From assembly GCA_017432225.1 (NCBI GenBank), contig JAFRJN010000004.1, positions 1-42,200 of the forward strand: DNA of 42,200 nt. The letters are read 5' to 3'. The notes under the pieces were generated by a model that did no database searches, had not been told where the DNA came from, and saw only the letters and a program-made list of their open reading frames with translations. The translations under genes and the position numbers were made by a program. Origin of the DNA: Candidatus Saccharimonadota bacterium (GTDB lineage: Bacteria > Patescibacteriota > Saccharimonadia > Saccharimonadales > Saccharimonadaceae). Within the stretch, counting starts at the first letter, position 1. Each line of letters begins with the position of its first letter. Below, piece by piece: positions 1-42,200 of this stretch.

Positions 1-138
1 AGAGTCCAAGGTCCAATTAAGTACTCTTTTCTCCTTTCTTTTGAGATTACTTCTATATGAATAAGGGTTTGAAGAAATACTCTTCTTACCACGGTGTAGT
101 TCTAATTTAGATTTGATGAATTGTATGACCTTGGGCAT
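1..138 (-). CDS. Hypothetical protein, C-terminus cut by the window edge
   Basis: From the ATG at 136-138 (minus strand) 46 codons stay open to the left edge with no stop. The start is preceded at good spacing by AGAGAGG, a plausible ribosome binding site. The visible part begins MPKVIQFIKSKLELHRGKK and is rich in Lys, Arg and Ser, with no signal peptide or membrane segment. I do not recognise a family. It lies just downstream of the small-RNA terminator at 187-208, so that RNA could instead be a leader controlling this gene. A short coincidental frame cannot be excluded. Confidence 0.45.
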   Translation of the reverse strand, partial: MPKVIQFIKSKLELHRGKKSISSNPYSYRSNLKRKEKRVLNWTLDS

Positions 139-186
139 TGTAACCTCTCTTGTTATTATTTTTAATCCTTCGTGAGGTCATTTAAT

Positions 187-208
187 AAAAACGGCACCAC
201 GATGGTGC
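187..208 (-). terminator. Terminator of the small RNA
   Basis: GCACCA/TGGTGC hairpin (194-199 with 203-208, loop of 3) followed on the minus strand by CG and five T. The stem is only 6 bp, and its upper strand is shared with the competing long helix. Confidence 0.5.
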
Positions 209-340
209 AATTGTCATACAAGCTTACTAGCGTTGCTACATAAAACCCATAAGACCCATCATGGCGCCGTTTTCAGATTCTATATAGCCTGCCAGTATAA
301 AAACAAGCCGCTATTTTGTAAATTTGTATAACAATTGCAC
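187..340 (-). ncRNA. Structured small RNA of about 150 nt, 6S-like in outline
   Basis: A near-consensus promoter (-35 TTGACA, 18-nt spacer, -10 TACAAT) fires into this stretch, and a hairpin with a T-run ends it at 187-208. No reading frame lies between. The first 15 nt (340-326) pair completely, with one G-U, with 219-205, so the 5' and 3' ends close on each other. Inside, a 5-bp tagcg/cgcta stem and an apical hairpin (aaaac/gtttt, ccat/atgg) can form. A competing 18-bp helix, 273-256 with 205-188 (two G-U pairs), excludes the closing stem and the terminator. A long closed rod recalls 6S RNA; a switching leader for the gene at 1-138 is the alternative. Identity is unproven. Confidence 0.5.
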
Positions 341-344
341 TTTT

Positions 345-374
345 ATTGTAGCACAAGCTTTCTAGATTTGTCAA
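345..374 (-). promoter_or_regulatory. Sigma70-type promoter of the small RNA
   Basis: On the minus strand -35 TTGACA is at 369-374 and -10 TACAAT at 345-350, with an 18-nt spacer and a TGTGC extension before the -10. Expected start is near 338-340, at the first base of the 15-bp closing stem. Confidence 0.7.
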
Positions 375-375
375 T

Positions 376-404
376 AAAAAAATGCCCCTTCATTTTGAAG
401 GGGC
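376..404 (-). terminator. Terminator overlapping the stop codon of the 390-851 gene
   Basis: Perfect 9-bp stem (384-392 with 396-404, loop of 3) followed by a run of T on the minus strand. The stop codon of the gene (390-392) lies inside the stem. Confidence 0.8.
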
Positions 405-851
405 GAGACCGTAGGCGATTTTGGCGCTTAAGTCATCGAGTTTCTTGGCGGGGCCGAGGATATAGATTTGCTCCGCATTGGATAGCGTAAGCTTTTCTTT
501 TTTGTGCATTTCAAGCTGGTGCTTGATTTTCATGATTTCGCTATAGCGAAGTTTCTCGGTCTGCCAAGTGATGGCGGATTCGCCGGTTGATTCGTTGTAA
601 ATCTCGGCTTTGTCGTGGACCTCTATTTCGGTCCAGCAAGGCTGTGGATCGTCTGATGGGATATAGACCCAGTAGGCGTACCGATAATTTGGCAAGCGGG
701 CGGCCTTGACGACAATGTCGTTTTTGCCAAAAACTTGGCCAAAAAGCAGTTTGTCATATTCCTTGAACTGGCTCTTTTGAGCGAGTTCCACTTCTACGCC
801 GATGATGGCGGTAAAAAAGTCTTTCACGACTTTTGTGACGTTGGTACCCAT
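390..851 (-). CDS. Hypothetical protein, 153 residues
   Basis: I do not recognise a family. The protein begins MGTNVTKVVKDFFTAIIGVEVE, appears soluble, is Lys-rich, and shows no signal peptide or membrane segment. The start at 851 is chosen over the longer 905 frame because AGGAGGTGG sits four bases upstream and because the extra residues would be translated from the promoter. Promoter: TTGCAA (917-922), 17-nt spacer, TATAAT (894-899) with a TGG extension. It is a single-gene unit ending in a strong terminator that contains the stop codon. The upstream neighbour, tRNA-Asp, has its own promoter and terminator. Confidence 0.75.
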   Translation of the reverse strand: MGTNVTKVVKDFFTAIIGVEVELAQKSQFKEYDKLLFGQVFGKNDIVVKAARLPNYRYAYWVYIPSDDPQPCWTEIEVHDKAEIYNESTGESAITWQTEKLRYSEIMKIKHQLEMHKKEKLTLSNAEQIYILGPAKKLDDLSAKIAYGLAPSK

Positions 852-893
852 GCTCCACCTCCTAGATATAAATGTACAATAGTTCTTACCTCT

Positions 894-922
894 ATTATAC
901 CACAAAATGCTTATTTTTGCAA
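894..922 (-). promoter_or_regulatory. Promoter of the 390-851 gene
   Basis: -35 TTGCAA at 917-922, 17-nt spacer, extended -10 TGGTATAAT with the hexamer at 894-899. The start codon is about 40 nt downstream and has a strong Shine-Dalgarno sequence, so this gene is not leaderless. Confidence 0.75.
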
Positions 923-932
923 GGGGATAATA

Positions 933-965
933 AAAAATAATTCCCCTTCGGGGATTATTTTTTTG
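933..965 (-). terminator. Terminator after tRNA-Asp
   Basis: CCCC-TTC-GGGG core (943-953) extended by A/T pairs on both sides, with T-runs on both strands. On the minus strand it directly follows the CCA end of tRNA-Asp. Confidence 0.75.
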
Positions 966-970
966 TATTC

Positions 971-1047
971 TGGCGGATCCGACGAGACTCGAACTCGCGA
1001 CCTCTGCCGTGACAGGGCAGCGCTCTAACCAACTGAGCTACGAATCC
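971..1047 (-). tRNA. tRNA-Asp (GTC)
   Basis: Full cloverleaf on the minus strand: acceptor GGATTCG/CGGATCC with one G-U, discriminator G, encoded CCA at 971-973, anticodon loop CTGTCAC with GTC, and a T arm containing TTCGAGT. It is the only tRNA here without a downstream copy of its 3' end. Confidence 0.95.
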
Positions 1048-1068
1048 AACTTGAAAAGTATAATATAT

Positions 1069-1097
1069 ATTATACATCAAAAATTATTTTTGCACAA
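1069..1097 (-). promoter_or_regulatory. Promoter of tRNA-Asp
   Basis: -35 TTGTGC (1092-1097), 17-nt spacer, -10 TATAAT (1069-1074) with TG directly before it. Start is expected about 15-20 nt upstream of the mature tRNA. Confidence 0.65.
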
Positions 1098-1116
1098 GCC
1101 TATATTTGTCTTGTCT

Positions 1117-3015
1117 TTAGACACCAGGGATAGTAAAGGTATCTGGAGTACCGGTGGAAGGAGTAGAAGGGACAGACGGGGCGGCTGGAGTCGGCGATAA
1201 ATCGGTCGGGGTCGGCAGTGGCAAGGTGGCGGTAGCGTCAACTGGTGGAGTCGGTGGTGGCGGCAAGAGCTGGTCATCCATGGTCTGGCCATAATTAATA
1301 TCTGGCATATTGGTAACTTCTGGAGTGGCCGCTACCTCGGGAGTAGAAGCAACTGCGGGATTAGGAATCGGTGGCAAGCTGCTCTCCATAGAAGTAGTAG
1401 GAGTGGTAGCGGGTGCTGCAATGGCAGCCTCGAGCATTTGGCTATATTTACTGGTAGCATCCTGTGGGCCGGATGTGCTCGTGACTGGCGAAATGACAGT
1501 TTCAGAAGATGGGCTGATAGGAGATGTAGGGATCGTAACCTCGCTTACTGGCTCTGGAGCGGCGACGGTTTCGGCGCCGACGTTTGATAGGCTGGCCTCG
1601 GTAGCTTTGAGCTCATCTAGAAGAGCGGAGTCGGTGGCGGGAGATTCTGGCTCGGGGGCCTTTGGCGTCTCTAGAGTAGCTGGGGGTTCTGGAGCTTTTG
1701 GAGTCTCTGGAGTCTCCGTGGCGACTGGGGTCTCGGAGGTAGTTGAGGCTGGCGCATCCGCGGAATCTTTTGCATCTGTGGAGTTTTCGGAGTCTGACTC
1801 CGGTTTTTCCTCTGCTTCCCCGTGGGAAATCATGAGGGCAGTGTCGTCATCCTTTAACTTCTCATCTGGCTCGGCTTTGGAATCAAAATTGAAAGATAGC
1901 GACTCGTAATTTTCTTCGGATTCGGCGTCTTTTTCAGCCTTTTGCTTGGCTTCGGAGAAGGCGAAAAATTGATTGTCTAGATCATCAGAAATATTGGCGG
2001 CCACGGTCTGCTGGTCGGCACCGGCGTCGAGCAGGCGCGAAGCAATCTGCATAGTGCCTGGGAAAGTGTTGGCCTTGGCAAAACGGTCGGTGGCAGCGAC
2101 GATACCGGTGAGAAGCGCGGTGGCTTCTTCGCTATTTAGCTTGACATCGCCATTTGAGCTTAAGAGCAGATTTGAAATCATTTCGGAAACGGAGCTTGCG
2201 AATTTGTTGCTCCATTCGACTTCGCCGAATTTGCCAGGATTGCCAGTGGTGATGTTGACCACGGTGGCGTCGTGCATGATGGTGCCGTACTCGCGGAGGG
2301 ACTCGTCTAGGTCGATGGCGTTTGCGACGTTGAGCGCGAGGACGAGATCGACGTTGTAATCACCGTAAGAGAACTCCATATCTTCGGCGACGATGCGGCT
2401 CTTGTATGGAGTAATATAAATTTTAACCGCGTCGCCTTCGAGCTTGTAACGGAGGTGGTCGGCCTTGTCTTTGCTAATCGAGGCAACGAAATCTTGGAAG
2501 ACGTCGGCGTTTTTTTCGAAATTGTCATCGGGATTTAGGAAACCAAGCGAGGCGGGGATAGTGCCAGAATAGACGGCGATGGCGTGCTTGCCGAGGCGGT
2601 CAAGGAAAAGTGAAAGCGAAAGGGCGCCGGCGAGCTCATCTACCGATGGATCACTCGAGAGAGCGATCAAGATATTGCGCGAGGCGGCAATCTTCTCGGC
2701 GACGTTTGCCATGGTTTTGTTCGAGGCTTTGATAGCCTCGGCGATTTGCTCCGGGGTCATCTCGATGGTATCCTCTGCGGGAGCCTCTGCTTCGGGCTCC
2801 TCGGGGGCGTCAATGTCGGTAGGAGTGGCTGGCAAATCTGGGTCGATGTAGGCGCTCGGGGTAGCATATTCGAGATCTTCGAGAGAAGGTATTTTGAGAT
2901 TTGGATCAATCCCGCTCATGTCGATATCGGCATCTTGAACGTTAGTAGAATCGGCGGTCGTTGCCGCGTCATCAGTAGCTGTTGGATTAGTTGTGGATTG
3001 ATTTTCGTCTGGCAT
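1117..3015 (-). CDS. Degenerate DHH-superfamily domain protein with long disordered tail
   Basis: 632 residues. Residues 1-100 are acidic and low in complexity. About residues 105-375 resemble the DHH/DHHA1 phosphoesterase fold of NrnA/GGDEF-DHH proteins: RNILIALSSDPSVDELAGAL matches the opening motif, and LLTGIVAATDRF matches the usual LYTGI..DTGRF segment. Metal ligands look lost: the HxxPDxD motif reads SSDPSVDE, and the DHH triplet position reads IMHDATVVNI. Residues from about 385 are a Pro/Thr/Ser/Glu-rich, probably unfolded tail. There is no signal peptide or membrane segment. The start has AAAGG upstream. Binding or regulation without catalysis is my inference. The assignment to the fold is moderate; the tail is plainly visible. 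Confidence 0.6.
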   Translation of the reverse strand: MPDENQSTTNPTATDDAATTADSTNVQDADIDMSGIDPNLKIPSLEDLEYATPSAYIDPDLPATPTDIDAPEEPEAEAPAEDTIEMTPEQIAEAIKASNKTMANVAEKIAASRNILIALSSDPSVDELAGALSLSLFLDRLGKHAIAVYSGTIPASLGFLNPDDNFEKNADVFQDFVASISKDKADHLRYKLEGDAVKIYITPYKSRIVAEDMEFSYGDYNVDLVLALNVANAIDLDESLREYGTIMHDATVVNITTGNPGKFGEVEWSNKFASSVSEMISNLLLSSNGDVKLNSEEATALLTGIVAATDRFAKANTFPGTMQIASRLLDAGADQQTVAANISDDLDNQFFAFSEAKQKAEKDAESEENYESLSFNFDSKAEPDEKLKDDDTALMISHGEAEEKPESDSENSTDAKDSADAPASTTSETPVATETPETPKAPEPPATLETPKAPEPESPATDSALLDELKATEASLSNVGAETVAAPEPVSEVTIPTSPISPSSETVISPVTSTSGPQDATSKYSQMLEAAIAAPATTPTTSMESSLPPIPNPAVASTPEVAATPEVTNMPDINYGQTMDDQLLPPPPTPPVDATATLPLPTPTDLSPTPAAPSVPSTPSTGTPDTFTIPGV

Positions 3016-3086
3016 TTTTACCTTTCTTTTCTATTATATTAGCATAAGCTTGATTTTTTAGCAACTGCGGATTTTAGTTTTCACCC

Positions 3087-3115
3087 TTTACTTTTGTCGG
3101 GGTTTGAGGTATAAT
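3087..3115 (+). promoter_or_regulatory. Promoter of rpsT
   Basis: -10 TATAAT (3110-3115), 17-nt spacer, weak -35 TTTACT (3087-3092). The leader is about 30 nt and carries TAGGG before the ATG. Confidence 0.6.
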
Positions 3116-3153
3116 AGTGACAAGTTATTAATTTTTAATGTTAGGGAAAAATA

Positions 3154-3411
3154 ATGCCGATTATTAAATCCGCAAAAAAAGCAGCACGTCAAGCGACTAA
3201 AAGAACCGAGCACAATGCTTCGATTAAGAAGGATATTAAGGCGGCGGTGAAGGCTTTTAAGGCTAAACCGACAGCCAAAGCTCTTTCTAAAGCACAGTCC
3301 GAGTATGACAAGGCCGTGAAAAAGGATCTTTTGAAGAAAAATACCGCTTCACGCCGCAAGGCACAGCTGGCAAAAATCGCCAAAGACGCCAAAGTAAAGT
3401 TGGGCAAATAA
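3154..3411 (+). CDS. rpsT: 30S ribosomal protein S20
   Basis: 85 residues, the usual length of S20, which binds 16S rRNA early in assembly of the small subunit. The sequence begins MPIIKSAKKAARQATKRTEHN and keeps the family pattern of Lys/Arg/Ala-rich helices, with a SRRKAQLAKIAK segment near the end. TAGGG lies upstream of the start. It is a single gene between two minus-strand genes, with its own promoter. The only visible plus-strand terminator lies inside the opposing holA gene. Confidence 0.95.
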   Translation: MPIIKSAKKAARQATKRTEHNASIKKDIKAAVKAFKAKPTAKALSKAQSEYDKAVKKDLLKKNTASRRKAQLAKIAKDAKVKLGK

Positions 3412-3417
3412 TAGCAG

Positions 3418-4023
3418 CTACTTGCTTTCTGATATCAACAGGAACGATTCCACCAGGAGCCATGGATTAATCTTGGTGGATTTTTCGTCTAAATCTAATT
3501 TTGCAAGGGCTTTTAGAATTTGTTTTTCTTTCGTTCCCTGTCTTAAGTTGAAATCCTTGAGGGCTTGGGAGATGAGGAGACCGGTGAATTTAATCGGGTC
3601 CTCGTCGGTTTCGATTTTTCGGAGCATTTCGACGGCTTTTTTGCCATCGCGTTTGGCGGTGGAGTAAATATTGAAAGTGGTCCTGAAGTCGGTTTTTGGT
3701 GGGAGAGTGAATTCTTTGATTTCTATTTTGTCTTTAATCTCTTTGTAGGTGGCGGTGCGCTTGTCGAGCTTGGTTTCGAACAAAATAATGTCGTGGGGGG
3801 TGTCGAGATAATTTGGAAGTGCTTTGTAAATGGCAGAGTTGGCAGTGAAATCACGAAGGAGGATGTGGCGTCTACTGTCAAAAAGAGTGGTACCCCTAAA
3901 AATCAGGGGCAAGTCCTTTTCCGTCAAGTCGGTGCAGTCGATAACTTCGTAGCCTACGCCTAAGATTTTTTTGATTTCGCTCTGGGCGCGGATGCGGTCG
4001 TCGCCTGTAAATATCTTAATCAT
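3418..4023 (-). CDS. holA: DNA polymerase III delta subunit-like protein (short HolA)
   Basis: 201 residues. HolA is the clamp-loader subunit that opens the sliding clamp. The opening MIKIFTGDDRIRAQSEIKKI fits the family pattern (Y/F-G-x-D near the start, then a helix). The middle (TLFDSRRHILLRDF, then DIILFETKLDKRTATYKEI) fits the delta domain I strand order, and GLLISQALKDFNLRQG resembles the domain III helix. Normal HolA has about 330 residues, so this is a reduced version or a distant relative. The start is fixed by AAGGAG and by the ATGA overlap with the mutM stop; the longer frame upstream is read from mutM. It is the last gene of the PLC-like/mutM/holA operon. Confidence 0.5.
   Translation of the reverse strand: MIKIFTGDDRIRAQSEIKKILGVGYEVIDCTDLTEKDLPLIFRGTTLFDSRRHILLRDFTANSAIYKALPNYLDTPHDIILFETKLDKRTATYKEIKDKIEIKEFTLPPKTDFRTTFNIYSTAKRDGKKAVEMLRKIETDEDPIKFTGLLISQALKDFNLRQGTKEKQILKALAKLDLDEKSTKINPWLLVESFLLISESK
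3450..3485 (+). terminator. rpsT terminator, antisense within holA
   Basis: CCACCAG pairs with TTGGTGG (3450-3456 with 3473-3479, one G-U, loop of 16), followed by ATTTTT. It lies about 40 nt past the rpsT stop, within the 3' end of the convergent holA. Confidence 0.55.
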
Positions 4024-4871
4024 TTTGGCTCCTTTTGGCAGGTTGGGCAGATGTGTGTGCCGCGGCCGGCGACCCTGATCTTGATAATCTCTGCGCCGCA
4101 AACGGGGCATTTCTTCCCTTCGCGGCCAAAGACTTGAACGAATTTATCGAGATAGTTGCCGCGGGTGCCGTCGGCTTTTTTGTAATCTCGCATGGTGGAG
4201 CCGCCAGATTCGATAGACTTTTCCATGACTTCTTTGGCGTTTTTGATAATTGTTTTCGCCTGTTCTCGGGTGATTTCGCCGGATTTAGTCATGGGGTGGA
4301 TTTTGCTCATGAAAAGAGTTTCGTCGGCGTAAATGTTGCCGAGACCACAGATGATGGTCTGGTCGAGAATGGTGGCCTTGATGGGAGATTTGGAATGCTT
4401 CTTTAGCTTATTGTAAAAATCTTCTTCCGAAATGGACCAGGGTTCGGGGGCGAGTTTTTTAATAAAGGCGTCGTTCTCTACTTCTTTGGTGTCGAGGGCT
4501 TTGATGAAGCCAAATTTGCGCTGGTCGTTGAAATAGAGGATGCCGTTTTCTAGTTCTAGGATTACGCGGGTTTGCCTGTTGGGGAGGGTGTCGACGAAAT
4601 TTTCGTTGGGGTGGCCGGCGGCGAAACGCTCCCTGTTCGTGGGGTCAAAAATCAGCTGGCCGGTCATCCGGAGATGAATCATCAGAGATTTACCATTATC
4701 TAAATCGATGATGAGAGCCTTGCCGTAGCGGCGGAGATTTGTCACAGTGGCCGTCTGGGACTCACCGACGAAAGATTTTTCGCACAAAATCGTGGTCTTT
4801 GAAATTTTTTGATGAACAATCAATTTAGACAACCCACGTCTAATGGTCTCGACCTCTGGCAGTTCAGGCAT
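4020..4871 (-). CDS. mutM: Formamidopyrimidine-DNA glycosylase
   Basis: 283 residues, the standard length. It removes oxidised purines such as 8-oxoguanine and cuts the strand by beta,delta-elimination. The start MPELPEVET carries the catalytic Pro2 and Glu3. The helix-two-turn-helix segment includes CGLGNIYADE, and the C-terminal zinc finger has CPVC and CPTC pairs (CPVCGAEIIK, GRGTHICPTC). The start follows AAGGAGGG, and Pro2 must be N-terminal, so the longer frame is rejected. It overlaps the PLC-like gene by 8 nt and holA by 4 nt, indicating translational coupling. Confidence 0.95.
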   Translation of the reverse strand: MPELPEVETIRRGLSKLIVHQKISKTTILCEKSFVGESQTATVTNLRRYGKALIIDLDNGKSLMIHLRMTGQLIFDPTNRERFAAGHPNENFVDTLPNRQTRVILELENGILYFNDQRKFGFIKALDTKEVENDAFIKKLAPEPWSISEEDFYNKLKKHSKSPIKATILDQTIICGLGNIYADETLFMSKIHPMTKSGEITREQAKTIIKNAKEVMEKSIESGGSTMRDYKKADGTRGNYLDKFVQVFGREGKKCPVCGAEIIKIRVAGRGTHICPTCQKEPK

Positions 4872-5535
4872 TTTTGCCCTCCTTTCTAGATTTAAGACCG
4901 GGAGCTTCTGATTCGAAATACTGATAGTAAAATTCGTCAATGGCGTCCTGGAGCAGCTGATTGAGAGATTCATTGGTGTAAAAAATGTAGGAATCGCCGC
5001 GGATAAAATCGTTTAGGTGATTGTCTTTTAAAATATTATCAACTTCTAGTAAATCTTCTGGGGTAATATTGACGTTTTTGACCTGATTGGAGAGAGCGGC
5101 CATCTCTTCTGCCATCTCTGGAGTGAGATTCAGCGGATGGTGGAAATTGGTATCAAAAAGCCAAAAATCGTGGTGCTTGAGATCGCGCTTCTCCTCATCA
5201 TTTAGGTGCTCGGTAATAGGAGAATGCTTGGCGCCATGGTAAAAATCATAGTTGAAAAAACCGTCCACGAAGAGGTGAAAAAGGTAGCCCAGGAAAATTG
5301 GGTCTTTTTCCCTGATTTTTGCGCTGTAATCGGCGTAAAAATTGAGCGAGGATTTTTCATCGAAAGCATAGTGAGTGTCCTGATGAGGATATCTAGACTT
5401 GGGAGAGTTGATGTAGCCGTTGTTGATATCTGGCAATAAGCAACCAACCAAAAACTCCCGCTTCTTCTCGGGGGTGAAGTGGAGTTTCCTTGCGAGCCTT
5501 TCGCCGGCCTCTAGATGTATATTCCAACTTGGCAT
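4864..5535 (-). CDS. Zinc-dependent phospholipase C-like protein
   Basis: 223 residues. The opening MPSWNIHLEAGERLARKL and the core GYLFHLFVDGFFNYDFY match the pattern of the zinc-dependent PLC/S1-P1 nuclease-like fold (His near the N-terminus, then HxxxD in a helix). LLPDINNGY fits the conserved G.L.PDi segment. No signal peptide is seen, so it probably acts in the cytoplasm and its substrate is unknown. No Shine-Dalgarno sequence precedes the ATG; a perfect 14-bp hairpin containing TGGTATAAT is immediately upstream. A paralogue is encoded at 28302-28943. First gene of the operon with mutM and holA. Fold assignment is moderate; enzyme activity is not shown. Confidence 0.6.
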   Translation of the reverse strand: MPSWNIHLEAGERLARKLHFTPEKKREFLVGCLLPDINNGYINSPKSRYPHQDTHYAFDEKSSLNFYADYSAKIREKDPIFLGYLFHLFVDGFFNYDFYHGAKHSPITEHLNDEEKRDLKHHDFWLFDTNFHHPLNLTPEMAEEMAALSNQVKNVNITPEDLLEVDNILKDNHLNDFIRGDSYIFYTNESLNQLLQDAIDEFYYQYFESEAPGLKSRKEGKNA

Positions 5536-5539
5536 AACA

Positions 5540-5573
5540 AAAATGGTATAATCTAATTTGATTATACCATTTT
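5540..5573. terminator. Perfect hairpin, bidirectional terminator overlapping a promoter
   Basis: 14-bp perfect stem (5540-5553 with 5560-5573, loop of 6) between the 5583-6020 gene and the PLC-like gene, with T tracts on both sides. Its minus-strand arm contains TGGTATAAT (hexamer 5561-5566), a likely extended -10 for the PLC-like gene. Confidence 0.6.
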
Positions 5574-5582
5574 GTATCTGAT

Positions 5583-6020
5583 TTAGCGAGCGTAAGCGAC
5601 ATTCTGCGCCATAGCCTGGGTCTCGAGAGCGACGAGGCGCTCGGCATCGTCCACCGCGGAATTAACAGAGTGCTTGACGCGGGCGCTTTCTTCGGCCTTT
5701 TTGGCGTCGTTCCAGCGGTCAAGAGTGCCGACGAGGTAGCCAGTGATGCGGCGGAGGCGTTCAAATTTGCCTTCGTCAAAGTACTCGGCGTGAGCGTCGA
5801 AATACTCTTTGGCGGTCTTTTCGCCGGCCTTTTCTTCGATCAACTTGACACCGACTTCTACGAGACAGGAAACGTGCATGGTTTCATACTGGTCGAAATC
5901 TTTCAGGGCTTCTTTTACTTCTTTGTCGCTAATTTTGGCGTATTTGTTTAGCGAATCGACGAAGCGATTGAGGCTGAAATTTTCGACTTGCTCTGGGCTT
6001 TTGTAAACGATTTTTTTCAT
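5583..6020 (-). CDS. Hypothetical helical protein, 145 residues
   Basis: I do not recognise a family. The protein is mostly charged and helical (MKKIVYKSPEQVENFSLNRF onward), with no signal peptide, membrane segment or cysteine motif; the second half (EGKFERLRRITGYLVGTLDR, then AKKAEESARVKHS) could form a coiled coil. The consensus promoter upstream suggests high expression. AAAGG precedes the ATG. It stands alone and ends before the hairpin at 5540-5573. Confidence 0.7.
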   Translation of the reverse strand: MKKIVYKSPEQVENFSLNRFVDSLNKYAKISDKEVKEALKDFDQYETMHVSCLVEVGVKLIEEKAGEKTAKEYFDAHAEYFDEGKFERLRRITGYLVGTLDRWNDAKKAEESARVKHSVNSAVDDAERLVALETQAMAQNVAYAR

Positions 6021-6063
6021 GGTTTTCCTTTGATTTTGCGTTATATTGTATTACCTGCTTCTT

Positions 6064-6092
6064 ATTATAAGCGCTATATATAGTGGTGTCAA
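6064..6092 (-). promoter_or_regulatory. Consensus promoter of the 5583-6020 gene
   Basis: -35 TTGACA (6087-6092), 17-nt spacer, -10 TATAAT (6064-6069), all consensus. The leader is about 37 nt. Confidence 0.85.
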
Positions 6093-6123
6093 GTAGTTTT
6101 ATGACACTAAATGTGGAAAACTA

Positions 6124-8475
6124 TTACAACTCACCCCAATTGTCGCCAATCGTAACATCGACGGCTAATTTGATTTTGAGTTCGGGGGCGACCTGTTCCA
6201 TTTCTTGCTTCAAGATCTTGGTGATTGCGGTGGTTTCGGAGTCGTCGCATTCGACAATTAATGAGTCGTGGACTTGCATGATGAGGTTGGCGCCTTTTGG
6301 GAGTTTCTTACTAACGTTTATCATGGCACGTTTCATCAGGTCGGCTTCGGTGCCCTGAATCGGCATATTCTGGGCTGCGCGCTCGGCAGCACTACGGATA
6401 AGAAAGTTGGATGATTTGACATCTGGGGTCGGGCGGCGACGGCCGAAATAAGTCTCGACATAGCCTTCCTTTCTGGCTTTTTCGAGAGTGTTTTTCATGT
6501 AGTCCATCACCGGGGCGCGGAGCTTTTGATAATTGTCCATGAAATTTTTGGCTTCCACGTAATTCATCTTGGTGGCCTCGGCGAGACCGTTGACACTCAT
6601 GCCGTAAATAATGCCAAAATTAATAGCTTTGGCGGCGCGGCGCTGGTCTTTAGTCACTTGGTCAATGGGGACGCGGAAAGCCTCGGAAGCAGTCTTGGTA
6701 TGGATGTCGATGTCGCGGTTGAAATCGTCGATGAGATTTTGGTCGTTTGCGAGGACGGCGGCGAGGCGGAGCTCAAACTGAGAATAGTCGGCGGAAACGA
6801 GCTTTCTTCCCTCTGGGGCGATGAAGCCGGTGCGGATGCGTTTGCCTTCATCGGTGCGGACAGGGATATTCTGAAGATTGGGGTCTTTAGAGCTCAAGCG
6901 TCCGGTGGCGGTGACGTTTTGAGTGAAAGTGGTGTGGATGCGGCCGTCTTTATCGGCTAATTCTGGCATCGGGATAATGTAGGTGTTTAAGAGTTTGCTC
7001 GCTTCGCGGTATTTGATGATTTCGGCGATGACGGGATGAGAGGATTTTAGCTTGTCTAATTCTTTTGCACCGGTTGAGTAACCACGAGTGGTCTTTTTGA
7101 TGCCCTTGACTGGAAGCCCCAAATCGGTAAATAACACTTCTGAAAGCTGGATGGGGGAGTTGAGATTAAAAACTTTGCCGACCAAGCTATAAATTTTTTG
7201 TTCAAGATTTTTGATCTCTTCTTCGTATTCGGATTTGAGCTCGGCGAAGTAGACGCGGTCGATAAGCATGCCGGTTTTTTCCATTTGATATAAAACCGGG
7301 ATTAGTGGCAAGTCAAAATCGGTATATATATTATATAGCCTGGGATACTTTTGAAATTCGGCGAACTGGCGCTGGTATTCTTGGTTTGTATCGATAAGAG
7401 GCGGAAGGGGCTCCCGAGAGAGGGGATCGAGGAGGAAGGCGGCTTGGCCGAGGTCCCAGAAGGGAGCGCCGTGCTCGATTTTAGTAGCGGTAGCAGGGTC
7501 GGCGTGCATCAATTCTTTGATATTTATATTTATTATTAAATCATTAGGAATTTTTATATTAGTTTTTTCTATTTTTGTGTTATCTTTTTTAAAATCAAAA
7601 TCGTCATCAATTTTTCTGATTAAAGAGTTGAATTCTAATTTCTTCAAACCTTTTATGACGCTTTCCTTATCAAATTTGAAATCAGGGATGTCTTTGAGCT
7701 TGACGGGAGCGTCAAACATGATTTGAGCAAGCTTTTTGGAAAGGTAGGCGCTGTCTTTCCCTGCTTCTAGCTTGGCTTTGGTAGAGCCTTTGATTTCGTC
7801 GAGGTGGTCGTAGATACCATCTAAAGTCTGGTAATCGTTTAGGAGCTTCGCAGCGGTCTTTTCGCCGATGCCGGGGACGCCGGGGATGTTGTCCGAAGAG
7901 TCGCCTTTTAGCGATTTGAGGTCGAGGAATTGGGATTTTTTGATGCCGTATTTTGCTTCGATTTCTCCCACGTCGATTTTTTCAATATTGGTGAAGCCTT
8001 TTAATATCCGCCACATGTGGGTGTTTTCGTCGACGATTTGGAGCATGTCGAGATCGGATGAAATGATGTAGGTTTCGTAATCGCATTTGCCATCCGAGCC
8101 TAGATGTTCGTCGGCTTGGCGCGATAATGTACCGATGATGTCGTCGGCCTCGTAATCGTCTAGCTCGACGAAGGTCCAGCCGAGGTCACTGATTAGCTCT
8201 TTTAAAAGCGGGATTTGGGTGTAAAAATCGTCACCTGGCTTGATGCGGCCGGCTTTGTAATCTTGATACAGGGCCTTCCTTTTGGAAGTGGAAGTCTTGG
8301 AGTCCCAAGCTACCACGACTTTGGTGGGGTTTAATTTCTTGACAATTTCCATGGCGATGGCGGCAAAGCCGTAGACGCCGCCAGTGGGGGTGCCGTCCGA
8401 TAGGCTCAAGGCACCCATGGCGTAGTAGCCACGATAAAAGACAGATTTACCATCGATTAAAACTAGCCGGTTCAT
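6124..8475 (-). CDS. polA: DNA polymerase I
   Basis: 783 residues. It fills gaps and removes primers during replication and repair. Residues 1-290 are the 5'-3' nuclease domain (LVLIDGKSVFYRGYYAM, DDYEADDIIGTL, GDSSDNIPGVPGIGEKTAAKLL). The following 100 residues hold no recognisable 3'-5' exonuclease motifs, so proofreading is probably absent. The polymerase domain has motif A DYSQFELR (563-570), motif B RRAAKAINFGIIYG (612-625) and motif C QVHDSLIVE (734-742). The F in motif B is the usual dNTP-selecting residue. The ATG lies 6 nt after TATACT, so the mRNA is probably leaderless. Confidence 0.97.
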   Translation of the reverse strand: MNRLVLIDGKSVFYRGYYAMGALSLSDGTPTGGVYGFAAIAMEIVKKLNPTKVVVAWDSKTSTSKRKALYQDYKAGRIKPGDDFYTQIPLLKELISDLGWTFVELDDYEADDIIGTLSRQADEHLGSDGKCDYETYIISSDLDMLQIVDENTHMWRILKGFTNIEKIDVGEIEAKYGIKKSQFLDLKSLKGDSSDNIPGVPGIGEKTAAKLLNDYQTLDGIYDHLDEIKGSTKAKLEAGKDSAYLSKKLAQIMFDAPVKLKDIPDFKFDKESVIKGLKKLEFNSLIRKIDDDFDFKKDNTKIEKTNIKIPNDLIININIKELMHADPATATKIEHGAPFWDLGQAAFLLDPLSREPLPPLIDTNQEYQRQFAEFQKYPRLYNIYTDFDLPLIPVLYQMEKTGMLIDRVYFAELKSEYEEEIKNLEQKIYSLVGKVFNLNSPIQLSEVLFTDLGLPVKGIKKTTRGYSTGAKELDKLKSSHPVIAEIIKYREASKLLNTYIIPMPELADKDGRIHTTFTQNVTATGRLSSKDPNLQNIPVRTDEGKRIRTGFIAPEGRKLVSADYSQFELRLAAVLANDQNLIDDFNRDIDIHTKTASEAFRVPIDQVTKDQRRAAKAINFGIIYGMSVNGLAEATKMNYVEAKNFMDNYQKLRAPVMDYMKNTLEKARKEGYVETYFGRRRPTPDVKSSNFLIRSAAERAAQNMPIQGTEADLMKRAMINVSKKLPKGANLIMQVHDSLIVECDDSETTAITKILKQEMEQVAPELKIKLAVDVTIGDNWGEL

Positions 8476-8481
8476 AATAAT

Positions 8482-8490
8482 AGTATAGCA
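8482..8490 (-). promoter_or_regulatory. Leaderless-type promoter of polA
   Basis: TGCTATACT on the minus strand (hexamer 8482-8487), then exactly 6 nt, then ATG. No Shine-Dalgarno sequence is present. Confidence 0.65.
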
Positions 8491-8534
8491 CAGATGAGAA
8501 GGATTGTAATTATCTGGAACCTATGCGGCTTATG

Positions 8535-9110
8535 CTAATATTCGTGGTTGATGGGGGCGAGGCGGTCCCAATAGGTGTTGGTGAGATACATGATGTCGGA
8601 GAGAGTTTGGTTTAGTTTGTCTTCGGGAAAACCGGCATGACCCCACGCAAAAATCACTTCAGTGATTTCGCTGGCGTAGACCTTGAAAATCTTTTGAGAT
8701 TTTTGCGGAAGTCTCAAAGTGCCTATAATTTTACTTTCTAACTTCCCTACCATTTTGACGATAATTTCGCGGTTGTCAAACTTAATAAACATTTTAAAAA
8801 TCTTTTTGTTCCGCAAAACAAACAGCAACATTTCTAAATAAAGAGATTTGAGATGAACGGTTTTCTGGTGAAGCTTTTTCTTGATGGCGGACGAAAAAGA
8901 GCTCAAGATGTATCTTTCGTAGTCTGGGATAATTTCTTTGACGGCGTGATGATGAACATAAATCGTAGAGCGCGAGAGTTTGGCTTTTTTGGCAATCTTT
9001 TTAGTCGTAATATCGCTGTTGCAAACAAAAATATCCAAAATTAAATTTTCGTTTCTAAAAAATCGGCGATCCTTTAGACGTCTGCCGAAAGAGACCTTGT
9101 TTTTAACCAT
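8535..9110 (-). CDS. TetR-like transcriptional regulator
   Basis: 191 residues. About residues 20-65 form a TetR-type helix-turn-helix: NENLILDIFVCN, then TTKKIAKKAKLSRSTIYVHH, followed by a C-terminal all-helical region with no recognised ligand pocket. Usual TetR length is about 190-200. It would bind DNA as a dimer and repress a nearby target, possibly itself or the APH-type kinase immediately upstream, whose stop codon is 16 nt away. The ATG lies 6 nt after TATAAT (9117-9122), so it appears leaderless. The family call rests on the HTH only. Confidence 0.6.
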   Translation of the reverse strand: MVKNKVSFGRRLKDRRFFRNENLILDIFVCNSDITTKKIAKKAKLSRSTIYVHHHAVKEIIPDYERYILSSFSSAIKKKLHQKTVHLKSLYLEMLLFVLRNKKIFKMFIKFDNREIIVKMVGKLESKIIGTLRLPQKSQKIFKVYASEITEVIFAWGHAGFPEDKLNQTLSDIMYLTNTYWDRLAPINHEY

Positions 9111-9116
9111 ATATAT

Positions 9117-9122
9117 ATTATA
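9117..9122 (-). promoter_or_regulatory. Leaderless-type -10 of the TetR-like gene
   Basis: TATAAT at 9117-9122, 6 nt before the ATG at 9110; no Shine-Dalgarno sequence. Confidence 0.55.
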
Positions 9123-9125
9123 TCA

Positions 9126-9938
9126 TTAAAGTTGGTTTAAATTGATTTCGGGGAAATTGGTGCGGATGTGCTCGGCGTAGCCGGCGTCGATATGCTTCCA
9201 GGCGGTCTTCATGCGGTCTACCTCCGAAGTGTCAACAAACTGGGCGAGAAATTCTTTTTCAAACTCTTTGGGAACGGGGCGTGACAGCATACGGGCGGTA
9301 TCCATTTGGGGATTGCCAAGCCCAGCAAAGCAAAAATCAATTACACCGACAACTTTATCATTTTCATCTAGAAGGATGTTGCCAAGATTGAGATCGCCGT
9401 GGACAAGCTTGTTTTCTTCGGTTTTTTTGATGTACTCGTGATCTTTATCGATGTGATTTTTGTAGTGTTCATGATCTAGCTCATAGAGAAACTCGGAAAG
9501 TGGCATCTGGACTTCTTTGGGTGCGCCGCGGAGGTCGATACCGGAGAACTCTTTGATAAATTTGGCGGCATCGTAAGCTACGCCGGTAAGCGCGGTATGA
9601 CTCAAGTGATAAATGCGGTCGCCCAGGGTATAGCCTTCGATTTTTTGGTGAACAGAAAAAGGACGCTTCTTTTCGTCATAATGGAGCTCCATCTGCGGAG
9701 TATAAAAACTGGTCTTGCCCTCCACGAAATTACAGACAGCGGCGTCTTTGACGATCATCTTGGACCAAAAAGGATTGCGCGGAAAGCGGAAGAAATAACT
9801 TTTTTCATTGGTAGTGACCTCAATAACGATATTAGTCCAGCCGGTCAGAATATGTTTAGTCTTTAAAACTTGACGACCCTTCATGGTGTCTTTGATAATT
9901 GTGTCTAACGGGTCATTTGTCGTAAAAAAATTACGCAT
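9126..9938 (-). CDS. APH-family phosphotransferase (aminoglycoside/choline kinase-like)
   Basis: 270 residues with the eukaryotic-like kinase fold of the APH family. The catalytic loop HGDLNLGNILLD is at 180-191 and the metal-binding aspartate at 201 (VIDFCFAG). N-terminal strands end in YFFRFPR, near the usual ATP-binding lysine region, though the lysine is not obvious. The substrate could be a small alcohol, amine or sugar; drug resistance should not be assumed. The start is placed at 9938, not 9956, because the six extra codons are the -10 element itself. Next gene downstream is the TetR-like regulator. Confidence 0.7.
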   Translation of the reverse strand: MRNFFTTNDPLDTIIKDTMKGRQVLKTKHILTGWTNIVIEVTTNEKSYFFRFPRNPFWSKMIVKDAAVCNFVEGKTSFYTPQMELHYDEKKRPFSVHQKIEGYTLGDRIYHLSHTALTGVAYDAAKFIKEFSGIDLRGAPKEVQMPLSEFLYELDHEHYKNHIDKDHEYIKKTEENKLVHGDLNLGNILLDENDKVVGVIDFCFAGLGNPQMDTARMLSRPVPKEFEKEFLAQFVDTSEVDRMKTAWKHIDAGYAEHIRTNFPEINLNQL

Positions 9939-9944
9939 GTATAT

Positions 9945-9964
9945 ATTATAGCACATGATATAAT
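9945..9964. promoter_or_regulatory. Overlapping divergent leaderless promoters
   Basis: Minus strand: TGTGCTATAAT (hexamer 9945-9950), 6 nt before the APH-type kinase ATG. Plus strand: TATAAT (9959-9964), 7 nt before the ATG at 9972. The two -10 elements are 8 nt apart, so polymerases on the two genes should exclude each other. Confidence 0.65.
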
Positions 9965-9971
9965 AGATGGT

Positions 9972-10538
9972 ATGGATAATGTAAAAATACTAGCAATTGT
10001 GGGGATGAGTGGGAGCGGAAAGTCGGTAGTGGTGGATTATTTGACTGAAAAAGGATATCCGAAAGTATACTTCGGTGGGATGATTTATAAAGAAATGGAG
10101 AAACGAGGGATTGCCCGCACCGAGGATGGCGAAAGTGAAAAAAAGTTCCGCGAGGAAATCCGAGAGACCGAAGGTAAAGATTGGGTGGTGAGACAAGTGA
10201 TCAATGAGACGCGCGACTTGATTTCGGCGGGACAAAAGAGGATCGTGCTAGATGGGGTGTATTCTTGGACGGAATATTGTTTGCTCAAACATGAGTTTCC
10301 GAAGGCTTTGACCTTTATTGCGGTGGTAGTAGATAAACAACTGCGATATGATCGGGTGGCAGTGAGGCCGGGGCGCTCCTTTGATGCGGCGGCAATTCGC
10401 GAGAGAGACCGCAGCGAGATTGAGAACTTGGAAAAAGGTGGGCCGATTGCGGCGGCAGACTATTACATTCTCAATAATGGCTCGATAGAAGATTGCACTA
10501 ATAGGTTAGATCAAATTTTGAAAGAAATTGAATTTTAG
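9972..10538 (+). CDS. P-loop small-molecule kinase (nucleotide or dephospho-CoA kinase-like)
   Basis: 188 residues. Walker A GMSGSGKS at 11-18. The layout (P-loop, YFGGMIYKEME substrate helix, RIVLDGVYSWTEY strand, RVAVRPGRSFDAAAIRERDR lid-like segment) follows the AAA_18/dephospho-CoA kinase and dNMP kinase group. The substrate cannot be fixed. It faces the zeta-like kinase and overlaps its 3' end by 41 bp, so the two transcripts are complementary at their ends. No Shine-Dalgarno sequence precedes the start. Confidence 0.6.
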   Translation: MDNVKILAIVGMSGSGKSVVVDYLTEKGYPKVYFGGMIYKEMEKRGIARTEDGESEKKFREEIRETEGKDWVVRQVINETRDLISAGQKRIVLDGVYSWTEYCLLKHEFPKALTFIAVVVDKQLRYDRVAVRPGRSFDAAAIRERDRSEIENLEKGGPIAAADYYILNNGSIEDCTNRLDQILKEIEF

Positions 10539-11313
10539 CTTCCCTGCGCTCGTCATCGTCATTTTTTGGTAAATCGGTCCGGTCTGAATATTCGTTGAAA
10601 ATAGCGACTGAATCTTTGATTTTTCCATCATAAATCGGCTCTAGGTCATACACACTCCAGAGGACGATATGGAGATCTGGCATATTTTTGGCATAGAATT
10701 CGATGGCCTTCTTGGTGGCGCGGATAAACTCTTTTTCGGTTTCTTTGCTGTGGCGCCAACCGCGATCTTTTAAGAAATATTCGGTAACGGTAGGGCTAGT
10801 TGCAATCATGAGAAGTAAACTCTGATAGTTATTTTCTTTTAACATTTTGATGAGAATTTGCTCAACTGCGGGGTCTAGAAGGGTGACGTCTAAAATGATA
10901 TCGTAGCCCTCTTTTACGAGAGTGTTCAGGGTGAGGAACATCATAATAGTACTAAATTCGTCGGTGTTTCTTCTAAGATTTTCTCCTCCGTATTCGTTTT
11001 TGATTTCTTCTTTGAATGGGTGATAGTCAACAAATCTGCGGGCGGCGACTAATACTGGATTTAACTTTTGGACTTCGCAATACTTCTCGACGGCGGGGAG
11101 GATTTGCGAGGTCTTACCCGAGCCCGAAAGACCGGCGATGCGGATAAATTGTCTATTTTTAGTTCTGTCTTTGGTAAAATCTCGAACAACTTTTTTTAGA
11201 ATTTTGGGGTAATCTTCTAAACTCACCTGCCACTCTTCTTTAACTGGGCTCGGCCAGTGAGATTTCATGTAGCTAATTACTTGGGCTAATTCTTGGTGAT
11301 TACTTTCAGGCAT
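10498..11313 (-). CDS. Zeta-toxin-like P-loop kinase
   Basis: 271 residues. Walker A GLSGSGKT at 61-68, followed by a zeta/chloramphenicol-phosphotransferase-like layout (RRFVDYHPFKEEIKNEYGG, then DIILDVTLLDP as the Walker B-like strand). Classical zeta toxins phosphorylate UDP-N-acetylglucosamine, but no epsilon antitoxin is seen next to it, so a housekeeping kinase role is equally possible. Its start overlaps the end of the lipid kinase gene by 28 nt, making it the last gene of the rpoD operon. The Shine-Dalgarno sequence is weak (GAAAGAG). Confidence 0.5.
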   Translation of the reverse strand: MPESNHQELAQVISYMKSHWPSPVKEEWQVSLEDYPKILKKVVRDFTKDRTKNRQFIRIAGLSGSGKTSQILPAVEKYCEVQKLNPVLVAARRFVDYHPFKEEIKNEYGGENLRRNTDEFSTIMMFLTLNTLVKEGYDIILDVTLLDPAVEQILIKMLKENNYQSLLLMIATSPTVTEYFLKDRGWRHSKETEKEFIRATKKAIEFYAKNMPDLHIVLWSVYDLEPIYDGKIKDSVAIFNEYSDRTDLPKNDDDERREAKIQFLSKFDLTY

Positions 11314-12197
11314 TTTTTACTCTTTCTAACCTCAATGGTTCTAGTGTCTTTAAAAATTTGATACTCGCCTTCGGCTTGGAGCTCGACGGTAGCCTCGCCT
11401 TTAAACTCTAGTTTGTCGCCGGTGGTCTCGTCGCCTGGGGTGCGGAAAAGAATTGACCTCACCATAAGGACAAAAAGTCTCGGAAAACTGATGGTCTTTA
11501 GCGCCTTACTGCGGAAAATTTTTGGCCTTTTAAAATCTTCCCCGCCTTTCATGACACGGCACATGGATTTGCCACTAACGGCGGCATAATCAGAGGCTTT
11601 CTTTACGGTTTTTTGACCGTTGATGGTAAACTCGGGGAGAAAAATCTTCTTGTGGCGGTTTTTGAAATACCATTTGGCGAGTTCTAGATAAGAGCGCCAG
11701 GATGATTTGTGACCTTTCTGCATATATTTACGGAATTTCGGGGCGTCGAAGAGCTCGACGGCTTCGGCGGTCATGCCGATGGTAACATAACAAGTGGCGT
11801 AACGCCAAAAGTTGTTATCTACATATATTTCTAATGGATATAGTTTAGTTGGTTTTGAATTTAGATTTATATCTTTGAATTTCATTGTGCCAAGAGTTCT
11901 GGCAAGGTCGTTGAAATTGCCGTAAGGGAGGACGGCGAGACGCGCGTCCTTTTCTGATTCCAAAATCGCGTTGGCAGTGATGGCAGCGGTGGCGTCACCA
12001 CCGAGCGAGAGAACAATATCGCCGTTTTTCAAAACTTTGGCGAGACTTTTGACGTTATTTTCAAAACCGATTTTTTTGATAGTGTAATCAGCTAGATTGT
12101 AATCTTTGAATAATTCGGTTTTTTGGTCTAGAACATCTTTTTTGACACGTTTATAATTGGTAGAATTAGGGTTGTAGACGAGAACTAGGCGAGACAT
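11286..12197 (-). CDS. Diacylglycerol kinase-family lipid kinase
   Basis: 303 residues, the usual length of YegS/DagK proteins, which phosphorylate a lipid alcohol at the inner membrane face. The opening LVLVYNPNS, the nucleotide-binding loop GGDATAAI (66-73; GGDGT in most members) and LPYGNFNDLARTLG (LPxGTxND in most) identify the DAGK catalytic domain. The C-terminal beta domain is present. GGAG precedes the start, 2 nt after the pilin stop. The Gly-to-Ala change in GGDGT and loss of the Thr in GTxND are departures, so substrate or activity may differ. Confidence 0.8.
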   Translation of the reverse strand: MSRLVLVYNPNSTNYKRVKKDVLDQKTELFKDYNLADYTIKKIGFENNVKSLAKVLKNGDIVLSLGGDATAAITANAILESEKDARLAVLPYGNFNDLARTLGTMKFKDINLNSKPTKLYPLEIYVDNNFWRYATCYVTIGMTAEAVELFDAPKFRKYMQKGHKSSWRSYLELAKWYFKNRHKKIFLPEFTINGQKTVKKASDYAAVSGKSMCRVMKGGEDFKRPKIFRSKALKTISFPRLFVLMVRSILFRTPGDETTGDKLEFKGEATVELQAEGEYQIFKDTRTIEVRKSKKCLKVITKN

Positions 12198-12199
12198 CT

Positions 12200-12949
12200 T
12201 TAGGCTCCGATAGAGGCGATAATGGTAGGGACTAGACTAGTGCTGGTACTATTGGTGGTTGGGTTGAAATTTGGGAGCAGCCAGTTTAAGAGTGCGGCGA
12301 TTAAGACGTAGAGAATAATACCAATGACGATTTCAAAGAGGCGGCGCTTGGCCTTACGAGTCTGTTCTTCGTTGCCGCCGGCAGTGAGATATTGAAGGCC
12401 GACAACGACGATGCCGATAACGCCAAGAATGCCGACGAGAACGGACATGATGTTGACGACAAGGAGGACGACGCATTTGATGCCCTCGCCACCACCAGCC
12501 TCGGCGCCGGCGCAACCGGTTAAGATGGCGGCGTTAGCGCTATTGCTTGTTGAAGTGTCACCTGGAGAAGCAAAAGTTGGACCACTGTCGCTACTATCAC
12601 TACTGCTACTGGAGGAGCCACCACTAGCACCAGAATTAGTGTCAGACCCCGAATTCGAGCTGCTGTTATTATCAACATTTGTATAAGTTGTTTCACCGTT
12701 AACAGTACAAGTGGTGGTGAAACCACTACTACCGCCATTCGTTACATTAAAGCGTCCACCTTTAGCTTCGCAGGCTTTTTGAGCAGCCTCAAGCGAGCTC
12801 GTCGGCGAACTAGAGCTACTGCCACCACCAGCACCATCTTGGGTGTATAATGCGGACACCGGGACCGAATTAAAAGTGGCCGGGAGCAAAGTTAGCCCCA
12901 TTAAAAATGCTACGAATAGGCTGACGATTTTTTGTAGATGTTTTTTCAT
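12200..12949 (-). CDS. Secreted VirB2/TrbC-like pilin domain protein
   Basis: 249 residues. Signal peptide at about 1-33 (KKHLQKIVSLFVAFLMGLTL, cleavage near PVSA). Residues 35-140 are Gly/Ser-rich with one Cys pair (about 60-82). Residues 155-230 are two hydrophobic helices joined by GGNEEQTRKAKRRLFEI, the pattern of the T4SS pilin family in CPR bacteria (two membrane helices with a G..e..~kAk loop). It likely sits in the membrane with an exposed Ser-rich arm, possibly in attachment to a host cell or DNA uptake. AGGAGG precedes the ATG; it starts 7 nt after the rpoD stop, so it is co-transcribed with the sigma factor. Confidence 0.75.
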   Translation of the reverse strand: MKKHLQKIVSLFVAFLMGLTLLPATFNSVPVSALYTQDGAGGGSSSSSPTSSLEAAQKACEAKGGRFNVTNGGSSGFTTTCTVNGETTYTNVDNNSSSNSGSDTNSGASGGSSSSSSDSSDSGPTFASPGDTSTSNSANAAILTGCAGAEAGGGEGIKCVVLLVVNIMSVLVGILGVIGIVVVGLQYLTAGGNEEQTRKAKRRLFEIVIGIILYVLIAALLNWLLPNFNPTTNSTSTSLVPTIIASIGA

Positions 12950-12956
12950 TTTCCTC

Positions 12957-13928
12957 CTATCTTAAATATTCGTGTAATTTTTTGGTGTCTTTGTTTTTGC
13001 GAAGCTTGGAGAGAGCTTTGGCCTCGATCTGACGGATGCGCTCACGGGTGACATCAAATTCGGCGCCAACTTCTTCCAAAGTATGTGGGCGGCCGCCACC
13101 GATACCGAACCTCAACCTAATGATCTTTTGTTCCCTATCGGTGAGAGTGGAAATAATCTCGGAAAGCTGCTCTTTTAAAATCTGGTTGGCAGCGGAATCT
13201 TCTGGGGAAATGCGTTCTTCGTCTTCGACAAAATCGCCTAATACTGAATCCTCGTCGTCACCATCACGGCCGACGGAAGCGTCAAGTGAAGCAATGTCTT
13301 GCTTGATGCGCATGACATAGTCAACTTTGTCTGGCTCCATATGGAGCTCGGCGGCGATTTCTTCGGTGGTAGGCTCGCGATTTAGCTCGGAAGTGAGCTT
13401 ACGAGTAGTGCGGAGAACCTTGTTGATAGTCTCGACCATGTGAACTGGGATACGAATAGTGCGGGCCTGGTCGGCGATGGCGCGAGTAATAGCCTGACGC
13501 ACCCACCAAGTGGCATAGGTAGAAAACTTAAAGCCTTTGGCAGGGTCAAATTTCTCGACGGCCCTTAATAAGCCGGTGTTGCCCTCTTGGATGAGGTCGA
13601 GAAAATCAAGGCCGCGGCCGCCGTATCTTTTGGCGATAGAAACGACTAGGCGCATATTTGATTCGACCATCTTGTCTTTGGCCTTTTTGTCGCCTTTGAC
13701 GATGCGCTGGGCAAGGTCGGCCTCTTCCTCTGGTGTGAGAAGAGGAATTTTGCCAATTTCTCTTAAATATAATCTGACGGAATCGTCCGCAAAAGCATCG
13801 ACGTTCTCGGGAGTGATGGCGAGATCTTCATCGGAAAGCTCTTCCTCGTTTTCAATATCGCCTTCGCCTGGCTCATCAAACTCCAGCGCCAAGTCCTTTG
13901 CATTCAAAATATCATCTTTTTCGTCCAT
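12957..13928 (-). CDS. rpoD: Primary RNA polymerase sigma factor
   Basis: 323 residues. It directs RNA polymerase to -10/-35 promoters. Region 1.2 is [17 protein letters not shown]; region 2 includes [20 protein letters not shown] and [13 protein letters not shown] (-10 recognition and melting); region 3 follows; region 4 ends with [20 protein letters not shown] (-35 recognition). The acidic N-terminus is short and region 1.1 is not evident. The ATG lies 7 nt after TGGTATAAT, so this gene appears leaderless and heads the operon rpoD/pilin/lipid kinase/zeta-like kinase. Confidence 0.95.
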
Positions 13929-13935
13929 TGGTATT

Positions 13936-13944
13936 ATTATACCA
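13936..13944 (-). promoter_or_regulatory. Leaderless-type promoter of rpoD
   Basis: TGGTATAAT on the minus strand (hexamer 13936-13941), 7 nt before the ATG. Confidence 0.65.
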
Positions 13945-13974
13945 TAAAAATGTCACGTGGCGAGAATTTTGCAA

Positions 13975-14976
13975 TTAATCTTCGAGGAGTTTGCGGACCA
14001 GAGAGGTGATGAGGTCTTTTTCGGAAGGCTCGGACTCGGCAATTAACAGAGCTAAAGCGGTGAGGGCGCGGTCACTGATTTTGGTCTCGCCGTTTTTGGT
14101 GAGATGCTCGCCGTTCATGGTGAGAAAAACGATAAAGAGAAGGGCGCCGATACGCTTGTTGCCATCGTAAAAGGGGTGGTCTTTGATAATAAAGTAGAGG
14201 AGGTGGGAAGCCTTTTCGGAGACGGTCTTGTAGAGGTCTTCGCCGTCGTAACTCTGGTAAATATTCTCGAGGGAACCTCTGAAGGCGTCGCTTCGGGGTT
14301 TACCAAAGAGGTCGGAGCCGTGAACGGACCTCTTAAGGCCAGCGATGACATCGAGGCAAAGCTCGGGGGTGAGGATTTTTTCTTTCTTTTTGCTCTTGGT
14401 GTTGAGGCCGGAGAGATCGATAAAGCCGTTGTCATATTCTTCGAGAGTCTTAAAACTGGTGGAATATCTAGAGATAACCTCGAGGACGCCGTTGGCCTCG
14501 CCGGCATCGAGGGCTTGGCGAGTAATTAAGCGCCTCACGACGCCCATCATATCTTCGACATCTTTTAATCTTTTGCTGTCGAGAGATTTGAGTCTTCTTT
14601 CGTTGATGGCGACGCCTTTAGTCAGATAGTTATGAAGAACAGAGGTAGCCCAGATACGAAAATCGGTAGCTTTCTTGGAATTGACGCGGTAGCCGACAGA
14701 GATGATGGCGTCGAGGTTGTACAGATTAACCTCGCGCCGAACCTGGCGAGTGCCTTCTTGGCGAACCACGAAAGATTTTTTCGCGGTTCGTTTTTCATCT
14801 AATTCACCGTCTTCGTAGATACTTTTTAGATGATGAGCGATGTTCTGTTGTGTTGCACCAAATAGATCAGCAATCTGATTTTGCGTAGCCCAAATTGTTT
14901 CTTCTTCTGTGTCAACATTAAAGATAACCTCCCCTTCTGTTAATTTATAGATTTCTATCTGATTATTATCTGTCAT
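13975..14976 (-). CDS. RhuM-type DNA-binding domain fused to a Fic/Doc domain
   Basis: 333 residues. Residues 1-120 match the RhuM family: a winged helix-like TQNQIADLFGATQQNIAHHL, then VNLYNLDAIISVGYRVNS. Residues 200-333 are a Fic/Doc domain with the active-site loop HPFYDGNKRIGA (267-278). Fic proteins usually transfer AMP from ATP, and Doc phosphorylates EF-Tu. The GNK form lies between the AMP-transferring HPFxxGNGR and Doc HPFxDANKR loops, so the reaction is open. No partner antitoxin is adjacent; the DNA-binding domain may make it self-regulating. ATG follows TATAAT by 6 nt, and AGGGGT in that gap could also act as a ribosome binding site. Confidence 0.8.
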   Translation of the reverse strand: MTDNNQIEIYKLTEGEVIFNVDTEEETIWATQNQIADLFGATQQNIAHHLKSIYEDGELDEKRTAKKSFVVRQEGTRQVRREVNLYNLDAIISVGYRVNSKKATDFRIWATSVLHNYLTKGVAINERRLKSLDSKRLKDVEDMMGVVRRLITRQALDAGEANGVLEVISRYSTSFKTLEEYDNGFIDLSGLNTKSKKKEKILTPELCLDVIAGLKRSVHGSDLFGKPRSDAFRGSLENIYQSYDGEDLYKTVSEKASHLLYFIIKDHPFYDGNKRIGALLFIVFLTMNGEHLTKNGETKISDRALTALALLIAESEPSEKDLITSLVRKLLED

Positions 14977-14982
14977 ACCCCT

Positions 14983-14988
14983 ATTATA
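14983..14988 (-). promoter_or_regulatory. Leaderless-type -10 of the RhuM-Fic gene
   Basis: TATAAT at 14983-14988, 6 nt before the ATG at 14976. Confidence 0.6.
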
Positions 14989-15021
14989 ACATGAACCTAC
15001 AAATTTTATTTGTGAGTTGAG

Positions 15022-15042
15022 CTATTTGATTTTTTCAAATAG
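15022..15042. terminator. AT-rich hairpin downstream of ftsK
   Basis: CTATTTGA/TCAAATAG, 8 bp with a T5 loop, about 40 nt after the ftsK stop. No clear T-run follows on the minus strand, so terminator function is uncertain. Confidence 0.35.
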
Positions 15043-15079
15043 TTGGATTTGTATAAAAACTTTACAGGCTCAAGAGATA

Positions 15080-17335
15080 CTAGACGGAAGCGATTTCATC
15101 GAATTCTTCCATCGAGGTGATGAGGAGTTCGCGGGGTTTGGTGCCGTTCACCGGGCCGATGACGCCGAGCTCTTCGAGCCAAACACCGAGACCAGAGACA
15201 TAGCCGTGGGACTTGGAAAGATAAGTCTGAAGAAGGCTGGTCGAGAATTTGCCATTTTTGAGACAAATCTCGATGGCTTTCCTCACTAGTGGATCCTGAG
15301 GGTCGAATTTGCGACCGAGGCCGTCCATGTCGGAGAGACCGCCACCGCCGCCTTTTAATGCTACTACCTGGGCGATGACCTCATCGTTGTATTGTGGTGG
15401 ACGCTGATTTCTTAAGAAATCGGTGACTTTCTTGATGTCGCCGTCTGGCGTCCAGGCACCTTGGATACGCTCGGGTCCGTTCGATGTTTGCTCGCTAGAC
15501 AAAAGCATGTCGCCCTGACCGAGAAGCTTCTCCGCGCCAGAAGAATCGAGAATAATGCGAGAGTCCATAGAGCTTAACACACGGAAAGCGATACGAGATG
15601 GGATGTTGCCCTTGATGAGACCGGTAATGACTTTGACAATCGGCTTCTGGGTAGCAAGAACGAGATGCATACCGGCGGCACGACCAAGCTGGGCAATACG
15701 AACGATGAGAGGCTCGAGCTCTTTACTCGCCTGCATCATGAGGTCAGACATTTCGTCGATTACTATCACGATGTAAGGCATTTTACCGGTTTCTTCTTCC
15801 CCGTCTTTTTCCTTTGAGCCAGATTTGGACTTCTCTTCCATTAATTTGTTGTAGTCGACAATGGTTTTGACACCGGCTTCTTCCATGACGGTGTAGCGGC
15901 GATCCATTTCGCCAGCGGCCCATTTCATAGCAGAGAGAGCTTTGCTCGTGTCATTAATAATTGGGGTTAAGAGATGCGGAATATCCTTGTAGACGGCCAT
16001 CTCGACGCGCTTTGGGTCGACAATAATAAGACGCATATCAGAAGGAGAATTGCGATAAAGAAGCGACATGATGAGAGTGTTCGTCATAACGGATTTACCA
16101 GAACCGGTAGTACCAGCGATGAGCAGGTGGCGCATATCGGCGAGGTCGGCTACAACAGGCTGGCCGGAAATGTTTTTGCCCACGGCGAAGGTGAGCGGAG
16201 CCTTGGTGTGGCGCCATTCCTCGGATTCGATGAGACCACGGAGCGAGACACCTTCGGCGCGAATATTTGGCACCTCGACACCGATGAGCTGGGTGCCAGG
16301 AATTGGAGCTTCGATACGGACGGTCTTGGCGGAAAGCTTGTAGGCGAGCTCTTTGTCACGCGCGGCGATTTTGGAGAGGTTGACACCACCAGGGGCCTTC
16401 AAAGTGTACTGGGTGACGCGGGGGCCAATGTTGGCGCCTTTCATTTCGACGTCAATGCCAAATTCGGCAAAGGTATCTTTGATAATCAAAGCATTCTGCT
16501 GGATGTTGCCAGCATCGGCTGGAGATTGTTTTTTGGTTAAAAGATCGGTGCCTGGCATTTTCCAATCTGGATCACTCATGGCAACAAGAGCAGTTGGCTC
16601 TTTTGCTACTTCTTTTTCTTTCGGCGGCTCTTTGATGGCGAGTGGAGCTTTGGCGCGACGTTTTAAGAACCCGCCCTTTGACGGCTTTTCCTCGGACTTT
16701 TCGTCGCCAAGGCCAGAGTTGACTTTGATTTCTAGTTGGCCTTTTGGATTTTCTTCGGCGTCGCTTGCCGCAGCTTTTTGCTTTGGACGGGTGATACTCC
16801 GGGCGTTTCTAAAGAAAGCGAGCGGAGAAAGCTGAAGTAAGAAGAGTAGAGTGACAAAAATCAATAATATATATATAACAATCACAAAACCTTGATCGAG
16901 AGCCTTTAACATGATACTATTTAGCCAGTCGCCGACGATGCCGCCGTTTTTCCAAATGGCGCCGATACCGGAAAGCCATAGAAGCATAAAAATACTAGCA
17001 AAATAAACTGGCAGGGCGATGCGGTTGGTGTCGGAGCGGAAAATCCGTACTGCAAGATAGACTAGGAGCATCGGAATAAAATAAGTGGCAAGGCCGAGGC
17101 CCTTTAGAATAGTCTCGTGGACAATGTTTAAAAAAGAGCCGCCATGACCAAACCAAGTGATGACAAAAAAGAGTGCCAGAGCAATCATAAAAACGGCAAA
17201 AATCTGGTGCCAAAAACCACCGGGGAGCTCGTACTCGGTCGTGACCTCCTTCTTGGCAGATTTGGAATTACGAGCGTTTTTGGATTTTTTGGTATTACCT
17301 CTAGATTTGGTAGGCTTTCTTCTTGATGCTGGCAT
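15080..17335 (-). CDS. ftsK: FtsK/SpoIIIE DNA translocase
   Basis: 751 residues. It pumps chromosomal DNA through the closing septum. About 30 basic residues precede four membrane segments (roughly 43-62, 80-98, 108-126, 148-170). A linker follows, then the motor: Walker A GTTGSGKS at 408-415, Walker B-type VIDEMSDLMM, and a RecA-like core. The C-terminus has a gamma winged helix (FSTSLLQTYLSKSHGYVSGL) that reads orienting sequences. The ATG is 8 nt after TGCTATAAT (hexamer 17344-17349), with no Shine-Dalgarno sequence. Confidence 0.95.
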   Translation of the reverse strand: MPASRRKPTKSRGNTKKSKNARNSKSAKKEVTTEYELPGGFWHQIFAVFMIALALFFVITWFGHGGSFLNIVHETILKGLGLATYFIPMLLVYLAVRIFRSDTNRIALPVYFASIFMLLWLSGIGAIWKNGGIVGDWLNSIMLKALDQGFVIVIYILLIFVTLLFLLQLSPLAFFRNARSITRPKQKAAASDAEENPKGQLEIKVNSGLGDEKSEEKPSKGGFLKRRAKAPLAIKEPPKEKEVAKEPTALVAMSDPDWKMPGTDLLTKKQSPADAGNIQQNALIIKDTFAEFGIDVEMKGANIGPRVTQYTLKAPGGVNLSKIAARDKELAYKLSAKTVRIEAPIPGTQLIGVEVPNIRAEGVSLRGLIESEEWRHTKAPLTFAVGKNISGQPVVADLADMRHLLIAGTTGSGKSVMTNTLIMSLLYRNSPSDMRLIIVDPKRVEMAVYKDIPHLLTPIINDTSKALSAMKWAAGEMDRRYTVMEEAGVKTIVDYNKLMEEKSKSGSKEKDGEEETGKMPYIVIVIDEMSDLMMQASKELEPLIVRIAQLGRAAGMHLVLATQKPIVKVITGLIKGNIPSRIAFRVLSSMDSRIILDSSGAEKLLGQGDMLLSSEQTSNGPERIQGAWTPDGDIKKVTDFLRNQRPPQYNDEVIAQVVALKGGGGGLSDMDGLGRKFDPQDPLVRKAIEICLKNGKFSTSLLQTYLSKSHGYVSGLGVWLEELGVIGPVNGTKPRELLITSMEEFDEIASV

Positions 17336-17343
17336 ATAAATTT

Positions 17344-17352
17344 ATTATAGCA
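17344..17352 (-). promoter_or_regulatory. Leaderless-type promoter of ftsK
   Basis: TGCTATAAT on the minus strand (hexamer 17344-17349), 8 nt before the ATG. Confidence 0.6.
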
Positions 17353-17468
17353 CAAAAGGAATTGGGGTCGCAAGATTTTTGGAAAATGAGGGCGGGATGG
17401 TTGGGGCAATTAAAAGGCTCAACTGAAAATATTTGAAATTGGGATTTTGCAAAGTTTGAAAAGTATGA

Positions 17469-17517
17469 TATAATAAGAAGATGGGGGTATTTTCCTCTTT
17501 TCCACAAAAAAAGGAGG
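17469..17517 (+). promoter_or_regulatory. -10 element and ribosome binding site giving two possible starts
   Basis: TATAAT (17469-17474) lies exactly 6 nt before an ATG at 17481, the leaderless arrangement. In the same frame AAGGAGG (17511-17517) precedes a second ATG at 17529. Either start, or both, may be used. Confidence 0.5.
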
Positions 17518-17528
17518 TGGCACATTTA

Positions 17529-18038
17529 ATGAAAACTAACATTGACTATGTAGTACTGACAGAGATTGACGAATTCAATCAACCACACAAAGTACCGGTG
17601 AGGGTCAGAGATAAGGACAATCGTCTGATGGTAGATCGGATGATCAAGGTCCTGTCACAAAACCCGAAGGACGCCATTAGCTACGACAAAGCTCTTGAGA
17701 ATGAAGTTTTCCATGATTTTCATGAGAGGCTTCAGGAGGGATTGTCTATCATCGTGGCGCTCCATGACGAGCAAGTCACAAAGGAGTACTTTGACGCGAT
17801 TTACGGAGTCAAGCGTGACGCGAAAAATCCGTATTTGACCTTTGCTAAATGCCAGGTCGCTGCTTCTACCGACAATATTTCTGGGAATAATACTCCTTCA
17901 GAAGAGACGATAGAACTACAGCAGAAAATGGCAGACATGATGAAAGAGTCAAACGGGTTGGATTTGATAGAGCAGGCCCTTCGGGCAAGACGCAGACTCT
18001 GCAATTTTAACAAACGTTACCGTGAAAAGGTAAATTAA
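17529..18038 (+). CDS. Hypothetical protein, 169 residues
   Basis: I do not recognise a family. It is soluble and charged, begins MKTNIDYVVLTEIDEFNQPH, and ends in a basic stretch (ALRARRRLCNFNKRYREKVN), which may contact nucleic acid. The start at 17529 is preferred because of AAGGAGG upstream; a start at 17481 would add 16 residues and would fit the local leaderless pattern. It is a single gene with a strong terminator at 18100-18126, divergent from ftsK. Confidence 0.7.
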   Translation: MKTNIDYVVLTEIDEFNQPHKVPVRVRDKDNRLMVDRMIKVLSQNPKDAISYDKALENEVFHDFHERLQEGLSIIVALHDEQVTKEYFDAIYGVKRDAKNPYLTFAKCQVAASTDNISGNNTPSEETIELQQKMADMMKESNGLDLIEQALRARRRLCNFNKRYREKVN

Positions 18039-18099
18039 ATCTCTGTGTGGGTGATGGGGAAACCCAGATACCTAGTCAAAGCTAGTTAAACTAGTCCCA

Positions 18100-18126
18100 G
18101 GGCACCGGTTTCGGTGCCCGTTTTTT
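18100..18126 (+). terminator. Strong terminator after the 17529-18038 gene
   Basis: GGGCACC/GGTGCCC stem extended by one G-C pair (18100-18107 with 18112-18119), followed by G and six T. Confidence 0.85.
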
Positions 18127-18137
18127 ATTTTGAGGTC

Positions 18138-19160
18138 TTATGACTCAATGGAGATACGGGGGTAGATGTTTAGTTTGTACGGGTCGGTGGGCTTGACACC
18201 GGATTGTATTTCGTAATAAGCAGCGGCGGCGACCATGGCGCCGTTATCGCCGGAAAACTTGGGCTCTGGGAAATAAGCCTCGGGGAGAGCGTCGCGGAGG
18301 GCTTGGTTGGCGCTGACGCCACCAGCAACGACGACCGACTGGACATCAGGGTACATTTCGAGGGCTTTTTGTAATTTTTCGATCAAAATCTCGACGGCGG
18401 CTCTCTGGAAGCTGGCGGCGAAATCATTTATTTGTTGCTCTGTGAGGTGGTTTTTGAGGTCGTGAGAAGGGTGAGAAATGGGGAGGTTTAGCTCCTTTTG
18501 GACGGCCCGGAGAACCGCAGTCTTGAGGCCGGAGAAAGAGAAATCTAAATTTTCCACTCTGGGGTGAGGGAGCTGATATTTGTTTTCGTTCCCTGCTTTG
18601 GCGGCCTCGGCGATGGAGGGGCCACCAGGGTAAGGGAGGCCGAGGATTTTGGCGACCTTGTCAAAACATTCACCGATGGCATCATCTCTGGTGGTGCCAA
18701 TGATTTTGAAATCGTTATGGGCTCTCATGTATAGAATCTGGGTGTGGCCACCGGAGATGACTAGAGCCAAAAGTGGAAACGCAGGGGTCTGGTCGCTGAG
18801 CCAGTTGGCATAGACATGGGATTTGAGGTGATGAACGGCATAGAGAGGTTTGTCGTGTAAAATTGCAAGGGTGCGAGCGGTGAGGGTGCCGATTAAGAGT
18901 GAGCCGAGGAGGCCGGGGGCGTGAGTGACAGCGATGGCGTCGATGTCATCCCAGCCGCAATTGGCGTCTTTCAAAGCCTTTTTGATAACTGGCATGATGA
19001 CTTCTAAGTGAGAGCGGGCGGCCACTTCTGGGATGACGCCACCATAATCTTTGAAAATATCGATTTGAGAAACTACGACGTTGCTCAAAATTTTTTGTCC
19101 GTCTTCGACGACGGCGGCGGCGGTTTCGTCACAACTGGTTTCGATTCCCAAAATCTTCAT
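18138..19160 (-). CDS. tsaD: tRNA threonylcarbamoyltransferase subunit TsaD
   Basis: 340 residues, the standard length. With TsaB/TsaE it makes t6A37 in tRNAs that read ANN codons. It begins MKILGIETSCDETAAAVV; metal-binding H111 and H115 are in HHLKSHVYA; SGGHTQIL, GGPSIAEAAK, FSFSGLKTAV and VVAGGVSANQALR follow. Most TsaD proteins read HHxEGH at 110-115, so K113 and S114 are departures beside the metal ligands. The ATG is 6 nt after TGGTATAAT. No other tsa gene is in the window. Confidence 0.95.
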   Translation of the reverse strand: MKILGIETSCDETAAAVVEDGQKILSNVVVSQIDIFKDYGGVIPEVAARSHLEVIMPVIKKALKDANCGWDDIDAIAVTHAPGLLGSLLIGTLTARTLAILHDKPLYAVHHLKSHVYANWLSDQTPAFPLLALVISGGHTQILYMRAHNDFKIIGTTRDDAIGECFDKVAKILGLPYPGGPSIAEAAKAGNENKYQLPHPRVENLDFSFSGLKTAVLRAVQKELNLPISHPSHDLKNHLTEQQINDFAASFQRAAVEILIEKLQKALEMYPDVQSVVVAGGVSANQALRDALPEAYFPEPKFSGDNGAMVAAAAYYEIQSGVKPTDPYKLNIYPRISIES

Positions 19161-19166
19161 CTTTTA

Positions 19167-19175
19167 ATTATACCA
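19167..19175 (-). promoter_or_regulatory. Leaderless-type promoter of tsaD
   Basis: TGGTATAAT on the minus strand (hexamer 19167-19172), 6 nt before the ATG at 19160. It is divergent from the tRNA-Gln promoter, whose -10 TATAAT is at 19184-19189. Confidence 0.65.
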
Positions 19176-19183
19176 TAATGTGT

Positions 19184-19189
19184 TATAAT
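19184..19189 (+). promoter_or_regulatory. -10 element of tRNA-Gln
   Basis: TATAAT at 19184-19189, 10 nt before the mature 5' end. The -35 is not clear. Confidence 0.5.
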
Positions 19190-19199
19190 AAGTATATAC

Positions 19200-19274
19200 T
19201 GGGATGTCGCCAAGTGGTAAGGCAACGGGTTTTGGTCCCGTCATTCGCAGGTTCGATCCCTGCCATCCCAGCCA
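19200..19274 (+). tRNA. tRNA-Gln (TTG)
   Basis: Acceptor TGGGATG/CATCCCA, discriminator G, encoded CCA, anticodon stem ACGGG/CCCGT with loop TTTTGGT (anticodon TTG), and T arm with TTCGATC. Its 3' end, including CCA and the following ATTTTTGT, recurs at 19321-19349. Confidence 0.95.
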
Positions 19275-19349
19275 TTTTTGTGAAACAAAAAAATCAAAAA
19301 GGAGGGATGCGTTCTTCGAATCGACCCCTGCCATCCCAGCCATTTTTGT
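19253..19349 (+). repeat. Direct repeat of the tRNA-Gln 3' end
   Basis: 19253-19281 and 19321-19349 match at 28 of 29 positions, 68 nt apart. The second copy also has GGGATG (19304-19309), able to pair with CATCCC (19332-19337), recreating most of the acceptor stem with CCA. It ends at the rlmH stop codon. Confidence 0.8.
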
Positions 19350-19783
19350 TATTCATGATGATAATGACTGCCTTTTGCGATTTCCTGGGCGCGGTAGGTT
19401 TGCTCGGCGACTATCAATCTGGCGATTTGATGTGGGAAGACTAGCTTTGAAAAACTCCAGAGAAAATCGGCTTTTTCCCTGATTTCTGGTGGGAAGCCGT
19501 AGGCGCCGCCGATCAAAATAGTGACATTTTTTGAGTTATTGAAGGCGTTCTCAAGTTTCTTTGAATATTCGTCTGATGATATATTTTCGCCGCGTTCGTC
19601 ACAGATAATGAGATAGTTATTTCCAGTGAAGGGCCAGGAAGTTTCAAGTTTTTTGATAAGTTTTTCTTCTTCTATAAACTCCCAGGTGATATTGTAGGGC
19701 TTCAGAAGTCGTTTTTCGTATTCTGAGATGAGTGGGGCGGTGATTTGATCGTGCTTTTTGCCTCCGGCGATTATTCGTATCAT
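19349..19783 (-). CDS. rlmH: 23S rRNA (pseudouridine1915-N3)-methyltransferase
   Basis: 144 residues. A small SPOUT methyltransferase acting on assembled 70S ribosomes at helix 69. SAM-site motifs are visible: TILIGGAYGFPPEI, then the knot segment KLVFPHQIARLIVAEQTYRA and the C-terminal GSHYHHE. AGAGGA precedes the ATG. It is the last gene of the operon femX/femX/P-type ATPase/rlmH, and its stop abuts the tRNA-Gln repeat on the other strand. Confidence 0.92.
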   Translation of the reverse strand: MIRIIAGGKKHDQITAPLISEYEKRLLKPYNITWEFIEEEKLIKKLETSWPFTGNNYLIICDERGENISSDEYSKKLENAFNNSKNVTILIGGAYGFPPEIREKADFLWSFSKLVFPHQIARLIVAEQTYRAQEIAKGSHYHHE

Positions 19784-19808
19784 GATATATTTCCTCTGTT
19801 ATTTAATT

Positions 19809-21959
19809 TCAAAATGTTAGGGTGAATTCGAAGAACTGGCGAAGGAACGGGATGAAGAGAACGGCGAGGAAAATGGCGATGATAAGGATGAGTAGGAGGG
19901 CGCGGTAGAGGTTGAGGGGCTTTGAAATTTGATAGATGAGGATACAGTCGATGGCGAAGACGATGATGGCGGAGAGGGTAGTGAGCTTGGAACGGTCGAA
20001 ATTATTGGTCGTGGCGACGATGGCGAGGATAACCATAGAGGCGGCGACGGTGAGGCCGGTCGGGACGGAATAATGCTTGATATTATAGGCGAATTTGTCT
20101 TTGATGCGCTGGGTGTTGTGCTCGAGGGCGAGGGCGAGACCCGGGAAGCCGATACAGGCGAAGCTTAGTAGTGACATCTCAATCGGGCTAAAGGGGTAAC
20201 TCAATGGGAGGATGACGAAGAGGACGGCCAGAATGGTAGCGTAGACGGTCTTCGCAAGGAAGAGAGAGGTAGAACGCTCGAGGTTGTTGATAGACTGGCG
20301 ACCTTCGTCGATGATAGGTGGGACTTTGGCGAAGTCGGAGTCTAATAGCACAAGTTTGGCAGAGCGGCGGGCGGCATCGGAACCTTCGCCGATAGCGATG
20401 GAGCAGTCGGCCTCCTTCATGGCGAGAATATCATTGACGCCATCGCCAGTCATAGCGACGGTTCTACCCGCTTTTTTGAGAGCTTCGACGAGCTGCTTTT
20501 TCTGGGCGGGTTTGACGCGGGTAAAAATGGCATAGTCTTTGATGAGTTTATTATAATTTGGGGTTTTGACGGAGGAGAGGTCGATACCGCGAAGATCTTT
20601 GACCCCGACGGTACTGGCAATCGATTGGACTGTCTGGAGGTCGTCACCAGAAATAATCTTCGGCTCGATGTCGTTGGCGTAAAAATAGTTGATGATTTCT
20701 TTGGCATTTTTTCTGATTTCATCTTCTAATCTGACGCAGCCGAGATATTCTTGATTTTTGAAGACTGAAAGAACTCGACAATTTTCAGCATAATTTTTGA
20801 TTTTTTTGATAATCTTTTGGTCTTTGGTAAGGAAATCGGTGGCGCCAAGGAGGTATTCGGCATCTTTAGTCTTAATACCGGAATATTTGCGGTCGGAGCT
20901 GAAGGGAATGTCTTCTACAATGCCCTTTATTTCGTCGAATTTGGGCTTTCCCAAAAACTTTGCCTTCAAAGCACTAGCGGTATCGTTGTCGGCGATTTGG
21001 TGCCTTAGAATCGATTCTAGGGCCGTTAGGAAGGATTTTTCGGCGGGGGTTGGAGCTTTGGATGGAGTTTCAAGAATAGTGCCGTCGGGGAGGATAAAAT
21101 CTTTGACCTTCATTTTGCCGGTTGTCAGGGTGCCGGTCTTGTCTAGACAGATGGTGTCGACGCGGGCGAGAGTTTCGATGGAATAGAGGTCTTGGACGAG
21201 GACCTTTTTCTTGGAGAGCCTAATGGTGGCGAGGGCGAGGACAGAGCTGGTGAGGAGGATGAGGCCCTCTGGGATCATATTGATGAGGCCGGCGACGGTG
21301 CTGGTGATGGCGGTGGCGGTATCGGCTTCGGTCCTAAATCTGGACCAGAGGAGCAGGGCGCCGACAGGGATGAGGGTGTAGCTGATGTATTTGACGATTT
21401 TGTTCATAAGGGTGAAAAGCTTGGAGTCGGCGGTCCTTAAATGATGGGCCTCGTTTTCGAGCTTGGTGATGGAGTTTTCTTCCCCGATATGCTCGACTTT
21501 GACCTTGGCGGAGCCGGCCACGACGAAACTGCCAGAGATGAGCTCGTCACCTGGGTGTTTTTCGATATTGTCCTGCTCACCGGTGATGAAGGCTTCGTTG
21601 ACTTCCAATGTCCCTTCCTGCATGACACTGTCATACATAATCTGATCGCCGAGGGCGAGGACGACGATGTCGCCTTTTTTGACCTCCTCGGGGGCGACTT
21701 GGAAAGATTTTCCATCTCTTAAAACCGTGGGCTTCTGCTCGGTAATAAGGCGCATTTTTTGGACGATTTTGTACGCGCGGACTTCGTTGACGATGCTAAT
21801 CAAGGTGTTGGCAATAGCGATAAAAATAAACAGCATATTTTTGAAACTGCCGACAAAGGCCACCATCAGGGCGAGGATGAGGTTGACGAGGTTAAATAAG
21901 GTGAAAGTGTTTTTTAGAATAATATGGATGATGGGGTGGCTCTTGGAGAAATTTTGCAT
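19809..21959 (-). CDS. P-type cation-transporting ATPase
   Basis: 716 residues, shorter than MgtA or SERCA types (about 900), because the N-terminal region before the first helix pair is nearly absent. Actuator motif ITGE at 125-128; phosphorylation site DKTGTLT with D273; hinge GDGVND followed by ILAMKEADCSIAIGEGSDAA. The M4 segment carries NMIPEGLIL, the PEGL form common in Ca2+/Mg2+/Mn2+-type pumps, and there are no heavy-metal CPC residues. The ion is not certain. The start codon overlaps the femX stop by one base (TAATG), so translation is probably coupled. Confidence 0.85.
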   Translation of the reverse strand: MQNFSKSHPIIHIILKNTFTLFNLVNLILALMVAFVGSFKNMLFIFIAIANTLISIVNEVRAYKIVQKMRLITEQKPTVLRDGKSFQVAPEEVKKGDIVVLALGDQIMYDSVMQEGTLEVNEAFITGEQDNIEKHPGDELISGSFVVAGSAKVKVEHIGEENSITKLENEAHHLRTADSKLFTLMNKIVKYISYTLIPVGALLLWSRFRTEADTATAITSTVAGLINMIPEGLILLTSSVLALATIRLSKKKVLVQDLYSIETLARVDTICLDKTGTLTTGKMKVKDFILPDGTILETPSKAPTPAEKSFLTALESILRHQIADNDTASALKAKFLGKPKFDEIKGIVEDIPFSSDRKYSGIKTKDAEYLLGATDFLTKDQKIIKKIKNYAENCRVLSVFKNQEYLGCVRLEDEIRKNAKEIINYFYANDIEPKIISGDDLQTVQSIASTVGVKDLRGIDLSSVKTPNYNKLIKDYAIFTRVKPAQKKQLVEALKKAGRTVAMTGDGVNDILAMKEADCSIAIGEGSDAARRSAKLVLLDSDFAKVPPIIDEGRQSINNLERSTSLFLAKTVYATILAVLFVILPLSYPFSPIEMSLLSFACIGFPGLALALEHNTQRIKDKFAYNIKHYSVPTGLTVAASMVILAIVATTNNFDRSKLTTLSAIIVFAIDCILIYQISKPLNLYRALLLILIIAIFLAVLFIPFLRQFFEFTLTF

Positions 21960-23014
21960 TATTTACCTCTGTTTTTTAGATTTTTTAGAAAATTTTTTAA
22001 TTTGTAAAATTTGAGGTCGACGGGGAGCTCCCAAGTGCCGATGTACTCGAGGACTTGGCCGCCGAAACCTTTTTTGAATTCGTAAACGCCGTCTGTTTGG
22101 CCTTCCCTGGGGAGGCCGTGGATACCGTAGAAGTTGTAGCGTTTGTAGCCGTGCTCGGCGGCGTATCTTATCATGTACCATTGGAGTTCGTACTGGGCGT
22201 TGTAGTCTTTCATGTATTCTTCGTCGCTACCAGAGAAAAGATAGACGACTTCGGAGCCGTAGAGCATAAACATAGCCACACTCAATAGCAGATTGTTAGC
22301 TTCTGCTAACAGGAACATCGCTTCTTTTCTTGGGACGAAGAGGTCGTACATCTGTTCGTAATAACTCAGAGGCTTGTCTTCGAATTCGCGGCGGATGGAG
22401 GTAGACTCGGTAATTTGTTTGAAAATGTTTAGTTCTTCACGCTTCAATTCGCGAACTCTCACTCCCATTTTTTCGGCTTTTCTGATGTGACCTCTGGTGT
22501 TGCTCTTGAAATCGGCCATCAACTCATCAGGGGTTTTGCCGTCTAAATCGAGGGCGTACATGTATTTGGGCTGGGAGGGGTCTTTTTGCTCTATGAAGCC
22601 GAGATTTTTTAAGTTTTTGATAGAGCCTTGGTGGTTGAAGCCGTTTTCTATAGGGTCGCCGTGACGATCGAGCTCCCTAGTTTCGTAGTAAGGACTGATT
22701 TGCAACAGATAGCCATTGTGAGATTTGATGTATTTTTTGAGGCTTCGCATAAAATATTCAGTCAGGGGTTGGTCCTCGAGATCTAGGAGGGGTCCACCAG
22801 GGGCGATAAAGGTGGATTTGCCAAGAAAAGTGGGTTTCGCTACGAGCATGGTGGCGGCCTTAATTTCGCCGCTGTTTTTGGCGGCGAGATAGTAAACCGT
22901 CCAGCCGTTTTCTTCCCGGTATTTTGCGATTTCGGGGGTCTGCATGAAAGATTTGTAAGGGCTCGCCCCTGCAAAATCCCGAAAATCCGCCTCCGATATT
23001 TCCTCAAATGTCAT
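21959..23014 (-). CDS. FemAB-family peptidyltransferase, first copy
   Basis: 351 residues. FemX/MurM-like proteins use aminoacyl-tRNA to add amino acids to the lipid II stem peptide, or act in related GNAT-like transfers. Seen: QTPEIAKYREENGWTVYYLA, GGPLLD, the central SNTRGHIRKAEKMGVRVREL (double-GNAT junction typical of the family), and YNFYGIHG near the C-terminus. ATG is 6 nt after TGGTATAAT within the end of the upstream copy, so it has its own leaderless promoter in addition to read-through. Confidence 0.8.
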   Translation of the reverse strand: MTFEEISEADFRDFAGASPYKSFMQTPEIAKYREENGWTVYYLAAKNSGEIKAATMLVAKPTFLGKSTFIAPGGPLLDLEDQPLTEYFMRSLKKYIKSHNGYLLQISPYYETRELDRHGDPIENGFNHQGSIKNLKNLGFIEQKDPSQPKYMYALDLDGKTPDELMADFKSNTRGHIRKAEKMGVRVRELKREELNIFKQITESTSIRREFEDKPLSYYEQMYDLFVPRKEAMFLLAEANNLLLSVAMFMLYGSEVVYLFSGSDEEYMKDYNAQYELQWYMIRYAAEHGYKRYNFYGIHGLPREGQTDGVYEFKKGFGGQVLEYIGTWELPVDLKFYKLKNFLKNLKNRGK

Positions 23015-23020
23015 AAAACC

Positions 23021-23029
23021 ATTATACCA
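23021..23029 (-). promoter_or_regulatory. Leaderless-type promoter between the FemAB genes
   Basis: TGGTATAAT (hexamer 23021-23026), 6 nt before the ATG at 23014. It overlaps the stop codon region of the upstream FemAB gene. Confidence 0.6.
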
Positions 23030-23945
23030 TACGGCGAATTTTGCGGAGTGCTTTATACAAATTATATTTGAAAGGTTTTATAACAATGTCGTAGGTGCCG
23101 GCGTGGTTGACCTGGTGGCCGGCGAAGGTTTTTTTGAAATTGGTGAAGCCGGCCCAGGGGTGGGTGTCTGGGGCGCCTTCGGGGGCGATGCCCCAGAAAT
23201 CGAAGTTTTCCAGCCCTTTTTCGCGGGCGTCTTCGATTAACTTTATTGTAAGAATGCCGGTGGCGTGGAGTTTTCTGCCCGTGTCGGATTGGGCACCTTG
23301 GAGGTTGTAGCGGGTTTTGTCATAATCAAAAACTAGGCCAGCAGCGACGATTTCTTCCCGGTTTTCCTCGGGGTTTTGGTATTTTACTAAATAAAGTGTA
23401 GAAAAAGGCTGACTTAACTCGGTTTTCAAATAGTGCTCGGAGAAAGTGCTGATGTTTTTCTCCTTGGCAAGGGCTTTTTGGAGGTCTAGTAAATATCTAA
23501 TATCGTCGGGGTTGTGACTGGTTTCGATTTTAATGCCGTTTTTTTCTCGGTTTCTGTAATAGCGGAGAAGGCGGGATGGGAGTCTGGATTTATACTCTTC
23601 GTCGGTGCCTTTAAGGTCCAAAATCCAAGTTTCCTTGGGGTTTAGATCGTGGGATTTTTGAGTGTTTTTGGGAAAAAGTTTGATAAAGTCAGGGTTTAAG
23701 GGCTCGATGCGAACAAAAGCGGCGTTTTCTTCCCTGGCGAGGGCTTTGAGATTCTTCAAAGCGTGATTGAAGCCATCTTTGGTCTCGGCGACGGGGCCAT
23801 AGGGCAAATAAAGGTAGCTACCCAGAGGGGTAGGTTTGACAATCGCGAGATAAGAAAAATCTTTTGCTTCCCTCATAAAGCTGGTTTCTTTTAAATCATT
23901 TTGGAGGTTCTGCCAGGCTTTTGATTGTGTGATTGGGATTTCCAT
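23022..23945 (-). CDS. FemAB-family peptidyltransferase, second copy
   Basis: 307 residues. Same family as the next gene: ITQSKAWQNLQNDLKETSFM, GPVAETKDGF, SRLLRYYRNREKNGIKIE (family junction), LQGAQSDTGRKLHATGILTI, and FDFWGIAPEGAPDTHPWAGF. The pair probably builds a peptidoglycan cross-bridge stepwise. The start at 23945 is chosen because codons upstream (MCYNCF) are the extended -10 element. First gene of the femX/femX/ATPase/rlmH operon. Confidence 0.8.
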   Translation of the reverse strand: MEIPITQSKAWQNLQNDLKETSFMREAKDFSYLAIVKPTPLGSYLYLPYGPVAETKDGFNHALKNLKALAREENAAFVRIEPLNPDFIKLFPKNTQKSHDLNPKETWILDLKGTDEEYKSRLPSRLLRYYRNREKNGIKIETSHNPDDIRYLLDLQKALAKEKNISTFSEHYLKTELSQPFSTLYLVKYQNPEENREEIVAAGLVFDYDKTRYNLQGAQSDTGRKLHATGILTIKLIEDAREKGLENFDFWGIAPEGAPDTHPWAGFTNFKKTFAGHQVNHAGTYDIVIKPFKYNLYKALRKIRRMV

Positions 23946-23951
23946 AAAACA

Positions 23952-23960
23952 ATTATAGCA
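23952..23960 (-). promoter_or_regulatory. Leaderless-type promoter of the upstream FemAB gene
   Basis: TGTGCTATAAT (hexamer 23952-23957), 6 nt before the ATG at 23945. Confidence 0.65.
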
Positions 23961-24000
23961 CATATATTTTCGTTCCCTGTTATTTTGTGAAATTTTGATC

Positions 24001-24180
24001 AAAAAGCACGTGCTAATTTTTGACAAGGTTATGGTTTTTGTGATATTTTGTTTATGCATGCAAAATCTCCGGCTTTTTGATTAGTCGGTTGCCAAAATTA
24101 TTTGTCTAATGCTCCCAACTTCTGGCCCACTCGCACAGAGTTGATACTTTCATTTTAGCGCAAGCGGAATTGTTTGTCAA
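24001..24180 (-). ncRNA. Possible small RNA in a 365-nt gene-free stretch
   Basis: A consensus-like promoter (TTGACA at 24175-24180, 17-nt spacer, TAAAAT at 24152-24157) drives the minus strand where no reading frame exists. Small stems are visible in the transcript (CAACT/AGTTG, ATTAG/CTAAT, ATTTTG/CAAAAT), and a weak AGC-ACGT-GCT hairpin followed by T5 lies at 24001-24014. I do not recognise the RNA. The rest of 23961-24298 shows nothing else. Confidence 0.35.
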
Positions 24181-24298
24181 GCCTGGTTGCTAGACGTGCG
24201 GTGTGCTAGCATAACAGGTTTAGATATTTAATTTTTCCGTGCCTGCTGTGGAAAAAGCTTGTGGTAAAATTGTGGAAATAGCCTCGGCAGAAATATGC

Positions 24299-24304
24299 TA
24301 CAAT
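24299..24304 (+). promoter_or_regulatory. Leaderless-type -10 of the 68-residue gene
   Basis: TGCTACAAT with hexamer 24299-24304, 6 nt before the ATG at 24311. Confidence 0.55.
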
Positions 24305-24310
24305 TAAGGT

Positions 24311-24517
24311 ATGGCCTATATTCGGAAATTTAAGACAACTTCGGGGGCGACCGGGGTGCAGGTGTGCTACAAAGAGGGAAGCAAAGTAGTCCGGACTGTA
24401 CATGTGGGCTCGGCCTCGTCCGAAAAAGGCATCTCGAAACTGCTCCAAAAAGCACAGGGAATTATCGACGCAGGGAAGCAATCCCTGTTTAATCTAGATA
24501 AGTACAACAAAAAATAG
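24311..24517 (+). CDS. Orphan N-terminal domain resembling IS1634-type transposases
   Basis: 68 residues. MAYIRKFKTTSGATGVQVCY, then VVRTVHVGSASSEKGISKLL, is close to the opening of IS1634/IS4-group transposases of Actinobacteria as I recall them (an xxVKTASGATAVQ then HIGSA pattern). The catalytic DDE core is absent and no transposase remnant or inverted repeat follows. It has its own -10, start codon and terminator, so it looks like a kept small gene, perhaps a DNA-binding protein taken from an element, rather than a decaying one. Family link is by memory of the pattern. Confidence 0.55.
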   Translation: MAYIRKFKTTSGATGVQVCYKEGSKVVRTVHVGSASSEKGISKLLQKAQGIIDAGKQSLFNLDKYNKK

Positions 24518-24538
24518 TCCCAGTTGGAACTATTTTTT
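24512..24538 (+). terminator. Terminator after the 68-residue gene
   Basis: AATAGTCCCAGTTGGAACTATT hairpin with a small mismatch, followed by a T-run; it overlaps the stop codon region. Confidence 0.65.
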
Positions 24539-24544
24539 GAATTA

Positions 24545-25429
24545 TTAGAACTTGACTTTTTCGACGGCTTCTCTTAGGGCCTGTTCGGAGCCATAGTGGG
24601 TGTGTACTCCTGGGGCGTCGGAGAGCATGTGCTGGGCGTAAGGGAAGGAAATGACTTTGCCTAAAATCGCGCCGAACTTGCCAGCCGTATCAGAGGCGAC
24701 TTTTGATATTTTAACATCTTTTAATGGTATGTCAAGAGCGTCTTTCATTTCTTCGGGGAAGAAGGTAAGAGAAAAGAGGTCACCATCGGCTTCGCCGGCG
24801 CGGCGGCCGTAAGCGATAGAAGTGTTGCCTTCGATCCAGAGGCGCTGATTTAGCCCTCTCATTTTGGCATTTTTGAGACTGAAATCAGCCTCGACATATT
24901 TTTTGTGGTCTGTAGTCGTCATATTACAGAGAAAATCGCCCTCGCAAGTGGTGGTCATCACCGCATGCTGTATGTCAGGGGATTTGAGGCCGCTGACCTC
25001 ATCATAGCTGATAGTGTCACTGATATAGTCCATCATCACCCAGCTCAAGAGCCCAGTCTTTTCGTTCTCGGCGACCAGATAGTATTCGGCTCTGGCGCCC
25101 CAGAAAACATTCGTGTGAATCCGAAACATACTGACGATGCCGTAATATTCCTCGGTATCACCAATGAAAGCGGCGGATTTGGCCGGCTTAAAACCTTCGG
25201 GCATGAACTTTTCTACTTTTGAAGGGTCGGGGATTTTGTAAAAGAAAAACGAGCAGTAAGGCTCGACTACGAAAGGCATTTTTTCGCCTTCTTTGATATG
25301 GCCTTTGACAATTTTCTTTTGGAGACAGATAGGGAGCTTTTTTAGTTTGGTTTGAAGATAGAGGACTTTGCCAACCGCCATGGGGTCGACCATTTTCTCT
25401 ACGCCTTTTGCAAAATCGTGGGCATTCAT
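24545..25429 (-). CDS. Unrecognised protein, 294 residues
   Basis: I do not recognise the family with confidence. The order of strands (MPFVVEPYCSFFFYKIPDPS, VEKFMPEGFKPAKSAAFIGD, YYGIVSMFRIHTNVFWGARA, EYYLVAENEKTGLLSWVMMD) vaguely recalls the acetoacetate decarboxylase-like fold, but no catalytic lysine motif is clear. No signal peptide; likely cytoplasmic. The start is placed at 25429 because codons upstream (FCYNGL) are the extended -10 TGCTATAAT. Single gene. Confidence 0.65.
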   Translation of the reverse strand: MNAHDFAKGVEKMVDPMAVGKVLYLQTKLKKLPICLQKKIVKGHIKEGEKMPFVVEPYCSFFFYKIPDPSKVEKFMPEGFKPAKSAAFIGDTEEYYGIVSMFRIHTNVFWGARAEYYLVAENEKTGLLSWVMMDYISDTISYDEVSGLKSPDIQHAVMTTTCEGDFLCNMTTTDHKKYVEADFSLKNAKMRGLNQRLWIEGNTSIAYGRRAGEADGDLFSLTFFPEEMKDALDIPLKDVKISKVASDTAGKFGAILGKVISFPYAQHMLSDAPGVHTHYGSEQALREAVEKVKF

Positions 25430-25435
25430 AAGTCC

Positions 25436-25444
25436 ATTATAGCA
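25436..25444 (-). promoter_or_regulatory. Leaderless-type promoter of the 24545-25429 gene
   Basis: TGCTATAAT on the minus strand (hexamer 25436-25441), 6 nt before the ATG. Confidence 0.65.
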
Positions 25445-25590
25445 AAAAACTTGATATTCTACACGATTTGTTTGGAGGCCAAAATCGATATCTCTGGCAC
25501 TGGAGTACTTCCTCTCATATATAAGCGAGATAAGAAATTCCATGCGAGATACCTACGAAAAGTTTCAAAATGTTTAATTTCCGTTTTTAG

Positions 25591-25620
25591 AAAAAGAGGC
25601 CGGCGGGGCGGCCTCTTTTT
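25591..25620. terminator. Bidirectional terminator after valS
   Basis: 12-bp stem AAAAAGAGGCCG/CGGCCTCTTTTT (25591-25602 with 25609-25620), loop GCGGGG, T-runs on both strands. It lies 3 nt past the valS stop. Confidence 0.85.
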
Positions 25621-25623
25621 GCT

Positions 25624-28230
25624 CTAGATGAGTTCGAGTTGGGTTTTGAGTCTATCTATAAGGGCTTCTTTTTCTTTGATCTGGTCTCTAGTTTCTTTGA
25701 CGAGGTACTCTGGGGCTTTTTCGACGTAATTTGGGTTGCTCATTCTGAGGTTGAGCGCATCCAATTCGCGGCCAACGGAGAGGATTTTCTCGGTGAGAGT
25801 ATCTCTGTAATCATTAACTACGTTCTCTGGGACATCCAGATAAAGCTCGTGGTTGGCGAGAGCGAGTCTGAGGCCACGCGGAGCGCCATTTAGATAATTA
25901 ATCTCTGGAACTTTAGTATAAGACTTGATTAGCAGCAAATTATCCTCCACGATACTGTCGTTATCGAACAAGAGCCCGTATTTTTTGCTATTATTGCTGC
26001 CTCCTAGGGCCTGCAAGGTGGTTCTGACTTCAGACACGATAGTTCTTATGTTTTCAAACTGCTCGGCCGTTATCGGGTCATATACGAGTTTAGAAGGCCA
26101 TTCTTTAGTAATAATAAAGCCATCTGTCCAGCTCAAGTTCTGCCAAATCGCTTCAGTGACAAATGGGGCAAACGGGTGCAGCGCAATCAAGAGATGCTCT
26201 AGGGTAATTTTGAGAAGCGGGACGTTCCTAAAGATCTTTTGGCTCTCAAGGAACCAATCGGCGTATTCGTCCCAAATAGTGCTATAAAGTGTTTCGACGG
26301 CTTCAGAGAAGCGATAGGTCTTCATGTCCTTTTCGACTTCTTTCAAGCAGTTATTAATCTCGCGGCAGATCCAGTCTTCGCCTTGGTTGTTGGTCTGATA
26401 TTCACCACTCACATCTTCATCCTCGTCAACGATAGATTGGACGAGGCGGGAGATGTTCCAGAGTTTGTTGCAGAGATTGCGGCCGGAGACGACGCTGTTC
26501 TCAGAGAAGGCTTGGTTCATACCGGCGGAGCGACCTCTTAAAATCCCGAGGCGGAAGGCGTCGGAGCCGTACTTCGCCACGAGTTCCATAGGATTTATTA
26601 CATTACCCTTGGATTTACTCATCTTTTGGCCATGCTCATCGAGGACGAGGCCGTGGAGATAGACTTCTCTAAACGGGACTTCGCCGGTAACGTAGAGGCC
26701 CATCATAATCATCCGGGCGACCCAAGCAAAGAGGATGTCGGCGCCGGTTTCCATGACATTCAGAGGATAATATGGGGTCGGGTTTTCTTCGGACCAGTCG
26801 GTACAGACGATCGGCCAGTGGCTCGAAGAGAACCAGGTGTCGAAAGTGTCTTCGTCACGAACATAGGTGACGCCGGATTTTTCGATGGACTGGAGGTTGA
26901 CGCGGCGGTCAAAAATCCAGTCGGGCTCATCGGTGGCCTCCTTTGTAACTTTTCTAAACATCGGGATAGCGATACCCCAAGGAATCTGGCGGGAAATGTT
27001 CCAATCTTTGAGATTCCCCAGATAATTGATAAGGACTTTTTGCTTGTTTTCGGGGTAAAATTTGATTTCGTTATTTTCGAGATGCTCGATAGCGACCTTG
27101 GCGAGTTTCTCTACGTCTATAAACCACTGCTCTTTGAGCATTGGCTCGAGCACGGTGCCACATTTGTAACAATGCGCGACGGAGTGAACAATTTTTTTCT
27201 CGCCCTTTAGTAAATCTTGTTCTTTCAAATCTTTTAGGACTTGTTTTCTACATTCCTCGGTGGTCATACCCTCATATTTTTCCGGAACATTGATCATGTG
27301 GCCGTCTTCGGAAATGACTTGGAGCCGTGGTAAATCATGGCGGTTTCCGACTTCAAAATCGTCAAAATCGTGGGCTGGGGTAATCTTGACCGCGCCGGTG
27401 CCGTACTCTGGGTCGGCGTGCTCGTCGGCGATAACAGGGATTTCGCGGTCGGTCAGAGGGAGATGGACAGTCTTGCCAATCAAGTCTTTATACCGTGAGT
27501 CCTCTGGATTAACGGCGACGGCGGCATCGCCAAACAAGGTCTCTGGACGAGTAGTAGAGACAATAACGTCGTCGTAAGCGATATCCCAGAGAGTACCTTT
27601 TTCGTCTTTGTGTTCGACTTCGATATCAGCAAAGGCGGTCTGATGCTTTGGACAAAAGTTGACTAATTTTTCACCTCTGTAGATAAGACCGTCGTTCCAC
27701 ATTTTTTCGAAAGTGGTGTAGACGCGGTCAACGACATTTTCGTCTAGAGTAAAGGTGAGGTCGCCCCAAGAGCAGGAAGCGCCGAGAGCGCGGAGCTGGA
27801 GTTCCATGTTGCCGCGCTGCATCTCCACGAAGTCCCAGACACGAGTGTAGAGCTCGTCTCGGGAATATTCAAAACGGGTGTGGCCGGATTTCTCCAGCTC
27901 TCGCTCGTAGACTACCCAGGTCTCAAAGCCAGCGTGATCAGCGCCAGGAACATACCAGGTAGAAGCTCCTTTTAGCCTATAGTAGCGAGTAAGAGAATCT
28001 TCGAGAGCAACGGTAAGGCCGTGACCAATATGGAGGTTGCCGTTGGCGTTTGGTGGCGGCATCACGATGGAATAATGCCTAAAATTATTTTCAAATCTAT
28101 CATCTATGCCATCGCTGTCGTTATCAACCGGGACGGTAGGAACAGATGGTTTAAAAACACCAGCTGCCTCCCAAGCGGCATAGATATCGGCTTCGAATTG
28201 ATCAGGTTCGTAGCTACTTGAAAACTTCAT
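25624..28230 (-). CDS. valS: Valyl-tRNA synthetase
   Basis: 868 residues. Class I synthetase charging tRNA-Val. HIGH signature in PPPNANGNLHIGH (58-70), editing domain with TTRPETLFGDAAV, KMSKSKGNV, anticodon-binding domain, and the C-terminal tRNA-binding coiled coil (last 65 residues). The start at 28230 has AAGGGAG upstream; the longer frame lacks support. Between the first helix and the HIGH strand is an insert of about 20 residues containing DNDSDGIDD, like a calcium-binding type-3 thrombospondin loop. Upstream TATAAT is near 28262. Single gene. Confidence 0.97.
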   Translation of the reverse strand: MKFSSSYEPDQFEADIYAAWEAAGVFKPSVPTVPVDNDSDGIDDRFENNFRHYSIVMPPPNANGNLHIGHGLTVALEDSLTRYYRLKGASTWYVPGADHAGFETWVVYERELEKSGHTRFEYSRDELYTRVWDFVEMQRGNMELQLRALGASCSWGDLTFTLDENVVDRVYTTFEKMWNDGLIYRGEKLVNFCPKHQTAFADIEVEHKDEKGTLWDIAYDDVIVSTTRPETLFGDAAVAVNPEDSRYKDLIGKTVHLPLTDREIPVIADEHADPEYGTGAVKITPAHDFDDFEVGNRHDLPRLQVISEDGHMINVPEKYEGMTTEECRKQVLKDLKEQDLLKGEKKIVHSVAHCYKCGTVLEPMLKEQWFIDVEKLAKVAIEHLENNEIKFYPENKQKVLINYLGNLKDWNISRQIPWGIAIPMFRKVTKEATDEPDWIFDRRVNLQSIEKSGVTYVRDEDTFDTWFSSSHWPIVCTDWSEENPTPYYPLNVMETGADILFAWVARMIMMGLYVTGEVPFREVYLHGLVLDEHGQKMSKSKGNVINPMELVAKYGSDAFRLGILRGRSAGMNQAFSENSVVSGRNLCNKLWNISRLVQSIVDEDEDVSGEYQTNNQGEDWICREINNCLKEVEKDMKTYRFSEAVETLYSTIWDEYADWFLESQKIFRNVPLLKITLEHLLIALHPFAPFVTEAIWQNLSWTDGFIITKEWPSKLVYDPITAEQFENIRTIVSEVRTTLQALGGSNNSKKYGLLFDNDSIVEDNLLLIKSYTKVPEINYLNGAPRGLRLALANHELYLDVPENVVNDYRDTLTEKILSVGRELDALNLRMSNPNYVEKAPEYLVKETRDQIKEKEALIDRLKTQLELI

Positions 28231-28294
28231 GTTTGTTATCACTCCCTTGCTCTTATTTAATATAATTATACTACTTTCTTTACGAGATGGCAAA

Positions 28295-28314
28295 GGCCAC
28301 CCTAGAGGGTGGCC
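28295..28314 (-). terminator. Terminator containing the stop codon of the second PLC-like gene
   Basis: 8-bp stem GGCCACCC/GGGTGGCC (28295-28302 with 28307-28314, loop of 4). The stop codon 28302-28304 lies in the stem and loop. The T-run after it is short (TTT). Confidence 0.6.
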
Positions 28315-28943
28315 AAAGTAAGTATGCGAGAACATAGGTTAGCACCAGTTTCAATTACCCACTTTAGTTCATTGAGACTAATGATTTCGGGGGCATCTGT
28401 GATTGGATTAGCAAGATATTTTTCGAGTTCTTTTCGCCAATTACGGTCGCTCCGCTCGTCAAAACGAGAAAAACCAGTAAGCGGAGGTTGCTCTTTGAGA
28501 TTAAATATATAATCTGGTATATAACCGTCGGTGATTAGACTGAGATTAAACTTTGAATAGCAACCGTAGAGCCCTTGACTAGAAAGAAAAACCTCGACTG
28601 GCCATACTTCAGAACAACCATACGTTCGCATGACTTTAGCGTCATCTTTGGACAACTGATAGTTTTTGCTGAGCCAACTATCGATGAAGAAATTATCTAA
28701 TAGCAAATGACAATAGATGCCTGCCAAAACTGGGTCATTTTTGTAAAGAAGATCTTGTGAAGCCATCACTAAATCTGGGACTTTCCAATTACTAGAAAAA
28801 TGTTTAATGCGATAGTGAGATTTGGATTTATCTTGAGCAAGGTCTGGGATGAGATTACCGAGCATGAACGGCTCGTATTCTAATTGCGACATACTCTTAC
28901 AAACAAGATTCCCGCAAGCTAAATGATACAATAATCCTGGCAT
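28302..28943 (-). CDS. Zinc-dependent phospholipase C-like protein, second copy
   Basis: 213 residues. Opening MPGLLYHLACGNLVCKSM, FMLGNLIPDLAQDKSKSHY, and VLAGIYCHLLLDNFFIDSWL give the same layout as the protein at 4864-5535 (N-terminal His, G-x-x-xPD, helix with HxxxD), here with a fuller His set. No signal peptide. AAGGAGGGG precedes the start. Single gene upstream of valS in transcription order. Enzyme activity unknown. Confidence 0.6.
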   Translation of the reverse strand: MPGLLYHLACGNLVCKSMSQLEYEPFMLGNLIPDLAQDKSKSHYRIKHFSSNWKVPDLVMASQDLLYKNDPVLAGIYCHLLLDNFFIDSWLSKNYQLSKDDAKVMRTYGCSEVWPVEVFLSSQGLYGCYSKFNLSLITDGYIPDYIFNLKEQPPLTGFSRFDERSDRNWRKELEKYLANPITDAPEIISLNELKWVIETGANLCSRILTLATL

Positions 28944-29006
28944 AAATACCCCTCCTTTCTACGCAGATTATCGTTAATTATTATATCACAGAGAAGGAAG
29001 AATGAA

Positions 29007-29033
29007 AAAAGCTCCGCTTTTAGCGGAGCTTTT
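29007..29033 (-). terminator. Terminator of the pnuC/fusion operon
   Basis: GCTCCGC/GCGGAGC stem (29011-29017 with 29023-29029) extended by A-T pairs, with T-run on the minus strand. The stop codon 29020-29022 lies in the loop. Confidence 0.85.
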
Positions 29034-30522
29034 GAGCCAAATCTACAGCAGCCATACGCCTTGCGCTTATTTGATTTTTCCCTTCTGGAGAAAGTTCCGC
29101 TAGAGTGCGACCGTCTGGCAATTCGAAAACCGAGTCGAAGCCAAAACCGTTTTTGCCACGTGGCGACGAAGCTATCTTGCCGATGATCACCCCGTGCCCA
29201 GACACTGTCTTAGAACCATCATAATAGACTAGTTCACAAATAGCGCGAGCGGTTTTGCCCTTTGCGCGGCGGATTAGTTCGGCATTTCGCTCTTCATCAG
29301 TAGCATTTTCTCCTAAAAAACGATGGGTGAGCACTCCTGGCCAGCCATCTAGATCGCCTATAGCGATACCTGAATCATCTGCAATAACTGGGCAACCGCA
29401 CGAAAAAAGTTGATAGATCTCTTTCGCTTTCTTTTTGGCATTATCAAGGAAAGTTTCGCCGTCCTCGACAACCTCATGGCTGATACGGGCGTCTCTCAAG
29501 CCAATTATCGTGTACTCAGGGAAAATCTTGCGAAGCTCTAGTAATTTGCCCCGATTGTTGGTAGCAACTACTACCTTGCGCAAGAAATTACTGTACTGGT
29601 CTAGAATCAGGTCTGCAATGGCGTCGGGATCGAGATCATCTACCTTGAAAAGCTTGATTCTGCCCCGACTTAGCTGACCTTTAGTAGCGCAGACGACGGT
29701 CTCGAGATAGAGCTCGTCGTACATCGAGGCTTTTTGATCGTAACTATCGATAGCGCCGCCACGGCTTCGAATGCGTCTTTCTAGCTCGTCTTTGTCTGAC
29801 AAGGTCAAAACTGCAATGGCATCGCTAGGATGAGCGCATAAATATTCGTTCCAAATGTGAGCACGCACGACTGGTAATTTCTCGGGCGTGATACAGGCGG
29901 ATATAGTGGTCTTTTCTCGGTCTAGACAATTGACGCCCAGGCTTCGAAGTTTACGGACAATGGTAGTTTTGCCGACGCCATCTGTGCCCTCGATGATAAT
30001 GCGTCTTGATGGCGTATTCCTATATTGTTCTATGAAATCCAAGATTTCATTTTCATTTTCCACCTGAACAATCTGGATGTTCGGACTAGCGCGCTGAGCC
30101 GTCAGAATAGGGAACCAATACTCCGATGTCACCTCATCTAGCTGGGTAATTTCTGGATTATAGAAAATAATAATTTCCTTTTCTGGAAATTGAGCGGCAT
30201 AAATGATTTCCGTGATGGTAGCAATCGAAGAATACTTTAGTAAACTCGCCATAACGACATCAGCCTCTTCGATTTCATCAAGCTCGGCTTTAACAATGTT
30301 TTCGCATGTGGATAACCCTGGCTCTTCTTTTTCGTAGTAAAAACCGCCGATATAGAATAGCTCTGGGTTGATCGAAAGCGGTGTACGCTCTCCATAGACA
30401 AACTTCTCTACATCGCCGAGCATTTTTGCACGAATATCATCTTTTAGCTTTTCCGTGACATTTTGTTCAGTGATTTCTGAATGCCAAATATTGTACGCTG
30501 ATGAGTAAAATAGTTTTTTCAT
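29020..30522 (-). CDS. Three-domain nucleotide enzyme: deoxyribosyltransferase-like, thymidylate kinase-like, RdgB/HAM1
   Basis: 500 residues. Residues 1-165 fit the nucleoside 2-deoxyribosyltransferase fold: YSSAYN at the start, IEEADVVMASL, then ITEIIYAAQFPEKEIIIF with E105 in the usual catalytic position. Residues 172-310 are a thymidylate kinase-like P-loop domain with EGTDGVGKTT (178-187) and a DRE segment (201-203). Residues 316-500 are an RdgB/HAM1 pyrophosphatase: TNNRGK (321-326), ADDSG (381-385), GFGFDSVF (459-466) and SARRMA (486-491). It would swap bases on imported deoxynucleosides, phosphorylate them, and destroy non-canonical triphosphates. The start overlaps the pnuC stop as ATGA. 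I know of no standard protein with this order. Confidence 0.85.
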   Translation of the reverse strand: MKKLFYSSAYNIWHSEITEQNVTEKLKDDIRAKMLGDVEKFVYGERTPLSINPELFYIGGFYYEKEEPGLSTCENIVKAELDEIEEADVVMASLLKYSSIATITEIIYAAQFPEKEIIIFYNPEITQLDEVTSEYWFPILTAQRASPNIQIVQVENENEILDFIEQYRNTPSRRIIIEGTDGVGKTTIVRKLRSLGVNCLDREKTTISACITPEKLPVVRAHIWNEYLCAHPSDAIAVLTLSDKDELERRIRSRGGAIDSYDQKASMYDELYLETVVCATKGQLSRGRIKLFKVDDLDPDAIADLILDQYSNFLRKVVVATNNRGKLLELRKIFPEYTIIGLRDARISHEVVEDGETFLDNAKKKAKEIYQLFSCGCPVIADDSGIAIGDLDGWPGVLTHRFLGENATDEERNAELIRRAKGKTARAICELVYYDGSKTVSGHGVIIGKIASSPRGKNGFGFDSVFELPDGRTLAELSPEGKNQISARRMAAVDLAQKLR

Positions 30523-31076
30523 ACTACCGATTCCTCCTTTTGCATAATTTTACGCCAGTTGATAAACGAGTAAACAGCTAGGCCAGTCCAAATAATATTA
30601 AGAATGGCCAGGACGATTGCTTGGTTTGGAAGCATAAAATATTCCACCACATACAAAATGTCATTTACAAACCAAATTACCCAAGTATCGAGCTTCTTTG
30701 TCATCATATAATAAGTTGCGACAAAAGAGCTAACCGTGGTAAACGCGTCAATCAGCGGAAGAGGGTCGTCCGTTCTTTTCAAAATCAGAAATCCGACCAG
30801 AGTGGCGACTGCTATGACTACAATGTAACCAATGCGTTCGGAGTTACTAGCCACTGTGATTTTGGACTTTTCCTTTTGCCCCCACCGAATAAACCCGATT
30901 ACGCCGATGACGAAGTAGATTGCATCGTTTGCCATATCACCATAAAGATGGTTGATGGCGGAGAAAATGAATAATCCCGCCATTTGCAAAATGTAAAAAA
31001 TCCAATTACTCCGTTTGTTGACGGCTACTAGCACACCTTGGACTATGCCTAGTCCGGTGCAAATCCATTCTAACAT
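30519..31076 (-). CDS. pnuC: PnuC-family vitamin/nucleoside transporter
   Basis: 185 residues with about seven membrane segments. PnuC proteins carry nicotinamide riboside, thiamine or deoxynucleosides by facilitated diffusion, trapped by a kinase. Family features: NKRSNWIFYILQMAGLFIFS near the N-terminus, TTVSSFVATYYMMTKKLDTW, then WFVNDILYVVEYF and the final NIIWTGLAVYSFINW. AGGAGG lies 8 nt before the ATG at 31076. It overlaps the next gene by 4 nt; that partner, with a kinase domain, suggests a nucleoside cargo (PnuT/PnuN-like). Confidence 0.85.
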   Translation of the reverse strand: MLEWICTGLGIVQGVLVAVNKRSNWIFYILQMAGLFIFSAINHLYGDMANDAIYFVIGVIGFIRWGQKEKSKITVASNSERIGYIVVIAVATLVGFLILKRTDDPLPLIDAFTTVSSFVATYYMMTKKLDTWVIWFVNDILYVVEYFMLPNQAIVLAILNIIWTGLAVYSFINWRKIMQKEESVV

Positions 31077-31135
31077 ACACACCACCTCCTAATAATACTG
31101 ACTACTACTGTAGATTTTAATGTGCAACAGATATA

Positions 31136-31164
31136 ATTATATCACTTTTCTACAAGATGGTAAA
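31136..31164 (-). promoter_or_regulatory. Promoter of pnuC and the fusion gene
   Basis: -10 TATAAT (31136-31141) preceded by GTGA, 17-nt spacer, -35 TTTACC (31159-31164). It is back to back with the toxin-antitoxin promoter; the two -35 hexamers are 12 nt apart. Confidence 0.65.
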
Positions 31165-31176
31165 CGGAAAGTGGGG

Positions 31177-31205
31177 TTGACTTCTGTATGACAGTGTCAT
31201 ACAAT
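31177..31205 (+). promoter_or_regulatory. Promoter and operator of the Fic toxin-antitoxin pair
   Basis: -35 TTGACT (31177-31182), 17-nt spacer, -10 TACAAT (31200-31205), then 6 nt and the antitoxin ATG. A perfect palindrome TGTATGACA-G-TGTCATACA (31185-31203) fills the spacer and enters the -10. It is the likely binding site of the antitoxin dimer for self-repression. Confidence 0.75.
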
Positions 31206-31211
31206 GGTAAT

Positions 31212-31577
31212 ATGAGTACAACTACGACAACGAATAGGACAAATAATTTAATACAGGTGCGGGTGCCGGCGGATTTGAAGGAGCGGACGGCGAAGCTTTT
31301 TGAGAGTTTGGGGACTTCTACTTCCGATGTGATTCGAATGATGCTAGTGAGGGCAGATGAAACCAAGAGTATCCCCTTTGATATGCGGACTATGGCCTAT
31401 CCGATTACGGCGTCGGAGAGGATTGAGGAGATTATGGCGACTTTTGAGCTGGAGGGGATGCCGCTGACACCTAAAGATGTCCAGGAACTGATAGATGTAG
31501 AACTAGGCAAAACCACTACAGAAGAATTAAGAAAGAAGGCCTTGGAGGAAATTAGAAAAGAACAGGAGTCTGATTGA
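31212..31577 (+). CDS. Antitoxin: RelB/DinJ-type DNA-binding domain with a Fic-inhibiting helix
   Basis: 121 residues. Residues 13-58 have the ribbon-helix-helix pattern of RelB/DinJ (LIQVRVPADLKERTAKLFES, TSTSDVIRMML). The C-terminal half contains TFELEG at 77-82, which fits the (S/T)xxxE(G/N) motif by which FicA/VbhA antitoxins place a Glu in the Fic ATP pocket. This reads as a repressor and an inhibitor in one chain. The start at 31212, not 31188, is chosen because the earlier ATG lies within the operator and -10. The stop overlaps the toxin start by one base (TGATG). Confidence 0.75.
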   Translation: MSTTTTTNRTNNLIQVRVPADLKERTAKLFESLGTSTSDVIRMMLVRADETKSIPFDMRTMAYPITASERIEEIMATFELEGMPLTPKDVQELIDVELGKTTTEELRKKALEEIRKEQESD

Positions 31578-32149
31578 TGCAAGACCCTTATTGTTACCCA
31601 GATTCTAGAGTACTAAAAAATAAGTTTAATATACGAGATTTTGATAAGTTAAGTCTTGAGGAGCGTAAATTTGCAAAGTACCGAGCCAGAGAGCTATTTG
31701 AAGATCCAATTCAGGGGCGGTTTGACTTTGACCACCTACGGGCGATTCATCGGCATTTGTTTCAAGATGTCTATGATTGGGCGGGCGAGGTGCGGACGGT
31801 AGACATTGCGAAAGGGAATATGTTTTGCCGGTGTTTCGCAATAGAGCCGGAGGCAGAGCGGATTTTTGGAGAACTTAAGGCAGAGAAATATCTGCGAGGG
31901 ATGATGGTAGGAGAGGTGGCAGGGAGGCTAGCATACTATCTGTCCGAGATCAACGCGCTCCATCCATTCCGCGAGGGAAATGGGCGAGCGCAGAGAGAGT
32001 TCGTGCGGCAGCTTGCACTTCTAAATGGATATTTCTTGTCGTTTAGGGGGATTCGGCAAGATGAGATGATAGAGGCGTCGAAGGCATCCTTTCGGCTGGA
32101 TTATGAGCCGATGGAGAGGATTATTCTGGGGCATTTGAGGGGGATTTGA
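31577..32149 (+). CDS. Fic-domain AMP transferase toxin
   Basis: 190 residues. The active-site loop HPFREGNGRAQREF at 129-142 is the full AMP-transfer form, with the His base and the anion-binding glycines. DVYDWAGEVRTVDIAKGNMF fits the substrate-binding flap of class I Fic proteins (VbhT/FicT, which modify gyrase and topoisomerase IV). Usual length is about 200. The ATG overlaps the antitoxin stop, so translation is coupled. The target here is inferred from the class only. It converges with the HIT gene, 70 nt away, with only a weak hairpin between. Confidence 0.88.
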   Translation: MQDPYCYPDSRVLKNKFNIRDFDKLSLEERKFAKYRARELFEDPIQGRFDFDHLRAIHRHLFQDVYDWAGEVRTVDIAKGNMFCRCFAIEPEAERIFGELKAEKYLRGMMVGEVAGRLAYYLSEINALHPFREGNGRAQREFVRQLALLNGYFLSFRGIRQDEMIEASKASFRLDYEPMERIILGHLRGI

Positions 32150-32219
32150 GCACCTTGCTCGTCTAGGCGCGTGGCGATTAGGCAGACAGGTTTTCGTGGT
32201 TAAATAGGCTGTCTTTTGG

Positions 32220-32597
32220 CTAGTTGTAGGCGAGAAGGGACTGGATGTCTCTAAATTCTTCCTCGGTGAGGTCGAGAGTTTTGCCGTGCTGCCAGTCTTC
32301 ATCCAGAGGCATGAGGTGGACGTGGGCGTGAGGGACGTCGGTGCCGACGACTTTCCAGAGGATGCGGGCGCCGAGTTTGTCCTCCATGTGCTTGGACAAT
32401 TTTTTGACCGTATCCATGAGCGCCTGATAGTCTTCGTCTTCTAGATTGTAGATTTTGTCAACTTCCTTTTTGGGGATGACGAGGGTGTGACCTTTGGTCT
32501 CGGGGTGAATGTCTAGGAAGGCGTAAGTTTTGTCGTCTTCGTAGATTTTGTACGAAGGAATTTCGCCGTTTATGATTTTGGTAAAAATACTACTCAT
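32220..32597 (-). CDS. HIT-family nucleotide hydrolase
   Basis: 125 residues. HIT proteins hydrolyse adenosine 5'-phosphoramidates or dinucleoside polyphosphates. The triad loop HAHVHLMP is at 90-97, and the opening SIFTKIINGEIPSYKIYEDD is typical of the Hint branch. GAGGAG precedes the start, which overlaps the PAP2 gene by 8 nt. Second gene of the pair. Confidence 0.92.
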   Translation of the reverse strand: MSSIFTKIINGEIPSYKIYEDDKTYAFLDIHPETKGHTLVIPKKEVDKIYNLEDEDYQALMDTVKKLSKHMEDKLGARILWKVVGTDVPHAHVHLMPLDEDWQHGKTLDLTEEEFRDIQSLLAYN

Positions 32598-33081
32598 GTT
32601 TATCTCCTCTAGTTAATAGTTTAACGGTAACGAAATAAATTGCAGCAAAAATCACGGAGAAGATGAGCCCGCCGACACAGTCAGAGACCCAATGTTTGTT
32701 GGCTAAAACGCGACCAACTGGGACGAGAATAATAAATGCGAGCATGATGAAGTCAAGCAAGGCAATGAGGGATTTTTGTTTGATGTAATGGGGGAGCAGA
32801 ATGGCGGCGCAGAGGAAAAAAGTAGCAGTGATCATGGTGTGAGTAGAAGGGAAGCTGGCCTCACCGGAGCCGTCTGGGCGAGTATTTAAAACAAAAATGT
32901 AGTCAAAAATCACATAAGTGATAGCGACGAGCGCGTAGGGAACGATAAGGGCGACGAGCGGCTTGTCGATCTTTTTAAAAGATTTGCGTGAAAACCACTG
33001 GGTCACGCCCATCACGAAGAAAATGATGGCGGTGGCCATGGCAGTGGCGACCATAATATCTGTAGCTTTATCCCAATCCAT
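32590..33081 (-). CDS. PAP2-family membrane phosphatase
   Basis: 163 residues with five or six membrane helices. The acid phosphatase motifs are FPSTHTM (77-83, usually PSGH) and GRVLANKHWVSD (123-134, with R124, H130 and D134). In bacteria such proteins recycle undecaprenyl pyrophosphate or phosphatidyl phosphates on the outer membrane face. The start is put at 33081, because codons upstream (CYNKT) come from the TGTGCTATAAT element 6 nt before the ATG. Confidence 0.85.
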   Translation of the reverse strand: MDWDKATDIMVATAMATAIIFFVMGVTQWFSRKSFKKIDKPLVALIVPYALVAITYVIFDYIFVLNTRPDGSGEASFPSTHTMITATFFLCAAILLPHYIKQKSLIALLDFIMLAFIILVPVGRVLANKHWVSDCVGGLIFSVIFAAIYFVTVKLLTRGDKHE

Positions 33082-33087
33082 AGTTTT

Positions 33088-33096
33088 ATTATAGCA
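33088..33096 (-). promoter_or_regulatory. Leaderless-type promoter of the PAP2 gene
   Basis: TGTGCTATAAT (hexamer 33088-33093), 6 nt before the ATG. It starts right after the T-run that follows the tRNA minihelix region. Confidence 0.65.
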
Positions 33097-33103
33097 CAAA
33101 AAA

Positions 33104-33116
33104 GACCCTGTTAGGG
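33104..33116 (-). terminator. Weak hairpin with T6 after the tRNA-Arg copy
   Basis: CCCT/AGGG stem (33106-33109 with 33113-33116) followed on the minus strand by TCTTTTTT. Four base pairs only. Confidence 0.35.
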
Positions 33117-33127
33117 CCGATGTTTAT

Positions 33128-33220
33128 GATATTGGTACACCCGTTGGCGGAGCCCGGGTGCCAGCTAGATAGATCCTACTGGAACAAAAATAGCCTTACG
33201 GCTAGATATTGGTACACCCG
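33128..33220 (-). repeat. Direct repeat of the tRNA-Arg 3' end with an acceptor-stem minihelix
   Basis: A 16-nt sequence is repeated exactly at 33128-33143 and 33205-33220 and covers the tRNA 3' acceptor strand with CCA. On the minus strand the second copy also has GCACCCG (33155-33161), so 33133-33161 folds as the tRNA-Arg acceptor stem (7 bp), an 11-nt loop and ACCA. Confidence 0.8.
33186..33204 (-). terminator. Terminator directly after tRNA-Arg
   Basis: TAGCC-GTAA-GGCTA stem on the minus strand (33191-33204) followed by TTTTT. Confidence 0.65.
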
Positions 33221-33286
33221 ACACGATTTGAACGTGCGACCTTTTGCTCCGCAAGCAAACGCTCTATCCAGCTGAGCTACGGGTGC
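33210..33286 (-). tRNA. tRNA-Arg (GCG)
   Basis: Acceptor GCACCCG/CGGGTGT with a terminal G-U pair, discriminator A, encoded CCA, anticodon stem TTTGC/GCAAA with loop TTGCGGA (anticodon GCG), and T loop TTCAAAT. It reads CGC and CGU. Most bacteria use ACG with inosine, so an unmodified G34 is unusual. Its promoter lies near 33384 (TGTGGTATAAT), about 95 nt upstream; the leader can form small hairpins. Confidence 0.92.
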
Positions 33287-33383
33287 ATGGTGTGGACACC
33301 GCCACAGTGTAAGTTTAAAAGCTTATCCTCTGTAGCGATTCCACCTAGAAATTAAATGAGCATCACCACAGAGGTGACTCTCT

Positions 33384-33393
33384 TATTATACCA
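33384..33393 (-). promoter_or_regulatory. Promoter of tRNA-Arg
   Basis: TGTGGTATAAT on the minus strand just downstream of the membrane protein gene; expected start about 90 nt before the tRNA. The intervening sequence holds a hairpin (TGTGG/CCACA) and no gene. Confidence 0.5.
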
Positions 33394-33438
33394 CATTTTT
33401 GTATAAAAATGTAGAAAATTGTGTGATATTTTTGGTTT

Positions 33439-34407
33439 TTAGGCTTCGGAGTGAAGCTTGGCGAATTTTTTGGACTTTTTGTCTAGCTCTTTGTAGTCGC
33501 TTTCGGTGATTTTTTCGTCTTTGCCGGAGTTGATGAAGTTCCTGAGTACGCCGACTAGGATGAACGGGCGGACAAAGGTGGAGTGGAGAATACCCCACAT
33601 GATGACGCCGGCGATGCCGGAGCAGACCCAGCTAAAGATGGTGATGTCGTGAAGGAACTCTGGGACTTCTTTGCCAGCATTCGTTAGCACCTCGATGGTT
33701 TCGTTGCTAAGGGCGGTCATAGCCTCTGGGAAGAGCAGGGTGATGAGATAGGCGATGACAGTAAAGATGCCGCCGATGACCACAAACGAGGCCAGGGAAA
33801 TACCGAAGATACGGCCGAGGTTTCTGATAAGAGTCTTGCCGTGTTTGAAGAAAATCGCGGCGCCTTCGAGGGTGGCCTTGCCGGCGCTTTCGTCTTTTTT
33901 GTAGAAGACCCAGCCGAGACAGCAGTCGCAGAGGTAGTCGACGATGGTATTGATGACGCTCGAAATGGTGCTGCCGACAGCGTTGCCGTTGTTACCACCA
34001 ACGGCCTGGCCGACTGCGGTGATGCCGTTGCCGATTTGGCGGAAAATGCCTTTAATAACACCGGTGACGGCATAGTAGGCAGCTACGGTAGTGAAGCGTT
34101 CTTTGACGATTTTTCTACCTTCTTTGACGGTATTTTCTGGGAGCTTACCGCTGACGACACCCTCGGTCATCATGGCGATTTGACCGGCTTTGTAGGTGTA
34201 GGCGACGAAGTGGAGGAAAACGCCTGCGCAGATACCACCAAGTACGGCGCCGATGGCGAGGCCAGCGAAGCCTTTGTCCGAGGTCTGGTTAGCGATGATG
34301 AACCCAGCCGCAGAGAAAATGATAAAAGCGATAAACGCAATTAGATCCCAGAGGACGCGCCAAAGGGAAAAGCCAATTGTCTTTTTGTAAATTGATTTGT
34401 TGTCCAT
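33439..34407 (-). CDS. Multi-pass membrane protein, unknown
   Basis: 322 residues with about five or six hydrophobic segments (near 20-40, 48-72, 110-125, 200-230, 258-285). A Gly/Asn-rich loop with CDCC lies in the middle. The C-terminus is charged (SDYKELDKKSKKFAKLHSEA). I do not recognise a transporter or enzyme motif. AAAGGAGT precedes the ATG; a TACAAT -10 lies about 20 nt further up, and the gene is single. Confidence 0.7.
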   Translation of the reverse strand: MDNKSIYKKTIGFSLWRVLWDLIAFIAFIIFSAAGFIIANQTSDKGFAGLAIGAVLGGICAGVFLHFVAYTYKAGQIAMMTEGVVSGKLPENTVKEGRKIVKERFTTVAAYYAVTGVIKGIFRQIGNGITAVGQAVGGNNGNAVGSTISSVINTIVDYLCDCCLGWVFYKKDESAGKATLEGAAIFFKHGKTLIRNLGRIFGISLASFVVIGGIFTVIAYLITLLFPEAMTALSNETIEVLTNAGKEVPEFLHDITIFSWVCSGIAGVIMWGILHSTFVRPFILVGVLRNFINSGKDEKITESDYKELDKKSKKFAKLHSEA

Positions 34408-34458
34408 TTAAACTCCTTTGACTTTATTGTATCACGGGATGAAATTTTGTGGTAGTGG

Positions 34459-34487
34459 TTGTGCGACAGGGAAGAATGTGGTAAAAT
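34459..34487 (+). promoter_or_regulatory. Promoter of tRNA-Ser
   Basis: -35 TTGTGC (34459-34464), 17-nt spacer, -10 TAAAAT (34482-34487) with TGG before it. Confidence 0.65.
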
Positions 34488-34494
34488 AGAAAGT

Positions 34495-34582
34495 GGAAGC
34501 GTGGCCGAGTGGTTGAAGGCGCACGACTCGAAATCGTGTGGGCCGAAAGGTCTCGGAGGTTCGAATCCTCTCGCTTCCGCCA
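34495..34582 (+). tRNA. tRNA-Ser (CGA)
   Basis: 88 nt with the long variable arm of class II tRNAs. Acceptor GGAAGCG/CGCTTCC, discriminator G, encoded CCA, anticodon loop CTCGAAA with CGA, which reads UCG. Terminator follows at once; a 21-nt copy of the 3' end lies at 34626-34646. Confidence 0.95.
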
Positions 34583-34646
34583 CGGCTCCAGAGGGCCGCT
34601 TTTTTTCGGATTCGAATCTTCGATGCGAATCCTCTCGCTTCCGCCA
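34562..34646 (+). repeat. Direct repeat of the tRNA-Ser 3' end
   Basis: 34562-34582 and 34626-34646 are identical over 21 nt including CCA, 64 nt apart, with the tRNA terminator between them. The 5' acceptor strand is not copied. Confidence 0.85.
34583..34606 (+). terminator. Terminator of tRNA-Ser
   Basis: CGGCTC/GGGCCG stem (34583-34588 with 34593-34598, one G-U), loop of 4, then CTTTTTTT. Confidence 0.8.
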
Positions 34647-34649
34647 TGA

Positions 34650-34673
34650 AAAATAGCCCATGGGGGCTATTTT
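34650..34673. terminator. Bidirectional terminator
   Basis: AAAATAGCCC/GGGCTATTTT, 10 bp (34650-34659 with 34664-34673), between the tRNA-Ser repeat and the end of the 34679-34888 gene. Confidence 0.75.
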
Positions 34674-34678
34674 ATAAT

Positions 34679-34888
34679 TTACAATATTGGTAGTGAAAAT
34701 TGGGCGTTGATTTGGCTTTGAGCCAACATCTGGTCGGTTTCAGCGGCCTTAAGAGTCATACGGTGTTCTAATTCCTTATAATCCTCTAGAGTTGGTTCCA
34801 GCTCTGGTGGGACTTCTATAATCCCTCCTTCTATCCCGGCTTCATCAAAGCATTGTTTTAATTCTTTGTAGAAGTTCAATTGTATCAC
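34679..34888 (-). CDS. Small hypothetical protein
   Basis: 69 residues from a GTG at 34888, or 66 from a TTG at 34879; AGGTG lies 6 nt before the TTG, so the shorter form is also possible. Acidic (IEVPPELEPTLEDYKELEHR) and helical. It follows the small gene at 34942-35163 by 53 nt and probably shares its mRNA. The pair is the size of a toxin-antitoxin or regulator pair, but no motif supports that. Confidence 0.5.
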   Translation of the reverse strand: MIQLNFYKELKQCFDEAGIEGGIIEVPPELEPTLEDYKELEHRMTLKAAETDQMLAQSQINAQFSLPIL

Positions 34889-34941
34889 CTACCTTTCATA
34901 AAGGACCAAGTTTTAGCCTTTATTACATTGTGGCATCAAAG

Positions 34942-35163
34942 TCACTGTTTGATAAAAAATGCGTATACCTCTTTTCCGTCTGTATGGGTTGTGATACGGT
35001 CATATCCCACTACACCCTCATCATATAGTTCATCTAGTTCGCTAAGAATAATACTTCTATCAGTAAATCCTTTTTGTTCTAATCTAGATATTAAATCAAC
35101 TATGCAAAACGGTTTTGTTTGGGCCTGTATAGCCCTTCGGACTTCTCTTTTATAGTCTGACAT
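34942..35163 (-). CDS. Small winged helix-like hypothetical protein
   Basis: 73 residues. MSDYKREVRRAIQAQTKPFC, then IVDLISRLEQKGFTDRSIIL, SELDELYDEGVVGYDRI and a final strand give a helix-helix-helix-wing pattern of small winged-helix proteins. AGGAGGTGG precedes the ATG. Promoter at 35218-35246. Function not known. Confidence 0.6.
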   Translation of the reverse strand: MSDYKREVRRAIQAQTKPFCIVDLISRLEQKGFTDRSIILSELDELYDEGVVGYDRITTHTDGKEVYAFFIKQ

Positions 35164-35217
35164 CTGCCACCTCCTAATCTACTACTTGGTTTATAGTTCC
35201 AAATCTAAACTATGGCT

Positions 35218-35246
35218 ATTGTACTACATTTTGCGAGTATTTTCAA
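35218..35246 (-). promoter_or_regulatory. Promoter of the two small genes
   Basis: -35 TTGAAA (35241-35246), 17-nt spacer, -10 TACAAT (35218-35223). Confidence 0.7.
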
Positions 35247-35275
35247 GAGGCGGGCAGAGAGTTCGTCAATAAAAA

Positions 35276-35295
35276 AGGCTAGCCGAGGCTAGCCT
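35276..35295 (-). terminator. Terminator overlapping the stop codon of the 35294-36004 gene
   Basis: AGGCTAGC/GCTAGCCT (35276-35283 with 35288-35295, loop of 4), then T6 on the minus strand. The stop codon starts within the stem. Confidence 0.85.
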
Positions 35296-36004
35296 AAAAG
35301 CGGATGATTTTTGGGGTTTTGTCGTCGGTGTATTTTACATGCCAAACGTCTTTTGAGCCCCACACTCTGAATCCAGGGCCGGCTTCTTCGCGCAAACCCT
35401 TTTCTTTGAGAATTCTGACGATGTCGACAAGTGTAGCGCCAAGCTCCTCGTTCTTGTTAACTGCCTTCCCAAAATTCCAGCCAATGAAATGACCTAGAAA
35501 TTCATTGTAAAAATGCTTCCTAGCATCGTCTTGGTTTTCGGGCTCAACATTATTATTGCACAAAGTATCGTCTATAACCGCTAGTTTGCCACGGCCATGA
35601 TAGTGTGCGACAGTTCGATCAGTAAACACCGCTGCGAAACACATTGGGTCAAGAAAAATTTGATCCTCTATATGGTCTTTGTAGAGTTTAGTCATTTTTA
35701 GCAAAATTTCTGAAATATTAGCAATTTCACTAAAGGCTCGCCGATTGTCTATCACTTCGACATGTCGGCCATTTTTAGTCTTTTTATAAAAATAGACTGG
35801 GCAGGTCGGCAGACCATCGTTCGGTGGATGCAAAAGCATGCATCTATTTTCTGCTAGAAGCAGCGGGTTGATACCTGGCCTCTTATAATCTGCTATTTTG
35901 AGATCTTTGACACTGGTCGGGACATAGAGCAGATTGTTGTCTTTAGCAAACTCCTGCGCCGAGTAGTCCATGTAACTTGGCCTAGAAACTTTTTCAAAAA
36001 ACAT
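35294..36004 (-). CDS. Hypothetical protein, 236 residues
   Basis: I do not recognise a family. Soluble, with FFEKVSRPSYMDYSAQEFAK at the start and TDRTVAHYHGRGKLAVIDDT in the middle; no catalytic pattern is clear. The start at 36004 has AAAGGGGGT upstream and is preferred to 36022, which would include the ribosome binding site. Single gene with a strong terminator. Confidence 0.7.
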   Translation of the reverse strand: MFFEKVSRPSYMDYSAQEFAKDNNLLYVPTSVKDLKIADYKRPGINPLLLAENRCMLLHPPNDGLPTCPVYFYKKTKNGRHVEVIDNRRAFSEIANISEILLKMTKLYKDHIEDQIFLDPMCFAAVFTDRTVAHYHGRGKLAVIDDTLCNNNVEPENQDDARKHFYNEFLGHFIGWNFGKAVNKNEELGATLVDIVRILKEKGLREEAGPGFRVWGSKDVWHVKYTDDKTPKIIRF

Positions 36005-36089
36005 CGGTTTACCCCCTTTCATCCAAAATTTATTAAAGTACTAGTGGACATTCTAACATAATTTAATCAGAATTAAAAATGCTTAAGCT

Positions 36090-36533
36090 TTATTTTTTAA
36101 CAAAGAGGAAGATACTGGCGGCGATAAAGATAATGCCGAGGCCACCAAAGATAATCCAAGTGATGCTTTGGTTTTCGCCGGCAACGATAAATTCTTCGGT
36201 TTTGCCAGGATTATAAAGAATTTCAACAGTATCGCCGATGCTGTATGCCGGCGGATTGGAGCCAGAGCCGAGCTCACCTTTCACTGTATTTTCGTTTACT
36301 TTGTATTCAATGACTGGGTAGTAGATATATCTTGTGCCTTCCGTATCGGTAGTAGCCTCAAAATCTTCGCGCATACTAACGACGGTGGCAGTGGCCTTCT
36401 CCGTACAGACTCTAACTAATTCATTAGAGCGGAAATACATAAAAATTCCAGCACCAATTAAGACTAGGCCTAGGACTAGAGCAATGAATTTGCCATATTT
36501 ATTGATTTCGATATTGGTGGTTTTCTGATCCAT
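36090..36533 (-). CDS. DUF3592-like membrane protein
   Basis: 147 residues: a membrane helix at about 14-33, a beta-rich extracellular part (TATVVSMREDFEATTDTEGT, YYPVIEYKVNENTVKGELGS, YSIGDTVEILYNPGKTEEFI), and a second helix at 124-144. This is the layout of DUF3592 proteins. AAAGG precedes the ATG. Role unknown. Confidence 0.7.
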   Translation of the reverse strand: MDQKTTNIEINKYGKFIALVLGLVLIGAGIFMYFRSNELVRVCTEKATATVVSMREDFEATTDTEGTRYIYYPVIEYKVNENTVKGELGSGSNPPAYSIGDTVEILYNPGKTEEFIVAGENQSITWIIFGGLGIIFIAASIFLFVKK

Positions 36534-36590
36534 ATTGGCCTTTCGTGGTTATTTATGATTTTATTATAGCATAATTTGGGCATGAAAAAT

Positions 36591-36612
36591 CCCCCTGGGA
36601 TGAGCCAGGGGG
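36591..36612 (-). terminator. Terminator of the VanY-like gene
   Basis: CCCCCTGG/CCAGGGGG, 8 bp, loop of 6, then ATTTTT on the minus strand. Confidence 0.85.
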
Positions 36613-36618
36613 TGGAGA

Positions 36619-37263
36619 TTAATCCGTTTCGCCGAGGTATTCCTCGAGCGTGAGGCCTTTCTCGGTAATTTCTTTGGCAACTGATGGGCTGCCGACATAG
36701 CGAAGATGCCAGGGCTCGTAGCTGTAGCCGGTTACATCTTCTTTGTCTTCATGATAACGGAGGATGAAGCCGTACTCGGGCATCAGCGCGTGGACTTTGG
36801 CAAACAGATCACGATTTGCAATCATGTGGTCGTTGTCGTTATCTGGTTCGCCGTCAATCATCATACAAACATCTACAGCGAGACCAGTATGGTGCTCGGA
36901 ATATCCAGGCACGGCGACATATTGTTTACAATAATCTTCGCCGTACTGCTCTTTGAAATAATTCCAGAGGTTAATCTGGTCATCCACTGAGCGATAAACA
37001 CTGTCTAGCCTGATGTCTACACCTTCTTTGAGTAGGGCCTCTTGGAGTTTTTTAAACTGCTCCAAAGTTTCTTCTTCGATAATAACATCGTCACCCCATG
37101 GGTCTTTGTCGACCACCAGGGTGATTTTGGCCTCCCAATTTGCAGGAAGCTGATGAGTTTTGTTGACGAGAACTAGATACTTGCTGTCGTCGTTTACAGC
37201 AGAGCCACAAGCCGCCAAAGCAAAGGTAATAAAACACATTATAAATACTACTATTTTCTTCAT
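36619..37263 (-). CDS. D-alanyl-D-alanine carboxypeptidase lipoprotein (VanY family)
   Basis: 214 residues. Lipobox LAAC at 16-19 anchors it to the outer face of the membrane. The M15B zinc peptidase motifs are SEHHTGLAVD (122-131, ligands H125 or H126 and D131) and EPWH (183-186, ligand H186 with catalytic E183), after SVYRSVDDQINLW. It trims the terminal D-Ala of peptidoglycan stem peptides, or of host wall fragments. AAAGGGGGG lies upstream; promoter TGGTATAAT near 37310. It adjoins other envelope genes. Confidence 0.9.
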   Translation of the reverse strand: MKKIVVFIMCFITFALAACGSAVNDDSKYLVLVNKTHQLPANWEAKITLVVDKDPWGDDVIIEEETLEQFKKLQEALLKEGVDIRLDSVYRSVDDQINLWNYFKEQYGEDYCKQYVAVPGYSEHHTGLAVDVCMMIDGEPDNDNDHMIANRDLFAKVHALMPEYGFILRYHEDKEDVTGYSYEPWHLRYVGSPSVAKEITEKGLTLEEYLGETD

Positions 37264-37399
37264 AGGACACCCCCCTTTAATAGTGTTTATTGTTTTAAGG
37301 TACTCTTCTTATTATACCACAAAAAGCGCTTTTGTCTAGAGGGCTGGTTGGGAGCGGTTCTATTTGCATTTTAATCTTTTCAAAATGAAGGGAATGTGT

Positions 37400-37455
37400 T
37401 AAAATAATGGTAGCTTTGGAGCTATTTTTTGTAGCTTTAAGTGTTGCACATTAAA
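37400..37455 (+). promoter_or_regulatory. pyrF leader with a possible attenuator
   Basis: -10 TAAAAT (37400-37405) with a weak TTTTCA -35 at 17 nt. Soon after comes TAGCT-TTGG-AGCTA followed by TTTTTT (37411-37430), a small terminator. AGCTA can pair instead with TAGCT at 37432-37436, an alternative hairpin that would break the terminator. A 14-nt block TGTTGCACATTAAA (37442-37455) recurs in the pnuC leader. Confidence 0.45.
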
Positions 37456-37507
37456 TCATAGGCACATGACCACGAACAATGCGAGTATCAGAAAGGAGTG
37501 AAATTAG

Positions 37508-38257
37508 ATGAGAACAGGTGGAAAGTTTACGACTGATACAATTATTTGGAGCGCAGACGTCTCTAAACAAGAAATTATGGAAGTAATTGAAGCGGGGGCG
37601 CTTCCGGAAGGGACCGTGATAAAACTTGATCGTCTTTTCTTTGAAAGCGAGAGTAAGGATTTTATCGACTGGTGCGAGAACAAAGGCTATCCGGTATTTT
37701 GTGATGCTAAAATCATTGAAATCCCGGTTAAGTCCATTGCGATCGCGAGTACTTATTTAGTTCATAGCCCGTTTATGCTTAATATTATGGCGGGAGCTAT
37801 TTCTAACATGGATTTTGAGCGAGATGACGCGCTGAAGCTGTTTGCCGAGGCCTGCAACGCCGCAACAACCAGAAGCTGCGTCGTAACAGTGCTGACTTCT
37901 AAAACCGAGCTGACCTGTATGCATGAGTTTGGAATGGATCCAATCAAGCAAGTTTTGAGGTACGTTTCTCTAGCTCACAACGCCGGCATTACTGATATTG
38001 TTTGTAGCCCCAAGGAAGCCGCCGCAATCCGCGCTAATCCAGATTTTGATGACATGATGATCAATACCCCTGGGGTGCGACTGCTCGATTCATCAAAAGA
38101 CGACCAAGCACGCGTCACTACCCCTGGTCAGGCGCTTAAGAATGGCGCCAATCGGCTGGTGATTGGCCGCGACTTGATTCGCGGAGAAGGAGATATTGTC
38201 GAACGCGTAGCGAAAAATTATACCAGAATCCTCGAGGATATTGGAATTGAAGCTTAG
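37508..38257 (+). CDS. pyrF: Orotidine 5'-phosphate decarboxylase-like protein
   Basis: 249 residues, a usual length. The TIM-barrel order fits PyrF: VIKLDRLFF (Lys39), PVFCDAKIIEIP, LSNIMAGA-like helix, IVCSPKEAAAI, INTPGVRLL, DDQARVTTPGQALKNGANRL and VIGRDLI. The enzyme makes UMP from OMP. The catalytic D-x-K-x-x-D motif reads D66-A-K68-I-I-E71, a Glu in place of the second Asp, so activity or substrate may differ. No other de novo pyrimidine gene is in the window. AAAGGAGTG precedes the start. Confidence 0.8.
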   Translation: MRTGGKFTTDTIIWSADVSKQEIMEVIEAGALPEGTVIKLDRLFFESESKDFIDWCENKGYPVFCDAKIIEIPVKSIAIASTYLVHSPFMLNIMAGAISNMDFERDDALKLFAEACNAATTRSCVVTVLTSKTELTCMHEFGMDPIKQVLRYVSLAHNAGITDIVCSPKEAAAIRANPDFDDMMINTPGVRLLDSSKDDQARVTTPGQALKNGANRLVIGRDLIRGEGDIVERVAKNYTRILEDIGIEA

Positions 38258-38280
38258 CCTATGGAGCTTCGTTTACATGG

Positions 38281-38308
38281 AGGCTCACTTATTAGTGGGC
38301 CTTTTTCT
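38281..38308. terminator. Terminator between pyrF and the DUF6512-like gene
   Basis: AGGCTCAC/GTGGGCCT (8 bp, one G-U) followed by TTTTTC on the plus strand. It overlaps the end of the convergent gene. Confidence 0.7.
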
Positions 38309-38843
38309 TTTTGAATGGATTGTATTTGTCGGAGTGGCCGCGAAAGCCGTAGCGGTTGGTGATAGGGTCGAGGAAGATTTTGAGCCTCAAAGGCATCAGG
38401 GTCAGAAGCGTGTAGGCGCCGAAGAAAACAAAAGTACCAAGACAAGAGAGATAGGTGCCGAGATAATTGATGTCTGGAGCCTCGATGATTTTGTAAAAAA
38501 CAAACTGGCTCAAGATGATAGCAAGGTAAAAGGTGGTAATGTCGATAAATAGAACTGGCTTTTTAGTGATGAGCTTGTAGCCGTAAAAGATGACAGGGAT
38601 AACGACGGCTAGAGTAACGAGAGAAGCGAGCTTGGCAAGGAAATAATTGGGGTCGACACCATAAATATAGCCGTCTACCAGGCTCCAGAGGATAGTGGGG
38701 GTGAGAGCGATTTTGATGTGTTCCCAAGTGCTTTCGTTGACGGCGGTAAAGAGCCCGAGGACCTTGTTGTGTTTTGAAATGTCGTACAGAAAGTGGGCCA
38801 AAGTCCCGAACAGAGAAATTAAGACAATCCCAACCCAAATCAT
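38292..38843 (-). CDS. DUF6512-like integral membrane protein
   Basis: 183 residues with about five membrane helices. The motif NESTWEHIKIALTP in the first loop is the feature I associate with the DUF6512 family. The C-terminus is basic (KYNPFKKKKAH). Function unknown. The start at 38843 is preferred to 38861 because the upstream codons (CYNKT) are the extended -10. Confidence 0.65.
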   Translation of the reverse strand: MIWVGIVLISLFGTLAHFLYDISKHNKVLGLFTAVNESTWEHIKIALTPTILWSLVDGYIYGVDPNYFLAKLASLVTLAVVIPVIFYGYKLITKKPVLFIDITTFYLAIILSQFVFYKIIEAPDINYLGTYLSCLGTFVFFGAYTLLTLMPLRLKIFLDPITNRYGFRGHSDKYNPFKKKKAH

Positions 38844-38849
38844 AGTTTT

Positions 38850-38858
38850 ATTATAACA
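38850..38858 (-). promoter_or_regulatory. Leaderless-type promoter of the DUF6512-like gene
   Basis: TGTTATAAT (hexamer 38850-38855), 6 nt before the ATG at 38843; it starts immediately after the terminator of the upstream gene. Confidence 0.65.
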
Positions 38859-38866
38859 CAAAAAAT

Positions 38867-38889
38867 GCCCCGTACGCCTGGTACGGGGC
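38867..38889 (-). terminator. Terminator of the 38915-39814 gene
   Basis: GCCCCGTAC/GTACGGGGC, 9 bp, loop of 5, then ATTTTTT on the minus strand. Confidence 0.9.
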
Positions 38890-38914
38890 TCGGATGGAGG
38901 AAGGCTGGTCGTGG

Positions 38915-39814
38915 TCAGCCATAGTTAAATAGACTATATTTTTCTAATTCTTTCCATTCGTCGCCGATGGCCTCAAAAGGATTTTCATCAGATAAAAGCA
39001 CGCCTTTTTCAGCCATTTTGAGAAGGCTCTTTAAAGCGTCTTTTTCGACAATAAAAAGAAAAGAGTCTTCGTCCGATCCTTCGGTGTTGAATTTGTTTGA
39101 CATATTGAAGACCATGTCCTCTGGGCGCATTTTGCCAGTATAGTTGCCGCTATAATAAACTCCGTTACGACAAACTACGATGTTGGTATAAAATAAACCG
39201 TCATTACTCATTTGAGTACGGAGGTCGATGTAATTTTTGGCTTCGTCCAAAGCAGACACGGTATTTTCTTGGTCCACTATGATACGAAGAACCCAGCCAA
39301 GGTCATCCTGAAGGATGGTAGTCGGATTACCAAGCGGCGATTGTTCTGCGGTGAGGTGGATGGAGCCATCACCGACAAAGCGATCATAAAAGATCTTAGT
39401 GTTGTTTCCGAGGTATTCGCTGACAAAGTGATAGAAATCAAAATAGTGGTAGTCATCCACTAGCCGATCGATATTTCCGCTGTAATCAGAGAATTTGTAC
39501 TGGGCCTCGTTGCCTTCGACGAGACGAGATTTGACAAAATAATCTTTGAGATTTGGCTCACTCGTTTCTTTAGATTCGGCCTCTAAATGGTTGATACCGA
39601 TGTCTGGGACTGACACCTCAACAGTCTCTTGATCGTCTTGAAAAGTCGTAATATCATCTGTTGCAACGATGTCGGCTTGATGCTCTAGCTCTTTTGATTC
39701 GTCTTGCGATTTGTTCTTAAAGACTGCAAAAGCTATGACTACAACAATGATTACTGCTGCGAAGTAATATACCAGTGCGCCACCGGCAAAATTAAACTTA
39801 TTATTTTCTTCCAT
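38915..39814 (-). CDS. Single-pass membrane protein, unknown
   Basis: 299 residues. Short cytoplasmic N-terminus, one membrane helix at about 13-32 (VYYFAAVIIVVVIAFAVF), an acidic linker to about 90, and a mixed alpha/beta extracellular domain. No family recognised. AAGGAGGGG precedes the ATG. Promoter is consensus (39886-39914), with a leader of about 70 nt. Confidence 0.7.
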   Translation of the reverse strand: MEENNKFNFAGGALVYYFAAVIIVVVIAFAVFKNKSQDESKELEHQADIVATDDITTFQDDQETVEVSVPDIGINHLEAESKETSEPNLKDYFVKSRLVEGNEAQYKFSDYSGNIDRLVDDYHYFDFYHFVSEYLGNNTKIFYDRFVGDGSIHLTAEQSPLGNPTTILQDDLGWVLRIIVDQENTVSALDEAKNYIDLRTQMSNDGLFYTNIVVCRNGVYYSGNYTGKMRPEDMVFNMSNKFNTEGSDEDSFLFIVEKDALKSLLKMAEKGVLLSDENPFEAIGDEWKELEKYSLFNYG

Positions 39815-39885
39815 GTTACCCCTCCTTACAAAAGAAAAATGATTTAAAAGTGCAAAATTAGCGCCACGACACGCTATATCTTATT

Positions 39886-39914
39886 ATTATAGCACACTTG
39901 TCTATTTTTGTCAA
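39886..39914 (-). promoter_or_regulatory. Consensus promoter of the 38915-39814 gene
   Basis: -35 TTGACA (39909-39914), 17-nt spacer, TGTGC extension, -10 TATAAT (39886-39891). Confidence 0.85.
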
Positions 39915-39929
39915 TATATTCTGGGGTAT

Positions 39930-40604
39930 CTACCTCTGTGGGTGAGCGTTTTTGAAGGCTTTCAATTCGGGGAGGAGATTTCTGATGGCGCGGTAGAGAA
40001 TGTAAATAGCAATGGCGATAGAGAGGATAGGGTCGATTAGATGGACGCCAGTGAGTTTCATGATAATGGCGCCAACGAGGACGGCAAGCCAAGAGAAAGT
40101 ATCTTCGAGCATGTGGAGATTGACGGTTTTTTGATTAAAACTTTCGCCTTTCATAGTAGCGAGGGCGGCCAGAAGGTTAAAAATCACACCGAGCACGGCA
40201 AAGAGCATCATGCCGTCATAGCTAACCTCGGCAGGTTCTTGAATGCGCTCGATAGCCTCGATAATTAGGTGGACAGAGCTAAAAATCAGAAAACCAGAGA
40301 CAATGAAGCCGCCGATAAGGGAGTATTTGGCTGGGTCAAAATCTTTCTTGGCGGTCTTTTTGGAGTGGCTAAGACGCTCAAAAACATAGGCGATACCAGT
40401 AGAAAGGGCGTCGGCTAGACTATGCACCGCGTCAGAGGTGATAGCAGCGGAGTTGGTGAGAGCGCCGCCGATAAACTCGATAACCGAAAAAGCGAGGTTG
40501 AGAATTAGAGCGATCAAAATATTTTGAACTGATGAGCTATCAAAATGATGATGATGGTGGGCATCATGAGTATGAGGTTCTTTGATTGGTTTTTTTTCAG
40601 TCAC
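39930..40604 (-). CDS. Cation diffusion facilitator (CDF) transporter
   Basis: 224 residues. The His-rich N-terminus (HTHDAHHHHH) is a metal-binding tail. Six membrane helices follow, with the TM2 site SDAVHSLAD (57-65) and the TM5 site HMLEDTFSW, which form the transport site for Zn2+, Mn2+ or similar. CDF proteins usually have about 300 residues with a C-terminal cytoplasmic domain; that domain is missing. Start is GTG at 40604, 7 nt after TGCTATAAT. Confidence 0.85.
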   Translation of the reverse strand: MTEKKPIKEPHTHDAHHHHHFDSSSVQNILIALILNLAFSVIEFIGGALTNSAAITSDAVHSLADALSTGIAYVFERLSHSKKTAKKDFDPAKYSLIGGFIVSGFLIFSSVHLIIEAIERIQEPAEVSYDGMMLFAVLGVIFNLLAALATMKGESFNQKTVNLHMLEDTFSWLAVLVGAIIMKLTGVHLIDPILSIAIAIYILYRAIRNLLPELKAFKNAHPQR

Positions 40605-40611
40605 TATGATA

Positions 40612-40620
40612 ATTATAGCA
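40612..40620 (-). promoter_or_regulatory. Leaderless-type promoter of the CDF gene
   Basis: TGTGCTATAAT (hexamer 40612-40617), 7 nt before the GTG start. Confidence 0.6.
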
Positions 40621-40670
40621 CAAGGAAGCAGACATAAAAAACGCTGATGTTTTGTATTTTGAAAGTTTAG

Positions 40671-40679
40671 TGGTAGAAT
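40671..40679 (+). promoter_or_regulatory. Leaderless-type promoter of the truncated Mur ligase
   Basis: TGGTAGAAT (hexamer 40674-40679), 6 nt before the ATG at 40686. Confidence 0.55.
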
Positions 40680-40685
40680 AAGGGT

Positions 40686-41432
40686 ATGAAGAAGCGAGAG
40701 AAATCAGCAAAAGCTACAAACAAAAAAGGTGGGTTAAAGGCCAGCTCGCAAAAAATGAAGGCGAGACTTCTAAAATCTTACTATGGCAATCCGACCAAGG
40801 ACATGAAGCTGATTGCAATTACTGGGACGACAGGCAAGACTACGGTGGCACATTTTGTACATGAAATTCTGCGGGCTACCGGTGAGCAGGTGGCGGTGCT
40901 AGCCTCGGACCAGTCGTTTAAGATGGGAGTGCTGCATAAATTTCTCTCTGATGCGTGGAAGGCGGGGGCGAATTATGTGATTGTGACCGTACCGGCCGAG
41001 GGGCTACGCGATAATGTGTTCTATGGACTACCGGTACATGTGGCGGCGATGACAAATTTCGTGACGGCAGGGCTGACTGATATGACACCAGAAGAATATA
41101 TCGACGACGAAAAAACACTCTTTGATATGAATCCGGATATCGTGGTTTTAAATCACGACGATATAAACTACGATGCATTTGCGGAGTTTAAAGGGACACT
41201 AAATACTATCAGTTTCGGAACTACTGGAAGCGATGTTAAGATCCTAAATTCGAAATTATACAGCAAGGGAACAGAGGCGACGATGTCGATAAATTCGGAA
41301 ATCGAGACAGTGGCGTCGTTTATCCCTGGGGAAATTACGGTGTCGTATATGGCGGCGGCGGTGGCCATCGGAGTCGCGCTCGGGATTAAAACCGAAAAGA
41401 TCCTTGATGGCATTGCAAATTACGAAACTTAA
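40686..41432 (+). CDS. Mur ligase central domain protein lacking the C-terminal domain
   Basis: 248 residues. A basic N-terminus is followed by the ATP-binding central domain of the Mur ligases: IAITGTTGKTTVAHFVHEIL (P-loop 47-53), YVIVTVPAEGL, TNFVTAGLTDMTPEEYIDDE, VVLNHDD. It stops at the hinge (DGIANYET) where the C-terminal domain, which binds the incoming amino acid, would start. The frame is intact, so this may be a stable short form rather than a frameshift. MurE of normal length is encoded convergently next to it. Leaderless-type start. Confidence 0.75.
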   Translation: MKKREKSAKATNKKGGLKASSQKMKARLLKSYYGNPTKDMKLIAITGTTGKTTVAHFVHEILRATGEQVAVLASDQSFKMGVLHKFLSDAWKAGANYVIVTVPAEGLRDNVFYGLPVHVAAMTNFVTAGLTDMTPEEYIDDEKTLFDMNPDIVVLNHDDINYDAFAEFKGTLNTISFGTTGSDVKILNSKLYSKGTEATMSINSEIETVASFIPGEITVSYMAAAVAIGVALGIKTEKILDGIANYET

Positions 41433-41455
41433 ACTTTTCTTCAAGAAGAAAAGTT
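41432..41455. terminator. Perfect hairpin after the truncated Mur ligase
   Basis: AAACTTTTCTTC/GAAGAAAAGTTT, 11-12 bp just past the stop codon. A second hairpin, AAAAATAGTCG/CGACTATTTTT, lies about 20-60 nt further on and can terminate either strand. Confidence 0.6.
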
Positions 41456-41514
41456 TAGTAAAAGAAGCAAGTTTTAAAAATAGTCGAAAAGCGCGGTTTC
41501 CGACTATTTTTTGA

Positions 41515-42200
41515 TTATGATTTAAGTAGTTTTACAATTATTTCTGTGTCATTAAACTCGTGGGGGCCGTCGGCTCGGAGGATCGTCTTCTCGTGGCCTT
41601 TGCCGAGGATGAGGACGACGTCGCCCTTTTTGGCCTTTTCTAGAGCGAGCTTGATGGCTTTTTCTCGATCTAATTCTTTGATCAAATCTTTTCCTAGGAC
41701 TTTGCCCTCTTTCTTTGCGCCTCTGATAAACTCGGCGGCGATCTTCTCTGGGTCTTCGTCGCGGGAGTCGTCTTCGGTGATGATGACAAGGTCGGAGTAT
41801 TTTGCCAAAATCGCGCCTCGGACGGAGCGAGTGGAGGGGTCGCGTCGGCCGGCGCCGCCGTGGACGGAAATCACTCGGCCTTTGTGGCCTTTGATAGAGT
41901 CAAAGACTTTTTCCAGTGCATCAGGGGCGTGAGCATAATCTACAATTACAGTGAAATCCTGACCTTCGTCGATGATATTCATGCGGCCTTCGACGGAGTC
42001 TAGGGTTTTGATACCGTTTTCAATCTGCTCATTAGTGAGACCGAGATGTTTACCAGCTAGACAAGCAGCCAAAGAGTTATAAACGTTGAACTTACCCGGG
42101 ATTTTGGTCTCAATTTTTATATCACCACATGAATATTTTACGCCAGAAACGCCTAATTTTATATTTTCTGCGCGATTTTCGCCGTTTTTTATGCCGTATG
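41515..42200 (-). CDS. murE: MurE (UDP-MurNAc-tripeptide synthetase), N-terminus beyond the window
   Basis: The frame is open to the right edge, about 228 codons. It adds the third amino acid of the peptidoglycan stem peptide. Seen: PGKFNVYNSLAACLAGKHLG (central domain end), SVEGRMN (hinge), DYAHAPDALEKV, VHGGAGRRDPSTR, ITEDDSRDEDPEKIA, ILGKGHEKT. The substrate-selecting motif, DNPR in diaminopimelate enzymes, reads DDSR here: the Arg is kept, the Asn-Pro are not. The first 150-250 residues with the P-loop lie outside the window. Confidence 0.92.
   Translation of the reverse strand, partial: YGIKNGENRAENIKLGVSGVKYSCGDIKIETKIPGKFNVYNSLAACLAGKHLGLTNEQIENGIKTLDSVEGRMNIIDEGQDFTVIVDYAHAPDALEKVFDSIKGHKGRVISVHGGAGRRDPSTRSVRGAILAKYSDLVIITEDDSRDEDPEKIAAEFIRGAKKEGKVLGKDLIKELDREKAIKLALEKAKKGDVVLILGKGHEKTILRADGPHEFNDTEIIVKLLKS

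Follow-up and report, generated by a model that had tools for sequence, protein, structure and literature searches.

Saccharibacteria-type symbionts rely on their hosts for nucleotides, and few specific import routes are known. In the genome (620 kb, 92% complete) of one such small bacterium, a member of a group living on other bacteria, a stretch of 42,200 nucleotides (hereafter, the window) carries a gene for a PnuC-family transporter that overlaps a gene for a single chain of three enzyme-like domains. The locus thus raises the question of what the transporter would bring into the cell and what the three domains would do with it.

Organization of the locus

The following features were identified, all of them on the minus strand:

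31136..31164, minus: promoter-like site of the extended -10 type (TTTACC-17-TATAAT, TG preceding the -10 element)
30519..31076 (31085 with a GTG start), minus: PnuC-family transporter (PF04973, 2e-38; TIGR01528, 64.1 bits against a cut-off of 42.45)
29020-30522, minus: three-domain fusion, 500 aa (NDT-superfamily, P-loop kinase, RdgB/HAM1)
30025..30522, minus: fusion domain 1, residues 1-166, NDT-superfamily N-glycosidase-like (AF2 pLDDT 83; DNPH1 Z 11.7, MilB Z 11.5)
29581..30024, minus: fusion domain 2, residues 167-314, small P-loop nucleoside/NMP kinase (AF2 pLDDT 90.6; P-loop intact)
29020..29580, minus: fusion domain 3, residues 315-500 and the stop codon, RdgB/HAM1 NTP pyrophosphatase (PF01725, 3e-47)
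29007..29033, minus: intrinsic terminator, 12-bp stem with 6 G-C pairs, T tail
29008-28980, minus: promoter-like site of the PLC-like gene
28302-28943, minus: Zn-dependent phospholipase C (PLC)/P1-nuclease-like gene, homologous to PLC-like genes of other cassette loci

The two main genes overlap by ATGA (30522-30519), which includes the pnuC stop codon; the coordinates of this arrangement in the initial annotation were correct. Pfam confirms PnuC and HAM1, and relatives together with AlphaFold2 models confirm the other two domains. The likely start of pnuC is the ATG at 31076 (185 aa), because AGGAGG is located just upstream, and the alternative GTG (gene 30519-31085) lies inside that Shine-Dalgarno sequence. 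The fusion gene has an AAGGAGG of its own, situated within pnuC. The two genes are predicted to form a transcription unit reaching from the promoter-like site at 31164-31136 to the terminator at 29033-29007, the hairpin loop of which holds the stop codon of the fusion. Promoter-like sites are weak signals when taken alone (10 found against 7.0 ± 2.6 in shuffled sequences), while the position of this one is fitting. No riboswitch, including the NAD riboswitch, was found upstream of pnuC.

The PLC-like gene just downstream is related to those of loci L014, L035, L039, L143, L148, L154 and L155, and H7, D34, H43, H79 and D83 of its product, all of them residues of metal-ligand type, are invariant. 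It is found 3' of the fusion in both the window and L154, although the outer neighbours differ, and it belongs to the same gene set as a third cassette member outside the originally given coordinates. A second Zn-dependent PLC-family protein (4864-5535, minus; PF00882, 7e-7) adjoins a separate glycyl-radical protein, so the PLC family flanks nucleotide-metabolism genes twice within the window. On the other side of the cassette, and divergent from it, lies a VbhA/VbhT-like Fic toxin-antitoxin pair (31188-32149, plus) with a RelB-type antitoxin start; its Fic protein matches the candidate defence family PDC-S04 at 2e-76.

Domains of the fusion protein and the transporter

The first domain had been taken for a nucleoside 2-deoxyribosyltransferase (NDT) performing base exchange on 2'-deoxyribonucleosides. 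Both the NDT and the kinase domain of the window fall under the Pfam cut-offs, and a PDB sequence search with the NDT domain gave 4mcj (E-value, 0.2) as the sole match; relatives, however, confirm the NDT family (L035 against PF15891, 3e-4; L102 against PF05014, 2e-4). The AlphaFold2 model built from 11 sequences (pLDDT 83, pTM 0.83) best matches human DNPH1 (Z 11.7, 3.5 Å over 135 residues), followed by MilB (Z 11.5) and BcmB, the three spanning Z 11.4-11.7. The NDTs 7o62, 8pqt and 1f8x score 11.0, 10.2 and 8.8, respectively; matches within one Z unit count as tied, and the classic NDTs are just 1-3 Z below. An Era-type GTPase identity, which came top in Foldseek, was rejected, as it is absent from the best VIA-align matches. 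Active sites of the NDT superfamily need a second subunit for their completion.

Residues were compared in an alignment of 22 loci and the Lactobacillus leichmannii NDT as reference, L150 being left out; at 12-18% identity, arguments drawn from such alignments are fragile. Glu105 (the nucleophile position, NDT E98), Glu80 (NDT D72) and Trp136 are invariant, both glutamates in 22/22 loci, and the NDT part of L150, read as L106, also retains E80 and E105. The position of NDT Asp92, which lies six residues before the Glu and holds the 5'-OH, is Ser in the window and Ala, Ser, Cys or Thr elsewhere, with Asp seen in the reference NDT alone. Characterised members of the superfamily that use NMPs also have neither Asp nor Asn at this 5' site (PMC12884076; also PMC10603095). 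Ser99 of the window occupies the position of the phosphate-binding Ser of DNPH1 (S98) and MilB (S97), where most relatives have Ala. The acid Asp of DNPH1 (D80) is replaced by Glu80 in 22/22 loci; the phage enzyme DmtZ, which carries a lid tryptophan, has Asn there, so the site tolerates change (PMC12884076). At the site that is Tyr in deoxyribose-selecting enzymes, Phe5 is found in the window and in 13 further loci, and Tyr in the eight loci of a second clade, marked by a GPFY motif. MilB has Phe at this position (F17; Y24 in DNPH1), and its F17Y exchange turns a ribose preference into a deoxyribose one (PMC10603095). Thus, judging by these residues, sugar preference may differ between the Phe clade and the GPFY clade. 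Overall, the balance tips slightly towards domain 1 working on NMPs.

The second domain keeps the P-loop EGTDGVGKTT and the conserved DR. Its model (pLDDT 90.6) matches deoxyadenosine kinase (2jaq, Z 12.0), yeast TMPK (3tmk, 11.8) and 2axp/YorR (11.5), which suggests a fold of the nucleoside/NMP kinase superfamily tied between both kinds. The initial annotation of a thymidylate kinase-like domain therefore stands for the P-loop kinase fold and is not supported for dTMP kinase identity: the domain scores 14.6 bits against PF02223 (cut-off, 27) and, at about 145 aa, is shorter than the nucleoside kinase and TMPK families, by ~50 aa in the case of dTMP kinase. A canonical thymidylate kinase is encoded elsewhere in the genome (G000:C5:10844-11422), so the domain does not replace it.

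As for the third domain, its assignment to RdgB/HAM1 proved sound. Residues 317-497 match PF01725 with 161.2 bits (cut-off, 22.5) and PDB 4bnq at 1.7e-30, and the motifs TNNRGK (TNNxGK), ED, DDSG and GKNGFGFD are kept; the base-binding SHR reads SAR, with the His lost. SAR was considered as a mark of special specificity and rejected, because it is common across a clade of gut Firmicutes enzymes. With this HAM1 as query, no second one was seen in the genome.

Scavenging of deoxynucleosides by base exchange would combine a PnuN-type PnuC, a true NDT, a kinase yielding dNMPs and a HAM1 domain that removes dITP. It would fit the membership of domain 1 in the NDT superfamily, the top (though tied) match of the kinase to deoxyadenosine kinase, the earlier proposal of a Pnu-type deoxynucleoside transporter, PnuN, as it is cited in PMC7749635, and the fact that the only ribonucleotide reductase of the genome is of class III. 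Yet the best fold matches of domain 1 use NMPs, the Asp at the 5'-OH position is missing, and the clade of the window has Phe for the ribose-excluding Tyr; moreover, relatives of the same genus that have no cassette likewise possess no class I/II reductase, so the presence of the cassette is not linked to the absence of a reductase. Base exchange on deoxyribonucleosides is therefore considered unlikely. That the cassette makes up for the lack of a ribonucleotide reductase was rejected as well: PF02867 was found in none of eight carriers, but class III NrdD (PF13597) in 8/8.

The class III reductase of this genome is itself split. The main NrdD (G000:C5:78216-79991) has no glycyl-radical end, which is found alone in a 145-aa protein (window 5583-6020, minus; PF13597 positions 532-562). 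The genome of L013 has the same split, and in many gut Firmicutes a frame of 54-76 aa with the glycyl-radical piece adjoins nrdD.

The transporter exceeds the cut-off of the TIGR01528 PnuC equivalog, and PnuC is uncommon within the genus of the window. Every cassette PnuC aligned has WxxWxxxD in place of WxxWxxxN, the Asn form being the motif of the known nicotinamide riboside (NR) transporters, PnuC of E. coli and of N. mucosa.

Homologous cassettes in other bacteria and phages

The same three-domain fusion was found in two further genomes, L013 (cattle duodenum, recorded as Candidatus Saccharibacteria) and L154 (genus of the window), with 55-57% identity across the entire chain, which is more than chance. 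The domain order, unfamiliar to the initial annotation, is indeed unusual: the homologue search located it in three genomes, all of one bacterial group.

Outside these genomes, a conserved cassette of PnuC and an NDT-like protein, in most cases joined by the kinase, occurs in gut Firmicutes with reduced genomes and in large rumen phages. Of 23 loci compared, 21 carry PnuC, 16 the kinase, 10 HAM1, 7 CYTH, 9 an NrtR-type regulator, 9 the PLC-like gene and 4 PurA; these counts are not independent, since some loci are closely related, and a number of contigs stop close to the cassette. The loci differ in gene order, in which parts are fused and in their accessory genes (PurA, NrtR-type regulator, PLC-like, radical SAM). 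In gut Firmicutes, L035 and L148 have PnuC-NDT-PurA-kinase-PLC-NrtR-HAM1 as separate genes; L039 has PnuC-NDT-kinase-PLC-NrtR-HAM1, and in L014 PLC and kinase are fused. Further arrangements are PnuC-NDT-radical SAM-(CYTH-kinase) in L144 and L149, PurA-PurB-PnuC-NDT-radical SAM-HD-PLC-NrtR in L143, and, in L155 from the genus of the window, PnuC, NDT, a CYTH-kinase fusion, PLC-like and NrtR-type regulator, while L146 contains an NDT-kinase and L150 a PnuC-NDT fusion. No kinase is found nearby in L141, L142, L143 and L150. That the parts are fused in different sets (PnuC-NDT, NDT-kinase, CYTH-kinase, PLC-kinase, NDT-kinase-HAM1) suggests that they serve a common process. The GPFY clade is accompanied by a 277-aa radical SAM protein in L142, L143, L144 and L149.

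Large phage contigs from IMG/VR (up to 415 kb) carry NDT-kinase-CYTH-PnuC, PnuC-NDT-kinase-CYTH or NDT-PnuC-kinase, and in L099 the terminase large subunit adjoins the cassette. A search of phage and plasmid record collections with the L035 NDT-like protein gave no match, the phage copies coming from IMG/VR contigs only. The NDT-like model is also matched by a 602-aa protein of Tupanvirus soda lake (BFVD A0A6N1NX88) that is annotated as adenylate kinase, a hint of a further NDT-kinase fusion.

HAM1 and CYTH (the latter assigned from its ERKF motif and a low-scoring profile match with 2fbl/3typ) occur together in 0/23 loci. Among kinase loci their exclusion is 7 versus 7 (Fisher p 0.003, kinship ignored), consistent with the two being alternative triphosphate hydrolases.

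The NDT-like gene is carried by 3/393 genomes of the order of the window, all of the same genus (the third being L155), and by 8/385 genomes of the order of G062; most genomes of the genus have no cassette. In phylogenetic trees built for the NDT-like domain and for PnuC, the three fusion carriers group together (support 0.997 and 0.999, respectively), and L155 stands apart from them among Firmicutes. The cassette is horizontally acquired, and the separate position of L155 indicates that these bacteria acquired it at least twice.

With neighbours related to nucleotides at almost all homologous loci, the general notion of a reduced genome with a unit that imports and processes nucleosides is upheld, minus the step of base exchange on 2'-deoxyribonucleosides; the set very probably serves nucleosides or nucleotides. 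Neither homologues unrelated to nucleotides nor a general loss of catalytic residues, which are largely kept in all three domains, were encountered.

The same loci bear on three further explanations. A unit for detoxification would phosphorylate a harmful nucleoside or nucleotide analogue, such as a nucleoside antibiotic, cleave its N-glycosidic bond and remove the triphosphate. The sporadic, horizontally moved distribution would suit it, as would the relatives MilB/BlsM of nucleoside-antibiotic pathways and the role of DNPH1 as a pool sanitiser (PMC10603095); but an importer, present in 21/23 loci, is not expected of such a unit, and PurA/PurB indicate that the product is used, which makes detoxification quite improbable.

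Salvage of an NAD precursor, with PnuC importing NR, the kinase making NMN and domain 1 handling NMN or nicotinamide, agrees with the equivalog score of PnuC and the NrtR-type winged-helix regulator of the bacterial versions. In the 308-kb phage contig L118, genes for nicotinate phosphoribosyltransferase and a NADAR protein (1-855, 9467-10204) also lie a few kb from the NDT-PnuC-kinase operon. On the other hand, PF01467 (the NMN adenylyltransferase family) was found neither in the 92% complete genome nor in 21/23 of the same-genus relatives searched, so that no known member of this family would be available to turn imported NR into NAD. Together with the WxxWxxxD motif throughout the cassette PnuCs, the failure to find an NAD riboswitch and the lack of a place for HAM1, PurA and PurB, this makes NAD salvage very improbable.

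A further explanation is anti-phage defence, or phage counter-defence, via the dNTP/dITP pool; the initial annotation had named phage defence as an alternative on account of the neighbouring Fic system. The HAM1-like KomB of the Kongming system, matched at 8e-11, and the large-phage cassettes with CYTH instead of HAM1 could be read in its favour. Nevertheless, the Fic pair forms a unit of its own, transcribed divergently, and none of the related cassettes seen had Fic next to it; no PADLOC system model fits, the matches being weak P-loop ones only, no SIR2 or deaminase partner was seen adjoining any copy, and the HAM1 domain retains its catalytic motifs. Defence thus appears to be a highly improbable function.

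Candidate pathway and comparison with known systems

The leading explanation, tentative and a little short of even, is nucleoside uptake, phosphorylation, cleavage or sugar-phosphate transfer at the NMP level, and NTP clean-up. The data establish which genes and domains are present, that the set is conserved and has spread horizontally, that key residues are intact, and the class of fold; we infer each reaction, the reaction order and the substrate from gene content and residues. PnuC would import a nucleoside by facilitated diffusion, and the kinase domain would phosphorylate it to the 5'-monophosphate, trapping it in the cell. Domain 1, as a retaining N-glycosidase of the DNPH1/MilB type that uses Glu105 as its nucleophile, would then split the 5'-monophosphate into base and ribose 5-phosphate or, alternatively, shift the sugar phosphate onto another base, as phage DmtZ does, and HAM1 would convert a wrongly formed triphosphate back to the monophosphate. 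The three enzymes would converge on one metabolite, the NMP, which would explain the fusion.

The most likely substrate is a purine ribonucleoside. Inosine is the best candidate, since HAM1 enzymes prefer hypoxanthine/xanthine nucleotides and PurA occurs in the Firmicutes versions; its presence within the operon in L035 and L148, and with PurB in L143, points to IMP. As a specific assignment, inosine is still rather doubtful. Several points run counter to the leading explanation: the predicted acid residue is Glu, as opposed to Asp/Asn in characterised members; the kinase is indistinguishable from an NMP kinase, and the scheme changes if NDP is made; the Saccharibacteria versions have no PurA; four loci (L141, L142, L143 and L150) have no kinase close by; and HAM1 is a housekeeping enzyme that could have been fused by chance of gene order.

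Every part of the cassette belongs to a known superfamily; in the literature searched, coverage of which was partial, neither the set as a unit nor its phage form was found described, nor were the alternation of HAM1 and CYTH and the three-domain chain. With its clear transporter, its testable single-chain enzyme and the parallel phage copies, the cassette is a concrete candidate for nucleotide import, and would show that the same nucleotide-scavenging genes are common to epibiotic bacteria, gut Firmicutes with reduced genomes and large phages. It also lends itself to a clear-cut test of the features by which transferases and nucleoside/nucleotide N-glycosidases of the NDT superfamily differ. 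One could go further and suppose, somewhat speculatively, that cellular symbionts have a salvage pathway in common with jumbo phages: a ribonucleoside, once imported, would be phosphorylated and then, at the level of the 5'-phosphate, either split or given another base, HAM1 and CYTH would act as interchangeable triphosphate guards, and one bacterial group would have the pathway condensed into a single three-enzyme chain.

The known logic of Pnu-type transporters is nucleoside uptake followed by intracellular phosphorylation. Like PnuN/PnuC, the cassette PnuC matches PF04973 above the cut-off, and it differs from them in the Asp of the WxxWxxxN motif and in a partner other than nicotinamide riboside kinase. 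Domain 3 is a full-length RdgB/HAM1/ITPA domain with the catalytic motifs kept, set apart by SAR for SHR, a feature common to the clade of gut Firmicutes enzymes. Kongming (KomABC) likewise has a HAM1-fold component, but in the loci examined the neighbouring genes included no recognisable KomA adenosine deaminase or KomC SIR2 effector, and the HAM1 of the cassette, in contrast to that system, looks catalytically intact.

Domain 1 shares with the nucleoside 5'-monophosphate N-glycosidases DNPH1 (RCL) and MilB/BcmB the fold, the nucleophilic Glu and the lack of Asp at the 5'-OH site, and the Phe of MilB is matched in the window. It is unlike DNPH1/MilB in its low identity (about 17%), in having Glu in place of the acid Asp, in a beta-hairpin insertion that carries GGFYYE, and in its fusion to kinase and HAM1 with a linked transporter. 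DmtZ of Z-DNA phages, for instance Gordonia phage Ghobes, the protein of which is among the top viral fold matches to the domain 1 model, is also of the NDT superfamily, acts on NMPs and is sometimes fused to the triphosphate hydrolase DutZ (PMC12884076). In contrast to the DmtZ system, the cassette includes a PnuC transporter, with no PurZ/DpoZ seen, and the clade of the window has Phe in place of the deoxyribose-selecting Tyr of DmtZ, an enzyme that produces dZMP.
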